NCBI GenBank assembly: GCA_014898425.1
Contig: RCSZ01000015.1
Span: 1,054,001 to 1,118,000 of the forward strand
DNA from: Botryotinia globosa
Taxonomy: Eukaryota; Ascomycota; Leotiomycetes; Helotiales; Sclerotiniaceae
Reading direction: 5' to 3'
Length of the DNA stretch: 64,000 bases
A program made the translations under genes and the position numbers. The first letter of the stretch is position 1. Each line of letters begins with the position of its first letter. Below, piece by piece: positions 1-64,000 of this stretch. The notes beneath the pieces are model-generated. The model did no database searches. It was not told the DNA's origin and saw nothing but the letters and a program-made list of their open reading frames with translations.

Positions 1-217
1 TGACAGTATGGATACTATGTACAAATTAGGTGTGATGCGTAATGCGAGAACCGACGGACGCCAAGCATGCGAATTGATGTACATTGGACTTTTATACAGT
101 CCACCCTGGGGTTTCGGAATTTATCCAGTCGCCGTTCGTGAGATCGGTAAAAAGTTTGGGTGATAAGGAAGAGTGGAGGTTCAGAATACATGTATATTGA
201 GACAACAACCAAACTAA

Positions 218-898
218 TCAATCAAGGCCAACGCCAGGAATTCCACTATCCGAACCACTGCCGCCAAAAGGTCCAACATCTAAAGCTGCATCCGCTGCAA
301 TCATTTCTGCAAGAATATCGAGGACCGGCTAGTCTTTTGTCAGTCTCTTGGTTAATAAAATTGGAATGTGAGAAGCTACCTTTGGCACTGTCTTGTCGTA
401 GATGGATATTAAATCATTGGGCTGAGGATAAACTTTGAGTGCCTTGTAAAAACAAAGTGCTGCTTCTATGGGGTCGCCACCTGTGATCGAGTGTTAGATT
501 CGAGACCTGGCCTGCTTCGTGAAGATCACTCACCCTCTGAGCTTAAGCCTTCTCCTCTAGCAACTTCTGACATGAAATATGCCTCTTTCTCCTCCACGTC
601 TACGGGGAACCCATCTTCCTTGGCTTCTACAACCACTGCCTTGATAACTTCTTTTTGTCTCTCATTGTGAGCTTCCGCTTCCTCCTTCGCGACTTTTGCT
701 TGTCGTTTCGATTCTTTCTTCAATTGTTTGCGAAAGTTTGGATCGGTGCGTCTCTTATGGTCGAAATAAATTGCGTAGGCTATGATGAGAATTGTGAGCA
801 AATTTGGAAATTCTATTCGAGAATGGAAATCACCTACCGACCAATCCAGTAGCAACTGTGCCAACACTGGCAGCGACGATTGTGGAAGTCTGAACCAT
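218..898 (-). CDS. TOM20: Mitochondrial import receptor subunit Tom20
   Basis: Outer-membrane receptor of the TOM complex that recognises presequences of mitochondrial precursor proteins. Four coding exons are read on the minus strand: 898-838, 779-534, 480-380 and 328-218, giving 172 residues. The N-terminus (starting [12 protein letters not shown]) is a hydrophobic anchor of about 20 residues ending in AYAIYFD. It is followed at once by the Tom20 hallmark [16 protein letters not shown], a charged helix, and the TPR-like segment around [16 protein letters not shown]. The C-terminus is the usual short acidic/Gly tail. The start was chosen because exon 1 supplies the missing half of the membrane anchor. 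All three introns have GT-AG borders and keep the frame. Length matches fungal Tom20. Family identity is firm; exact exon borders were set by eye. Confidence 0.93.
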
Positions 899-1492
899 TT
901 CGTAGAAATTTATGCAATATTAAAGAAAGATTCGGGAAGAAAAACGAAGTAGCTTATCAGCTGTGGTCGTCTACGGTATTGATGGGGTTGATCTCAAGTC
1001 TCCAAAGCTCAGAAATGTTTCTTACGGCCAAAGCTATCGATAAATTTTGGGAATTTTAAGTCCAGCGGCTCTCGGACCAATCTAAATCCACCCACCAAAT
1101 ATTTTGAAAGGACAATCGTCGCGTCCTTGTCAGATTGATTGATTGGCACTCAGTACGGGTAGCTACTAGGTAGTTCGTCGTCATAATCCTCTCACCTAGA
1201 CATTGGCTTCACAATTCAATTGAATTATTCAATATATTTATTAATTACATGATAATTGGAAATATCTTTAATTGATTTTCTTATTTTCAAGTCCAATTGA
1301 CCATATTAGGTACAGACAAACATAGCTGGAGGTGTGCGGGAGCGCTTGCTCCTTTCGGTTACTCCTACTCTGGGATATATGTCTATGGATCAACCTGAAC
1401 CTTAAAACACGTCCCTTTCGATACATAACTTCCTCATACTCATCAACTCAACCCTCTTTTTTGGCTCTTCCTGACGCCGTAACTACATAATT
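899..1492. other. Divergent intergenic region TOM20 / EXO84
   Basis: 594 bp between two divergently transcribed genes. It must hold both 5' leaders and promoters. An AT-rich stretch lies at about 1200-1270 and pyrimidine-rich leader sequence at about 1400-1470, upstream of EXO84. No further gene was recognised. Confidence 0.5.
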
Positions 1493-3675
1493 ATGTCGGA
1501 CGAGAGGAAAGGCGTGTCTCTAAGGACTAAGAGGAAGGGTCGCCCAGCAATAAGTGCTCCCAAACAGATATCTGGTCCCATTCCACAAACCGGAGGAGAT
1601 GCTTCACGAAGTGCTGGGCAGCCATCCTTTAATGCCCCGCCCACGCAACGTCCTCAGCCTGGCGGAAAGGTATGTCAAAGTTTATCTTAAGTTCTCTTGT
1701 TAGAAAGGTCTAGTTATTTTTGGTATGGCGGCTAATAGAAGTCATAGACATCTGATCTAGTGAAACGGCGATACTCTACTCGATTTAACAATCTTCCCTC
1801 TGACTTCGACCCTTCCGCTCCTCCTCTCCCATCTGTTCCCAATTTACCAGCTCAGTATGCCCCAGCAAATGACCGTTCACGAGGTCCCTCGCCGGCGAGA
1901 GGACCTGGCTTGGTAGTAGACCAACGAGCTCTGCGCGATCCCAATTTGAGGCCAGATGTGTACGTAGCGGGACTACTAAGTGATGCATCGGAACAAGATA
2001 TTGAGGACTATCAAACCAATCTGAGGAAGATGAAGAATCGTACTTCTACGGATTTACAGCAAAATGTGTATCAAAATCGAACGCAGTTCATCAAGATTAG
2101 TAAGGAGGCAGAAAAGCTCAAAGGGGAGATGCGCGCACTCCGAAATCTGATGGCGGAGCTCAAAACCAATACCACTGCGCTAAGAACTACCTCTTCACAA
2201 GGTCCATCATCCTCGTCGACTGATTTTGACGGCTTTCCACCAGCTTTGAGCAAAAGGGACAAGCGAAGTTCTGTGGCAGACCGAACTGTCATGTGGAACT
2301 CGCAGCTTCAAGTAGGTCCACGCTTTTCAAGTATTAGTTGGTAGGAGTACTAATTTTGCTAGGCTTTATGGAAGACCATTGAGGGCTCCCAAAAGTTTCT
2401 ACCAGCGGCCCCTGGTCGTCACGTGGTTCAAAATGCCGGGCTTTGGATAGAGCTTGATAATGCTACTTGGAAATCTCGAAGAGCCATGCAGATTGTTCTG
2501 TTGAATGATCATCTTCTAGTCGCATCAAGAAAAAAGCGAAAAGTTGAGGGAGCCGATCAACGACAAGCGCCATCAAAGTTGGTGGCAGACAGATGCTGGC
2601 CACTGTTAGACATCGAAATTGTTGACCTTGCAGGGACGAGTGAAGGGACTAGTGTGCGTAATAAGTTGGCCGATGCGATCATGATTAGAGGTGTAGGTCA
2701 GGAATCTTTTACCTATCGAACGGAAAAACCAGGTGATATGGAAAAGTCCTCTCTCATGATGAACTTTCGAAAGGCAGTAGAAGAGCTTCATAAAGGCCTC
2801 CGTTCGGAACTGGAAACGAGCAACAAGGCCAAAGAAACGATTAACTACTTTGCCTCTCGTGACCCGGGATTGTTAAAGAAGACAGATTTACTTGAGACAC
2901 TTTCGGACATCAAAGATATGCTTATCGAAGTTGATGGCAAGCAGCAAAATCTGCGGTGGGTGGAAAGTCAGGTTGATGAGTTGGATATCGAAATCGCACT
3001 GCAGCATTTTGACATGGCAGTCCAACGAGTTGCAAAACTAAATTCTTTAGCCAAGGGTCTTAAAAGCAATATCGTCGCCCAGGATTTCATTAGTTTTAAA
3101 GCAGACGAAAGAGCCACCAGACTTGCAGAACTAATCACCCGTGAACTTGTTGACACACATAATGAACCGAAAAAAGTTAAACGCAATATCAGCTGGTTAA
3201 CAAGTCTTGGCTTCGAGGATCGGGCAAGAGAAGCGTATCTTGAAGCTCGGGGGGATATCATTCATAAGAGATCAAGGTATGCTTCAATAACTTTTATTTA
3301 ACCGGCTCCACTAATTTGTATAAAAGACAATGTATATTCGAAGGTAATCTTCATCAATATATCTGGGAGGTATCATTCGTGTACTTCACAATAATACGGA
3401 ATACTGTGTCAACCTTTCAAGCCTGCTTTCCACAGCCTCTTATGAGCGCATGTGTCAAATGGGCCAAAGAGCAGGTTGATGCGTTCAATGTTATTCTTGC
3501 ACGACAGCTTAGCAGCACCGATAAGAATGGTCAAGTATGGACGAATTGTATGGATCAGGCAAGAGAACATGCAAAGATGCTCTCCGAAGTCGCTTTAGAC
3601 TTTAGCAGTCTCATTGGTTCAACCCCGATAGATATTGTCAATGGTCCCAGACGCGTAGGGTTAGGCTTGGCATAA
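1493..3675 (+). CDS. EXO84: Exocyst complex component Exo84
   Basis: Subunit of the octameric exocyst that tethers post-Golgi vesicles to the plasma membrane before SNARE fusion. Exons 1493-1669, 1748-2311, 2363-3276 and 3327-3675 join in frame to 667 residues. Residues 1-90 are a basic, Pro-rich disordered region. A Vps51/Exo84-type helical segment follows from about residue 100 (DPNLRPDVYVAGLLSDAS and the coiled coil after it). A PH-like domain starts near residue 250 (GLWIELDNATWKSRRAMQIV), and the helical CATCHR-type C-terminus contains ACVKWAKEQVDAFNVILARQ. Length is typical for fungal Exo84. The last junction, which creates RQCIFEGNLHQY, is supported by the fungal consensus in this part of the protein. 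Nothing appears broken. Confidence 0.93.
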
Positions 3676-4297
3676 TACTGTATCGAATGGGCAAACTGGT
3701 ATACATATCAAAACCAACTTTAAAACTCGGCCAAAGATATCTTCACACAATGTTCAAGAAATACTATTTACGTAGATGTCTATCTACACTCCTACAGCAA
3801 TTTAGTCGTTGGATTTATGAATTTAATAAGATATTCACATCCCTTTCGCTGTTGCTAATACTTAATCTTGCTTCCGTAATTCATTGATAAATAAAGTTGA
3901 GAAAATAAAGCTAATAAATATGACATCTGCCTTGACGCATGCTCTCTTGCCTCTTCCAAATATAAATGCCAAATCCTCTCTTCATTGCGATCTTGAAATC
4001 TGCTTATTAAGCGAGGAGCTGTTCCTTTCAAATAATCTGCGCACCGCTTCTACAACCTGAAAGCCCCTCCACAAACATTTCTGTACGACGAACGCCCTGA
4101 AATCTTATGATAAAATTGCTTCTGCGATTCTCAACATAAGATACTAGTTGAAGTTGCGCGGACCGCTTCCCGAAAAGAACAACAAACTTAAATAGCCCTT
4201 TTGACGACCAACCCGCGCGCTTGTCGTCACCAAGCTCGAGCAATTCAATATCGACAACCAAATTAACAACAAACCATCAAATTTATCATACGATAGA
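3676..4297. other. Intergenic region EXO84 / PP2A
   Basis: 622 bp holding the EXO84 3' end and the leader and promoter of the phosphatase gene. It is AT-rich around 3760-3910 and CA-rich directly before the PP2A start. Short open frames here show no recognisable protein. Confidence 0.5.
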
Positions 4298-5632
4298 ATG
4301 AACACAATGGATACAGATATGGCAGATGTAGGCAGGACGGTTGAGCCCACGGGATTATCTCCAGTAGCGGAACCTGCTTCAATACCAACTCTTGATGGGT
4401 GGATTGAGAACTTGATGGCGTGCAAGCAACTGGCCGAGGTCGACGTTCAGAGGCTTTGCGATAAGGTATTATTGTTTGCGAATCTTGTCATATTCTCAGA
4501 CTGCATAGTGTGAGCAAGCTAATCAAGAACGTGTTACCAGGCACGAGAAGTATTGCAAGACGAGTCGAATGTACAGCCGGTGGTATGCTTGCCCTTTTCG
4601 TGTTGGAATTCAAAGAGCTGATCAACGATCTAGAAATGCCCTGTTACTGTCTGCGGAGATATTCATGGGCAATTCCATGATCTAATGGAGCTCTTCAGGA
4701 TTGGTGGACCAAACCCAGATACCAATTATCTATTTATGGGCATGCCTCCTATCCCTTACTGTCATTTCCTGGAATTACTGACACGTTATCATAGGTGATT
4801 ATGTTGATCGAGGTTATTACTCAGTCGAAACTGTCACTCTTTTAGTTGCTCTAAAAATAAGATACCCCCAAAGAATCACCATCCTCCGCGGTAACCACGA
4901 ATCCCGCCAGATCACTCAAGTTTATGGATTTTACGACGAGTGCCTCCGAAAATATGGAAATGCAAATGTTTGGAAGTACTTTACCGATCTCTTCGACTAC
5001 CTTCCCCTCACCGCCCTCATCGACAACCAAATCTTTTGTCTCCACGGAGGTCTTTCCCCCAGCATTGACACGTTGGACAACATCAGAGCTCTTGATCGTA
5101 TACAAGAAGTGCCACATGAAGGTCCCATGTGCGACTTGCTATGGTCGGATCCAGATGACAGATGCGGATGGGGAATATCCCCTAGAGGAGCAGGTTACAC
5201 TTTCGGACAAGACATTTCGGAGGCGTTCAACCATAATAACGGATTGACCTTAGTCGCAAGGGCTCATCAATTGGTCATGGAGGGATATAATTGGTCTCAA
5301 GATAGAAACGTAGTTACAATCTTCTCAGGTATGGTACCTTTATCTCTTTCAGCGGTGTCTGATGCTAACCATAAAATAGCCCCCAATTACTGCTACAGAT
5401 GTGGTAACCAAGCAGCAATCATGGAGATTGATGAGCACCTTAAATATACTTTGTAAGTAGCAACTTTATCCTCCTCGATCTCGCAGTCTCTAATATAATG
5501 CAGCCTACAATTTGATCCATGCCCAAGAGCTGGAGAACCAATGGTATCACGTCGTAAGTGCCCTACAAATTCAAATATCTGTTGCACCTTATACTAACTA
5601 TGGCGATAGGTACTCCCGATTACTTCCTCTAG
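4298..5632 (+). CDS. PPH21: Serine/threonine protein phosphatase 2A catalytic subunit
   Basis: Metal-dependent PPP phosphatase, the catalytic C subunit of PP2A. Seven exons (4298-4465, 4541-4582, 4634-4739, 4795-5328, 5380-5452, 5504-5553, 5610-5632) give 331 residues. Visible PPP signatures are GDIHG, GDYVDRG, GNHES, the [11 protein letters not shown] block, [12 protein letters not shown] and [12 protein letters not shown]. The C-terminus ends RRTPDYFL, the PP2A tail whose last Leu is carboxymethylated and whose Tyr is phosphorylated in the family. These features separate it from PP1, PP4 and PP6. The N-terminus carries about 24 extra residues before the conserved start. The intron inside GDYVDRG (4740-4794) has a GC donor (GCATGC). 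Without splicing it the invariant motif is lost and a stop follows, so the GC-AG call is strong. Confidence 0.96.
4740..4794 (+). other. Non-canonical GC-AG intron in PP2A gene
   Basis: 55-nt intron with donor G|GCATGC and acceptor CATAG|GTGAT. It interrupts the Gly codon of the invariant MGDYVDRG motif. No GT donor nearby restores the frame, and retention leads to a TGA directly after the acceptor. Confidence 0.88.
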
Positions 5633-6708
5633 ATATACAGATGGAGCGACTTAAGACGAAACACTTTGATATGCGACTATTGCGTTACAATGATTGGGAC
5701 AGAAGCAATGAACATTCTGTTTTCTGTATGTGAGGTTCTATGGCATCCTTTGGGAATAGCATTCTAATTGGTATTGCCTACGAATAATACATTGGTGGCC
5801 TAATCCGGAATTCATCCAACTTTTGTAGACTTGCATTAGACTACTTATTATACCAAAATGCAAAAAAGCAGTTGAGGATATTTCTTTGAAGGGGGATACC
5901 AGCGTCGTGAATATAAATTCCTATTATTGTAATTTGACATGATATACTTGCATGCCTGTTCCTTACTTGTGATCATGACTATGATAGTGAGAATATCATT
6001 ATCTTCGACGGGTTCTATTGTTTCCTTCCATAAAAGAATCAAGGAATGGCTTGCTTTGTCCAGATCTATTATACGATCAATCATTTCGTGGAGTACTCAC
6101 CATCAGGTTGAACTTGCTCGGCCATAACTTCTTTTAATAGATATCTTTAGAAAACATTGGGTGTACAAATCAATTTACCTGATTGAGTAGTACCTGGGGT
6201 ATATATGCTCAAAGATTGACTATACATATGAATCTACCTAGTTCTTTCTAGTAGTATATCCTCAAGAAATTGTTATCGTGATTGAATTATCTATCTATCC
6301 ATGAATATTGCATACTAGGGATGTCTTCACAATATTTCCATCTAGATACTGAACTGATGCTTCAGCTGTACTTAACAAAACCCCACCATCCACTACACTG
6401 ACGCCATTTCCGTCGATTTTGCCGCACTTGCCGCCTTAAGCCTTAGCTTTCGGGCTATTTACATTCCAAGGTTCATGATACATACATTGATACCAAACCA
6501 AAACCCCATCCTCGAGCCATTCTCGATTGTTGCCATTTGTTGCATAAATCTTCAGTTTTTCGCTAAGCCATCCAATCATCGACAACTGGTCTAAAGTCAG
6601 TAAATTTCCTGATGAGTCCACACTCCAAAGTTCTTCTCTATTGATACATTCACCACTTTTTGTTGACCACTTTGCGATACGAGCCATCGAGCTTTATCAA
6701 TTTCCATC
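5633..6708. other. Intergenic region PP2A / FAR1-like gene
   Basis: 1,076 bp of AT-rich spacer with the PP2A 3' end and, at its right edge, the upstream region of the FAR1-like gene. An 83-codon minus-strand frame (6436-6687) lies here but abuts the next start codon and matches nothing recognised. Confidence 0.45.
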
Positions 6709-8402
6709 ATGTCTTTACCACCTCAAGATCCTACCAGAAATTCGTATCAACAACCAAATGCACAACGTCACATATTCCCAGTTCAACAAAATCTTGGTCA
6801 ACAAAACATTGCTTACCCAAGACCACCTTCAACTGGTATTCGCGGTCCACCAATTCAGCAGCACAATTCTCCATACTCAACTCCATACGCCAATAAGCAA
6901 CCAGTTCCGCCGAGACAAAATGGCAACAATGGAGTATCTGCAGAACAACAAATTGCTCAAGGTATTTTGAGTAATGCTGCGAATGGTCAAACTCCTCAGC
7001 GACAGCCTCAGAGACAAAATGGTCCACCTCCCATGGGTGCAGCAATTCACATGGCGCCTCAGCATACCCCGCAAAATCAATCCATGACCGTCACTCATGC
7101 CGTTCACCCAACTCCCCCATCTGCCATGAATCAAAGTCGAGATTTCGCAACGCAGCAACGGCAATCACAATCCCCCGCGATGCAAGGACAAAGTCTTGGT
7201 GTTCATCGACCCCCGTCCATGAACCCCTCCCCCGCCAACTCAAACCTCGGATCTACGAGACCGCAAGATTCACCGGTAAGTTCCACTCAGGATATGTCTA
7301 TGATTGACCCTCAGCTTGCGCTTGATCAACAATTGGACCCTAACGGTTCCCTTCTTTCTCCGGCGGATGAACATGATCAAACCGAAGCTCCGGAAGTGAC
7401 TCCTGGTGAAATGTTATCTGCCCCACCAGGAGGTAGTTATCCAACTTTCGAGGCCCTTTTTGCAGCTGCGCAAGCACACGCTTTGACACATGGTTATGCG
7501 TTTGTCATTGGCAGATCTAAACGCGACAATAGAGGTCTGAAGAAAGTGTTCTTAATTTGTGATCGCGGTGGAACCAACAAGGAGAAGGTGCCCGGTGAAC
7601 AGCGACAACGTAAGACCAAATCGCGTAAATGTGGTTGTGAATTTGGAGTTTTTGGTCTCGAAAACAAAACTTCTTGGCTTCTACGAGGTCGGATTGATGG
7701 AGAGCATTTAACACACAATCATCCTCCAAGCGAAAGTCCCACCGAGCACCCGGGAGCTAGAAAATTAGATCCCAAAGCAATTGCTGCTGTAAAGGCTCTT
7801 GAGGAAAACGGTATATCACGTCCTGCCCGTTCACATATATGAATGGATTGCTAACACTATTCTCAGGTGTTTCTGTAAAAGAAACCCTTGAGATTCTCCA
7901 TCGTGACAATCCTACTATACGCTTCCTTCCTCGTGACATCTACAATGCCCGAGCCGCAATCAAACGCGACCCTACTCGTGTTGAACCCACAGCTATGGAG
8001 TCTCTTCCCACGTTCTACAAAAAGCCTCCCATGTCATTCGAAGAGAAACTCCGCGCCGAGCTTCGAACTGAGGTAGCGAATGCCCAAGCAGAAGTAGAGA
8101 AAATCAAGGCCGATTGGAAGCAAGAAGTAGAAGATTTGAAGGAACAGCTGAGGCAAAAGGATTTAGTAATTCACAAGTTTGAGCAATTCATCGATATCTG
8201 TAACGAGCGGGTAATGATTAGAAGGGACGAGTTGTCGGATCCTCCCGCCGGCGCAGAGCCAGGCGCAAACGCTATAGCAAATGCTATGGGAAATGCTATG
8301 GGAAATGCTATGGGAAATGCTATGGGAAATGCTATGGGAAATACTATGGGAAACGCTATGGGTAGTAGTATGGGTAGTAGCATGGGCAATACAATAGGCT
8401 AA
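6709..8402 (+). CDS. FAR1/WRKY-GCM1-type zinc-domain protein, probable transcription factor
   Basis: Probable DNA-binding regulator. Two exons (6709-7810, 7867-8402) give 545 residues. Residues 1-240 are Gln/Pro/Asn-rich and disordered. From about residue 245 a FAR1-type domain begins with YPTFEALFAAAQAHALTHGYA. It contains a Cys in VFLICD (about 284), the CGCEF pair (about 308) and the closing HNHPP (about 336), which is the C2H2 zinc pattern of the WRKY-GCM1 superfamily. A charged coiled coil follows at about 425-475. The C-terminus is a run of Asn-Ala-Met-Gly tetrapeptides coded by a 12-bp minisatellite. The domain comes from domesticated Mutator-like transposase DNA-binding modules in other lineages, and no transposase core is seen here. 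Target genes are unknown. Confidence 0.75.
8266..8399 (+). repeat. 12-bp coding minisatellite (Asn-Ala-Met-Gly repeats)
   Basis: Tandem copies of a 12-bp unit, AATGCTATGGGA, several identical back to back and then diverging to AGTAGTATGGGT. They encode the C-terminal (N/S)(A/S/T)MG repeats of the preceding protein. The unit is a multiple of three, so copy-number change keeps the frame. Confidence 0.9.
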
Positions 8403-9331
8403 ATTACTTCGGCCTGTACCTATTGATTAGACGAACGTACTGATGGCTGGACTACAAATGAATCTTAATGGACATGGATCACGGAACGGAATGGACTGTG
8501 GGATTAGGGACAAGGGAGTTCTACTTGCTTCAATTTTCCCAAGGCGAATATCATAGGGTTTGTGGTTCTGGGATAGGTACTAATATGGCTGTTTGGTGTC
8601 TGGAATTGGCAGGGAGGACGGATTTCTGCATGTTTTTGTGTTATGCTCTCTTATGACGGCTGGTATTCGATTTCGGTGTTCATGGTATGCTCATTCATAT
8701 ATGATTCATATATGAGATGAGACACGGATCTTCACTCGGGCGGCTGTCCTCAGCAGATGATATTTGGCACAAGGATTGAATGTAAGGGATATAAGATACA
8801 TATTGTATCGGTTATCCGTCAATGAAATTGATATAATCTAAACGATTGGTCTTCTTGATGATTTGCACGAGACTACTTGCGCGTAGATGTTATTAAAGAC
8901 AATTCCTATCATTCATGCGCATATTTGAGGCTTGAAGATTGCTTACGCGTGATTGCGGCTCAAGTCAATGAGGTGTGGTTCTGTGGGGAGGAGGAAGAAA
9001 ACGAGGATCCAGTACTTCAAGTTCGAAAAAAAAAGATCAAAATATGGAATGTGTTGAAATTGAAACCCGAGACTGAATCAATGTTATTTATTAAGCGGTG
9101 TAAAGTTTTGAAGAGTGGATTTAACTTATTCGATATTCAAAGCATTGCTCCCGGTGAGTGCCCAGTGAGCATTTACAAGAGATGCGCGGGCATTGCGAAT
9201 CCCCATTCTTCTAGTGGTGGCGTGGGCAACGCTAGTATAGCAGCGGCCGCACCATGCCCCACGATTTTGACTTCCCCTCCAAATTTTTGAAAGTTTATTG
9301 TACATTCGCGCAATATCGACATTGTATAGAA
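8403..9331. other. Intergenic region FAR1-like gene / TYW1
   Basis: 929 bp with the 3' end of the FAR1-like gene and the TYW1 promoter. A 137-codon plus frame at 8877-9290 has no ATG at its start and no recognisable protein features. No RNA gene seen. Confidence 0.45.
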
Positions 9332-11800
9332 ATGCCTTACGATAGCTGGATTTCGAGGCCGATTTGGTCTTATGAGATCGATGGTAAGTGATTCGCTTTC
9401 CTATGTGCATTGAAAAAATACTAATACTTCTACAATGTAGATATCGTCGTATTATGGCATCTTTATCGCATTCCGATAATTCTTACGACGGCCATGATCC
9501 TCATACTCATCAGGATAACCCTTCGTCCGCGAACAGTGAGGGAGAAATTATCTGCATCGCCTTTGCCCTCATCGCCGGTTCTACCTGCGGTGAAAGAAAA
9601 GATATCACCACCTGTGATTGACGAGAAGAAAGCCAATGGCATCAAAGCCCCACGAAGAATAGTTGGAGGCATTAAAAAACGCAAATCTTCCGAGGAAAAC
9701 CTGCAAACTAGCCCCGAAAAGATTCAACCACTCGTTTTCTTTTCATCATTGACTGGCACGACAGAAAAGACCGCAAATTCCTTTGTGGAGAGCATTAGAG
9801 GCGATCTCTCTGGACGTGCTATTGGGCAAAAAATTCAATTTCTCGAAGCTCAACTACTCGACCTGTCATATATTGACTACGATGACTACTTCATTAACCC
9901 ACCAAAGGGCGAATCTGGAGTTAGCTACTTTTATTTAGTCCTCATCCCCAGTTATAATATCGATACTGTGTTGGACAATTTCCTGGAACATTTACAAGAA
10001 ACACATAATGATTTTAGAATCGATACAGCGCCATTGTCGCCCTTGGTAGGGTACTCAGTGTTCGGGTTTGGGGATAGAGAGGGTTGGCCAACGGAGGAAG
10101 AAGGATTCTGTTCGCAGGCTAAGGACGTGGATAAATGGCTAGCGAAATTGACGGGAAGAAAGAGAGCGTTCCCTCTAGGAATGGGCGATGCAAAGACGGA
10201 CGCAAAGGAAAGGTTGGCGGAATGGAAGGAAGGAGTGGTAGATGTGCTGGAGCATATTGCAAAGACTGGAAGTCTAGGTGAAGGGGTTGTTGGAAGTGGA
10301 GATGCGGTAGAAAGTGATGTGGAGGATATTGAGGATGACGATGATGGGGAAGTTCTTTTTGATGAACAAAATGTTGCTTCGAGAAAAGCCAAGACGCAAA
10401 AGAAAGACGACAGTCTGAACGATTTAGAGGATATTGGAGGTGTTCTGAATAATACAGAAACCATAGACAATACTACTAGTGAAGAACCGGAAGAACTCGA
10501 GATAGACTTCACGACAGTCGGATTGAAGAAGGGGAAGGCCAAGACAGCTCCAGTTGTCGCTAAGGAAATGGTTCCAAAAACTTCACCTACATATGCAGCT
10601 TTAACAAAGCAAGGCTACTCAATTGTAGGGTCGCATTCAGGAGTCAAGATTTGTAGGTGGACGAAATCGGCTTTGCGAGGCAGAGGTTCTTGTTATAAAT
10701 ATTCATTTTATGGCATTGCATCTCATCAATGTATGGAGACTACACCATCATTGTCATGTTCTAACAAATGTGTCTTCTGCTGGAGACACGGCACCAACCC
10801 TGTTGGAACCACCTGGAGATGGAAGGTAGACCCACCAGAAATGATCTTCGATGGTGTCAAGGCTGGACACTACAAGAAAATCAAAATGATGAGAGGTGTT
10901 CCTGGTGTCCGAGCCGAACGTTTTGCGGAAGCAATGCGCATTCGCCACTGTGCTCTAAGTTTAGTCGGCGAACCAATTTTTTACCCTCACATCAACGAGT
11001 TCACGAGTATGCTCCACAAAGAACACATTTCCACCTTCCTTGTTTGCAATGCACAACATCCAGATCAACTAGCCACCCTTCAGCCTGTCACTCAACTCTA
11101 CGTTAGTATCGATGCTTCAAACAAGGATTCTCTGCGTAAAATTGACAGACCCCTCCATCGAGATTTCTGGGAACGTTTCCAGCGCTGTCTCGAAATCCTC
11201 CGCGAGCGTCGATTTGAACAGCGTACCGTATTCCGACTTACGCTTGTAAAGGGTTTCAATATCGAAGATGAAGCGGAAGGTTATGCCGATCTTGTCGAAA
11301 AAGGATTGCCTTGTTTCGTGGAAGTCAAAGGAGTCACATATTGCGGAACATCGTCTTCCGCTGGTGCAGGACTCACGATGCAAAATGTACCATTCTATGA
11401 AGAGGTCTGCGCTTTTGTCGAAGCTCTTACCGCATCCCTCCAGAAGAGAGGATTAGGGTATGGTATTGCAGCAGAACATGCTCACAGCTGTTGTATCTTG
11501 ATTGCATCTGATAGATTCAACATTGCGGGTAAATGGCATACGAGGATTGACTACAAGAAGTTTTTCGAGTGCTTGGAGAGTGGAGAGAAGTTTGGCCCAG
11601 AGGATTATGTGGGTGCCGAGACTCCAGAATGGGCAACCTGGGGACAGGGTGGATTTGATCCAAGGGATGAGAGAGTATATAGGAAAGGAAAGAATAAGGT
11701 TCCCTTGCCGGAAAGTCAAGGCATGGTTATGGGAGAGGTCCAAGATGGTGGTGAGGATAAGGTTGCTGAGAATAGCACCAAGGATGATCTTGCTTTCTAG
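9332..11800 (+). CDS. TYW1: tRNA 4-demethylwyosine synthase (radical SAM)
   Basis: Second step of wybutosine synthesis on tRNA-Phe: condensation of N1-methylguanosine-37 with pyruvate to form 4-demethylwyosine. Exons 9332-9383 and 9441-11800 give 803 residues. A hydrophobic segment at about 19-45 (LWHLYRIPIILTTAMILILI) predicts membrane anchoring, common in eukaryotic TYW1. A flavodoxin-like domain starts near 115 (FFSSLTGTTEKTA). It is joined by an acidic linker to the radical-SAM domain, whose cluster motif CSNKCVFC lies near 456-463, followed by WRHGTNPVGT. The C-terminal half keeps SLVGEPIFYP and the end block with WATWGQGGFDP. The short first exon was chosen because it joins in frame and supplies an ATG; the second exon has a later in-frame ATG at 9494, so the N-terminus is less certain than the rest. 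Confidence 0.93.
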
Positions 11801-11866
11801 GTAATGCCAAACAATAAATATTGATATCAAGAAAAACAAATCGCAAATCAATGTACCATTACTTTT

Positions 11867-12509
11867 TTACATCATTCGATCAATACCTTTCTTCTTCAAG
11901 ACAACCATTTGCGCTTTATCACATCCCTTTCGATAATCATTCAAATCCACACTAACAACATCCAGTATTCCTTCTGCTTCCAATCTCTCAATCTCAGCTT
12001 TATACCCCCCCCGATTCCCAAACCTCCTCGAGAATAGTAGCAATAATGAGACCATTTGGAACAAGTATCCGAGAAAACTCCCTTAGTGCAGGATCAGGAC
12101 CAACATGTCCATACGTAAATGTTCCAGCACAAGTCACCAGATCATACGTTCCATCCGGCACCTCAGTAGTCTGCAACAAGTCTCCTACGAACAGGTTGCG
12201 GTAACAGCCCGTTAGACGAGCCTGAGCGAGCATGGCAGGCGAAAAATCAAGGCCATCAATGTACGTAGCACCGCTCTCTGCAAGCGCAACCCCCACGAGC
12301 CCAGTGCCACATCCGGCATCGAGAATGCGGAGGGTGGGATAGTGGAGAGACTGGCAAGCGATTTGCGCGATGAGCGTTGGGGCAACGTAGTTTTGGAACG
12401 CGACGATGTGAGTGTTGTAGGTGGAGGCCCATTGGGCGTAGAAGGCTTGGAGGTCAGAGGGAGGGAGATTACTGCGGACTTGGGCGATGAGTTGATTGGC
12501 TGGGATCAT
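11867..12509 (-). pseudogene. METTL27-like class I SAM methyltransferase with a homopolymer frameshift
   Basis: SAM-dependent methyltransferase related to the METTL27 (WBSCR27) group; substrate unknown. It opens with MIPANQLIAQVRSNLPPSDL (12509). It shows the SAM-binding motif ILDAGCGTGLVG, the acidic motif II around IDGLDFSPAMLAQAR, YDLVTCAGTFTYGHV, and LREFSRILVPNGL. At 12005-12012 a run of eight C on the plus strand breaks the frame just after EEVWES. With one base fewer, reading continues through GGYKAEIERLEAEG to VVLKKK and a stop at 11867, which is the expected family C-terminus, and the span becomes an exact multiple of three (213 residues). As written, the protein stops at about 12000. 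This may be a sequencing slip or a real lesion. An upstream in-frame ATG (12677) would add a low-complexity leader that I did not include. The gene is tail to tail with TYW1, 66 bp apart. Confidence 0.8.
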
Positions 12510-13571
12510 GGTTGGGTGCGGTGCGGTGCGATGTTTAGAACGCGGCGAATATGTTTTTTGGGGTGAATGATCAAAGGAGAGAGGCTCAGTGGGGCTAGGG
12601 ATGGATTGTCCTGGACGTGAGCTGGGGGTTGTGTTGGCATGTTTGAGGTAGGTAGCCTTGATAGTAACCCCGCACATTAGGTAGCACCAAGTCGGACAAT
12701 CAGTCTTATACTTGCCAACTAATCATGAAACTTCAGCAGGACAATCAACAAATTGGGCGATACTTGTGATAATGGTCATACAGAATCAGATTGCATCAGA
12801 GATCAGATGCATGGAAAATCTCATAATACTAAATGCTACTTTCTCTACAATTCGAGCAGATACGAGGAGGAATACAATATCAAATTTCACTTCATACACC
12901 AGTAGAGAAGCTGAATCTAACGTATCCAGACAGGTGATTCCTATTTATTCATCGTTTTCGCGCTTCCGGCATATCTTCTCTTTAAATTCCATCAATTTAA
13001 ATTGTCCTTCCCATCTTCATGCCAAATTGCCGTAGCCTAGGTAAGTAACACTTGCCAGACAGGGTTCTCCGCATCTCGACTTGAAGTTGCATAAGCGTGG
13101 CAGAAGACCACCTGAACAAGTGTACTTATTCTAAGTCTTCTTCGTATGTCTTAACATGAACCAACATTTTCGCACTATTCTTCTAAAGTATATAATTTTG
13201 AAGAACCGATCAGCACGAGGTAAGAAGACCCGCTAAGGATAGAGGACTCTGTCGCTCTCATAGATATCTTGCATCTAGACGGATGGATTACAGTCCACAA
13301 GGGCTTTGAAGGGTTTTGTTATTTTCACATATCATATGGGACAACAGCTTCTTCCAAGGTTGTCTATGGCGATGATTGTCAAAATGCTAATATTCAACAG
13401 GCAACGAAATGGAAGCCTAGTGATAAGACTCATCTGTTAAAAGAGTGTCTTGGGAATACCAATGCGGATCTTGCAACGACTCTTTCTCTACCCCACTCTA
13501 GGAACACATCTATAAATATATTCCCGTCGACATCTTCCTTGACAAATTAACACAACCCCCCAAAATTCAAT
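12510..13571. other. Divergent intergenic region methyltransferase / GNAT
   Basis: 1,062 bp containing the upstream regions of both flanking genes. A few short frames show no protein features and no repeat of note was seen. Confidence 0.45.
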
Positions 13572-14195
13572 ATGAAGTCATTAGAATCTTCAAAGCTCTT
13601 CACAGAAGATTGGATAATAACTATCCCATCTCATCCCCATCTCCGCTTCATTCGTCTAATCCCAAGCCGCTACGACCATCTAGTCCGCATTTTCAGCAAC
13701 CCCTTAAACGACCCCAACAACCGCACTCCAGACGATACTAGCTGGAAAGAGTCCGATTCTCATGATCTGATAAAAACATACACTCAACGCTTTTCCACTT
13801 CCAAAACCTCACGCAATGCCCTAGCACTTTTAGTAGAGGAAAATGGCAAAATTGTAGGCATAGGACTCGTGAATGAATTACAACATCAACCCCGCTTCGC
13901 GAATATCGGTACGATTCTTGAGGAAACGGGAAGGGGTCATGGGGTCGGCAAGATATTGATGGAACTACTTTTGAGGTTGAGTTGTGAGATGAATGTGGAT
14001 GTTGTGGAAGCGGGTACGATGAAGAAGAACGCGGCGATGAGGGGTTTGATGAGGAGTTTGGGGATTGAGGAGGTAGAAGAGGAGAAAATCATGACGGGGA
14101 ATAGAAAGGTCGCCGATATTATGTTTAAGGATATTGAAAGGCAGAGGTGGAGAGATTTTGAGATTCAAGTTGAGTTTTTGGGAGAGGTGAATTGA
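13572..14195 (+). CDS. GNAT-family N-acetyltransferase
   Basis: Single-exon protein of 207 residues that would transfer acetyl from acetyl-CoA to an amine; substrate unknown. The N-terminal half (to about residue 90) is the variable strand/helix part. The acetyl-CoA-binding motif A is seen in IGTILEETGRGHGVGKILME (about 115-135), with the R/Q-x-x-G-x-G/A pattern as RGHGVG. After it comes the helix LLLRLSCEMNV and the motif-B-like stretch EAGTMKKNAAMRGLMRSLG, which is typical of GNATs acting on small molecules. The protein ends with a charged tail. There is no signal peptide or membrane segment. The family call is good; no substrate can be read from the sequence. Confidence 0.8.
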   Translation: MKSLESSKLFTEDWIITIPSHPHLRFIRLIPSRYDHLVRIFSNPLNDPNNRTPDDTSWKESDSHDLIKTYTQRFSTSKTSRNALALLVEENGKIVGIGLVNELQHQPRFANIGTILEETGRGHGVGKILMELLLRLSCEMNVDVVEAGTMKKNAAMRGLMRSLGIEEVEEEKIMTGNRKVADIMFKDIERQRWRDFEIQVEFLGEVN

Positions 14196-14430
14196 TGGGG
14201 AATTAGACAGTGGTGGTCAAATCACTTGTTTGATATATGCATTTTATAGGATGTAAGTTGAGCTGCATATGATTGGATTGTCAAAATGCGAGGAATCTAG
14301 TAGCCTGCTACTTTTTTAACCCCCATCAGCTCCCGAGTTTGACTCGCTCTCTCCCTCCCTCCTAGAATCTACAAGGCACCTGCACATGTACCACTTCTTA
14401 TCCTGCATTCAGCATCTTGAAGTTCCTTCA

Positions 14431-14595
14431 TTACTTTGATGGCTTAGATTCATCTCCCTTGACAGCTTCTTCAGCTGGCGAAATCTGAGTTCCTCCACAA
14501 TGAAAGCATTGCTTGGGAATGAAGTCTTGTACCCAAACACTCTTTCCACAACACGAAGTACCGGAGCACTTGTATTCTTTTCCAGATCTCTCCAT
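14431..14595 (-). CDS. Small Cys-rich (zinc-ribbon-like) protein, 54 residues
   Basis: Intronless frame of 54 codons starting MERSGKEYKCSGTSCCGKSV in a good initiation context (CCATATGG) and ending at TAA (14431). Cysteines fall as C-x4-CC and C-x2-C (KQCFHCGG), an arrangement that could bind one zinc ion. The tail is short, charged and Lys/Glu-rich. The combination of paired cysteines, aromatic residues and a hydrophilic tail looks selected rather than random. Function and family are not recognised. The gene lies tail to tail with the acetyltransferase gene. Confidence 0.6.
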   Translation of the reverse strand: MERSGKEYKCSGTSCCGKSVWVQDFIPKQCFHCGGTQISPAEEAVKGDESKPSK

Positions 14596-14835
14596 ATGGA
14601 TGCTAGGTCTTGAATTGAAGGTGTTGAGGTTTTGATATGATATGTGGAATGTGTGGATGAATTTGTTCGATTACTCTTGAAGATCGGTTTCGAGTGATTG
14701 CTAAAGTTATGCGCTGGAGTTAATACTTGTTGATGATATTGTAAAGATGCAACAGAAGGGTGAGAAATACGAGACTAAATAGAAGCCTAATTAGAAGCTA
14801 AGACGACGGATACGGTGGTCAATTCTAATGCAATA
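14596..14835. other. Spacer upstream of the small Cys-rich gene
   Basis: 5' leader and presumed promoter of the 54-residue gene, up to the edge of the transposon-like element. No gene seen. Confidence 0.4.
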
Positions 14836-15241
14836 CAGATGAACCTGGCTATAAGGGCCTAAAAATTTCGAGGCCTAAATGTCTGTATAAAAAAATCCAG
14901 TTTTGTTATTTAATCTCGTTTTATATATTTAGTTTTGTTTTATACTTGTTGGAAAACACGTGATGTGGCACGTGCACTACACACATACAAGGATACTATT
15001 AGTCTTTCTAATTTTATTGAATTTTTTAGATGAATTTATAGATTTATTATATAATAAATCAAAATTCGGATTATTATTATCAATTTTATAAGAATATTAT
15101 TATAAATAAGATTATAATCTTTTATATAAAGGAATACTTATCCAAATCAAATTTATTATATAAAATTTTAAAAGATTGAAAAAAATGTCTATATAAAGGG
15201 GATGTCTGTATGACACGTGCCCGTATAGCCAGGTTCATTTG
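14836..15241. mobile_element. MITE-like element with terminal inverted repeats and TA target duplication
   Basis: The left end reads CAGATGAACCTGGCTATA and continues AGGGC. The reverse complement of the right end reads CAAATGAACCTGGCTATA and continues CGGGC. That is 21 of 23 positions identical in inverted orientation. Both ends are flanked by TA (14834-14835 and 15242-15243), the target duplication of Tc1/mariner/pogo-type elements. The 406-bp interior is strongly AT-rich and has no coding frame. This fits a non-autonomous miniature element mobilised by a transposase in trans. Confidence 0.8.
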
Positions 15242-15243
15242 TA

Positions 15244-16011
15244 CTAGACTGCGCTGTGAATAGCGTGCTCATGATACTGATCTCTGTGAGGACTATGAAC
15301 TAAAAAGGAGTTGTTTTAATGGTTTAGTTATTGATAAAGATCTAAGAGGAAGTTGGAAGCGAGGCTTCCAACTTATACTTGGAAAGACTAGCTAAAATGG
15401 CTAGTATAACCGGTCACGTGCATAGAGGGTCCGTGCACCCTCACAATCTCGTGGCTGTACTAGAGCTAATCAAACTTATAGATCAATGAATGGTGGCATC
15501 TAATACACATCAAGATGGCCATTGTGTACGGCTGTAGCATATGAACAGAGATTAGAACGCCGGCAATCTTGCTGATTTACCCCAAGAGGTTAACTGTTAT
15601 GGCTGTACGATATTTGCTGTACTAAGAAACCCGTACCGGTCCTGGATCTTGATGTAGCAAAATCCGGCCCGTCATAATAGCTTCGGGTCGTAACTCCGCC
15701 CACTCGCCCATCCGTATATGGCGAATAGATGATCCGTTGTTCGGTATAACTCTATTTGATTTGGACCAGCTTGGCAAACATACATACCCATCAGTATCTC
15801 CATTGAGGATGATCCGGGGACCGAAACTGGGTCGATCGCCCGGATATTGTCGAGCTTCGAGTACGAGTACCCAATATTATTTGAACCCTTCTTCGCTAAA
15901 CCTCGATAACGTTTAGGTCGGTAAGATTAGCATCCTCCTTGTATGTACTACATGCAGCAGCGGTTTTCTCATATTACCAAGGCCATGACACATACAGACA
16001 GCATTTGTGAA
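15244..16011. other. Non-coding sequence left of the retroelement relic
   Basis: About 770 bp with no open frame of note. Its composition is less AT-rich than the adjacent MITE. It may be the decayed interior of the retroelement whose LTR-like end lies at 16284, but no gag, protease, RT or integrase motif can be read. Confidence 0.35.
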
Positions 16012-16173
16012 GCCGTCTACCAATTGCGTGGGGAATCTAATGCAAAGTCTTCGTTGAATTCTATTCGGTTTGAAACTCTTAACTCCGCAGACCGTCGTCT
16101 ACTAATTGTACGAACAATCTAACGCAAATTCTTCATTGAAGTCCGTTCGCTATAAGACCCTTAGCTCCGTAGA
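16012..16173. repeat. Two diverged ~80-bp tandem direct repeats
   Basis: Copy 1 (16012-16091) and copy 2 (16092-16173) share the order GTCTAC-AATTG, AATCTAA-GCAAA-TCTTC-TTGAA, ATTCGGTT/GTTCGCTA and CTTAACTCCGCAGA/CTTAGCTCCGTAGA. They differ by scattered substitutions. No coding frame is present. The copies lie in the presumed leader of the LTR-element relic. Confidence 0.7.
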
Positions 16174-16263
16174 CCTTGGACTAGATTGAATATAAATGTC
16201 CACGACGCCCCAACTAGTCCCAACGGCCCCCCTTAATCGTGAAGCTATGACAGTCTCCACAAT

Positions 16264-16739
16264 CCCCAGCTGTGGGTGCCATCTGTCACAAATTCGGGCC
16301 GATTCTCGTGATGTGTCCAAAGTATTGGTAGACTAACAGGCGGGAGTCGGGACCTACCGAGTCGATGGATAAAATGGGGTACGATGAATATGTCCCAATG
16401 TGGTAAAGTTCATATGGGGCGATTGCTTCAATCGTCTTCCAATATGCGGTGACCGTTATCATGTCCCTGCGGGGCAGCCACCACGTTTCGATCTGGCCAT
16501 TTTATTGAAAAAATCAGACAACGTTTTCAGCTTCATATGCAATTTTGTGGGAACTTGATGGATTAGTCGAAATTCAAGTGGAATCTGAGTTATTGAAGGA
16601 ATATAGTTTGAGACTTGGAAGATGGATCAGTGCCGTCAATCAGTCATGTAATCAAGCGAAATGTTTAGGGACTTCAAAATTCAATCATAAAACATTAAAA
16701 TTTTCATATGCCCGGTCCTTCCAAAGCTATTCTGTGACG
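16264..16739 (-). mobile_element. LTR-retroelement relic (LTR-like end plus primer-binding-site-like motif)
   Basis: On the minus strand an LTR-like end, ...TTTGTGACA, is followed after two bases by TGGCACCCACAGCTGGGG (16281-16264). It begins with the TGG expected for a tRNA-CCA primer site. The plus strand of the putative LTR starts TGTCACAAATTCGGGCC at 16284. A candidate opposite terminus, GTGACG near 16739, would be the mutated partner of GTGACA, giving an LTR of about 456 bp. No second LTR and no coding domain were found, so this is a truncated or non-autonomous relic. LTR limits are tentative. Confidence 0.4.
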
Positions 16740-16843
16740 TAAAAGAATATATCCAAAAATTGAGTCAGCGCCGTAATTTTCCTGCTCCCATAACCGAAAG
16801 ATTTAACATAATTCATATCGCTGACATAACCCAAACAATTCCT

Positions 16844-18488
16844 TCATAGAGGCACATTATACCCTTTGAACTTTCGCGCCGGTATTCCTTGCTCAAATAA
16901 CCAGTCCAGCTCATCAAATTTCCTCCCGTTAGTTTCTGGAACTCTAAGCCAGACCCATAACGTTCCCAAGGTTGATGTCCCGGCAAAAATGAACCCAATC
17001 TTTCCTCTCAGATTTGCCGAGTCTGGATTTATCAACAGTGGAATAGCAATATTCATGACAATACCAAACACACTCTGTACCACTATACCCAACCCAACTG
17101 TCCTGGAACGCAATGATGATGAAGGAATTTCAGCAAAGAGTGCCCACCCCATTGGCCCAATAGTCGAGAGATAGATAAACGAGAAAACGATCACACAAGC
17201 TACTTGACCATAAGCTGGTCCTTTGCTGGAATAATTAGGTAAGATATCCAGTATACCAATCAGCAAGAGCAAGAATGTCAACATGGCTGTTCCGACAAAA
17301 GATGTAGAACGACGTCCACATCTATTGATAAGAAACCATGAACAAATCACTCCCAGTAATCCCAAAATCGTAACCCCAACCGATAACGTAAATGCGTTAG
17401 AGTCAGACATGCCAGCAAGTTCAAAGAAGTAACTCGAATATCCAACTGAGAAAACAACACCAGTAAGCTGAGCGACAGCGAAGATACCCATCGAGATTTC
17501 GGTACGACGGAGATTGGAACCTCGGAAACAATCAAGATAGGTGGTTTCGGAGGAATTTCTAGACTCTGTTGAAATGATCGTTGTCATTTCTTCTGCGGTG
17601 TCAAGAGGAGATGGATAGCCTAAACGAGCGAGGGTCGAGGTTGTGTTGTCCATGTGAGAATGACGGAGCAGATACCAAGGCGATTCGGGTGCAAATGGGA
17701 GACCGAGAAGAATGATTGTTGGAAAAATAAATTGAAGAGCAAAGGGGATTCTGTAGGCATTCGCCGAGGCAAATGTCCCCGTGCCCTTAAGAACGAGATT
17801 GCCCGTGAGTTGACCGATAGAAATGAGTAGTTGAACCCCAGAGGTGGTTAGGCCTCGTATAGTCGCAGGACATATTTCGGCAGCATAGCTTGACGGAATG
17901 GTGAGAAACGCACCCAAGGCAAGACCATTGATAAGCTTTGATATATTAGTTCAATCCAGAGTTATAAAGGGGGGATCGATCTTACCTTGCCTACGAGTAA
18001 AACCACTGACGACCGAGCAAACACCTGCAGGAATACACCAATAATGCTCAATATGCACCCAAATCCCATCATCAACCGCTTCCCAAATCTATCGGCAAGA
18101 TATCCAGTGGCAATGGCTCCAAATAATTGGCCAATGTAGGAGGCAGAATTGAAACCCGTTTGCCATTTTGAACTGATTATATATGCGCCTTTGTAATTAT
18201 AGCCAAAATCACGCTCGAAAGAAGCAATTGATATGGCACCACCAGATATCTATAGATACTATTTAGCCATCAATCGTGTATGTTGAATCTCAAGCGTCTA
18301 CTAACCTGAATATCCATTCCCCAGTTGACAGCTGCCAAGGCAAAAAATCCCGACCAAAGCACCGCTACTTTGTGTCTCATCACCATCTGCCATGTCGAAA
18401 GTTTTTCTGGCTCTTGAGTTTCCAAACTCGCGATCTGGGTTACCGGCTCCTCGGAAACAACAACTGCCTGTGTGTCCTTCATCATCAT
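16844..18488 (-). CDS. MFS sugar transporter (alpha-glucoside/hexose type)
   Basis: Plasma-membrane sugar:H+ symporter of the major facilitator family. Three exons (18488-18306, 18249-17986, 17935-16844) give 512 residues with about 12 hydrophobic segments. The cytosolic N-terminus runs to about residue 42, then LWSGFFALAAVNWGMDIQ opens TM1. Sugar-porter signatures are ADRFGKRLM (loop 2-3), PESPWYLL (after TM6, the PESPRxL motif), INRCGRRS (loop 8-9) and the closing PETNGRKFDELDWLFEQG. The motif set and the acidic N-terminal tail resemble fungal maltose/alpha-glucoside permeases more than high-affinity hexose transporters, but the substrate cannot be fixed from this. Introns are GT-AG and phase 0. 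No cluster of catabolic enzymes is nearby. Confidence 0.9.
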
Positions 18489-19149
18489 AGATTTATGAAG
18501 TCGTGCTCGAGAAAAAAAAAAGTGGTCGTGATCAGTTCATTTCCTGGGCATTGCCTATGAAGATATCATACGAATGCTGATCTTATGTGAGAGCCGTGCT
18601 TAACGACGTAAAATCTGGGGAAATCCCGGAATAAAGTATATTCTACCTTTTATAGTCAAAAGCATTGAGGGATTAAAACTCAAAGTGAGGATTACTTATC
18701 TTATCAACTAGAACTAATGTTGTCAAGAGGCTGGGGTTTCTACAAAAGCCGGTGAAGGTCGCCCCTTGACTCTACATTCTTAGGAAAGGGGTCAGACACC
18801 TTTTGTTGAATTTGATTTGTTCTGGATGTTCGGCTTGCTGCATGAAGGTTGACATGAAAACTAAATTCTAAATAAGTGGCCGCATTCTGGGGCTTCAAAC
18901 TCTCAGACCGCGACAGCTAGACGTTGACATTGTTCCATTAAAACTCTGAAAAGTGGACCAACCAATGAAATGCCTCAAAGTATTCCCAAATCTCTTCCGA
19001 AAATTTCAACTTCCTTGTAACAATTGTTGACAATGATTCAGGCTTGAACACTCAAATGCAAACAAACGTACGTGGCTTTGGACGCCGAAGAGTTTGGATG
19101 ACAAGTTGATAACGGGAAACCTCGCTAAAAATCAGAAGTGCGGGAAGAA
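18489..19149. other. Spacer upstream of the sugar transporter gene
   Basis: 661 bp containing the transporter leader and promoter and the 3' end of the next minus-strand gene. A poly(A) tract lies at about 18512-18521. No gene recognised. Confidence 0.4.
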
Positions 19150-19956
19150 CTACATGACCCCTGCAAATATCAGAAGAATGAGTCTCCCCAATTCCTTTTT
19201 TTCTATTTCCCAATAAACTTGTGCAGAGTTCATTAGATCTTGCTGGTCGAGACATGGTATTGTAGCAATGAATCGTTTAATAATATCAACATCATGACCG
19301 CTCATTAACACAACCGCTCGTAGCAAGATCAATACTCCAGCACCTCCTAGAACATGTGAAATCGTTGGTGTAAGCCAATATGCTGTTTTGATGAATTCAT
19401 AAAATAATAACCCATCGTAGGCACCAAGTCTCCGATCTTCTAGCAATATGTCACTTATTGCCTGGAGTAGGTGCAAAATTTGTTCCGCTGCGAAACTTTC
19501 CATTTGCAGATCTCCCAGCAAGCCATAATGGTGCATATCATCAATGCGAGAAAAGAGAGGATTCGCTATGTCGCCGAATGAGACACCGAATGGATTTGGA
19601 CAACATTGAGTTTGTTCCGAATTGCGTATCACTGCGCAAATCCAATGCCCAGCCTCTGAAAGCTTTTCACGATCATCAAGATGTTCGAATGTGTCCCCAA
19701 ATATTTCCATAAAATCAATTCTCGGATTGCCTCTTTCACGAGCTTGATGGTGAATACCCGGTAGGTTGCGTTCAAGTTCAATTGGCCGCATCGGTACATC
19801 ACTTCCATTTGGAAAGCTAAGAACTACGGGAGGTGAAGCCCTTTCGATATGCTTGACGGGACCCTTGTGATGTAAGGGAGGAATTGGCAATGAATTCGGG
19901 GCGTAATGTCGATTATTTCGTAACCCAGCCGTGATAATTCCATGATAAGGAGCCAT
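19150..19956 (-). CDS. Hypothetical protein, 268 residues
   Basis: Uninterrupted frame starting MAPYHGIITAGLRNNRHYAP in a good context (TCAAATGGC). No domain is recognised. The first 80 residues are Pro/Arg/His-rich and hydrophilic. From about residue 75 the protein is helical, with amphipathic segments such as AAEQILHLLQAISDILLED and a hydrophobic stretch, VLGGAGVLILLRAVVLMSG, followed by more helix to the end. This could be the middle part of a fungal-specific regulator, but no Zn2Cys6 or zinc-finger motif is present. A spliced extension beyond 19150 is possible. Composition looks like real coding sequence, but with no recognised homologue confidence is moderate. Confidence 0.5.
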   Translation of the reverse strand: MAPYHGIITAGLRNNRHYAPNSLPIPPLHHKGPVKHIERASPPVVLSFPNGSDVPMRPIELERNLPGIHHQARERGNPRIDFMEIFGDTFEHLDDREKLSEAGHWICAVIRNSEQTQCCPNPFGVSFGDIANPLFSRIDDMHHYGLLGDLQMESFAAEQILHLLQAISDILLEDRRLGAYDGLLFYEFIKTAYWLTPTISHVLGGAGVLILLRAVVLMSGHDVDIIKRFIATIPCLDQQDLMNSAQVYWEIEKKELGRLILLIFAGVM

Positions 19957-22259
19957 TTGAAAGACTCGGCATTGGCTTGATTCCTGAAAGGTTATTTCTC
20001 CGAAGATGAGGAAGAGGAATTGGATGGACGGGGGAGCAGGGACACTTTGAATAAACTTGTATTCGCAATAAAGAGTGTGTGATTATGTTATGCGCAACAA
20101 TGGAGGCAATCAGACACAAAGAGTTGATTAGAGTTCGAAGAGGTATCCATGAGCTTAATATAACAAACTTTGGTACAAACCATTCATACAAGCCACTACC
20201 ATCACTCTCGGGTTCAAGTCACACAAGTGCAACTTCCAAGATGCAAGAAACACAAAGCATAAAGCGACTACTCAGTATGACTGGCTTGAGTTAATAGTTC
20301 ACACCTCTGGTATTGAAGTGATCTACCTTATTGTACCACGCAAACACTGGAAAAAACGCCCAGATACTATGTCGCTTGATAGCAGACGTGAGATATGAGG
20401 CGGAATGCATATGATAACATATGATAATGGTGGTGCGTGAGAATGGGACACTTGACCAGCAATCACAATACAGTGTAATATTTCGTGTATGCAGAAGTAG
20501 GCTGATAAGGAGGTCATGTTCTAGAAAATTCCGAGGTAGCTGCGCTTCGGGTGGTAGGATGAGTGTTGAGGGATATTGCCTACCGAATCAATTAGAATAT
20601 CGGTAAGCAGGTGTGCCAGCAGCAAGTACGTTTAACTGCGAGAACATCTTCGCCGAGAACCTTACTTGCTTGGCCATTAGTATGTATGGTCCTGAAACAT
20701 GAGTCCAACAATCATCAACTCTGATGTTTGTTCAAGTCGAGCAATTATTATTGAGGTATGAGAAAGGAGTCAGCCAAGAAAGAATGGACTGACTAAGCAG
20801 ACATGCATAGAGGGATCTTGATCACGTGTGTATGAACCTCTCGTTCAATTCTTATTATTCACATTCATTTATTACTTCCAACGCTTGGGAGGTAGATTAA
20901 TGAATTCTATTTATCTACAAAATTGCATGTATCGGAGTATGGTTGTTATTTATCGAAATTCTGGTCTATCAGCGCTTTCTGAGAGAGAAACTAGTTTCTG
21001 GTTACCACATATCGAATTGGGCCTGTGGAGTGGAAGTTCACTCAACTCCCATCAGCATGAAGATGCGTAAATATCAATGAGAGATCTATTATAATCGTTG
21101 GTTGCTCACAAGATATTTTGTATCTCAAACTTGATCTTTTGCTCTATTTTTCACGGCGATATATATCTTTGAGATCTTCAACCAGGCTATGAAGTGACAA
21201 CTTCTGACATGGGTGTCACCAAGACTGTCTAGCAAATACACATCCTTATCATAGGTCTAAATAGACTGGGCAACAGAGGTCATATGTAGCATATCACACA
21301 CTATAATCTGTGTCTAGTCTAGGTGTTTTATGTGTCATTATCGCGAAGTTTCGGCGGTGGCTGTTGGAAGAGCTTGCCATTCCATGCTATCTCTCACCTT
21401 AAATGATTAGGCTGGATTTTAAAAATGCTTTAACCTCCTCACAATTTCTCTTACCCTTCTTGATTCATTCAGAAGTGTGCATCTTCAAACCCGTCGCTTG
21501 TTGATCAGAAGTTTCCGGGCGGATTACCAGTGCCGCAGCTCAGAATCAAGGGCATCGAAATCATGCTGGCTGTTCTCCATCTTTCGAATATCATTTCAAA
21601 GGTTAAAGTGAACCAAGATCAGTAGGTATTTCATGCATAAGTACATAAGTACATACTGAATACTATAAAAAGATGCTGAATTTGAGACATGTATATTGGG
21701 ATGTGACTTTATCAACATTGTTTGCAAACTTCACAACAAAATTATTCGCGAGCCCTCTTGAGTTCTCATACATCTTCCTACCAATTCCAGAATTCCGAGT
21801 ATCTTGACCTGCTGTAGCCTACTATGCTCCTACCCGAACCCCTTGCCAATTTTCGGTCTCCGACCAATCACAAGTCAAGATTGCCAACTCCCAAAAGCAA
21901 TAGCAAGATAGGTAGGCACCAAGAATTGATAGTTGCCTAGCCTCAGGCTTTATAGCTCTCACTTCAAACGCTTTCCCTCACATCCAGAACCAACTCGGTG
22001 ACTTCGAATGATTCTCAACAGCTCTCAGTAAATCCTTCAAGAGCTCGAGAGGTATCGGGAGGTCTCTTTCCTTTATTTTCCGTGAATTTGACTATCTAGT
22101 GCCTTTCTACCGAATTTCAAGATATCTACTTAAACTCTGATTTGCCAAAACTGACGGTAAATCTGAAAACCACAAACACTCAAGTACCCGATAAAGGCCG
22201 AAAAACACGGCATAACACGCAAAATTTCCAACAAGTCCTCAAATCTTATACCTCTCGAC
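19957..22259. other. Long intergenic region upstream of the SANT-like gene
   Basis: 2.3 kb without a convincing gene. Several 60-90 codon frames on both strands lack protein features. The right third (about 21,750-22,250) looks like the transcribed leader of the following gene (pyrimidine-rich, many TCTC/CTCAC runs). No RNA gene or mobile element was identified. Confidence 0.4.
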
Positions 22260-23831
22260 ATGTCTTCTGAGTCCGACAGTATCTCTGTCAATCTCAGAGC
22301 TGAAAGTTCCCCGATGCGCCCTACTACACACGAAGTTTTGGTAGACGGATTAGACGTAAGTTTTGCGTTTTTTTACACTCAATTCTCGCAGCAAACATCC
22401 TCTCGAAAATCTTCTGGTCAGTATATCCCATGATTTGGAAAATTGAAAACAATTTTCATGCAAATTAGCTTTAACTTCGATGGACGTCGTTGCCAGATTC
22501 AGCCAAGCTGGATAGCGTCAGATCGAATTCTTTTCAGTCTTCCTCCCTCCCCACTTCATATCATAAAATACGATCTCAGAATTGACTCATTATACTCTAG
22601 ACCCCCTCACCCCAAAAGTCATGGCCAAAAAAGTCTTCAAAAAACAAGAACACCACACCGAAGAAACAGAAAGCAGCAGACAAAATGATTAAAGTCCCAA
22701 CCATTGATAAAAATGGAGATGCATCTGATATCGATAATCCCGGTCATGAGAATGAACTCAGCTCACCAGAAGTCGGCACTAACCATGGAAAGACTCTTTC
22801 TGAGGCAGAGACTGTCACCAAGGACGAAGATGGTGTTGATGATAATGATGATGATGACGAAGAAGATGCCAAAGGAGCGGTCACAAAGAAACCCGCTGCT
22901 GCTCCCAAATCCAAGCCTTCTACAACCAAAAATCTAAATGCCAAAGTGAAGGAGGAAACCGAACCGTCAGAAGACGCATCTCCAACTGTCTCTGATGCTG
23001 ACACCCAAAAGGCTGCACCAGTTGCTAAGTCCAAAAAGAGACCTGCTGCTGCCATTTCCACGGCCGCCGGAACTCGCAAGAAAGCCAAGCTACCAGCAAA
23101 TGCCTACAATCCCGAATGTTATGCCGATTTGAACAGGGAAGACAAGTTATTGCTTGATCTCAAATCCGAAAGTCCAGAGGCTTCATGGAAGGAACTTGTT
23201 GTTCAGTTTAACCTGGAGATACAGGGCAATCCTGAGCTTAAATCTGATGCGCTTAGAAAGAGATGGCCAAGAGTCAAGGCTGCAGCAACTGAAATCAAAC
23301 ACGCTGATGTATGTTGATAGCTTGCGCCTTACCACTTGTTTTCTCAAATGCCTTGTAATTGCTAACTTCTGATACCAGATCCAAAAGATGTGCATTTCCA
23401 AGCAAGACATGGAAGACCAACTTGAGAATACGAGAGATGAGCTGTTGGCAAAATTTGAAAGAGAGAAAGAAGCTGTGTTGCGAAAATTCAAGACTGAAAT
23501 GTGGACTGAAATTGCTAAAAACGTTGGCCAAAACGGTGGTAACGAATATGAACCAGCTATTCTACAAAGAAAGTACGAGCTCTATAAGCGCCAGGGTCGA
23601 ATCGATGACAACGATAGGTACTTGGCATGGACTGAGGAGGATGAGAATAGCGTGAAAGCAGAAGCGCAGAATGACGAGGAAGAAGACGACGACGAAGAAG
23701 AAGACGACGACGAAGAAAACGAAGATGATGACGAAGAAGAATTCGGCGCCCAAGAGGACGCAAATGGTCAAGATGAGATCGAAGTCGACATCAAAGGAGA
23801 AGACACCAACATGTCTGAAGCCGATGCTTGA
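22260..23831 (+). CDS. Acidic nuclear protein with SANT/Myb-like domain
   Basis: Three exons (22260-22355, 22601-23308, 23379-23831) give 418 residues. The N-terminal half is Lys/Ala/Ser-rich and disordered, with basic stretches that could act as nuclear localisation signals (KKPAAAPKSKP, KSKKRPAAA, TRKKAKLP) and an acidic DDNDDDDEED run. At about 205-265 a helical unit begins with LNREDKLLLDLKSESPEASW. It continues through KELVVQF to ALRKRWPRVKAA, with the spaced Trp residues of a fungal Myb/SANT-like DNA-binding fold. A charged coiled coil and a Glu/Asp tail (EEEDDDEEEDDDEE) follow. The role is likely chromatin or transcription, with no specific target. The first exon depends on a 245-nt intron and is the least certain part. 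Confidence 0.7.
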
Positions 23832-24966
23832 GCGACACCAGAGTTTTGACCACTAGCACTTGAGAGTGGGCCAGACTTCATAATGAAGAAGTTTCATTTT
23901 GCGTCAGTATACTTCGCGGCAGAAAAGCCCCAGCATCGCTAACGTTCAAGAAAGCAGAGCTACTCACCTCTTTGCGTTGCTATCGAGATTTTACATTGCA
24001 ATGTTCTCCGCTTCTCTTTCAATCTGATTCTGAGTGTTTATTGTTCGGGAAGTACGCGGTTCATGATGCCTTGACTACTTTTTCTTTAGAATGCATGGGG
24101 ATTTTCATGGGATTTGTGCCATTTTTGCTTCGACACTGGCGCGTATTGGTTGCTTTGATTTTGATTTGGAGGTGGCGGATAATGATGGGATGCAGAATGG
24201 AAGCATTAGCTAAGACTTGAACTTCATCAAATTGCCATAGCAGAAATGAAATTTTTTCAGCCTACAAAAGGAATAATGTCTTGGGTATCACTGATTGGCT
24301 TGCTGTTGTGATGACTCCAGTACATTCGATACATCTAAGATGATAAATGTTTCAAGCTTATCTCATCTTCTCCCCGAGATACCTGGAGTGATCATGTCTT
24401 GTCTAAATTTGATATCAAGAAGACATCTATCTCATCTCATGATTATGCTCAAACATCTTTGGACTATAGTGTTATCTTGCACATTTCGACATACCACCTG
24501 ATACTAAAGGCTCACAAACTTGAGAATCCATGATCAATTTCAAGGAAATGCCGATATAAACAATGCATCATCCCCGGTAGCGAGATTAACATATTTCAAC
24601 GCCATCTTGACTCATACCATATAAGTTCGAGACCGGATGAATATTGATCAATGTATGAGGTGGTGAATGACTCAACTTTAGGCTCATCAGGCTCATGACC
24701 ATTATACAAACCAAAAAAAGTCCATGCAAAGAATCTCCTGTCGTGTTAACACATTGCATTTGAGAACAAACTCATAAACTCATGTCCCTACCCTCTCCAT
24801 TACAACGAACAAAAAATTCCTGCTCTTTCTGGCTCAAAGCTTGAGGTCTGCCTCGAAAATTGCGCCAAGAATGAAAATGATCATTTTTTCCCGCCAAATC
24901 TCCCAGCTTCCATGCCCCAGAAGAAGTACGCCACGTTCCCACAACATATCACCTCTCCAATTCCCA
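23832..24966. other. Intergenic region SANT-like gene / deoxyribosyltransferase-like gene
   Basis: 1.1 kb between convergent genes. AT-rich with short frames only. A plus frame at 24912-25226 merely mirrors the opposite-strand gene. Confidence 0.45.
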
Positions 24967-25608
24967 TCACACCAACCCCGTCATCCGACTCAACTCCGAC
25001 TCCCATGAATCCACTCCCTCCCCAACTATCATCTCGACCATCGACAAGCTATCCAAACACTTCACTCCAAACCTCTCACATAAAACCTTCACATACCCCT
25101 CCTTCCAAAACCCCTTTTCTACACAAACAATCACCTTCTGTCCTTTCCTCTTCAACGCCGTCCCCAATTCCACCAATGCTGTCCCTCCCGCCCCTATTTT
25201 TCCAGCGCGGACATCCGCTCCTATGAAACCCACTACAACAATATCTGCCAACTCCAAGCCCTCCAGTTCGAAATTTACCTGTGCAACAAATCTGTCATCT
25301 GAAGCATCTTCACGCCAAGTCGAGTCCCAGGCGGGATTGAAGGGATCGATTATTGTGACTGGTGCAAAGCTGTTTGGTTCGTTGGTAGCATCTTTATAAT
25401 CTGTGGATGTGGAACGAGAGTGGGCTAGGAGGCGATCTGTGAGAACCTCTTGCCATCGGCTCTCGTCTTTGTTGTAGTTTGTGGTGCCAGAGAGAAATAT
25501 TACCGGGTGGGGTAGATTGTGGGGTTTGGTGATTTTGCCATTTTCGATCGAGTTTGAAGAGGGGGTTAATAGGATGTTTTGGTTTGGCGACTTGATGGAT
25601 GTTGACAT
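24967..25608 (-). CDS. Nucleoside 2-deoxyribosyltransferase-like protein
   Basis: Single-exon protein of 213 residues of the nucleoside 2-deoxyribosyltransferase-like superfamily (the Nuc_deoxyri_tr2 type). Visible features are the opening strand and loop HPVIFLSGTTNYNKDESRWQ, the IIDPFNPAWDSTW segment, FELEGLELADIVVVGFIGAD, and the ALVELGTAL motif with the putative catalytic Glu, then KRKGQKVIVCVEKGFWKEGYV. Classical enzymes swap bases between deoxynucleosides. Fungal members are uncharacterised and may act on other N-glycosides, so the reaction is inferred only at family level. There is no signal peptide. Confidence 0.72.
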   Translation of the reverse strand: MSTSIKSPNQNILLTPSSNSIENGKITKPHNLPHPVIFLSGTTNYNKDESRWQEVLTDRLLAHSRSTSTDYKDATNEPNSFAPVTIIDPFNPAWDSTWREDASDDRFVAQVNFELEGLELADIVVVGFIGADVRAGKIGAGGTALVELGTALKRKGQKVIVCVEKGFWKEGYVKVLCERFGVKCLDSLSMVEMIVGEGVDSWESELSRMTGLV

Positions 25609-25863
25609 CGCGCTCGAGATGAGTGTGTTTGCGTACTATTCCGATGTTGAGTTATAAGATGATGTAATATTGCCGGACGATTGCGGCTGTAGTTTGCTTG
25701 ATCTGCGTTGCATCGCATCCGCATCCGCATGCATTTGTCCATTGGCCAATCACGAATCTTTAAACCTAGTCATATCACGAGAATCGTGAAACATGCATCC
25801 CATGTAAACCTCCAAGTATAGAAAGTATAAATTCAATCACAAATAATCTTATCTCCAATCTAT

Positions 25864-28675
25864 TTATCGATCCTCTAATTCAACTCCATCATCAAATTCG
25901 TCTTCTGTCCCGTCCGTTATATGTTCATTTCTATGATCTTGCGGGAACCTTGGGCTCCCTCTCCTTCCTATCATCTCTCCACTTGCGAGTCTAATTCTTC
26001 CACCACTGGCACTATGTACTTTATTACCCACCCAAGTTCCCACGCTTCTCATTACACCCCATAGCCTTTCCTCATTGTTTGATAAGACGGGACCTCGTTC
26101 TTCTCTGAATCCTTCATTGGCTTCCACTTTGAATTGGTATTTTAGGACGTCTTTAACAGTGACTAGGCCTTCTAGTTTCCCATGGTATTCGATTAAAATT
26201 ACTCGAGGTCCGATCTTTTGGAATAATTCCATGACAGTCTCCAATGGTAATCGAGGATGGACAGTAACGGGCGTAGAATCTATGAAGCGACTGAAATCGA
26301 CCGACGATGATGCCATGCCTTCGAATGTTGTAGAGGCTGCTGGTGTAGTGGGAGTCATGGGATCATGAGTTGAATTGTTGTTCGGAGGCGAAAAATAGCA
26401 TTTTGCCGAAGGAGAGATAGTTCTATCTCGTTTAACACGATCGATTGCATACCTTAATTCTGTCCGGCCAATGTATCCGACCAAAATCTTTGAAACGCGA
26501 TCTTCAACTATCGGGAATCCTTGGTATCGATCTTCAAGGAGCAACTTTTCCAAGTGCCTCATTGTATATCCAGTTGTCGGTAAAATGACCACATCGCCTG
26601 TCATGACTTGAGATACTGGCACACCGAAAGTATGCTCCTCTTTATTATCGAGGAAAGGAAATCCGTTGAACCAAATCATGCGGTCCGCTATACCACCCTT
26701 TCCAAAGAATTCAGATACGGCTTTCGTCACGCCGACAACAATCATAGTTGGAAGAATATAGGTAGTCGCACCTGTAAGCTCGAACATAATAACGACGACA
26801 GAGACAGTAATGTGCATGATTCCACTCAGAGCGGCAGCTGCACCAAGGAATGCATAAGTTCCTGGTGTGATACAGGGTACATCGGGTTGACATGCAGCAA
26901 AAAATACGGAGGCGGGATATGCTTCATGAATCGCCTGGACGAGAATGCCGATAGTACGACCAAATGATGCTCCAATTGCCATGGATGGGACGAAGATTCC
27001 AGCGGGAACTTTGCATCCATATGAGATGATTACGAGAAACATTCGGATGATTGTTGCCAAAGTCAATGAAAAGACCATCTTCCATCGGTTCTCTTTATCA
27101 CAAAGACCATTGTAATCCTCCGCACCTTCACATTCCAAAAACAAAATCTCCATACTCTCGGTCATATCGATTCGTAAAAACATGTTCGGATAGCAAATCA
27201 GAGCGGTTCCAGTCGCGAGTAAAGTCGCTTCAAGTATTGCATATTTGGTGAGATACTTCTTTCGAAATGCTTGTGCTCTCAGATTCCACTTGATCATAAA
27301 TGCTCCATAAAGTCCACCAAATATACCTAATACGATGTAGAAAATTACCTCGAAGAAATGCCATTCACGATCATAATGAACTTGAAACATGACAAGTTGG
27401 CCTGTTCGGAATGGATTCATTGCCGCAAGAACAGCTGTTGCAACCAATGCGCAGAAATAACTTCGCCACATAGTCTTCAGGGGAAAGTATGAGGACATCT
27501 CTTCGAGGGAAAACAGAACACCTCCTATTGGACTACCAAATGCCACAGCAACACCAGCTGCTGCACAAGCACTGAGAATTTCTCGAGTTTTGGAGGCATT
27601 TCGTTTATATTTTTCGAAAAGTCTGGAGATGACATTGCCGGTACATACTGCATAATGAACACTTGGTCCTTCTTTACCTACTGATAAGCCAGATGAAATT
27701 GCTAGAGGGAGTGCAATTGATTTAATAATCAAAGTCCAGAATCCGAGAAATCCTTTCATGACAAATCCAGCGATGATACATTTTATCTCAGAAATTCCAG
27801 ATCCAGCTGCATAAGGAGCAAATGATCTTACGAGACTTGCTGAAGTCAATGCGAATATCGTCTGAAGAGGTCAGTATCGATGCGACTAAATCAGACGAAG
27901 ATACCTACAGCAAATAAAGTATATATCACATAATTGACTGGTGGGAAAGAGCTCCACCTATGCCAATCATCACATCCTATGCTTGATTAGCACCGTATTT
28001 TTCATCTTCTGGTCCTAAACATGCCTGTATCTTCCCCCCAGCAACAAAAGCTCTCGTTGAGGTAGAATCCAGTCTTGCAATATCCCAACTTAATATCTGA
28101 AAGCCATTCTGTGATTATATTCAAAAATGCAGCATTGAGACCAATTGCAGCGCCTAAATATTTTGCATCAGCATATTACCCCTCACCACATTTATACCAT
28201 TGCGCACCTATAATAGTAACCACAATCCAAGCTTGCGCCGCATCATAAGATTCCCATAATTTATATCTCCAGCCCGCATGTCCCCCTCTTTCAAAGAAGC
28301 CCGCGGTTTCTCTCTTTCGAACTTTCCTTCGTATTTGTTCTTTCGCCGCATCTTGAACCCAATCTTGAGAAGTGTCAACTTAGTTGTCGCAAACTGGATG
28401 AAAGAGGGGTATTACCTATAGTCGTGAAATCCTATTGAATTATAATTAGCGCAAAGCTTCCGGAGTCGGCAGTTTTAGTGCATAAGGTAGCATCATACCT
28501 CATAACGTTTGATTTCCTCAATTTCCTCATCTATCTGACGTTCTGCGACGTTCGGCACATTGGTAGCCTCGCCCTGTTCAGCACTTGAGACGGCAAAGGA
28601 TAGACGATGGGAGAAAGAGGGACGTTGATGGAGGCGCGCTGATGGCACAGAGAAAGAAGATGATCGTGAGTTCAT
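25864..28675 (-). CDS. ClC-family chloride channel / Cl-/H+ exchanger with two CBS domains
   Basis: Intracellular anion transporter related to yeast Gef1, expected in Golgi/vacuolar membranes where it supports acidification and metal homeostasis. Six exons on the minus strand (28675-28499, 28431-28416, 28363-28208, 28153-28025, 27976-27909, 27861-25864) give 847 residues. ClC signatures are GSGISEIK (about 202, canonical GSGIPEIK), GKEGPSVH (about 244) with the gating Glu, GVLFSLEEMS with the Glu at the proton-path position of exchangers, and PAGIFVPSMAIGASFGR. Two CBS domains follow (VSQVMTGDVVILPTTGYT, and FIDSTPVTVHPRLPLETVME through VTVKDVLKYQF). Exon 2 is only 16 nt. The intron before CDDWHRW is GC-AG. 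The N-terminus is a Ser-rich cytosolic region. Family call firm; the small exons rest on frame and splice logic. Confidence 0.92.
27977..28024 (-). other. Non-canonical GC-AG intron in the ClC gene
   Basis: 48-nt intron with donor ACAG|GCATGT and acceptor CATAG|GATGT. Splicing yields GEDTGCDDWHRWSSF, the expected luminal-loop sequence. A GT donor a few bases downstream would lead to an immediate stop. Confidence 0.78.
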
Positions 28676-29226
28676 GGCCCCATTTGTACTGAAACCATTG
28701 TGCGGATGCTGTTGTGATATATAAGAGCTCGATGTTCGAGATGGCTTACTGAGGGCAAGCGGTATATGCGGTCGCTAGCGTCGGGTAAATGCTCTCGGTA
28801 CAGTAGTCAGTTTTTATATCAGCGAAATAACAAGCGGAAATCAGCCACCATTTGAAAGAACGTTACCATTTCAGATCTCTTTTTAACATCGTACATATTA
28901 ATTAATAAGAATTCCAATTCTCAATATGAAAAATATCCAAACTTCTATTTAGTCTTCTCAGATTCTAATATTTATTTTGAATGGACTTAATAGTTCAACG
29001 TATAAGTGACATTGAGATAAACTCAAAAAGATCAGTTCCCACCTGATTTTTCACTTGTGTGGAGGATCAATCTCGCTTTAAGATCACTTTGTCTAGATTT
29101 TGACGCCTATGGATCAGTTGCATCTTTTCCTGAGACCACGTCGAGAAGATTGGATACCGATAGCTTTGAGTAGTCTCATCCTATGCAGATTAACATTTCG
29201 CTTCAAATACATCTTAAGGTTAATGT
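28676..29226. other. Spacer upstream of the ClC gene
   Basis: 551 bp. It holds the ClC leader and promoter and the 3' end of the neighbouring minus-strand gene. AT-rich around 28,880-28,990. No gene recognised. Confidence 0.4.
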
Positions 29227-31381
29227 TCAATCTTGAGTTGAAATGCTACCATTTGATATTTCTACGTGCTTGCTAGCTATCGTAAATTCGCTCTTCTTCT
29301 TGGACTTCTTACCGCATGTCACCTTTATTACAGGTCGTTCGTGCCACTCTTTGAAGTTGTGAGCTGCACATGCTCTGTAGCTTGCTTCGTCCGAAAGTGT
29401 CAAGTCTCTCATACATTCTGGGTAATGCTTATCACCATTGACGCATTTATCTTCTGGGACCTGATCATTTTCCAGTACTTTTTTCCGGCTAGCTCGACAT
29501 ATTCTCCGGGATCCTGAATTCTCTGCTTTCCCCAATGACGTGGGATGGGCGTCTACACGCTTTATTTCCACAAAGCTTGTTCTTAGTGAAATTGCTACCA
29601 CTCGAAATGTAGCTCGCTTCCAGAGCTAACAAGCCTTCCTTGGGTGGCATGCGATTTGAAATGAGCAAGACGATCACCTCATCCAGCATTAATTGCCACT
29701 TATGAGTCATTAAGCACTGCAGGCAACCATATTTGAACTCGATTATAGCAGATGCTATCGCTCCCTCTAGAATGCATTTTATCGGGCCCGGAAATGCCTT
29801 GCTTTCTAGAATCAAAAGATTTTTGCGAATGGCGGCGAGAGTCGATTTCTCCTGAATACCTCTTCTGAAACACTCGCCATGGTGGGGAGGAGATCTTTCT
29901 CCCGAAACCCTTATATGCGATTTGGATTTTTGGAGAATTTCCTCTGCCCATGCCATCTTTTTAACCCGCCACGCCTTTTCGTTCACGAGAGGTGAACGGT
30001 TTGGTTCTTGCTCGTTTGTAGAATCGTAATGGTAGCCATTCGAGGACCTTTCAACCAAACCATCATCCGCAGAGCCATTCTTTGCGGAAGCGTTCTCTGC
30101 AGCGAAGTTTTCTGTGGCACCGTTCTCTTCCTTCGGCTGGAAAGAATCATGAGTATCGACGTCGGCTCCATCATCATCATCGTCATCAACAGAAAGTTTG
30201 ATGACCTCCAGCTTGCGCTTGATCCCGCTACTAGAAGCACTTTTTTCCCGCTTGGTTGTGGTTTTTCTGACGTCAACTGCTGTCTCCTTCATAGCGGCTG
30301 TCATTGCTTTGCTTTCAGTATGGCTAAGTACCGTTGGCCTTGCAATGATGGTTCCTGTCTGTATTGTTGCTAGGTCCATGTTGCTTTCGCTTTCGCTCGA
30401 ATTTGTGGCACTCTGGGGTTTATCATCCTGACTATCATTGCTCATTCGAGCGTGCTGTCTTTCAGTCATCGTCGTCTTCTGTGTATGTGAGCTTGCGACA
30501 CTCCTTATATCATGCCGCAACGACCATGCAACTTCTTTGCCTTTACTTGGGAGAGACTGAATGTTTGCCGACCAACATGAAGTTGGAGCTTCCCTGGATC
30601 CAACAACCTTTGCCGGCTTGTTTGATGGTAGCGTAGCCTTAGCTTCCTCGACTGCATTCACAATAGTGAACACCCCCTCTCCATTTTCCGCAACCTCCTT
30701 GCTTTGACTTTCACCTCCACCCGCCACTTCTTCTAAAGTGAAGTGCGTCTGCATTGTGTCATTGTTGATTTTCTCAGTACTTTTACTTGATGTGGCGGTC
30801 TCATGTATATCAGATTGAGCTGGAGTACCAGAACAGAACTTTACAGTAACACATGTTAGCTTCTTATTGAGCACACAATGAAGAAATTAGAACTTACTCT
30901 GGCAAGAACCTTCAAAGCTTTAATCCGGTCATTTTCTGCAATCCAAAGGGCAAATTCAAGAAGTCCCACTGCATTCCATTTATCAGGTCGACTTTCGGAC
31001 TAAGCTCATAATTAGTATAGTTGATGGTGAACGTTTTGAAAGTCTCATATAATGCGTATATGCCTAGATCTGGGGAAAAGTCCACAGATAATCTGGACAT
31101 CTCGAATCGTGTGTACACAGTGAATAATCTCGACATGCCACCTCATTCAACGCTTTCAAATATTATACCGAATCACCCACCCTTAAAAGTACATCTGCAG
31201 CCTCCCAAATGGATCCATTCGTATGAAAGACAGGGAAACGAATCAGTTCATTGGCAAATCCCAACTCCGCAACATTTTCGACGCTCAACTGAGAAGCGTC
31301 TTGGGCAGGCTGCTCTGAGGCAGCTCTTTGTGCTAGAGGCTCACTTGCACTTTTATTGAGGTCAGTTATGGCGAATTTGTT
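29227..31381 (-). pseudogene. Zinc-binding-loop (His-Me/HNH homing endonuclease-type) protein, copy A, damaged
   Basis: Three recognisable exons (31381-31181, 30999-30898, 30838 to the end) join in phase. Exon 1 contains VAELGFANELIRFPVFHTNG, and exon 2 is SESRPDKWNAVGLLEFALWI plus the following helix. Exon 3 is long and acidic/Ser-rich, then carries LCGNKACRRPSHVIGES, which is the C-x4-C-x4-H zinc loop of the zf-His_Me_endon family. The rest of the loop (EDKCVNGDKHYPEC) is in the next frame: the first frame stops at 29489 after ENMSS, and one extra base (near 29491) separates it from SRKKVLENDQVPEDKC, which runs on to 29227. No ATG is found in frame at the 5' end; the exon is preceded by a good acceptor (CCAATTAG) but no upstream coding exon with a start is visible. 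It is either a pseudogene or affected by sequence errors. Copy B lies next to it on the same strand. Confidence 0.6.
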
Positions 31382-31793
31382 CTAATTGGATGATCAAGAT
31401 CAATTGTGAAAGTCAACTTGTCTTCTTGCTAGATACGTGGCGTGGATCTCTTGCGGAATAATTGTTCAGTGTGTTGTTGTATCTACTTCGACGAAGTGGG
31501 TGGAGAACTCGAGGCTGATTTTGGTTCAATAGGTTGAAAGGTTGAGGATGCGTAATGAGAGAAGGGTGGGGAAGAAGGTGGTTGAGGTTGGAGAAGCGAG
31601 AAAGGTGAACCAAATATGGAAAGGGGGGCGAGAAAAAGTGAATATCTGATTATAATTTAGCTATAGCGTTCTATCACTTATACCACTTTCATTGATATCG
31701 TATAGCATGATAAAAAAAATGTCGTTGCATGACTTAAAAGTCATATAAATTGACGATTTATTGGATGTTTAGAATAAATATACAAGGGAAGCT
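31382..31793. other. Spacer between copy A and the small membrane-protein gene
   Basis: 412 bp that should contain the 5' end of copy A. No in-frame ATG is seen on the minus strand up to about 31,690. An AT-rich stretch with poly(A) lies near 31,710. Confidence 0.4.
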
Positions 31794-31991
31794 TTATGCA
31801 CCTCGCTTAACACAATAATCCTCGATACCATCCTCCATATTGGGTGATGGTAGGCTACCATAGATAATCTTTTCCCACGTCATGATGCCTCTAATACCAA
31901 ATAAACACACAACCACTCCTGCTAATACCGTAGAAGACACAAGGCCTTGCTGTTGCCCAAAATGGGATATCGTAACCCATGCAGACTTCAT
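31794..31991 (-). CDS. Small single-span membrane protein, 65 residues
   Basis: Intronless 65-codon frame starting MKSAWVTISHFGQQQG. It has one clear hydrophobic segment (VSSTVLAGVVVCLFGIRGI, about 19-37) followed by TWEKIIYG and a short acidic tail. The charge pattern, few positive residues before and Arg/Lys within and after the segment, is compatible with a small organelle membrane protein. Family not recognised. It lies between the two endonuclease-like copies and is transcribed the same way. Short length leaves a real chance that this is not a gene. Confidence 0.45.
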   Translation of the reverse strand: MKSAWVTISHFGQQQGLVSSTVLAGVVVCLFGIRGIMTWEKIIYGSLPSPNMEDGIEDYCVKRGA

Positions 31992-32257
31992 AACAAAACT
32001 GAGTAATAAAACTCGTAGCAGGAAGAAGATGTTGTAATGCGCCGAAGACTAGCTTCGAAGTTCTTTTGAGTACAAGTGCGCCGGAGGAGTGTTGTTTAAC
32101 CTGAGTCGGGGCGATTTCGAATTAAAAGACTCTTCACCTAGTTCGAGCGTCAAGGAGATTGCTCAGTTGCCAGGCAAATTTCTGATGAAACTTCGTTTGG
32201 TCTCGAAGTGAGTGATGATGCTGATAATTAGATTAAGCCAAGAGCAGAAATCGAGAA

Positions 32258-33983
32258 TCATTCTACAGGACATGGGAGTTTCCATGTGACGCCTGACATG
32301 TGAGCTGATGTACCAACAAGTTTGGAATGAGTACTTCCCTCTGTCGTTGTACCAGTAGGTAGACATGGCGGGCTATGAGGAAAATGATCAGTTCCACCTT
32401 GACAACAATAACCATGTCTATTCCGGGTATTGACGCGACATCTTCGACGTGATTCAAAAGTAGCTGTGTTTTCATCTAACAAGTGCGATGGACGGGAACA
32501 GAACTGGCTATCGCAAATGGTATTGTAACAGCTCTGATTAAACCATAAATTAACATCATCTATTGTAGGTGAACTTTCTCGTGCGCCAAGAAGGCTTAAT
32601 CTCCGTAGAGTAAATCCCCATTTGTGTTTACCTTTAACACAAGTCCATCCAGACACTCCAATACTTGGATAAGGTTGGCTGTTACCGTTTCCAATCAAAC
32701 ATATAGATTTTCTGGGAAACAGATCTTCCTCAATATCCTTGATCTGCTCATGAAAAAAACTCCAATTTTTATTGACTTTGATCGCCTTTATGAAACAGTC
32801 TTGGTCTTTAACCAGCCGGGAGGAGTAAGATATATGATTTAGCCGAGCTATAAGTGGTTCTCGGAGGTGTCGTGAAAGGTTTTCTGCCCATTGATCAATG
32901 GGTTCGTCGAGGTCATTGTCATTCTCCAGCCCGGTCATTTATCCACTGACCTGGTTATGAGCACACTTTAAGGGTGTTCTAGTCTTGATAACTATGGAAC
33001 ATTATCGGCATGGTTTCCAAACGATAAAGAGGTTGACGCACCTGATATGCCATTTTTGATAAACTTTTGCAGCTTGCCCCCTTCATCGTCATCAGCATAG
33101 TCACCATCGGAAGAGCTGTCATCAAAGGAGCAATTAAGATCAGCGCTACAACCACTGCCATCATCGTTATAATCATTGTTGTCAGCACCGACACCTTGAT
33201 CATCAACGACATTCGCGTCATTCTCAATGGCATCGATTGTCTCGCCATTTTTTTCCGTCAACAAATCGTTCTCTACAGTTTCTTCAACTTTCACCTGAGT
33301 GTTCACGAGTGATCCGTTAGGTTTTGAATCGTTTGGTGAAACTCTGTGTGTGGAGGGATCCAGAGTTCTCTCTGTTTTGATACCATTGCCAGTCAGATAG
33401 ACAATCTCCTTGTTGTGTTCCATTGGAACATTGGTTTTCACAGCCACTTCGCCACTCGTAAGAGCTTCCACGACAGACTCATTGGGTTTTGTTCACTTCG
33501 GTACATTTCCTTGCGAGATAGAAGTACGGACATTCATCTTTTTTACATATCGAACAGGACTGGTGTGTGCTGCTGGTGGCTTGTGCTTGGCCGCAGGTTT
33601 TTGTCGAAACTAAAACCTTGTTAGCTGAAAGTTTGTAAGGATCAGTTGACGCTTGAGCAACAAAAACATGCCTCAGCTATTGACTTCACGGCCTGGACGC
33701 GATTGTTACTTGATGCCCACAGTGCAAGGTTCAGAAGATTCGAGTTGATATTGAGTTGGTTGGGCCGAGATTCGAACTGTTTCCTATCTCAGATTTCAAA
33801 TTCAGAGCAAGATCAGGGAACCTAGGCTACAGACCTCTAGCAAATTGTCTACAGCGTCGAATAAATCGTCATTTGAATGGTACACAGCAAAATCGACAGT
33901 TCTCGATCGAAACCTAAGCTGTAGAGCGTTTCAATGGTCAAGTCGCCATCTTTAGGAGAGGCCGCCATCTTGTGTTTAGGCAT
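32258..33983 (-). pseudogene. Zinc-binding-loop (His-Me/HNH homing endonuclease-type) protein, copy B, decayed
   Basis: Paralogue of copy A with the same exon plan. Exon 1 (33983-33835) starts MPKHKMAASPKDGD and reaches LYSLGFDRE, then needs one added base to continue into VDFAVYHSNDDLFDAVDNLL, matching copy A. Exon 2 (33776-33672) is FESRPNQLNINSNLLNLALW plus the following helix. Its donor is GCATGT. Exon 3 (from 33609) has an in-frame TGA at 33495-33493, and its junction to the C-terminal frame (32938-32258) cannot be made without a stop. The C-terminal part keeps the zinc loop: CDSQFCSRPSHLLDE, then CCQGGTDHFPHSPPC. At least three lesions, so it is almost certainly a pseudogene. Damage is described, not repaired. 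Confidence 0.65.
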
Positions 33984-34266
33984 GGGTAGTTTTGTAAGGT
34001 CGGCGAGAGAGGTGTGGTGCGGTGAACTACAACACCCAACAGAAGAAAGACGAGCCGACAAGCCTGGTGGATACTTTTGGAACCTATCAAAATTGGCTAG
34101 TTGTCAGAGAAGGGAGGAGTGTCTCGACGCCTACAATGCTTTTTCCTAAACAAATAAACACGCATGCAAAATCTAGCAGGCAAACGCTGGTAATAGGTTC
34201 TATTGTATATTAAATAACGTGTTATCACGTGAAGCTGCAGTTTTCCGCTCATCTAGGACTTTCTCC

Positions 34267-35632
34267 TCAATGTAACATGAAATCCTTGTGGGTCCACTTC
34301 TCCGTAGCCTTTCTCTTTGCTTTCTTTGCAAAACTGATAGGACGTCTGCTCTCGACTTTTCCGCGAACCAACATGTTTCTGTACCTATCTTTCAACAAGT
34401 TACCCTCGGGTTTCAGTAACCTCAAAGATTCTTGCAACTCATCTGGTAGGACGAGCTCAAGATACCTCTCTGGCAAAGAAATCTTTCCCAATTTTCTTCT
34501 TCGCAGTTCCATATCATCGCCTTCACTACTATCGTCTTGCACAACCGTCAACGAGCGAGCCTTTTCTTTCTCCGCAAGAGCCTTGGCCAATTTCTTAATT
34601 TGTGCAGCTTGTTCCTCTTTCTGTTTGTTATGAGCAGCCATTTTAGCTTTCCTTTCCTCTTCCTTTCTCCTCTTTATCCTATTTCGCTGAGCTTGAGTTT
34701 TCCTTTCAGGCCTCTTAGCGTTCAAACGAACATCTTCTGCGCCACTCTCAAAACCTTCCCAAGCAGAATCTTCTTCCCACTCTGACATATCTGCTCGCGC
34801 TTCCGCAGCTTCTGCCTCGGCCGCAGATCTATTCGCTGCTTCTCGCTTTTTCTGTTCTAACTCAATAGCAGCCAATCGTTTTTTCTCCGCCGCAAGTTCC
34901 TTCTCTCCTTCAGTCGTTAATCTCTCTTCGTAATCTGTGAATACTGGGTTATAACTGTATCCTCCTTCCGGCTTTTTGACTGCAGGAATGTCTTTTCCAC
35001 TGGCTGCCAACGAGATTGGCTTTTGCTTCCATGAACTGGGGATCGTTGTCTTTTTTGCCTTCTCGAGAAATGAGAATCTTGGATCTTGTGTCGCTTCTTC
35101 TATGTCCTTCTGCTCGTCCCAAGGATCGAATGAAGCTTCCGTGACTTCAACCGTCTTCTCTTGATGTCCATCGGCAATTTTGCGTAGTCGAGTGAGCTCT
35201 TTGTGTGAGATATAACCGGTTCTTTGGCGCTTCGATTCGATAATTCCATCGGTAGTACCTTGTCCTGGGCGCTTCTTCATCGACACAGCTGGGACAGCAG
35301 AGCGTTGAGCAATGATTTCATCGGCTTTGAGTGGCTTGGAGGCTTTCAAGTATTTCTTCGGTATCGCGGCATCTCCAGCAGTATCCAAGGTGAAGAGATC
35401 AGCGGAATCCTTCTCAGCAATAACTCCACTGCAATTGAATTAGTGATATATCAATGATTGATTTACAGATGGTCTCTTACCCTGCAATCAATTCATCTCT
35501 AACTTCATCCAAACCTTCTTGGACTTCTGTAACATCGACATTCTTTCTCCAAGCCTTCTTTCCTTTCCTTGACTTTTGATTGTGTTGTTGAGGAGCATCT
35601 TTCGATCCCGCAAGTGGTTTAAGGACAGGCAT
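34267..35632 (-). CDS. NOP53: Ribosome biogenesis protein Nop53
   Basis: Nucleolar 60S assembly factor. In yeast it recruits the exosome cofactor Mtr4 to process the 3' end of 5.8S rRNA. Exons 35632-35481 and 35428-34267 give 437 residues. The N-terminus starts MPVLKPLAGSKDAPQQHNQK and contains GKKAWRKNVDVTEVQEGLDE, the conserved Nop53 entry block. Further on come YISHKELTRLRKIADG, FDPWDEQKDIEE, GGYSYNPVFTDYEERL, a long Lys/Glu/Ala-rich helix, RKTQAQRNRIKRRKEEERK, and the end block LPDELQESLRLLKPEGNLLK with DRYRNMLVRGKVE. The intron is GT-AG. It lies head to head with YPT6. Confidence 0.93.
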
Positions 35633-35924
35633 TTTGTTACTGTTGTGTTGCTGAGACTTTCGAAATTCTGGCGATTGCGAGAAAAATAAATTTGAGATTA
35701 CGATAATTTTTCTGATAGCTACGGTAGTCTGTTCGATCCAAAAGCACAGCCTCGGCCGCCTCTAACAATTTACGGTCAGGCTATTGAGGCAAGCTTCTGA
35801 AAGTCGTCCTCCTTTGTTTAAAAGGCGAAATCGAAGTAAATTTACGACTTTCAGAGATTCCCTGAAATCATCTTAATCAATTAATATAAGCTTCTTGACC
35901 GTCTTCATATTCTGAAACTTCAAG
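35633..35924. promoter_or_regulatory. Shared divergent promoter region NOP53 / YPT6
   Basis: Only 292 bp separate the two start codons, so both genes must be driven from this segment. An AT-rich patch lies at 35,680-35,720 and a pyrimidine-rich stretch at 35,800-35,870. No specific factor site was assigned. Confidence 0.55.
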
Positions 35925-36813
<889 letters not shown>

Positions 36814-37589
36814 ACGAGGAAGGTAATAATGGGAGAATCAAATTCTTTTCGATGCTTGTCTTAATTGGGACTTTGAAAGGATTAGGAGCATAGCATTTCA
36901 CAGCGTATTTATATGATATCGATAGCGTACATCTTTGGCGTACCTACTTAATGAGCTCTTGAAGTTATTGTAGACTAGGGGTAGAAAGCTAAGTGATCAG
37001 ATTCTGGAATAAAAGAACACACTTTACCTCACTGAGTCTTCCCGTTATGAGTGCCCAAGGATGTATTACATGTTGAATCTACTGATGTGACAGTTTTCAA
37101 GCCTCACGCAGGCAATCCCATGATTTCAATGATGAACGCGACCCTCTCCGAACGGACAGAAAAAGCTGAACCTCGCAATCTAAATTTGATATCAAAATAA
37201 TCAAGTGATGTTTCTTTTTTGGAATTTCTGAACCCCAACAATCTTCCAAATAACAATTTTTTTCTTCATTGAACCGAAATTGAAAATGAAAAATGGAATT
37301 TAATTCGATCTTTAATTCAAGAACCACTTTCAAGCTTGCTGTTATGTTTGCGGATTTGCTATTCCAGGTTCTGTCTGTTGTCTATCGCGAGCCCCTTTAA
37401 GATTGTGCCGATCCAAAAATATAGGTAACGGCTTACATAAGCAACACCAATCCGAAGATCCGAAAAACCATCTTCCAAGTTATCAATCAGGGACGGCTTT
37501 GTATCTTTTCTTTTAGCGCATTGTTGAATCATTATACTTCTCGTCGCAACACATTGACGAGTCAAATTTCTACTCACCTATACAATTTC
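36814..37589. other. Intergenic region YPT6 / KEI1
   Basis: 776 bp with the YPT6 3' end and the KEI1 leader. AT-rich around 37,180-37,320. Minus-strand short frames here show no recognisable protein. Confidence 0.45.
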
Positions 37590-38626
37590 ATGATGCTCTC
37601 CTTACCGCGATGGGTGCGGATTCCTCGCCCCAGGGTATGTAGTCTCTATTTATCGATTTTTTGTCGTCCATGGCAGATAGAGCAATATTAATCAGTGAAC
37701 AGACTTTCCTATATCTCATGACTTTACGTACTGGGACGGAGATGATTTCATTGTCAATGATCTTCAATAAAGTTACTGGTTTTTACGGTCTTCTCGCAGT
37801 GCTTGCCGGCTTGAAATTGTCGCCTTTACAACTTTCAATGTACATATATTCCGTCGCGGCTCTCGCACTTACCGCGTTCCTTATGCCTCACATCCGCAAA
37901 CAAACACCGTTTCAATGCTTAGCCCTCGCATGGTTTTACTTGTTCGACACGATTATCAACACCGCCTTCACCACCGCATTCGCAGTAACATGGCTCCTAG
38001 CCGTAAGCGCCGATCAATCTAATAAGGGTATTCCAAGCGCCGCTCCAGGAGGTAGCACGATCGATGAGACGGCAGGCTTTACAAGCCCAAAATTCAATGT
38101 CAGCGCAGTTAACGTTATTGCCTCGCCTGCTTCGGGTGCTGGACAAGATGCGGTAGCATACGGAACTGCGGCTGGAGCAACTCTTGAGCAGAGTGTTGGG
38201 ATCGAGGAAAGCGTTCCTAGTATCATCGTCGTTGGAATTCTCACATTGATTCGAGTCTACTTTATTTTGGTAGTTATGGCATATGCACGACAAGTTTTGA
38301 GGCAGAACATGTACTCTGCCTCTTCAACAAAATTACATCTTAACACGGATGGTAGCACCGACGCTCGCGCAGAAAATCCCTTTGCGATAGGCTCGCCACA
38401 AGGGCAAGGTTGGAAGGGTAAACTTGGTAGACTTATGGTGAAGGTTGGAGAAGGATATTGGCTTGGTGGCCTAGTAGATGAAGCATGGGTCAAAGGTTTA
38501 GATGGACGATTCAAGACCCAAAGGACGTTTAATGGACCTCCAGGTACCATAGAAAGAGAAAGAAGAGCGAGAAGTGGAACAGGACCGCCTGTTCCTGCCA
38601 AGGGTCTCGGCATTGGGAAGTTGTAA
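37590..38626 (+). CDS. KEI1: Inositol phosphorylceramide synthase regulatory subunit Kei1
   Basis: Golgi membrane partner of the Aur1 IPC synthase, required for fungal complex sphingolipid synthesis. Exons 37590-37634 and 37703-38626 give 322 residues. The exon junction produces IPRPRTFLYLMTLRTGTEMI, the Kei1 N-terminal signature. Four hydrophobic segments follow: SLSMIFNKVTGFYGLLAVLA, LQLSMYIYSVAALALTAFLM, CLALAWFYLFDTIINTAFTT, and IIVVGILTLIRVYFILVVMA after a luminal Ser/Gly/Ala-rich loop. The cytosolic C-terminus includes ENPFAIGSPQGQGWKGKLGR. Two consecutive ATGs open the frame and the first was used. Length agrees with filamentous ascomycete members. Confidence 0.9.
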
Positions 38627-39653
38627 GACTATCTTCAATCTGATGAAGGTCGTTTGGACAGTGAGGAATAGATATGATAGATCGATTTCTATTATGTTGG
38701 TACGATGATGTAAGCTGTATAGGAAGACCTGATCCGACGTGCAACCCATTACGGATCCCCAAGATTTAGTACATATGGCGTTCTTTGGGTACATTGGTAG
38801 GGGGTGCTTGCAAGCAGTCAAACTATTTTTTGGTGGATTCTCGAATTGCTTATGGTCATGGAATAGGAAACCATTGATGACGGCAATTACTATTATATAA
38901 TGATTTAGGAATTAATGCAAATTGATAGCTGCGTCCTGTGAAAACATCTCGTGTTCGGGTTCCAAGTCCAGTTCAACTTTCTTGCCACCAATATTGGCCT
39001 CATTTCGATGCTTTCAAAGCCCGAATCCAACGAGGCAACCAAGAACCATTCAAGCGTCAAACCAACAACGCTTTAAACTACCTACACCAGGCACCAAACA
39101 AGACATCAACATGGGCAAGACGGGCTTTACTCGGAAAGTGCCTTGTACTAAAGTGAATAAAAGCATTTCGGGATTCTTCTCCCTGGTGAATTTTGATATT
39201 CTCACCATCAAATATTTTGATCAGCATCGATGGCGTGCTCAGTTGTGGCTGGTGTTTTCCTTCAAAGCCGTTTTAGATGACAAACGATACTTTTGTTGAT
39301 TTCTAATTGGTCAATCACAGGTCCCTTTCTCCATGAACTTATGTCCCCAAACCCTTCCATTCCCTCACTATCCCCTCTGTTTACTACATACACTTGTTGA
39401 CTATACCATAAATGACAATAAATCCACTGATTGCCGCTGGTCAACAACACTTGATAGCCTCGATAGCCTCGATAGCCTCCAATATCTAAAGATATCCCCT
39501 TGTATCATTCGCCGAATATCGCATCACATTAATGGCCCTAGGAGGAGGCACTTGATTAGGACGAGAGAAAAATATGTTTTGATCATGTCGTTCCTCTTTC
39601 GCAGTCTCGAGAACACTTCTAATACTTCATCTCATTCTCATTCTTCTAACAAA
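38627..39653. other. Intergenic region and leader of the sulfite reductase gene
   Basis: 1 kb between same-strand genes. It contains a short tandem repeat of CTCGATAGC (about 39,450-39,480) and several small frames (for example 38922-39299) with no protein features. The reading frame of exon 1 stays open upstream to 39333, with earlier in-frame ATGs including 39585, so the true start could be further left. Confidence 0.45.
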
Positions 39654-42600
39654 ATGGCGACGAATTCAGGAAAGATTCGTACACCTGAAGAAGCTGGTAT
39701 GTTCATACTCTGTGCTATCAGTCCTATCTATCAGTTCCACAACCCTGTTATGCGGCACCTTTCCCCTCCATTTACCCCCCCCCACTTCAAGAGATTCTAT
39801 GACACTGATTTTATATTTACCATGAATAGTGGCAAGAATTGCATATTTGTCCAGCGATGTAATCGTTTCTGTACAGCCTGCTCATTCAATTGAGTCGGAG
39901 TTCTCTTCACACTTACACAGATATGCTGGGAGAAAGGATCTGAGTCTTGTTGCTGCAAATGAGAGTGGTGTTCCAGAGGTAAGTTATCCCAGTTTACATT
40001 CATCTAGTGTGAATTGAAGTATTAACGTGATATTCATCTAGTTGCAAACGATTCGACACAACAATGATCCTTTATTATCAGTATTTACACCAATCCGCAA
40101 TGGAAAACTTGTTACAGTCACTACAAGTTCCTCAATCCTCGTTTCCTCCGTACCCCACCTATACAGACTCGCCAACTTCCCAGTGGTCATTCACGTTTCA
40201 TTACAACCTTCACAGTATCCAGATTACTCTTCGATAACTTCGATACGAAATTCTGGCTTCACATTTTTACAATCCGAGACATTACAGGAGGCACAAGATA
40301 TTGCTGTGACTGCACATGCTCTTGCTATTAAGTCAGGGAAAGGTGTCATCCATTTCTTTGATTCCAGATCGGCAGCCAGCGATGAGGATGTTGATTTCGA
40401 GGACCCCAGTGTTGTCTCAAAGATCTTGAACATCGATTCCGTTAGAGTGTTTCAAAGTAGCAAGATTGGAGGTTCTAGCATATATGCCGATGATGGAAGA
40501 ATTGCAACTATTTCCGAGAACGTTGCAACAGGCGTTACGTCCGGAGGGGAGAACAGCACTGAGTCTGCTGTACCAGGCCAAACAACCACTGAAGTACCAT
40601 CTAAGGCTTCATCTGTAGGGTCCTCGAAATCTTCTTCAGTACGAGCAAGCAGTGTGGATAGCAGTGCTTCTTCTGCTACAACTGTTGATGCGCCAAATGC
40701 ACGGGCTGTAAGTTCGGACGATATTTACAACTTTGTCTCTGGCATTTGGGATCAATTGAAGTTGATGGTTGGCAGAGAGTATACTCCTTTCCAATACACT
40801 GGTCCATCGAATGCTGAAAATGCTTTGTTCATTTTTGGATCAGATGTTGGATTATTTGGTCGAGCAATTGACGAAGGGGCCGACGAAGTTTTTGCAAAAG
40901 CTGGTATCATTACTGCACGTTTGTATAGGCCATGGTTGGGCTCCAAATTAATTGAGGCGATCCCTAGATCTATCAAGAGAATCGCTGTTCTCGAGCAAAT
41001 TAGAAGAAAGACAACTAAATGGGGACCTCTACTTTTGGATCTACTTACCACACTCAAATCGGGACCTGGAGGCGGTGTAGAAGTTATCGTCGGACACCAA
41101 TTGGGATTTATTGAGCCCGATACAGTACGACAAGCACTTCGTGGTGTTGTACAAAATTTGGTTTCTGAGAAGCCGGTTCAGAACTTGGAGGTCGGGAATC
41201 CCGATGGACCTAATAAAGCTTCAAGCGGTTCTGCTTTAAGCCAACCAAAGGTCGAGTCTGCTTATATGAAGATCTTGGACCAGGTCTTCGGTAAGAGACT
41301 TCATTTAGCAAATCAAATCGATTCCCAAAATGCTGGAATCTCGTCCACGATTGCGTCAAATCCAGAATTTGGTTTTGGTTCCCTTTTAGCTAGAAAGGAG
41401 CATCGTCTAAGGTTTACCGAGGAAATTAAGGAGGCGGCCCAGTCTAAAGAATTTATCACAGAAGCACCTAAATCATGGTTATCAAAATGGTCTGCAGGTG
41501 CCAGTGATGATTTAGCAGACGAAATCATTGCTCGCCTCGAAACAGATGGATCTGCGTTAGCACGAAATCTATTGTCAAAGAAGGGATTATTCCGCAAGGA
41601 ATCCCCTTGGCTTGTCGGCTCTGATGCTTGGGCGTACGACCTTGGAAACTCTGGTGTGCACCATGTCATTGCATCCGGTGAAAACGTCAACATGCTCATC
41701 ATCGACTCCACACCATACTCTGAGCGCTCAGCCGCTGATGCCGAAAGAAGAAAGAAGGACATTGGTCTTTATGCCATGAACTTTGGTAACGCTTACGTTG
41801 CATCTGTTGCTGTGTACAGTTCTTATACTCAAGTGCTGCAAGCAATGATTGAGGCAGATCAATTCAACGGTCCATCTGTCGTCGTTGCTTACCTTCCATA
41901 CTTCAAAGAGAATGATTCCCCTCTCACAGTTCTTCAAGAAACCAAGAAGGCGGTAGACCTCGGCTACTGGCCATTGTACAGATGGAACCCTGACAATGAA
42001 GAAAAGGGCGAAGTAAACTTCTCTCTGGATTCAGAGCGAATCAAGAAGGAACTCAAAGACTTCTTGGCTCGTGATAATCATCTTACCCAATTGATGAAGA
42101 AGCATCCCCAATTCTCATCCAATCTTTCCGAAGATTATGGTACAGAAGTTCGTGCTTTACAGAAGAGAAAAGCCAAGGATGCATACAATGAGCTTCTTGA
42201 GGGTATGCTCGGTGCACCCCTGACTATTCTCTTTGCTTCGGACAATGGCAACGCTGAATCTCTATCAAAGAGATTGGGTAACAGAGGTAAAGCTCGTGGC
42301 TTGAAGACAATCGTCATGGCTATGGAGGATTATCCCATCGAGGATCTTCCCACTGAAGAAAACATTGTCTTCTTGACAAGTACTGCTGGTCAAGGAGAAT
42401 TCCCACAGAATGGTCATGCATTCTGGGAAGCCATTAAAGACAACACCGACTTGGATCTTGCATCAGTCAATTACTCTGTATTCGCTCTCGGAGATAGTCA
42501 TTACTGGCCTCGCAAAGAAGATAAACACTACTACAACAAGCCAGGAAAAGACCTCGATCGCGTCTTGGCAAATCTCGGTGGAAAGCGTCTTGCTGATGTT

Positions 42601-44498
42601 GGACTGGGTGATGATCAGGATCCAGATGGATACCAAACTGGTTATCAAAACTGGGAGCCCCTCATTTGGCAATCTCTCGGAGTCGACAAAGTTGAAGGTC
42701 TTGAGCCTGAAGCTCCACCGATCACTAACGAGGACATTAAGATCGAGTCCAATTACCTCCGTGGTACCATTGAAGAAGGATTAAAGGACATGTCAACTAT
42801 GGCTATCTCTGCCGCTGATCAACAATTGACCAAGTTCCACGGTACATATATGCAAGATGACCGTGATCTTCGGGATGAACGCAAGGCACAAGGTCTCGAG
42901 CCTGCTTATTCTTTCATGATTCGTTGTAGATTGGCTGGTGGTGTTGCCACTCCAAAGCAATGGATTCAAATGGATGATGTAAGCAACGAATTCGGAAACG
43001 AGACCATGAAACTTACCACCCGTCAAACCTTCCAATTTCACGGTGTCATTAAAACCAAGCTCAAGGGGGCCATGCGTGGTATCAACAAATCTTTAATGAC
43101 CACCATCGCTGCTTGTGGTGATGTCAATCGTAACGTCATGTGCAGTAGTTTGCCAACTGGTTCAAAATACCATAAGCAAGTTCATGCCATTTCTAAGAAG
43201 ATTTCTGATCATCTTTTACCATCTACAACTGCTTATCACGAAATCTGGATCAAGGACGAAGATGATAAGAAGGTCCAAGTAGCTGGCGAAGCTGTTCAGG
43301 ATTACGAGCCTCTCTATGGTCCTACTTATTTGCCAAGAAAGTTTAAGATCACTATTGCCATTCCACCACACAACGATACTGATGTATATGCTCACGATGT
43401 TGGTCTCATTGCTATCAAGGGTGAAGATGGTAACTTGGCAGGATTCAATCTTCTCGTCGGTGGTGGTATGGGTGTTACACACAACAACAAGAAAACATAT
43501 CCTCGAACTGGAAGTAACCTTGGATATGTTTCCAAGGAACAAGCTCACATTGCTTGTGAGAAAGTCATGCTTGTTCAGCGTGATCATGGTGATCGCAAGA
43601 ACCGAAAACATGCTCGTCTCAAGTACACTGTTGATGATATGGGTGTCGATGTTTTCAAGGGCAAGGTCGAAGAATTATGGGGCCAGAAGTTCGAGAAGGC
43701 TAGGCCATTCAAATTCCAAAGCAACATCGACACATTCGGCTGGGTTAAAGATGAGACCGGATTAAACCACTTCACTCTATTCATCGAAAACGGTCGTATT
43801 GAAGACACTGCTGACTTCCCAATGAAGACTGGTCTTCGAGAAGTTGCTAAGGTTCACAAGGGTGAATTCAGATTGACTGGTAATCAACATTTAATCCTCA
43901 GCAACGTTGCCGATGAAGACCTTCCAATGATGAAAGAGATGTTAGCCAAGTACAAGCTCGATAATGTTTCTTTCTCCGGAATGCGTCTTTCCTCCTCCGC
44001 CTGTGTTGCTTTCCCAACATGTGGTCTCGCCATGGCTGAGTCTGAACGTTATCTCCCACAACTAATCACCAAACTTGAAGGCGTCATTGAAGAAAATGGC
44101 ATGCGTCAAGATTCTATTGTTATGCGTATGACAGGATGTCCCAACGGATGCGCTAGACCTTGGTTAGCAGAGGTTGCTTTCGTGGGTAAAGCCTATGGTG
44201 CATATAACATGTATCTTGGAGGTGGATATCACGGTCAACGTCTCAACAAACTCTACAGGAGCAGTATCAAAGAAGAGGAAATTTTGGAGATTATGAAACC
44301 ATTATTGAAGAGATATTCGTTGGAGAGAGAGGAGGGCGAGCACTTCGGAGATTTCTGCATCAGAATTGGTATGATTAAAGAGACAACTGAGGGAAAGACT
44401 TTCCATGATGATGTAAGTGCTTCTGTTCCCTAACACATGACTGAGATTTGTCCTAACGATAATTATAGGTCGCCGAGGAGGAATCTGACGAAGAATGA
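39654..44498 (+). CDS. MET5: Sulfite reductase [NADPH] beta subunit (hemoprotein)
   Basis: Reduces sulfite to sulfide in assimilation, partnered by a flavoprotein alpha subunit (MET10 type) not in this window. Four exons (39654-39696, 39830-39978, 40042-44412, 44469-44498) give 1,530 residues. The N-terminal pyruvate-ferredoxin-oxidoreductase-like region runs to about 650 and includes a Ser-rich linker. A flavodoxin-like domain starts near 787 (LTILFASDNGNAESLSKRLG). The siroheme/4Fe-4S hemoprotein fills the C-terminal part: FHGTYMQDDRDLRDER, TTRQTFQFHGVIK, RNVMCSSLP, CVAFPTCGLAMAESERYLP (about 1384) and MTGCPNGCARPW (about 1427). All four cluster cysteines are present. The ATG at 39654 was chosen for its context (AAAATGGC); 39585 is in frame and would add 23 Ser-rich residues. 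Confidence 0.95.
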
Positions 44499-45775
44499 AG
44501 ATATGATTGATTGATTGAATACAATTCCAATAGAATAGTACTTTCTACACTGCACGTGCGCATGGCGTTTCAACGGGTTTAAAATTACCAAATGATTTCT
44601 GTTGCTCTTCTTTTCTTGTTCATAGCTTCACAGATATGCTATGAATGTATTTCAAACAAAGTTTGGCATTCAACTGCACAGCCGATGGGGTTGGTCAGTT
44701 TTCTCAATCTGTACATATTTGAGTCACTGGCAGCATTGTCTTCTTAGATTCAAAATAAAATGTACATCACAAAATTCAGAAAGATACTTGACATGTAAAT
44801 TGTCTTTTCAGTACTTTATGGTGCCGCCACAGTCGAGTACGAGCCAAAGTCAAGGAATTGAACATGAAGTGAATTTTATCATGACTTGGAGATGGGCTTA
44901 ACCTGAATCTTTTGAATTGCCTACGGGTGACATTGATGAACTGAACTTGGCATATTCATGGGTTCAAGCAGAATGAAGGGCCAAACGGATCTCTATATGT
45001 CATCTAGTATAATGTCAAGTCATTTGCATTTGCTATGGACACTAGGTTTTTTCTCGTGTCTGAAATACATATTGGTACTAGGAACTGCTTTCTATGGCTG
45101 CAAGATATGAATTAAATGTTACCTACTGGATTTGGTGATGTTGGTATAAGTTGTATCACTTCTATGCAGCTCAGCTTTTGCGATGAAGTAGATTGGGTAT
45201 GTTATGGTTGAGCAGTTGGTGTAAAATATCAGTATGTATCGTGCTTACATAGTACAATCATCAGTTATTGACTATATGAAACAGCGCGAGTATTTTCACG
45301 ATTACACAACAGAGGGAGGGACTAGGTCGCACCTACCATTCCGATATAACTTCTCGCATCGAATGGATCGCCTCAATTTGAGAGATGCATTGAATTCGAA
45401 TAACAGGTAGGTACGATGGAGGCTAAAAGTCTAGTTTTGTACTCCTTCACTAGAGTCGAGGGTCCTTCTTTGCGACGTTGATTCTTTTTCCCCCCTACAA
45501 CTACCAAAAACTTCTCGTCGACAACACTTTTCCTTTCCACAAGCTCTCATTTTCTTCAGATTCTTCAATTCCAATTGATGTTTTTGATACACATGGTAAA
45601 TCGTGAATCTTCTGTCGTACTATCTTGATAACTTCCTGCAAAATCTTCCTTCTACTTCATTGTCACTTTCCATTCGCAAAACCACCCAACGTTTCTATAG
45701 CAATCACTTATTTCATTCAACCATATTCGAATCTCCATTGCAACATAACGAATTATCAAGGTGCATACACAAACA
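44499..45775. other. Intergenic region sulfite reductase / amino-acid transporter
   Basis: 1.28 kb. The right third (from about 45,480) is pyrimidine-rich and looks like a long transcribed leader of the transporter gene. No gene or repeat element recognised. Confidence 0.45.
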
Positions 45776-47777
45776 ATGACTACACCCTCTGCGCTGGCAG
45801 ATTCTGCCGGTGAACCTCAGGTCGATGCTGAGAATACTAATGCAGTGGCGTCTGCATATGTTCAACCTCAGCATAGGAAATTTCACGACTCTTCAGTGAC
45901 TTTTGAGGAATATCACTACTATGCCGGTCTCGCACGTGCAGAAGAGGATGCTAGCACTAATAATGATATTGGCGATACTACTTTGTTTTCTCTTATCGTT
46001 CCACCCAAGAATTTAAAGGGTCAAGCTCCGATCAATTCTTCACCTGTGGCGGAGAAGTCGAATGAGGTAAATGCCGAGAATGGAGCTGAAAATATAGCTG
46101 CTGAGAGAAATGTACATGATATGTCCCATGGTGATCGCTCGACGATTACGAATGATGAGTGGACAAATGCTAGTAGGGCTTTGAGAACGGCCACTTGGTC
46201 TTCAGTTTTTTATCTGATTACCACAGATATTTTGGGTCCTTTTGGTGTTCCGTAAGTGATTGAATGGCTACTCTTTGATGAACAATCAGCTAATACTTTA
46301 CTTGCTAGGTTTGCCTTGGGAACTCTAGGCTGGGGACCTGGTATCGCACTTTATACTGTATTTGGAGGATTGGCCGTGTAGTAAGATATGTTTGATATCT
46401 GCATTTGAATCACACACTAACAAATACTAGTGGTGGATTCCTTTTATACTACATGTTCCTCGGACTCGATTCCCATCAATATCCCCTGAGAACGTATGGA
46501 GATATAGCTTTCCGAGTTTACGGAGCACCTGTTCGACATGCAGTCAACATCCTTCAATCTATCCAACTGCTCTTCAATGTTGGCGTGATTGTTGTTGGCA
46601 ATGGGCAGGTGAGAATTTCTTCACTTGATGGACTTTCTACCATTTTTTCAAGTCTTTCAGTATTCTAACTCAATTATAGGCACTTTCTCAGGTCTCGAAG
46701 TTCAAACTATGTTACGCAGTCTGCTGTCTTGTATTCGCGCTTGCTGGCTTTTTCCTTGGTCAAGTTCGCACTCTACAAAAGTTTGGTTGGTTAGCCAATG
46801 CCGCCATCTGGATGAACGTTTTCATCATTGTGTGTTCAATGGTTGTCATTTCACATAGTGCGCCAAATTACTTAGCGGTAGATGCTGCTGCTGGAACTGC
46901 ACTTGGTGGTGCACTCGTCACCCCAGATGATGCTGGTAACTTTCCACCCGTCGCAACATTTGGCAATCTCCCTCCTTCAACAGCTGGTTTCACTGGTGCC
47001 GTCAATGGACTCATGCAAGCCGTTTATGCATATGGGGGAGCTATGTTATTCACAGAATTCATGTCGGAGATGCGCAAGCCCCGTGACTTTTGGAAAGGTA
47101 TGATTTGTGCTCAAGCATTCATCTATATTCTGTACATGATCTATGGATGCTTCATCTATGGCTATCAAGGTCAATATGCTGTCAATCCTTCCTTTCAAGG
47201 TGTATCCCCCTATGCGTGGCAAACTGTCAACAATATTATTGCGTTCATGTCAGCTCTCATTGCAGCTGGCCTATACGGTAATATCGGTATCAAAGTCCTA
47301 TATAATAATGTATTGATGGATTTCTTTGGTGCACCACCTCTCAGCTCACATAGAGGGAAATTGTTTTGGATGAGCATTGTTCCAGTTTATTGGTCAATCG
47401 CTTATATTGTTTCTGCCGCCATACCAAATTTCTTCGGTCTCTCGTCTCTTGTCGCAGCCCTCTGTATTCTACAATTTACCTACACATTTCCGCCTTTCCT
47501 CTACTTAGGCTACTGCATCCGAGTTGATGCGATTCTCGACACTGAAGGCTTCAATCCCGCCACCGGTCAAGTCACTCTTACAGACACTGGATTTAAAAGA
47601 ATCCTGCGTGGTTTCAAGAAGAGATTTATCTTGAACATCTGGAATATCATTTACTTCTGTGGTGCATTGTTGACGGCTGCTTTGGGCGCGTATAGTGCTA
47701 TTGAAGCATTGATTGCGGCCTTCAAGGAGCCTAAAATCACGGCTTTTACGTGCAGAAGCCCAGTGAATGCTGGATAG
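45776..47777 (+). CDS. Amino-acid transporter of the Aa_trans (AAAP/AVT) family
   Basis: Polytopic amino-acid/proton transporter. Four exons (45776-46251, 46309-46380, 46431-46608, 46680-47777) give 607 residues. The first 130 residues are hydrophilic and acidic, typical of fungal members. TM1 begins at SRALRTATWSSVFYLITTDI, followed by GPFGVPFALGTLGWGPGIAL, the glycine-rich family entry. About 11 hydrophobic segments follow, including LCYAVCCLVFALAGFFLG, AAIWMNVFIIVCSMVVISH, the YAYGGAMLFTEFMSEMRKP motif (conserved across this fungal group), and FWMSIVPVYWSIAYIVSAAI. All introns are GT-AG. Substrate (neutral amino acids in related proteins) is inferred only by family. Location may be plasma membrane or vacuole. 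Confidence 0.88.
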
Positions 47778-48466
47778 GGGAAGTTGAAGCAACGAGAAAC
47801 TGATTTCTTTTGAAGATTGAGAAGTCCGAATGCCGGATTATGCTGGGGCGTTGTGCAACATATGAAGTGATTCAAAGGATGCGAGGAAATCGAAAGTCCA
47901 CCTAGCTAAACTAAGAGACGTATTTTGGGCTAGTTTTGGTTCGCTGTTTGTAGTATTACGGGTGAGGCGGATTACTAATTATGTATGAGAGATGTTTTAC
48001 ATATTGCTGGCCAAGGATGGAAGAAATTTCAAAGGAATATCTATATACTTACTTCACAAGGTCAATTGTATTTGGACGTACAGGAACATTTGTAAGCGTA
48101 AATCATACAGATGATTGTAGGAATACAATATATTACCCTCACGCCTCTCCAGCAGCAACGTCCTTATGGTCCTTCCTTCACCAACCTTCCCCTCTCTCTA
48201 AGCCTCCTGGTCCACAATAAACGGAATCTCCACTCCTCTTTCAAGTTTCAAGCTCCTGCCGGTTGAGCCTGCCGGTAGGATTCCAGCCGAGATACTTCCG
48301 GCCCCGGATCATTATCCTCACACAATATAATGCATAATCTTCATCCTTTAATTATAATAAGTAAGGATTCATAAATATAAGCTTGAATTCTTATAATAAT
48401 CTTTTTATTTTTTGAGTTGGATTTTGATTATTTTTAATTATTTTTATATATAAATATAAATATAAA
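47778..48466. other. Spacer downstream of the transporter gene
   Basis: About 690 bp with the transporter 3' end grading into AT-rich sequence before the microsatellite. No gene seen. Confidence 0.4.
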
Positions 48467-48575
48467 TATAATCTATAATATAATCTATAATATAATCTAT
48501 AATATAATCTATAATATAATCTATAATATAATCTATAATATAATCTATAATATCATCTATAATATCATCAATAAT
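48467..48575. repeat. 12-bp AT-rich tandem repeat
   Basis: Tandem copies of ATAATCTATAAT, about nine units, near-perfect at first and decaying to ATCATCTATAAT at the right end. Preceded by TATAAA-type simple sequence from about 48,445. Confidence 0.9.
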
Positions 48576-48620
48576 ATAATCAATAATCAATAATCAATCC
48601 AAATAACCACACCATACATA

Positions 48621-48668
48621 TCACACCACACACACCACACACACCACATCACACCACATCACACCACA
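48621..48668. repeat. CACAC/CACC simple repeat
   Basis: CACACCACA-type low-complexity sequence upstream of the lactonase gene, probably in or near its leader. Confidence 0.85.
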
Positions 48669-48969
48669 ATCTCATCCCTCATTGCCAAGTGACTCAGTCC
48701 CCGCCCTTCATCTATTAAACATTCATTCATTCATTCACATACATAAAAGGTACACAAGTAGTCAGTCATTCATAAACCTTTCCCTCAAAATGGGGGTATT
48801 ATTACTCGGTATTACTCAATTTTCTCTTCATTCAACCTTTTCCTCCATTTCCTCCATTTCCTCCATTTCTTCCCTCTTCCCTCTTCCCTCTTGCCTCTTC
48901 CCCTTCAGTACACATTGCCTGACATTGCCTGACATTGCCTGAAACAAACAATCTTACACATATTTCATC

Positions 48970-50366
48970 ATGCGTTTCCATCCCAGAGATGTCTTTGTTA
49001 ACGGTACCATTACCGCAAATCTCTTCGTTTCCTCATACATTGGTACCATCAGCACCTTACAGTTATCGAAATCTTTAAATGGTTCATATGCTCTCAATAC
49101 CTTGTCCGTCAATAACGTCACAACAGATAATCCTTCGTGGTTACATAAAGATCCCAAAAATGGCGTCTTGTATTGTTTAAACGAAGGTTTAGCCGTCAGC
49201 AATGGAAGTATCTCAAGCTTCAGCATTGCTGATGATGGTACCTTGAATTTATTGGGCAATGGTTTGACCATCAGTGGTCCGGTTAGCTCGGTTCTCTTCA
49301 ATAAAGGAAAAGCCATGGCGGCTGCTCATTAGTAGGTGTTATATTTATATTCCCATTCGGATTTTTCTCCCTTGGAGATCAACACATCATACTCACAAAC
49401 AACAGCAATGGTGCCTCTCTCACCACCCACAATATCCACGCAGATGGAACTCTCTCCCCCCTCCAAACCATCACCTTCACCATGCCCGGCCCGGGACCCG
49501 ATCCCCTCAAGAGACAACTCGCCCCGCATCCCCACGAAGCACTCCTGGACCCAACCGAGAAATACATCATCGTCCCAGATCTCGGCGCCGATCTCGTTCG
49601 CGTTTTCTCCATCGACCCCGCTACCGCTCTCCTAACAGAACTCACTCCCTACACGGCTCCTCCGGCTAGTGGTCCCCGTCATGGCGTCTTTCACGTGACG
49701 GATTGTGGTGACACTTACTTCTATCTGGTCTCGGAATTGGCCAATACGGTGTCGAGTTTCAAGGTGACATATGGAGAAGGCTCCGAGGGGTTGACCTTTA
49801 CCAATATTGATAGTCATGGTATTTATGGTGATAAGAAGACACCTGAGGGAGCGGCCGCTGCGGAATGTCTTTTGACTGTAAGTTTCTTCAAGTTTTTATC
49901 ATCTTTCATTTGTAAAGAGATGAAAATATCCTGTCAGATTCCGAGTACACACTAACGTCCGTAGCCCGACGGAAAACACATCCTCACCTCCTCCCGCAAC
50001 GCCACCATTCTCTCTCTCCCCCAACCCCCCACCCACCCCCTCAACAGCACCGCTCTGCCCTCCGACACCCTCCAAACCTGGAGTATCAACACCGCCTCCA
50101 ATGGTACTTATGGCAGTCTCTCTTTCTCACAACTCTTTCCTTCAGGCGGCATCTACCCGCGTCAAATGTCGATGAATAAAGCTGGCACGCTTGTCGCGGT
50201 CGCCCTGCAACAAAGCGCGAGAGTGGTAATTGTAAAGCGTGATGCGAAGACGGGATTGTTTGGAGATTTTGTGGCGGATGTGCAAGTGGGTGATTTTGAG
50301 GGGGTAGCGGGATTGAATGGCCAGGTCACGAGTGTAATTTGGGATGAGGTGGAGGAGACTTTTTAG
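48970..50366 (+). CDS. Seven-bladed beta-propeller lactonase family protein
   Basis: Member of the 6-phosphogluconolactonase/carboxy-muconate-cyclase-like beta-propeller family (the Lactonase PF10282 type). Three exons (48970-49331, 49406-49877, 49965-50366) give 411 residues. The propeller starts at ANLFVSSYIGTISTLQLSKS. Repeated blade strands follow, then the family block APHPHEALLDPTEKYIIVPD with GADLVRVFSID, GPRHGVFHV, FYLVSELANTVSSFKVTYG and AECLLTPDGKHILTSSRN. The acceptor at 49405 was chosen because it restores AHYNGASLTTHNIHADGTLS. Relatives are often secreted, yet no signal peptide is seen (start MRFHPRDVFVNGTITANLFV), so it is either cytosolic or missing a 5' exon. Several N-x-S/T sites are present. 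Substrate unknown. Confidence 0.82.
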
Positions 50367-50965
50367 GTTGGGGTTTGGGGTTCCGGATGGGTTGGGTGGG
50401 GAGGAGGATTGAGAAGGGAGATGGAAGTCGGATGATGTGATGTTCAGACCGGTTTTTGAATATTCATCAACTTCGTACTCCTCCTATCACGGGGATGAAG
50501 AGAGAGCAGAGGAAGTTCACTCCGTTTACCGATGATATGATATCATATCACATCATACAACTCATTAACCTTAGCGACGAAACATCTACGAACAAACGAG
50601 TAGCGATACCCATTCATCCATGTACATACATCATGCATCCATTCAATTTTCGAGCGAGCTATGAGTTTCCCTAGATAGATACCTAGATACCTGGATACAT
50701 TCAAATATTCAGATATTCAGATATTAAATCTATTAGACTAGAATAGATTAAATACAATACATCGTTGCATTCTTTAATGGTTTTATGGAGCAGAGTGAAT
50801 GAGAAATTGTGCAACTAACTATATAACTAACTAACTCACCTTGATTTCTTGATATCTTTCCTTTACTTTATTTCTCTACCGTATATTATATATAGTGTAA
50901 GATATAATATCATATTATAGCCTCCGTTACTGTATCACATGACATGTCATGTAAATCATATCTTC
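50367..50965. other. Spacer between lactonase gene and GAAATA repeat
   Basis: About 600 bp, AT-rich, with small direct repeats (ATTCAGATATTCAGATATT near 50,706 and TAACTAAC near 50,820). No gene recognised. Confidence 0.4.
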
Positions 50966-51115
50966 AAATAGAAATAGAAATAGAAATAGAAATAGAAATA
51001 GAAATAGAAATAGAAATAGAAATAGAAATAGAAATAGAAATAGAAATAGAAATAGAAATGAAATAGAAATAGAAATAGAAATAGAAATAGAAATAGAAAT
51101 AGAAATAGAAATAGA
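50966..51115. repeat. (GAAATA)n microsatellite, about 25 copies
   Basis: 150 bp of nearly perfect 6-bp repeats, with one interruption (GAAATGAAATAG near 51,055). It is flanked by further A-rich simple sequence up to about 51,220. Confidence 0.95.
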
Positions 51116-52230
51116 ATAAAGTAAAAAAATAAAAAAATTAGATAATACAGATATTAATAATTAATATAAAAGTAAAAGTAGTAGAAATAAAAAGAGTAGT
51201 AGTAGAAGCAAAAGTAAAGTAATATCAAGGTCACAAGGATCTAAGATTTCATAAAGCATATGAGGCTATAACAAAAGATCTTCGGGCCATTTCGTACTTT
51301 AGACCTTTTTGTTCTGTAAAACCCCAAAGGTCTAATCTTTTACCTTGGGTTTTTATATTAAAGACAACCTACTGTCTATAAATTATATACTTTTTATAAT
51401 TTAGAAGAATTAATGAAAAGTCTTTGTGCTACAATATACTAAGTTGATTTATTGCTATTATCTACTCTAACAAGTAAAGTACAAGTACCTACCTAGTAGA
51501 AGCAAAAGTGAAAGCGAAAATAGAAGAATATCATTCTAATTCGAGGTAGATAAATCCTGATTAAGTAAGAGGATATTGGATGTTAAAAACTAAAGAAGGA
51601 GGAGGAGGAGAAGTAATAAAAGTTATGAAACTATCTATCTATATGACTTTTCTATATACCTCTCTATTTTTCTATCTTTTTATCTCTTTATATATATTCT
51701 CTCTATATACCCCCTCTCTATATACCCCCTCTCTAGCTCTCTATTTTTCTATATATCTCCTTTATACCTTTCTACCTCCCTATCTCCCTATCTCCCTCCA
51801 TACCCATATTTCCCTCCCTCTATACCCATCACCATCACCATCACCATCACCCGACTAAATCTATCTTCTCCTTCCTAAGCAAAAACGCACTCATGTACGC
51901 AAACCAGGAGAAGAGAAGTAGAATAATTGCCTACTTTCATACTTTCATACCAACCAACCAAAAAAACTCCACCAATTCAATTCAATTCATTTCAATCCAC
52001 ACAAAAAACTTCCAATATCAATTATTCTAGAATATAGTCTTTTTCCTCCCCTCCATTTTCCCATTCTTCCTTGTAACACTTTTAGAATTATTCTGGCTGA
52101 TCAGTACCCGTACTGCGTGAAGAGAAATTCGGATCCGTCCTCCAACTATCCTATCCTATAATACAAATCGAATCCACCACCTGCCATCCTTTTCAAGTAC
52201 CCTTCCCTAATAATCTCTTGGTAGACGCAT
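51116..52230. other. Low-complexity spacer before the NDE1 gene 3' end
   Basis: 1.1 kb of AT- and CT-rich simple sequence. It contains duplicated CTCTATATACCCCCTCTCTA blocks (about 51,690-51,735) and a CATCAC run (about 51,826-51,850). An open frame at 51580-51858 only reflects this composition. Confidence 0.5.
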
Positions 52231-54384
52231 TCACCAATTCATCAAATCTGTTTAAGCGTTAGCCATGAAAATCATTTACTCCTCCCTATCTCTATCTCAA
52301 TCAAACATACCTCTTCCGAAAAGTGTTCTCTTCGCCCAATCCATCGCCAACAAACATCTCGTTCTAAAGCTCACACTCTGTGCAAAATAGACACTTCTCC
52401 AAGCATATACCGCCCAGAGTCCTCCGGTAAAACTCCATCCTCCTCCAAGATCAAAGACGGCCGAATTACCAACATAAGCCAAACTACCCAAGTGATGATA
52501 TACAAATGCTTTATAGACAGCTTCGTCCAAATCTCCATCACGCATATCATTAACTCTCATTCCTGGTTCTGCTCTGGCCATTTTATTGAATTTGTGTCCT
52601 AGATATTGACCTTGTTGATGAGCTCTTTGGGCAGTGGCAGGAAGCGATGTAAGTTTGCTATCGATTTGCATGAGGAGTGCTCTTAATTCGCCAAAATCGA
52701 GAGTGCCGGATTGATCTTTATCGAATTCTTGGAAAAGTTTATCCACACGTTTGAGATGATCTGCAGCTTGAGGAAATCTCTTTCGGACTCTTTGTGCAAC
52801 GTCTCGCCAATCGCGGAATGTGAGTTGGACTTTCTCAGGATCTTGACCTTTTTCCCATGCGAGAGTTCGAAGGAAAGTAACCAAGTGATCAGCAATGTTG
52901 TTTTGAACGGTTGCGCAGTCACCAATTGCATAGACGTCTCCTAATGGTGTACCATTTAGACGAAGATGTGTATCGGTCTCTAAAGCATGACGATTGGTTT
53001 GAGAGGAGCCAAGCGCTGCAGCGATTCTTTGACAGAATTGGGTTTGAGAAACACCTGTGGACCAAAGACAAAATCCCATGGGCAATTCCTTGACGACTGA
53101 TTCACCATTCTCTCCCTTTTGCGTAAAGAGAATTTTATCTGGTCTGACTTCCTGAACTCGAGAATTGGTAAGGATATCCACTTGATCACGAGCAAATCTT
53201 TCCTCGGCGTACTTGGATACCGCTTCATCATATGTATTCAGAATGTGTCCTCGACTCTGAATAACATGGACGGAGATCTCATTTCGAAGAATACGAGGAA
53301 AGTGTGCTGTAAGATCTTCATTCAAAAGATCGAATAATTCGGCAGCGAATTCTACTCCGGTAGGACCACCTCCACTAACAACAAAAGAGAGTAATCTCTT
53401 TCGTTCCTCATCAGTTGTTGTTGGTAAACATGCGTATTCCAAATTGGTCAAGATCGAATTTCGAATAGTTTGAGCATCATCAATATCCTTCAAGAAATGA
53501 CAGTTTTCCAACCCCTTTACTCCGTGAGGATTTGTTGTTGATCCAACCCCAATAACCAATTTGTCATATGGTAGATAGAATCGAACTTCTTTACCATCTG
53601 GACTTTTCCCAGCCAATTCTACCAACTTCTCCGAAAACTCAATGTCTTCTGCCGTAGCTCTGATGAAATGGCCTTTAACTCTTGTAATAATTCGTCGAAT
53701 TGGTTCCACCAGAGATCGAAATTCCAAAGTGCCTACGGTCGCAGAAGGTAACATAGGTGTGAAGAGGAAATAATTCGTGGGTGAAACTAAGGTAATATGA
53801 TAATCATCTGGATTCAAAGTCTTCAACAACGCAACGCTTCCCCATCCACCTCCAAGAATGACCAATTTTGGCTTATCTTTCTGCTTTTGCATTTCCTCAG
53901 AATCGTCATCGTCAATTTGTACTTCAGCAATGGGTAAATTCTTCGGACCTCCCAATCGTGGAGACAGAGCAAGCTCTGAGATTGAGATATCCGAGTAAGA
54001 TAAATCTTCACGATATGTCGACGCATCATAGACGAAGAAACCAATAACGCCGACTCCCAAGATTATTAATGAGCCTCCCAGCAACGCCGCAGATCGATAT
54101 AGAAAGTTTAAAGCTTTTGACCGTCGTTGTGGTAAAGGTTTACCGGATATGAGTCGAACATTTCGTGTTATGGGAAGTTTGCCCCATTTCGCCTGGTTTG
54201 TGATAGCTGTTAGAGGTCTTTTTGAGCCCGTAGAAAACTTTTGACCCGGCAGAGAACTGAAGGATAGAGCAGATCGACTAAAAGAAGAATATGGCGATCT
54301 GCGAAGTAATAAAGAATGATTGCTGCCAATTCTCCCAAGAGATGAGGCGGGTCGACGTAGGAGCATACTTGTTGTGTATGCCAT
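52231..54384 (-). CDS. NDE1: External alternative NADH dehydrogenase with EF-hand (type II)
   Basis: Non-proton-pumping NADH:ubiquinone oxidoreductase of the inner mitochondrial membrane, facing the intermembrane space. Exons 54384-52311 and 52247-52231 give 696 residues. The second exon is 17 nt and completes the C-terminus as FGRDLMNW. The Arg/Ser-rich N-terminus (MAYTTSMLLRRPASSLGRIG) is a mitochondrial presequence. A membrane segment follows at about 108-125 (AALLGGSLIILGVGVIGFFV). The FAD Rossmann motif KLVILGGGWGSVALLK lies at about 170 and the NAD(P)H motif FVVSGGGPTGVEFAAEL near 333. An EF-hand, FDKDQSGTLDFGEL, is inserted near 550, as in Ca2+-responsive fungal external enzymes. The ATG at 54384 is the first in frame. 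Confidence 0.93.
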
Positions 54385-55209
54385 TAAACTGGCTGGTGAC
54401 ACTTTCTTTACTCAATTTACTCGATTAAAAACTGAAGCTCATAACTCGAATGAAAATTAAGAAAGTAATGAATTAACAATTTGATATGATATGAGAATAA
54501 GAGAATTATTCAAGGTAAGTCGGTCTCGAGGCAAAAAGAAGGTATGTATTCATTCGTATTAATGAATTTCTAGGGGTGTGAAGCTTTTGCCAAGTTGTTG
54601 TAAGGGAACGAGATTCTGGGCGACTGGTGGGCTTCTCTTTTTCTCTGACGTAAGGTTACTCCGGAGTCCGTACCACCAGTTTACCACCAGTGTACCACCC
54701 ACCATCATCCACCACCCACCACCCACTCAGTCCGTCCCTCCCGCTCACGGATATTTCGGAGGATGGTCCCCCACTGGATGCTTCGAGTGTAGAATGTGCA
54801 AGTGGTATGTAGTACCCAGGTACGTACCGATGATTATGAAAGATCAAAAGCGCTTCTTGATTTTACTTCCAAGGGCTTCTGAATCGGGAAATGTCTATTG
54901 TAGGTTGGTTGGCATTGCTTTTATCAAATGAATCATGAACGAGATACACAATTTGGAAATACATAGCCCAAAGTTTACAAGAAAAGAAGCATTATGTATA
55001 TGCATAGTGCGTTTTCAAATAAACTTTATATTAATTGAATCCGCTGTCCGGATTCCTCATGTGCCAATAAAAAATAATTATTCCTACCGTTGAACACCAA
55101 TTCCATCCTATGATATTTGTGAAGAAGTTCTACCTGAAACAACTTCGAAAAGGGTATAATAATCTTGGCATGGACCCAAACGCCAAATATAACCAATTCA
55201 ATACCCCAC
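54385..55209. other. Intergenic region NDE1 / GID8
   Basis: 825 bp holding the NDE1 promoter and the GID8 3' end. It contains a CCACC/CACCA simple repeat at about 54,675-54,725. No gene recognised. Confidence 0.45.
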
Positions 55210-56481
55210 TCATGTCATCATCATTGCTTCATTCATTGTTTGTTGTGCATGGGATCCATCACCATGTATATTATCACGATCATGGTTATCATTATCGAGA
55301 CCCAGCTCGATCAGAGGCGGTATTTCCTTTTTCGCATCCCGTGCCGTCTTCTCAGCCCAGGCACGTAGACGGACAAGATCTCTAATGGCTGCATCTCGAC
55401 GTTTATTCTGAGATTGTAGTATAGCTTTGTTAACTTTATCTGCGACGGACCTTCGAAGGTCAGGGTGGATTAATGTAGCCAGCTTTGGCTCTAGGTTATC
55501 TGGCTGAAAGACTAGTAGAGCCATAGTCCTTTCAAGGTCTTCTAAAAAGTCTGGATTGGTTGCAGCTCGAGGTGCAAGTTGATTTCTAGCAAAATTTATG
55601 ACGGGAGCGACATCACTGCCAGAAGTCCGTATGAGCTCAACCAGTTGTAGTCGCAAGAGTGAAAAATGGAGGGCTGGATTATTTTCGAGAACCTTTGGGT
55701 AATGTTAGATAACATTCAATAAGCATATGATGAAGAATGATGATTGGGTTGAAAGTTGCTCATACTGAGGACTGAAGTATGGTATTGTATCTCATCAACG
55801 ACCCGAAGGCTATATGAGTGGTGCATGAACTTGTTTAATCATAGCAAGGAAATGATGAAGAAAAATGTGGATAGCACTGACCTGAGGATCCAACTCATTT
55901 ACTGCATTGATAGCATCTTGTATGCTTCCCAGGTGTATGGAATGCTGAATAGCTTGACGAGCTTTGACAAACTCTTCTGCTTGTTGTGGCTTAAGATTCG
56001 CCTCTTTAGAGAACCTTGCAGCTGCAGAGGGATAACCTTCGGTTGTAAGATAATCTAATATCAAAGCATTGATGTCACTATTAAGGAATAGAAATGTTAG
56101 CTTGGCTGCAAATCATCAATTCATATCAGGCTGGGCGACAGCCAAGTTGGTAAGAGTGGCAGTATATCAGTTAACAACTAATTTGTTCTCCGCATGCGTA
56201 ATTTTTAGGAGAGATTCCCAGTTGATGATAGTCATCATATAAAGTTTGCCAATGATGGAGCTTCAATGAAGCAACGAGTTATGAAGAAAAAAGTATTGCT
56301 TACCTCTTCATTGGCTTTACATTATCGACACGCTTTTCGAATGCAGTGTGTGAAAGTGAATTCTCAAATGTGTTAAGTCTTGAGGGTGTTGCGGTAGCTG
56401 TTGAAGAGGCCTATAGTTTGAATCAAGTCAGCTACTGGTTGATATCCACAAAGCTATCAAGAGTACTTGTTTGCGTACCAT
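55210..56481 (-). CDS. GID8: GID/CTLH ubiquitin-ligase scaffold subunit Gid8
   Basis: Core scaffold of the GID E3 ligase that degrades gluconeogenic enzymes when glucose returns. Four coding exons (56481-56479, 56410-56304, 56077-55882, 55692-55210) give 262 residues. Exon 1 contributes only the ATG. Exon 2 encodes ASSTATATPSRLNTFENSLS and onward. The LisH motif is INALILDYLTTEGYPSAAARF, the CTLH region is KPQQAEEFVKARQAIQHSIHLG with IQDAINAVNELDPQ, and the CRA part begins at NPALHFSLLRLQLVELIR. The C-terminus has a His/Asp-rich tail. The order LisH-CTLH-CRA without SPRY or RING defines Gid8/TWA1. The intron between exons 2 and 3 is long (about 226 nt). Confidence 0.92.
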
Positions 56482-56974
56482 TCTTACAACATAAAAAAAT
56501 TATCTGCTGTCCATAAAAAGGTAGAAAACAATTGTAAGTGGTCTTGAAGTGTCCAGCACTGATACAATTATTATAAATTGTTATTGGTGTGAATAAAGAA
56601 AATATGATGGTTGGTAAAAAAAAATGAGGTTATTGGAAGAATGAAAAGGAAAGGAAAGCTTTGATTTGAGATTTCAAGTAGAAGTAGAAGCTTGCTTCAG
56701 AGTCTAAACCTTTATGGGCTAAGTTAAAGACTCCCTTATGTAATACAGCACGTGATCCATCAAAAAGACGACCGCAACCCCTCCCTGCGCAAAAACCGTA
56801 ATGATTCAAATTGTCCACGGGTACATAGGTAGAATTGCTTCTGTATATATTGTGTTGCTGTACTTAAATTGCTCACCTAGTCTCATATTCTTTTTCCTTA
56901 TTAACATGGATTGCTGAAGTCTCCAGATACCCAAAACTACATACCATAATCAGCAATTTTCCCCAACTTTCACA
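56482..56974. promoter_or_regulatory. Divergent promoter region GID8 / URK1
   Basis: 493 bp between opposite-facing start codons. Includes both leaders; an A-run lies at about 56,620. No specific sites assigned. Confidence 0.5.
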
Positions 56975-58831
56975 ATGGCTTTGTGTGTGAAAGAACAAGC
57001 TCACTACTCTCCTCCATGGGCTGGAGTCAGTATCATAGGTATAGCTGGAAGTTCTGGATCGGGAAAATCTACTTTGTCTCATGCCATTATCTCCCAAATG
57101 AACTTGCCATGGGTTTGCATTCTCAGCATGGTAATTCAGTTTTCCCTCATTCCCATATCAATCGACCCATTAATGATTATGAAAAAAAGGATTCGTTTTA
57201 TAAGTCTTTAGACGCGGAAGGGTCACGAAAAGCATTTTTGAACGAATATGACTTTGATTCACCGGATGCAATAGATTTCGATAGACTCGTCGAAATATTG
57301 CAAGACCTGAAAGCAGGGTAAGTGTTATCTAAGCTGCTACATTTTGAGAGAGCGAATTATATGTATACCTTCTACTGTATACATTGTCATGTAATTAATT
57401 TTGTTTGTTTAGAAAGAGAGCAGAGATTCCGATCTATTCGTTCTCAAAGCATGCTCGAGAGAAGGAGACTACGTCAATCTACTCACCACATGTACTCATA
57501 TTGGAGGGTATTTTTGCATTATACGATCCTCGAGTTCTTGAATTGCTAGATATGAAGGTGATTTTATTCTTCAGTTCAGAGAAGGTGTCAAATTTAATGA
57601 GGACTAACTTGTCTTAGGTATTCTGTCAAGCAGATGGAGATACCTGTTTATCCCGGCGAAGTATGATTCCTCCTCTATATCAAAAATGCATTTCAAGCAG
57701 CTAAACGATAAGATCTAATTGATTGACTATGGCTCAACTGATTTGGTTTTCTAGTCCTTAGAGATGTCGCAGAAAGGGGTAGAGATATTGAAGGTGTTAT
57801 AAAGCAATGGTTTGGGTTTGTGAAGCCAAACTTTCAACGATATGTAGAGCCTCAGGGAGAAATTGCCGGTAAGATCTAACATAATATACCACAAGATGAG
57901 CTTCAATTTTGATGTGCGGCTCCATCATGTTTCACGACAGATGCCTAATCCTTTGAACAGATATCATTGTGCCACGAGGTGTAGAAAATCGGGTTGCTAT
58001 TAGTAAGTTCCACTTTCACTGCATGAATCCTGAACTGTATTAATTTCCGATAGATATGGTCGTACAATACATCCAACGAACATTAAAGGAAAAATCAATA
58101 GCACACATTATGGCTTTAAAGAAATTGGGTCTGGGTGCTGAGGATGAGCCTCTATCTAAGTCAGTTCTTCTTTTGGAGCAAACACCTCAATTCAAGGGGA
58201 TGAATACCATCATCCAAGATGTAGGAACTCCAGCAGAAGAATTTGTTTTCTACTTCGACCGGATTGCTACTTTACTCGTTGAACAGTATGTCATCATTGT
58301 GTTGTTTCATGATATTGATTTTTGGTCTCATTTCTAACAGATTGCAGTGCTATGAACAATATATTCTTTACAGAAAAAACTGTTGAGACACCAATTGGTA
58401 ACAAGTACCAAGGTTTGATAGCTACGGGCGAAGTCAGTGCAGTTGTTGTCCTTCGGGCCGGAGGTGCTCTGGAAACTGGCTTAAAGCGGGTCATCCCGGA
58501 TTGCAAGACTGGAAGGCTACTGATTCAATCGAATATCCGAACGGGTGAACCAGAATTACATTTCTTAAATTTACCGGACAATATCAACAAACATGATAGT
58601 GTTTTGTTACTTGATCCACAAATGTCAAGTGGGGGAGCTGCACTTATGTCGGTCCAAATTCTTGTCGATCATGGCGTACCACCCGAGAAGGTTGTATTTG
58701 TGACTTACACTGCAGGGAAAATGGGATTAAACCGACTTACAAAGGTCTTCCCTGAGGTTAAAGTTGTGGTATGCACGATAATTCAGGACTACGAGGAGAG
58801 GTGGATCGAAAAGAGGTATTTTGGATGTTGA
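56975..58831 (+). CDS. URK1: Uridine/cytidine kinase with C-terminal UPRT-like domain
   Basis: Pyrimidine-salvage enzyme phosphorylating uridine and cytidine to UMP and CMP. Eight exons (56975-57130, 57190-57317, 57413-57557, 57618-57660, 57755-57868, 57961-58002, 58054-58285, 58348-58831) give 447 residues. The Walker A motif [18 protein letters not shown] is near residue 20. Then come the substrate block [59 protein letters not shown] and the lid [19 protein letters not shown]. The C-terminal part resembles uracil phosphoribosyltransferase: [18 protein letters not shown] and [20 protein letters not shown], ending [11 protein letters not shown]. In fungal Urk1 this domain is usually not an active UPRT; the PRPP loop here ([10 protein letters not shown]) also departs from the DPMLATGGSA form. 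Confidence 0.95.
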
Positions 58832-60084
58832 TCATGACGAGATGGTTCGTCATAGCCTGGTTTGATGGACAGATCAGCGACTCACTAGTAAGTAGTATAT
58901 GTATATTCACGATAGGATATTGACCCAAGACTTTAGTTCTGACCTGTTGATTAGATGGACCAATGGCACACTGCTATCAAATATTTCACTACCAATCCAA
59001 ACAAAGTTTCAGGCACCAAGTAGACGTCGGTACTCGAACAAAGTTTATTTTCTAACGGTTTTCATTTTGAGACTGGTACATAGTTTACCCTTTCTCGATA
59101 CCTAAAACCCCACAATATCAAGTTGAGCGATATTTTGGAGTCTAGACAACTGGTGAACGAAGAGAATAAATAGTAAACACCGTCGGGTCCTTCCATTGAT
59201 CAATTTCTCTTCCTTTCTATAACGTTCTGCAATATCTACTATGAATCATCATACGGTCTTGGTACACCACCAAGACTTTCCTTTCCGTACGTCCAACTCT
59301 AAAATACACCAATGGCTAGGATTTCATTATCACTATCTATTCTTTGAGCTATAGTGTGAATGCTATGACACTATCTATGTCCTCAAACTTCAATGCAGTT
59401 CCCGATTCTTTCCTCTCTTTTGCTTTCTAGAAATATGGGTTTGTATTCAATCACCCAAATCATTGATACAAGTTGAAGAAGACTGTTCGGTAGTGCGAAC
59501 TACAGTTCAACAGTCAAAAGCTTTGGAACATTCAAACGCTTTTGATGATTGAAACTATTTCAGTTGTTAAAAGTCATCCAAACATTGAAATCATTTCAGA
59601 CATTGAAGTCATGTCAGATATCGGAATTCTTACAATTGTTGAATCTGTTTGAAACCATAACTGATAAGAGTATTCTCAGAATACTGAAATTGTGATACGA
59701 AATTGGGTGACACTATGGACTATCGGGAATATGGCTTCGAGGGGGTTGCTATACTTGTGAACTTTTGTTTTCTCACGTATAGTAATAACAACCTTGATAT
59801 CTAGATCCACCCGAGGGTCAATTGACCAAACCACATATTAGTCTCTCAAATTTCTTCTTGGTATTTTATAATTGACGTGTATTGTTTCCTAGTCTGAGGA
59901 AATCAAGAAAACGGTTGCTTGCAAAGTTACTAGTCAATCAAATTTAATCACCAGTGGGATTCATTCTCATATAAGTATATCCCTCTTAATTTCAAGCTTT
60001 CTTTTCTACTTCCTTACAATCCAGACCTTGAAAGATTCGAAAGTCGTCTGAAATACTCTCTCCTAATTACAAGCATCGGTCAAG
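58832..60084. other. Upstream region of the Ser/His-rich repeat gene
   Basis: 1.25 kb. Holds the URK1 3' end and a promoter-like segment with a pyrimidine-rich leader right before 60,085. It contains three related ~18-bp units (GATTGAAACTATTTCAG, ACATTGAAATCATTTCAG, ACATTGAAGTCATGTCAG) between about 59,547 and 59,617. Confidence 0.5.
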
Positions 60085-63000
60085 ATGCGTTGCAAACGCA
60101 ATGCCCTCATCGCGGCTGCTGGACTTGCTTCCACTGCCAATGCCCACTTCGAAAAACCATCCAATTACCATTCGTCTGCTGTTATCCCATCAATCACCAC
60201 AGGCAACTCAGTTTCGACCCACTCATCCAACCTACATTCAGCTCATACACCTAGCTCAGATTCAATTCACTGGTCCCATGCAAGCCCCGTTGAAACCTCC
60301 GCTTTCCATTCGAGTGTGATTTCTGCTCCGGTTCATTCATCAAAGTCGGAATTATCTCACCCATTCAATACTGTCCCTGTAATAAGTTCGACTCCACACT
60401 CCAGTGTAGCTTCTGTTTCAAGTCATTCGTCCAAAGTTCCGTCGATCCACTCCTCGAAGATTACCCCTAAAGGTTCGAGTGCCCATTCCAGTGTGGCTGC
60501 TGTCTCGAGCCATTCATCCAGCTTACCATGGACTCACTCATCCGACGTGATTTCCATGCACTCCTCCTTGGCTTCAACTCATTTATCTAATCTGGCTTCA
60601 ACTCACTCACCCAAGACCGCTTCCATCATAAGCTCCGCTAGTCATTCTAGTCAAGATTCTATTCACACTCCCCTAGCTCATCATTCCAATACGGGCCATA
60701 GCAAAAGTTCTGCTGGTCATTCTAGCAAAACTTCGGCCGACACTTCCTTGAATTCAGTTCACACTTCCTTGACATCAGCTTATCATTCCAATACGATCCA
60801 TAGCAAAAGTACCGCTATTCATTCTAGTAAAGATTCAGTTCACACTTCCTTAGCTCATCATTCCAGTGCGGGCCATAGCAAGAGTTCAACTGGTCATTCT
60901 AGCAAAGATTCGATTCACACTTCTCTGCCTCATTATTCCAATGCGGATCATAGCAAAAGTTCTGCTGGTCATTCTAGCAAAGTTTCAGCTCACGATTCCT
61001 TGACTTCAGCTCATCACTCTAATACGATCCATAGCAAAAGTTCCGTTATACATTCCAGTGCAGCTTCAACTCACACGTCATTGGCTTCCAGTGATCATTT
61101 TCATGCGATCCCTAGTTCAAGCTCTGCTGATCATTCCAGTAAAGCCTCAGTTCACGCGTATTTGCCTTCGAGTCATTCAAGTTTAACCTCAAGTCATCAC
61201 TTCAACACAATGGACAGTATAAGTTCTGCTAGTCATTCTAGTAAAGCTCCGATTCAGACATCTAAGTCTTCGAGTCATCACTCGGATGCTATTACTAGTA
61301 AACATACTCTTGGTCATTCCAGCATCGCTCCGGCTCATACACCCTTGAGTTCCAGTCACTCAACCTTGAGTTCAAGTCATCACTCTGCGAGCCATGTTTC
61401 AACTCCTAGTCATTCTGGTGTGGCTTCGACTCACTCATCTCATGCGGAATCTGTTGCAACTTCTAGCCATACCAGCGTCGCTTCGTTTCATACATCCTTA
61501 GTTTCCAAACACTCCACCTTGATTTCGAGTCACTTATCCAACTTCGCTTCGAGTCATCACTCTGATGCGAGCCATGTCGCAACTGCTAGTCATTCTGGTT
61601 TAATTCCGGTTCACACGTCCTTGGCTTCGAGTCACTCGTCCTATGCAGAATCCATTGCAACTTCTCACCATTCTGGTGTAGCTTCGATTCACTCGTCCCA
61701 TACAGACTCCGTTACCACCTCTAGTCATGTCAGTAAAGCTTCAGAACACTCATCCCATGCGGATTCTGTTGCTGCTTCTAGTCATACCAGTATAGATTCC
61801 GAACACTCAGCTCCTCACTCATCCCACTCATCCCACTTGGTCTCCAGTTCCACTGTTCATTCGGTGCATCCATCTAATGTGGCCTCGGCTCATCATACCA
61901 ACCCTACTTCGAGCCATTCATCTCATATCGTGCACAGTACGACTCCCGTTGTCCATTCCAGTGTAACTCCGGTGCATAAATCTACCTCGATTCACTCTCT
62001 TCATTCTTATACGGATTCTGCGCATTCATCTCAAAAATCCTCTGCTATTCATTCTAGTATGAATTCGGCTCATTTATCCAGCTTGGCCTCTTTTCATTCC
62101 AGTGTATCTTCCGCGTATAAATCCAGCTTTACTTCCGTTTTATATTCTAGCACCGCTTCTGAGCATTCATCCAATCAAGCCTCTACTATTCATTCTAGTA
62201 AGGTTTCGATACATCCATCCAGCTCAACTTACGCTTCACATTCTCATGTAGCTTCAGTTGTTTCCAGTTCAGCCTCGGTGCATTCATCCACCCTAAGCTC
62301 TGGTACTCATTCTACTGGACCATCGATTCATTCTGGTAAACCATCGGTTCATCCCGGCGAGTTATCGGTTTATCCATGGAAATCGGCCTCTTCCCATTCT
62401 AGTATGACTGCTGCTCATTCTAGTATGACTTCTGCTCATTCTGGTACACATTCGGTTCATTCTAGTATACCTATGGTTCATCCATCAAGCTCGAACTCCT
62501 TACAATCTAGTATAGCTTCTGTCCATTCTAGTGGACAGCCAGCTCATCCATCAAGCACGGCTGCTTCTTATCATTCCAGTGAACAGCCGGCTCACCCGTC
62601 AAAGACGACTTCTCATCATTCTAATGAACATTCGGTCTACCACTCAAGCACGGCTTCTCATCATTCTAATGAACAGCCGGCTCACCCGTCAAAGACGGCT
62701 TCTCACCATTCTAATGAACAGTCAGCTCATCCATCATCGAGCTTGAAATCTTTCCATTCTAGTACATGTTCAGATCATTCCAGTGAACCATCGGTTCATC
62801 CATCAAGCTCGGTGCTTCTTCATTATGGTGCAACTTCGGCTCATACCAGTGGACTATCAGTTCATTACAGTGAGCCATGGGTTCATCCATCAGCCTTAAC
62901 TTCGACTGTTCATAGCAGGGTGTCAACTTCGGATTCGCCATCCAATACGATACCAGAGCAATCTTCAGTTCATTCATCCAGTCATGTTCCTGTTAAAACT

Positions 63001-64000
63001 TCCATTCTTCATTCTGTAACTTCGGACTTGCCATCTTACACTGTTCCAAAAGTCTCTTCAAAAGAAATCTTTAGCACACCAAGAGTTTCTTCTAACATGA
63101 CCTCAATCCCTATCCCAACTTCCACTCATTCATCTGAAATTGTTACAGGACTTTCTTCGACTACAAAGTCGAGTATTATTAATTATGGCCCTACCGAAAC
63201 CGGCAGCTCTGCATCAAATGATGTCACTACGCACACCTCAAAATCTTCTACCATTTCCTCAACTGCTGAATCTAGTCAAAGTAGTCTTGAAATTGTTGGA
63301 TCTACAAAGACAAATGGATGGGCTTCTTATACATACTCCTCGTCATCCAGCAAGACTACAAGTGAAATTGAGAAAGAGAAATCCAAAACTGCCTCTTCAC
63401 CAAGTATTTCAGCATCTACTGGAGCTTACAAATATGGATCAGTCACTTCTGAATCATCTCCAAGTGCTTCAGCAGAATCAACAGAAACTGACAGCACAGT
63501 GACAACTGGAATTTCTTCTACCTCATCCGACTCTTCGGTGCCCAAAGCCCCTCATATCTCAACCTTCTCATCGATTCCAAATTATTATACTCAATCTGTC
63601 GAATATTCAAAATCTAAATGGACTGATACTACAACTGCGGTTGGAGCATCTTCCACCCTATCTAGTGGAAGCTCGTCTATTCTATCTGATTCTTCTACAC
63701 TTAGAGTCTCTTCTGATGCCCCATCAACGACACAATCTTTCAGCCATCAGACCACCAACGGCGCATCAGATATTGTTGAATCATACAGTCACCAAGCCAC
63801 GAATATTCCATCAACAAAACAACCGGTCTACTACCAAACTACCGATGCTTCATCAAGTGTTGTTCAATCACACAGCGAACAGACTACCCATATTTCATCG
63901 ACAAAATCATTCAATCACCATACTACCCATGTCCCATCAAGTGTTCTTGAACAATCATCTGTAACTCAAGGATATCAAAGTGGATCAGTAATTTCAGCCG
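60085..64000 (+). CDS. Giant secreted Ser/His-rich repeat protein (partial, runs off the window)
   Basis: Reading from the ATG at 60085, every codon to the right edge is sense: 1,305 complete codons and no intron needed. Residues 1-20 (MRCKRNALIAAAGLASTANA) form a signal peptide with an ANA cleavage site before HFEKP. The mature chain is built from short imperfect units such as S-x-H-S-S, HSSKxSxHTSL and GHSKSSAGHSSK. A hand count gives about 140 His in the 960 codons from 60121 to 63000, with Ser the dominant residue. Only two Cys occur in the whole visible part. Locally tandem blocks exist, for example ASHHSNEQPAHPSKT at about 62,590-62,735. After about 63,000 His becomes rarer and the sequence is a Ser/Thr-rich stalk as in cell-wall mannoproteins. 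A C-terminal GPI signal, if any, lies outside. Function unknown; surface adhesion or metal binding are guesses. Confidence 0.85.
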   Translation, partial: MRCKRNALIAAAGLASTANAHFEKPSNYHSSAVIPSITTGNSVSTHSSNLHSAHTPSSDSIHWSHASPVETSAFHSSVISAPVHSSKSELSHPFNTVPVISSTPHSSVASVSSHSSKVPSIHSSKITPKGSSAHSSVAAVSSHSSSLPWTHSSDVISMHSSLASTHLSNLASTHSPKTASIISSASHSSQDSIHTPLAHHSNTGHSKSSAGHSSKTSADTSLNSVHTSLTSAYHSNTIHSKSTAIHSSKDSVHTSLAHHSSAGHSKSSTGHSSKDSIHTSLPHYSNADHSKSSAGHSSKVSAHDSLTSAHHSNTIHSKSSVIHSSAASTHTSLASSDHFHAIPSSSSADHSSKASVHAYLPSSHSSLTSSHHFNTMDSISSASHSSKAPIQTSKSSSHHSDAITSKHTLGHSSIAPAHTPLSSSHSTLSSSHHSASHVSTPSHSGVASTHSSHAESVATSSHTSVASFHTSLVSKHSTLISSHLSNFASSHHSDASHVATASHSGLIPVHTSLASSHSSYAESIATSHHSGVASIHSSHTDSVTTSSHVSKASEHSSHADSVAASSHTSIDSEHSAPHSSHSSHLVSSSTVHSVHPSNVASAHHTNPTSSHSSHIVHSTTPVVHSSVTPVHKSTSIHSLHSYTDSAHSSQKSSAIHSSMNSAHLSSLASFHSSVSSAYKSSFTSVLYSSTASEHSSNQASTIHSSKVSIHPSSSTYASHSHVASVVSSSASVHSSTLSSGTHSTGPSIHSGKPSVHPGELSVYPWKSASSHSSMTAAHSSMTSAHSGTHSVHSSIPMVHPSSSNSLQSSIASVHSSGQPAHPSSTAASYHSSEQPAHPSKTTSHHSNEHSVYHSSTASHHSNEQPAHPSKTASHHSNEQSAHPSSSLKSFHSSTCSDHSSEPSVHPSSSVLLHYGATSAHTSGLSVHYSEPWVHPSALTSTVHSRVSTSDSPSNTIPEQSSVHSSSHVPVKTSILHSVTSDLPSYTVPKVSSKEIFSTPRVSSNMTSIPIPTSTHSSEIVTGLSSTTKSSIINYGPTETGSSASNDVTTHTSKSSTISSTAESSQSSLEIVGSTKTNGWASYTYSSSSSKTTSEIEKEKSKTASSPSISASTGAYKYGSVTSESSPSASAESTETDSTVTTGISSTSSDSSVPKAPHISTFSSIPNYYTQSVEYSKSKWTDTTTAVGASSTLSSGSSSILSDSSTLRVSSDAPSTTQSFSHQTTNGASDIVESYSHQATNIPSTKQPVYYQTTDASSSVVQSHSEQTTHISSTKSFNHHTTHVPSSVLEQSSVTQGYQSGSVISA
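60661..61080 (+). repeat. Coding tandem repeat, units of about 25-35 residues
   Basis: Four to five imperfect copies of HHSNTGHSKSSAGHSSK followed by (T/D)S(V/I)HTSL within the Ser/His-rich protein. Copies start near 60,679, 60,784, 60,856, 60,937 and 61,015. Conservation is visible at both DNA and protein level. Confidence 0.75.

Follow-up and report, generated by a model that had tools for sequence, protein, structure and literature searches.

The window, a stretch of 64,000 nucleotides of Botryotinia globosa DNA, ends inside a gene whose start codon lies at position 60085 (Table 1). The first-pass annotation of this DNA had described a frame open from this position to the window edge, encoding a long, extended, histidine-saturated and probably secreted protein, and this description is supported by our analysis. 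The frame was confirmed to be open over the in-window part of the + strand (60085-64000), which codes for 1,305 residues with 151 His. An early stop past the edge, which had been considered as a sign against such a gene, did not occur: in the same contig (C15) the frame continues to 2,496 residues and closes at 67573-67575, where the window scale is continued past 64000 and the C15 coordinate is this scale + 1054000 (C15:1121575). On the 5' side, the frame is limited by an in-frame TAA at 60064-60066, 18 bases ahead of the ATG. The whole frame contains 270 His, no N and no internal stop, and the mature protein has a calculated mass of approximately 257 kDa when unglycosylated. The fetched downstream sequence was identical to the window over 5,000 shared bases, and the genome that includes C15 comprises 45.7 Mb in 27 contigs.

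A chance open frame was ruled out. We generated 200 random sequences by a first-order Markov model of the gene's dinucleotide composition. Their longest open stretches were at most 343 codons and their His content at most 8.4%, compared with 2,496 codons and 10.8% in the gene. The other five frames over the gene contain 55, 152, 170, 171 and 149 stops. We regard the anatomy of the protein as nearly certain; the segment borders along it were drawn by eye.

Table 1. Coordinates of the giant gene and its segments on the window scale
Feature	Position	Strand	Remarks
TATA-like stretch, possible core promoter	59970..59979	+	from sequence only; starts 115 bases upstream of the gene
In-window share of the 2,496-residue gene	60085..64000	+	frame continued in contig C15
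Putative signal peptide, residues 1-20	60085..60144	+	by eye and hydropathy
H1 stalk, residues 21-990	60145..63054	+	141 His in 970 residues, heptad rhythm
Ser/Thr-rich, His-poor linker, residues 991-1404	63055..64296 (in-window 63055..64000)	+	13 His in 414 residues; first 315 residues within the window
H2 stalk, residues 1405-1850	64297-65634 (past edge)	+	71 His in 446 residues, period 6, one C-x7-C pair
Cys-loop region, residues 1851-2205	65635-66699 (past edge)	+	33 His in 355 residues, eight C-x8-C loops
Five LysM domains, residues 2218-2477	66736-67515 (past edge)	+	Pfam
Basic tail and stop	67516-67575 (past edge)	+	tail common to P0128 and P0129

The upstream neighbour is a uracil phosphoribosyltransferase exon. 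Downstream lie a short protein and one of 587 aa without Pfam match, together with an aldo/keto reductase and a fragment that bears a weak similarity, below the family cut-off, to a major facilitator transporter. No laccase, melanin or metal genes were found among the neighbours scanned, which suggest no pathway.

N-terminus and histidine-rich stalk

The signal peptide claimed previously agrees with our inspection by eye and hydropathy: residues 7-18 form the most hydrophobic 12-mer of the entire protein, preceded by a basic start and followed by A-N-A. The giant LysM protein is thus probably secreted.

The stalk that follows comprises approximately 2,200 residues, is composed largely of Ser, Thr and His, and is probably O-glycosylated and disordered. 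By hand, about 140 His had been counted earlier in the first 960 residues, close to the 138 that we obtained, and the reported scarcity of Cys was borne out, as the in-window part has two Cys, at residues 3 and 895. The even spacing of His is real: in H1, 49 of 140 His-to-His gaps are exactly 7, and the standard deviation of the gaps is 3.6, compared with 6.4 under random placement. A single H-S-S rhythm had been proposed. Its regularity stood, but the chain combines three different His repeats rather than one, namely those with period 7, those with period 6, and Cys-pair units approximately 45 residues apart. Gaps of 6 account for 25 of the 70 in H2, and gaps of 9 for 14 of the 32 in the Cys-loop region. 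Successive C-x8-C loops of the latter are separated by 40 to 51 residues, four of the seven intervals being exactly 45; C-I-P-x-I-H opens seven of the eight loops, and two His are found inside four of them. At the DNA level, the gene contains arrays of tandemly repeated units 18 to 135 bp long. Because the three repeats differ and a His-poor linker lies between the first two, it is difficult to see how the stalk could have arisen by amplification of a single unit.

We searched the same genome for stalk paralogs with pieces of H1 and the Cys-loop region, leaving H2 aside. Neither residues 21-805 (785 aa) nor residues 1856-2198 (343 aa) matched any place but their own at E up to 0.01.

Codon usage and repeat turnover

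To assess the His codons, we set the third base of each CAN codon against the fourfold sites of the same segment and derived the expected share of Gln from the share of purines. Gln was rare in H1 (10 of 151 CAN codons, 37% expected) and absent from H2 (0 of 71, 40% expected), the bias was weak in the Cys region (7 of 40, 35% expected), and there was no bias in the linker (12 of 25, 44% expected) or the LysM part (9 of 21, 37% expected); the repeats are non-independent and third-base use varies by amino acid, and we took the direction of these differences, not P values. CAT and CAC were used 101 and 40 times in H1 and 42 and 29 times in H2, respectively. The His codons of H1 and H2 therefore resist drift to Gln, unlike those of the linker and the LysM part.

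Of 15 ungapped comparisons between repeat copies, in which one array was partly out of register, 14 had more nonsynonymous than synonymous changes, and 14 showed a gain or loss of His. Given that CAN codons retain His while individual His residues turn over among the copies, it seems to be the density of His, rather than single sites, that is kept.

LysM domains and C-terminus

The Pfam LysM model matched the C-terminal part in five stretches (E = 1.5e-55; 185.3 bits against a cut-off of 20.9), which places the protein among the LysM (CBM50) proteins. The five domains are 36-52% identical to one another, and each contains 0 Cys. Fungal and bacterial LysM domains belong to a class with no Cys or only one within the domain (PMC4392113), and all five domains fall within this class. 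No non-LysM Pfam family, including catalytic domains, matched the protein at E up to 1. The last 30 residues are basic, with a mean hydropathy of -0.93. A wall stalk of the GPI type had been envisaged; however, the LysM domains are followed by a basic tail, and the C-terminus lacks a hydrophobic GPI signal. A GPI-anchored wall protein is therefore not supported and was rejected, and a LysM-anchored reading takes the place of the wall-stalk reading.

Structure prediction was performed with P0128, a close relative described below. An AlphaFold model built with 16 related proteins contained five beta-alpha-alpha-beta units, for which the means of ten-residue blocks were mostly 67-86 with lower values at the joints, while the stalk part had a pLDDT of 37-44 and is predicted to be disordered; with a mean pLDDT of 63 and a pTM of 0.25, the model is readable within the domains and not for their mutual arrangement. 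When it was used as a Foldseek query, the top-ranked PDB structure was Ecp6 in complex with a chitin tetramer (E = 3.1e-11). For one domain, the match was CtCBM50 bound to a chitin trisaccharide, at a target TM-score of 0.95. Sequence comparison with the PDB agreed with these matches. Judging from these similarities, the LysM part likely binds chitin.

Ten LysM matches were listed in this genome, five in the gene described here and five elsewhere. The frames around the latter five places had 0.5 to 4.0% His, and none of them was His-rich.

Relatives in other species

Protein searches by length (approximately 1,373-4,368, 605-1,926 and 196-625 aa) yielded 7, 267 and 958 matches, respectively. 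The two latter searches scored 7,990 and 7,999 candidates, and we used the best 120 of 267 and the best 120 of 958 matches. The matches listed include two close relatives, P0128 and P0129, and no close full-length ortholog; such absence is weak evidence, because the database may lack further species of Botrytis or contain different gene models for them. Among the matches listed, most of those with a name were bacterial, and a bacterial origin of the LysM array was therefore considered, although a tree of domains of only 45 residues would have little power to resolve it.

P0128 is BOTNAR_0192g00140 of Botryotinia narcissicola (Sclerotiniaceae), a hypothetical LysM domain-containing protein of 400 aa. 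The similarity of this one protein would by itself place the DNA of the window in Botrytis or close to it. In the LysM part and tail, 252 of 276 aligned positions are identical to those of the giant protein (91%). In the last 124 aligned residues of the stalk, 106 are identical, all four Cys are kept, and one seven-residue gap occurs. Conservation of His in relatives, on which the first-pass annotation had set weight, holds for 12 of 13 His in this alignment, but the alignment covers only these 124 stalk-end residues, and identity is almost as high among the non-His residues (94 of 111). The deposited P0128 model starts at the Met that matches Met 2088 and is devoid of nearly the whole stalk. 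From this start, it is probable that the annotation cut off the low-complexity stalk. P0129 (source lgn) consists of the LysM part and tail only and is 85% identical. When the His-densest 100 residues of 243 proteins were compared, P0146 (17 His) alone exceeded P0128 (12 His), and P0146 is a protein of another kind.

Proposed function

Five LysM domains combined with a probably disordered stalk of Ser, Thr and His indicate a LysM protein that is probably secreted and probably binds chitin. The reading that we favor, to which we assign a probability of roughly 45%, is that it serves as a secreted structural protein of the wall or sheath, that is, a chitin-anchored His brush with a pH-switched charge that can be cross-linked through His. 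From the features above, we infer how such a protein would be secreted, located, glycosylated and bound to chitin, and how its His residues would act. The C-terminal LysM domains would hold chitin, and the stalk would project from them as a brush. Below approximately pH 6, His would make the brush strongly positive, which would allow it to bind acidic polymers. Near neutral pH, free imidazoles would hold metal ions and, by analogy with animal systems, may react with laccase-made quinones, so that the chitin-bound layer would be cross-linked. A change of charge between pH 5 and 7 had been suggested previously, and calculation agrees: if the pKa of His is taken as 6.3, the unglycosylated mature chain carries approximately +235 at pH 5, +147 at pH 6 and +10 at pH 7. 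The presence of three His repeats and the codon bias of H1 and H2 also favor the brush. Arguments against it are the turnover of His and the excess of nonsynonymous changes between repeat copies, the weak codon bias of the Cys region, a retention of His in P0128 that hardly exceeds that of the other residues, and the lack of laccase and melanin genes among the neighbours scanned.

Animal His-rich proteins offer a comparison for this chemistry. In Tribolium, the cuticle proteins TcCPR27, TcCPR18 and TcCP30 contain 16, 10 and 21% His, respectively, and are joined by laccase 2 and a catechol; the authors consider that His very likely takes part in the cross-linking (PMC4440208). TcCPR27 and TcCPR18 are members of the R&R family, and TcCP30 is a protein without R&R. 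The R&R chitin-binding motif gave no Pfam match in the giant protein at E up to 1, and the likeness to these animal proteins is therefore one of working only, with no claim of shared ancestry. In squid beak, chitin binding and His-rich disorder are divided between two protein families, the chitin-binding DgCBP and the His-rich DgHBP (PMC9716703), whereas the giant protein would unite them in one chain. Phase separation of the His-rich proteins begins with His deprotonation as the pH rises to 6-7 (PMC6884462). The giant protein contains 0 GHG and 0 GHGLY, the repeat of the squid His-rich proteins. The animal families are thus compared in their way of working only, since their defining motifs are not present. 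A bolder form of the same idea is that this one chain is a fungal counterpart of animal chitin tanning, in which a chitin-binding head carries a His polymer cross-linked by quinones and metals. Under the control of pH, cross-linking would then harden or glue the wall, sheath or sclerotium. We consider this extension unlikely.

The reading that ranks second, and that we consider unlikely, is a LysM effector of the Ecp6/Slp1 kind, which would capture chitin fragments or shield hyphae from plant chitinases, with the stalk serving only as a glycosylated spacer whose His residues play no particular role. Known LysM effectors are small, and we know of none of this type that bears so long a His-rich stalk. 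His would not be required in a spacer, but the stalk carries three His-rich repeats, and H1 and H2 retain their His codons. On the other hand, Ecp6 ranks first in Foldseek, and the protein resembles Ecp6 and Slp1 in matching only LysM-type Pfam models, in lacking a catalytic domain, and in having LysM domains without internal Cys (PMC4392113), with secretion putative in the giant protein and with five LysM stretches compared with three in Ecp6. Fungal LysM proteins can also protect hyphae (PMC7176902), and a LysM effector of the grey mould B. cinerea, BcLysM1, has been reported (Crumiere et al. 2025, as cited in PMC13000976); compared by description only, BcLysM1 may or may not be the same gene.

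Less probable again is a chitin-tethered store or shield for metals, in which the His stalk would bind Zn, Cu or Ni for uptake or exclusion. The density of His and the paired His inside half of the C-x8-C loops would suit this role. However, His is protonated in acid surroundings and then binds metals poorly, and the neighbours scanned include no metal gene. Secreted fungal proteins with regularly placed His are known in the DELD/Dld1 proteins of Serendipita (PMC9610748, PMC3192844), and the His/Ala-rich Dld1 is listed in metal homeostasis (PMC9610748). The DELD proteins are chains of 101-135 aa that are rich in His and Ala, predicted to be helical, and terminated by RSIDELD, a motif absent from the giant protein with its 2,496 aa.

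The least probable of the four is neutral growth of low-complexity DNA, in which the frame tolerates anything hydrophilic and His is a by-product of CAT/CAC-bearing repeats: the tandem arrays and the excess of amino-acid changes between copies would be expected, but a frame that stays open over 7.5 kb, the differences among the three His repeats, the use of both CAT and CAC with few or no Gln codons in H1 and H2 beside a freely drifting linker, and a stalk end kept in a second species (P0128) argue against it.

Biological implications

No His-rich LysM protein was reported in the titles or abstract openings of the papers listed on LysM and His-rich topics, and PMC5118889, examined for LysM and histidine, gave no match for histidine. 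According to one survey, LysM proteins were missing from the secretome of B. cinerea (PMC4480369), and a later review describes BcLysM1 in this species (PMC13000976). Since a close relative was deposited without nearly all of its stalk, secretome surveys could miss the architecture described here.

Fungal LysM proteins are best known as small effectors, and we know of no LysM protein with a His-rich stalk longer than the one of approximately 2,200 residues found here. Grey moulds change the pH around themselves. If the His brush cross-links or responds to pH, the hardening of the wall or the adhesion of these fungi would have a molecular explanation open to testing.

Predicted N-terminus and downstream repeat

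If the putative signal peptide of the main protein, with its His-rich stalk and five LysM domains, is cleaved after A-N-A, the first mature residue is His (window 60145-60147). The mature chain of copper-dependent polysaccharide monooxygenases also starts with His; because the main protein matched no domain of these enzymes in Pfam (E up to 1), the shared N-terminal His may be due to chance. The tandem repeat beyond the gene was not accepted as a gene. When translated, it gives recurring short peptides in several reading frames, on the plus as well as the minus strand.

LysM proteins elsewhere

P0146, a database LysM protein (source label lgn), possesses an N-terminal region (residues 1-110) rich in His and acidic residues, and its His content peaks at 17 within one 100-residue stretch; by its looks, it is bacterial. 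In the source genome (G000), the C19 frame exhibits a CVNH domain with an inserted LysM domain, plus a glycine-zipper stretch. The C17 frame, in which the low-complexity repeats are Pro/Ala/Gly, represents a second repeat-plus-LysM build and has a His share of 0.8%.

Features in the source genome (G000)
Feature	Location	Strand	Remark
328-aa frame with CVNH and LysM	L004:1336-2319 (C19)	minus	
LysM domain after low-complexity repeats	L011:1498-2208 (C17)	minus	
Short tandem repeat	L002:7515-7850		downstream of main gene
Two LysM-bearing frames	C2:950998-952576 (L008, L012)	minus	

Both C2 frames adjoin a plus-strand GH18 chitinase exon, an arrangement resembling the chitinase-LysM gene neighbours reported for other fungi in PMC4480369 and PMC5118889.
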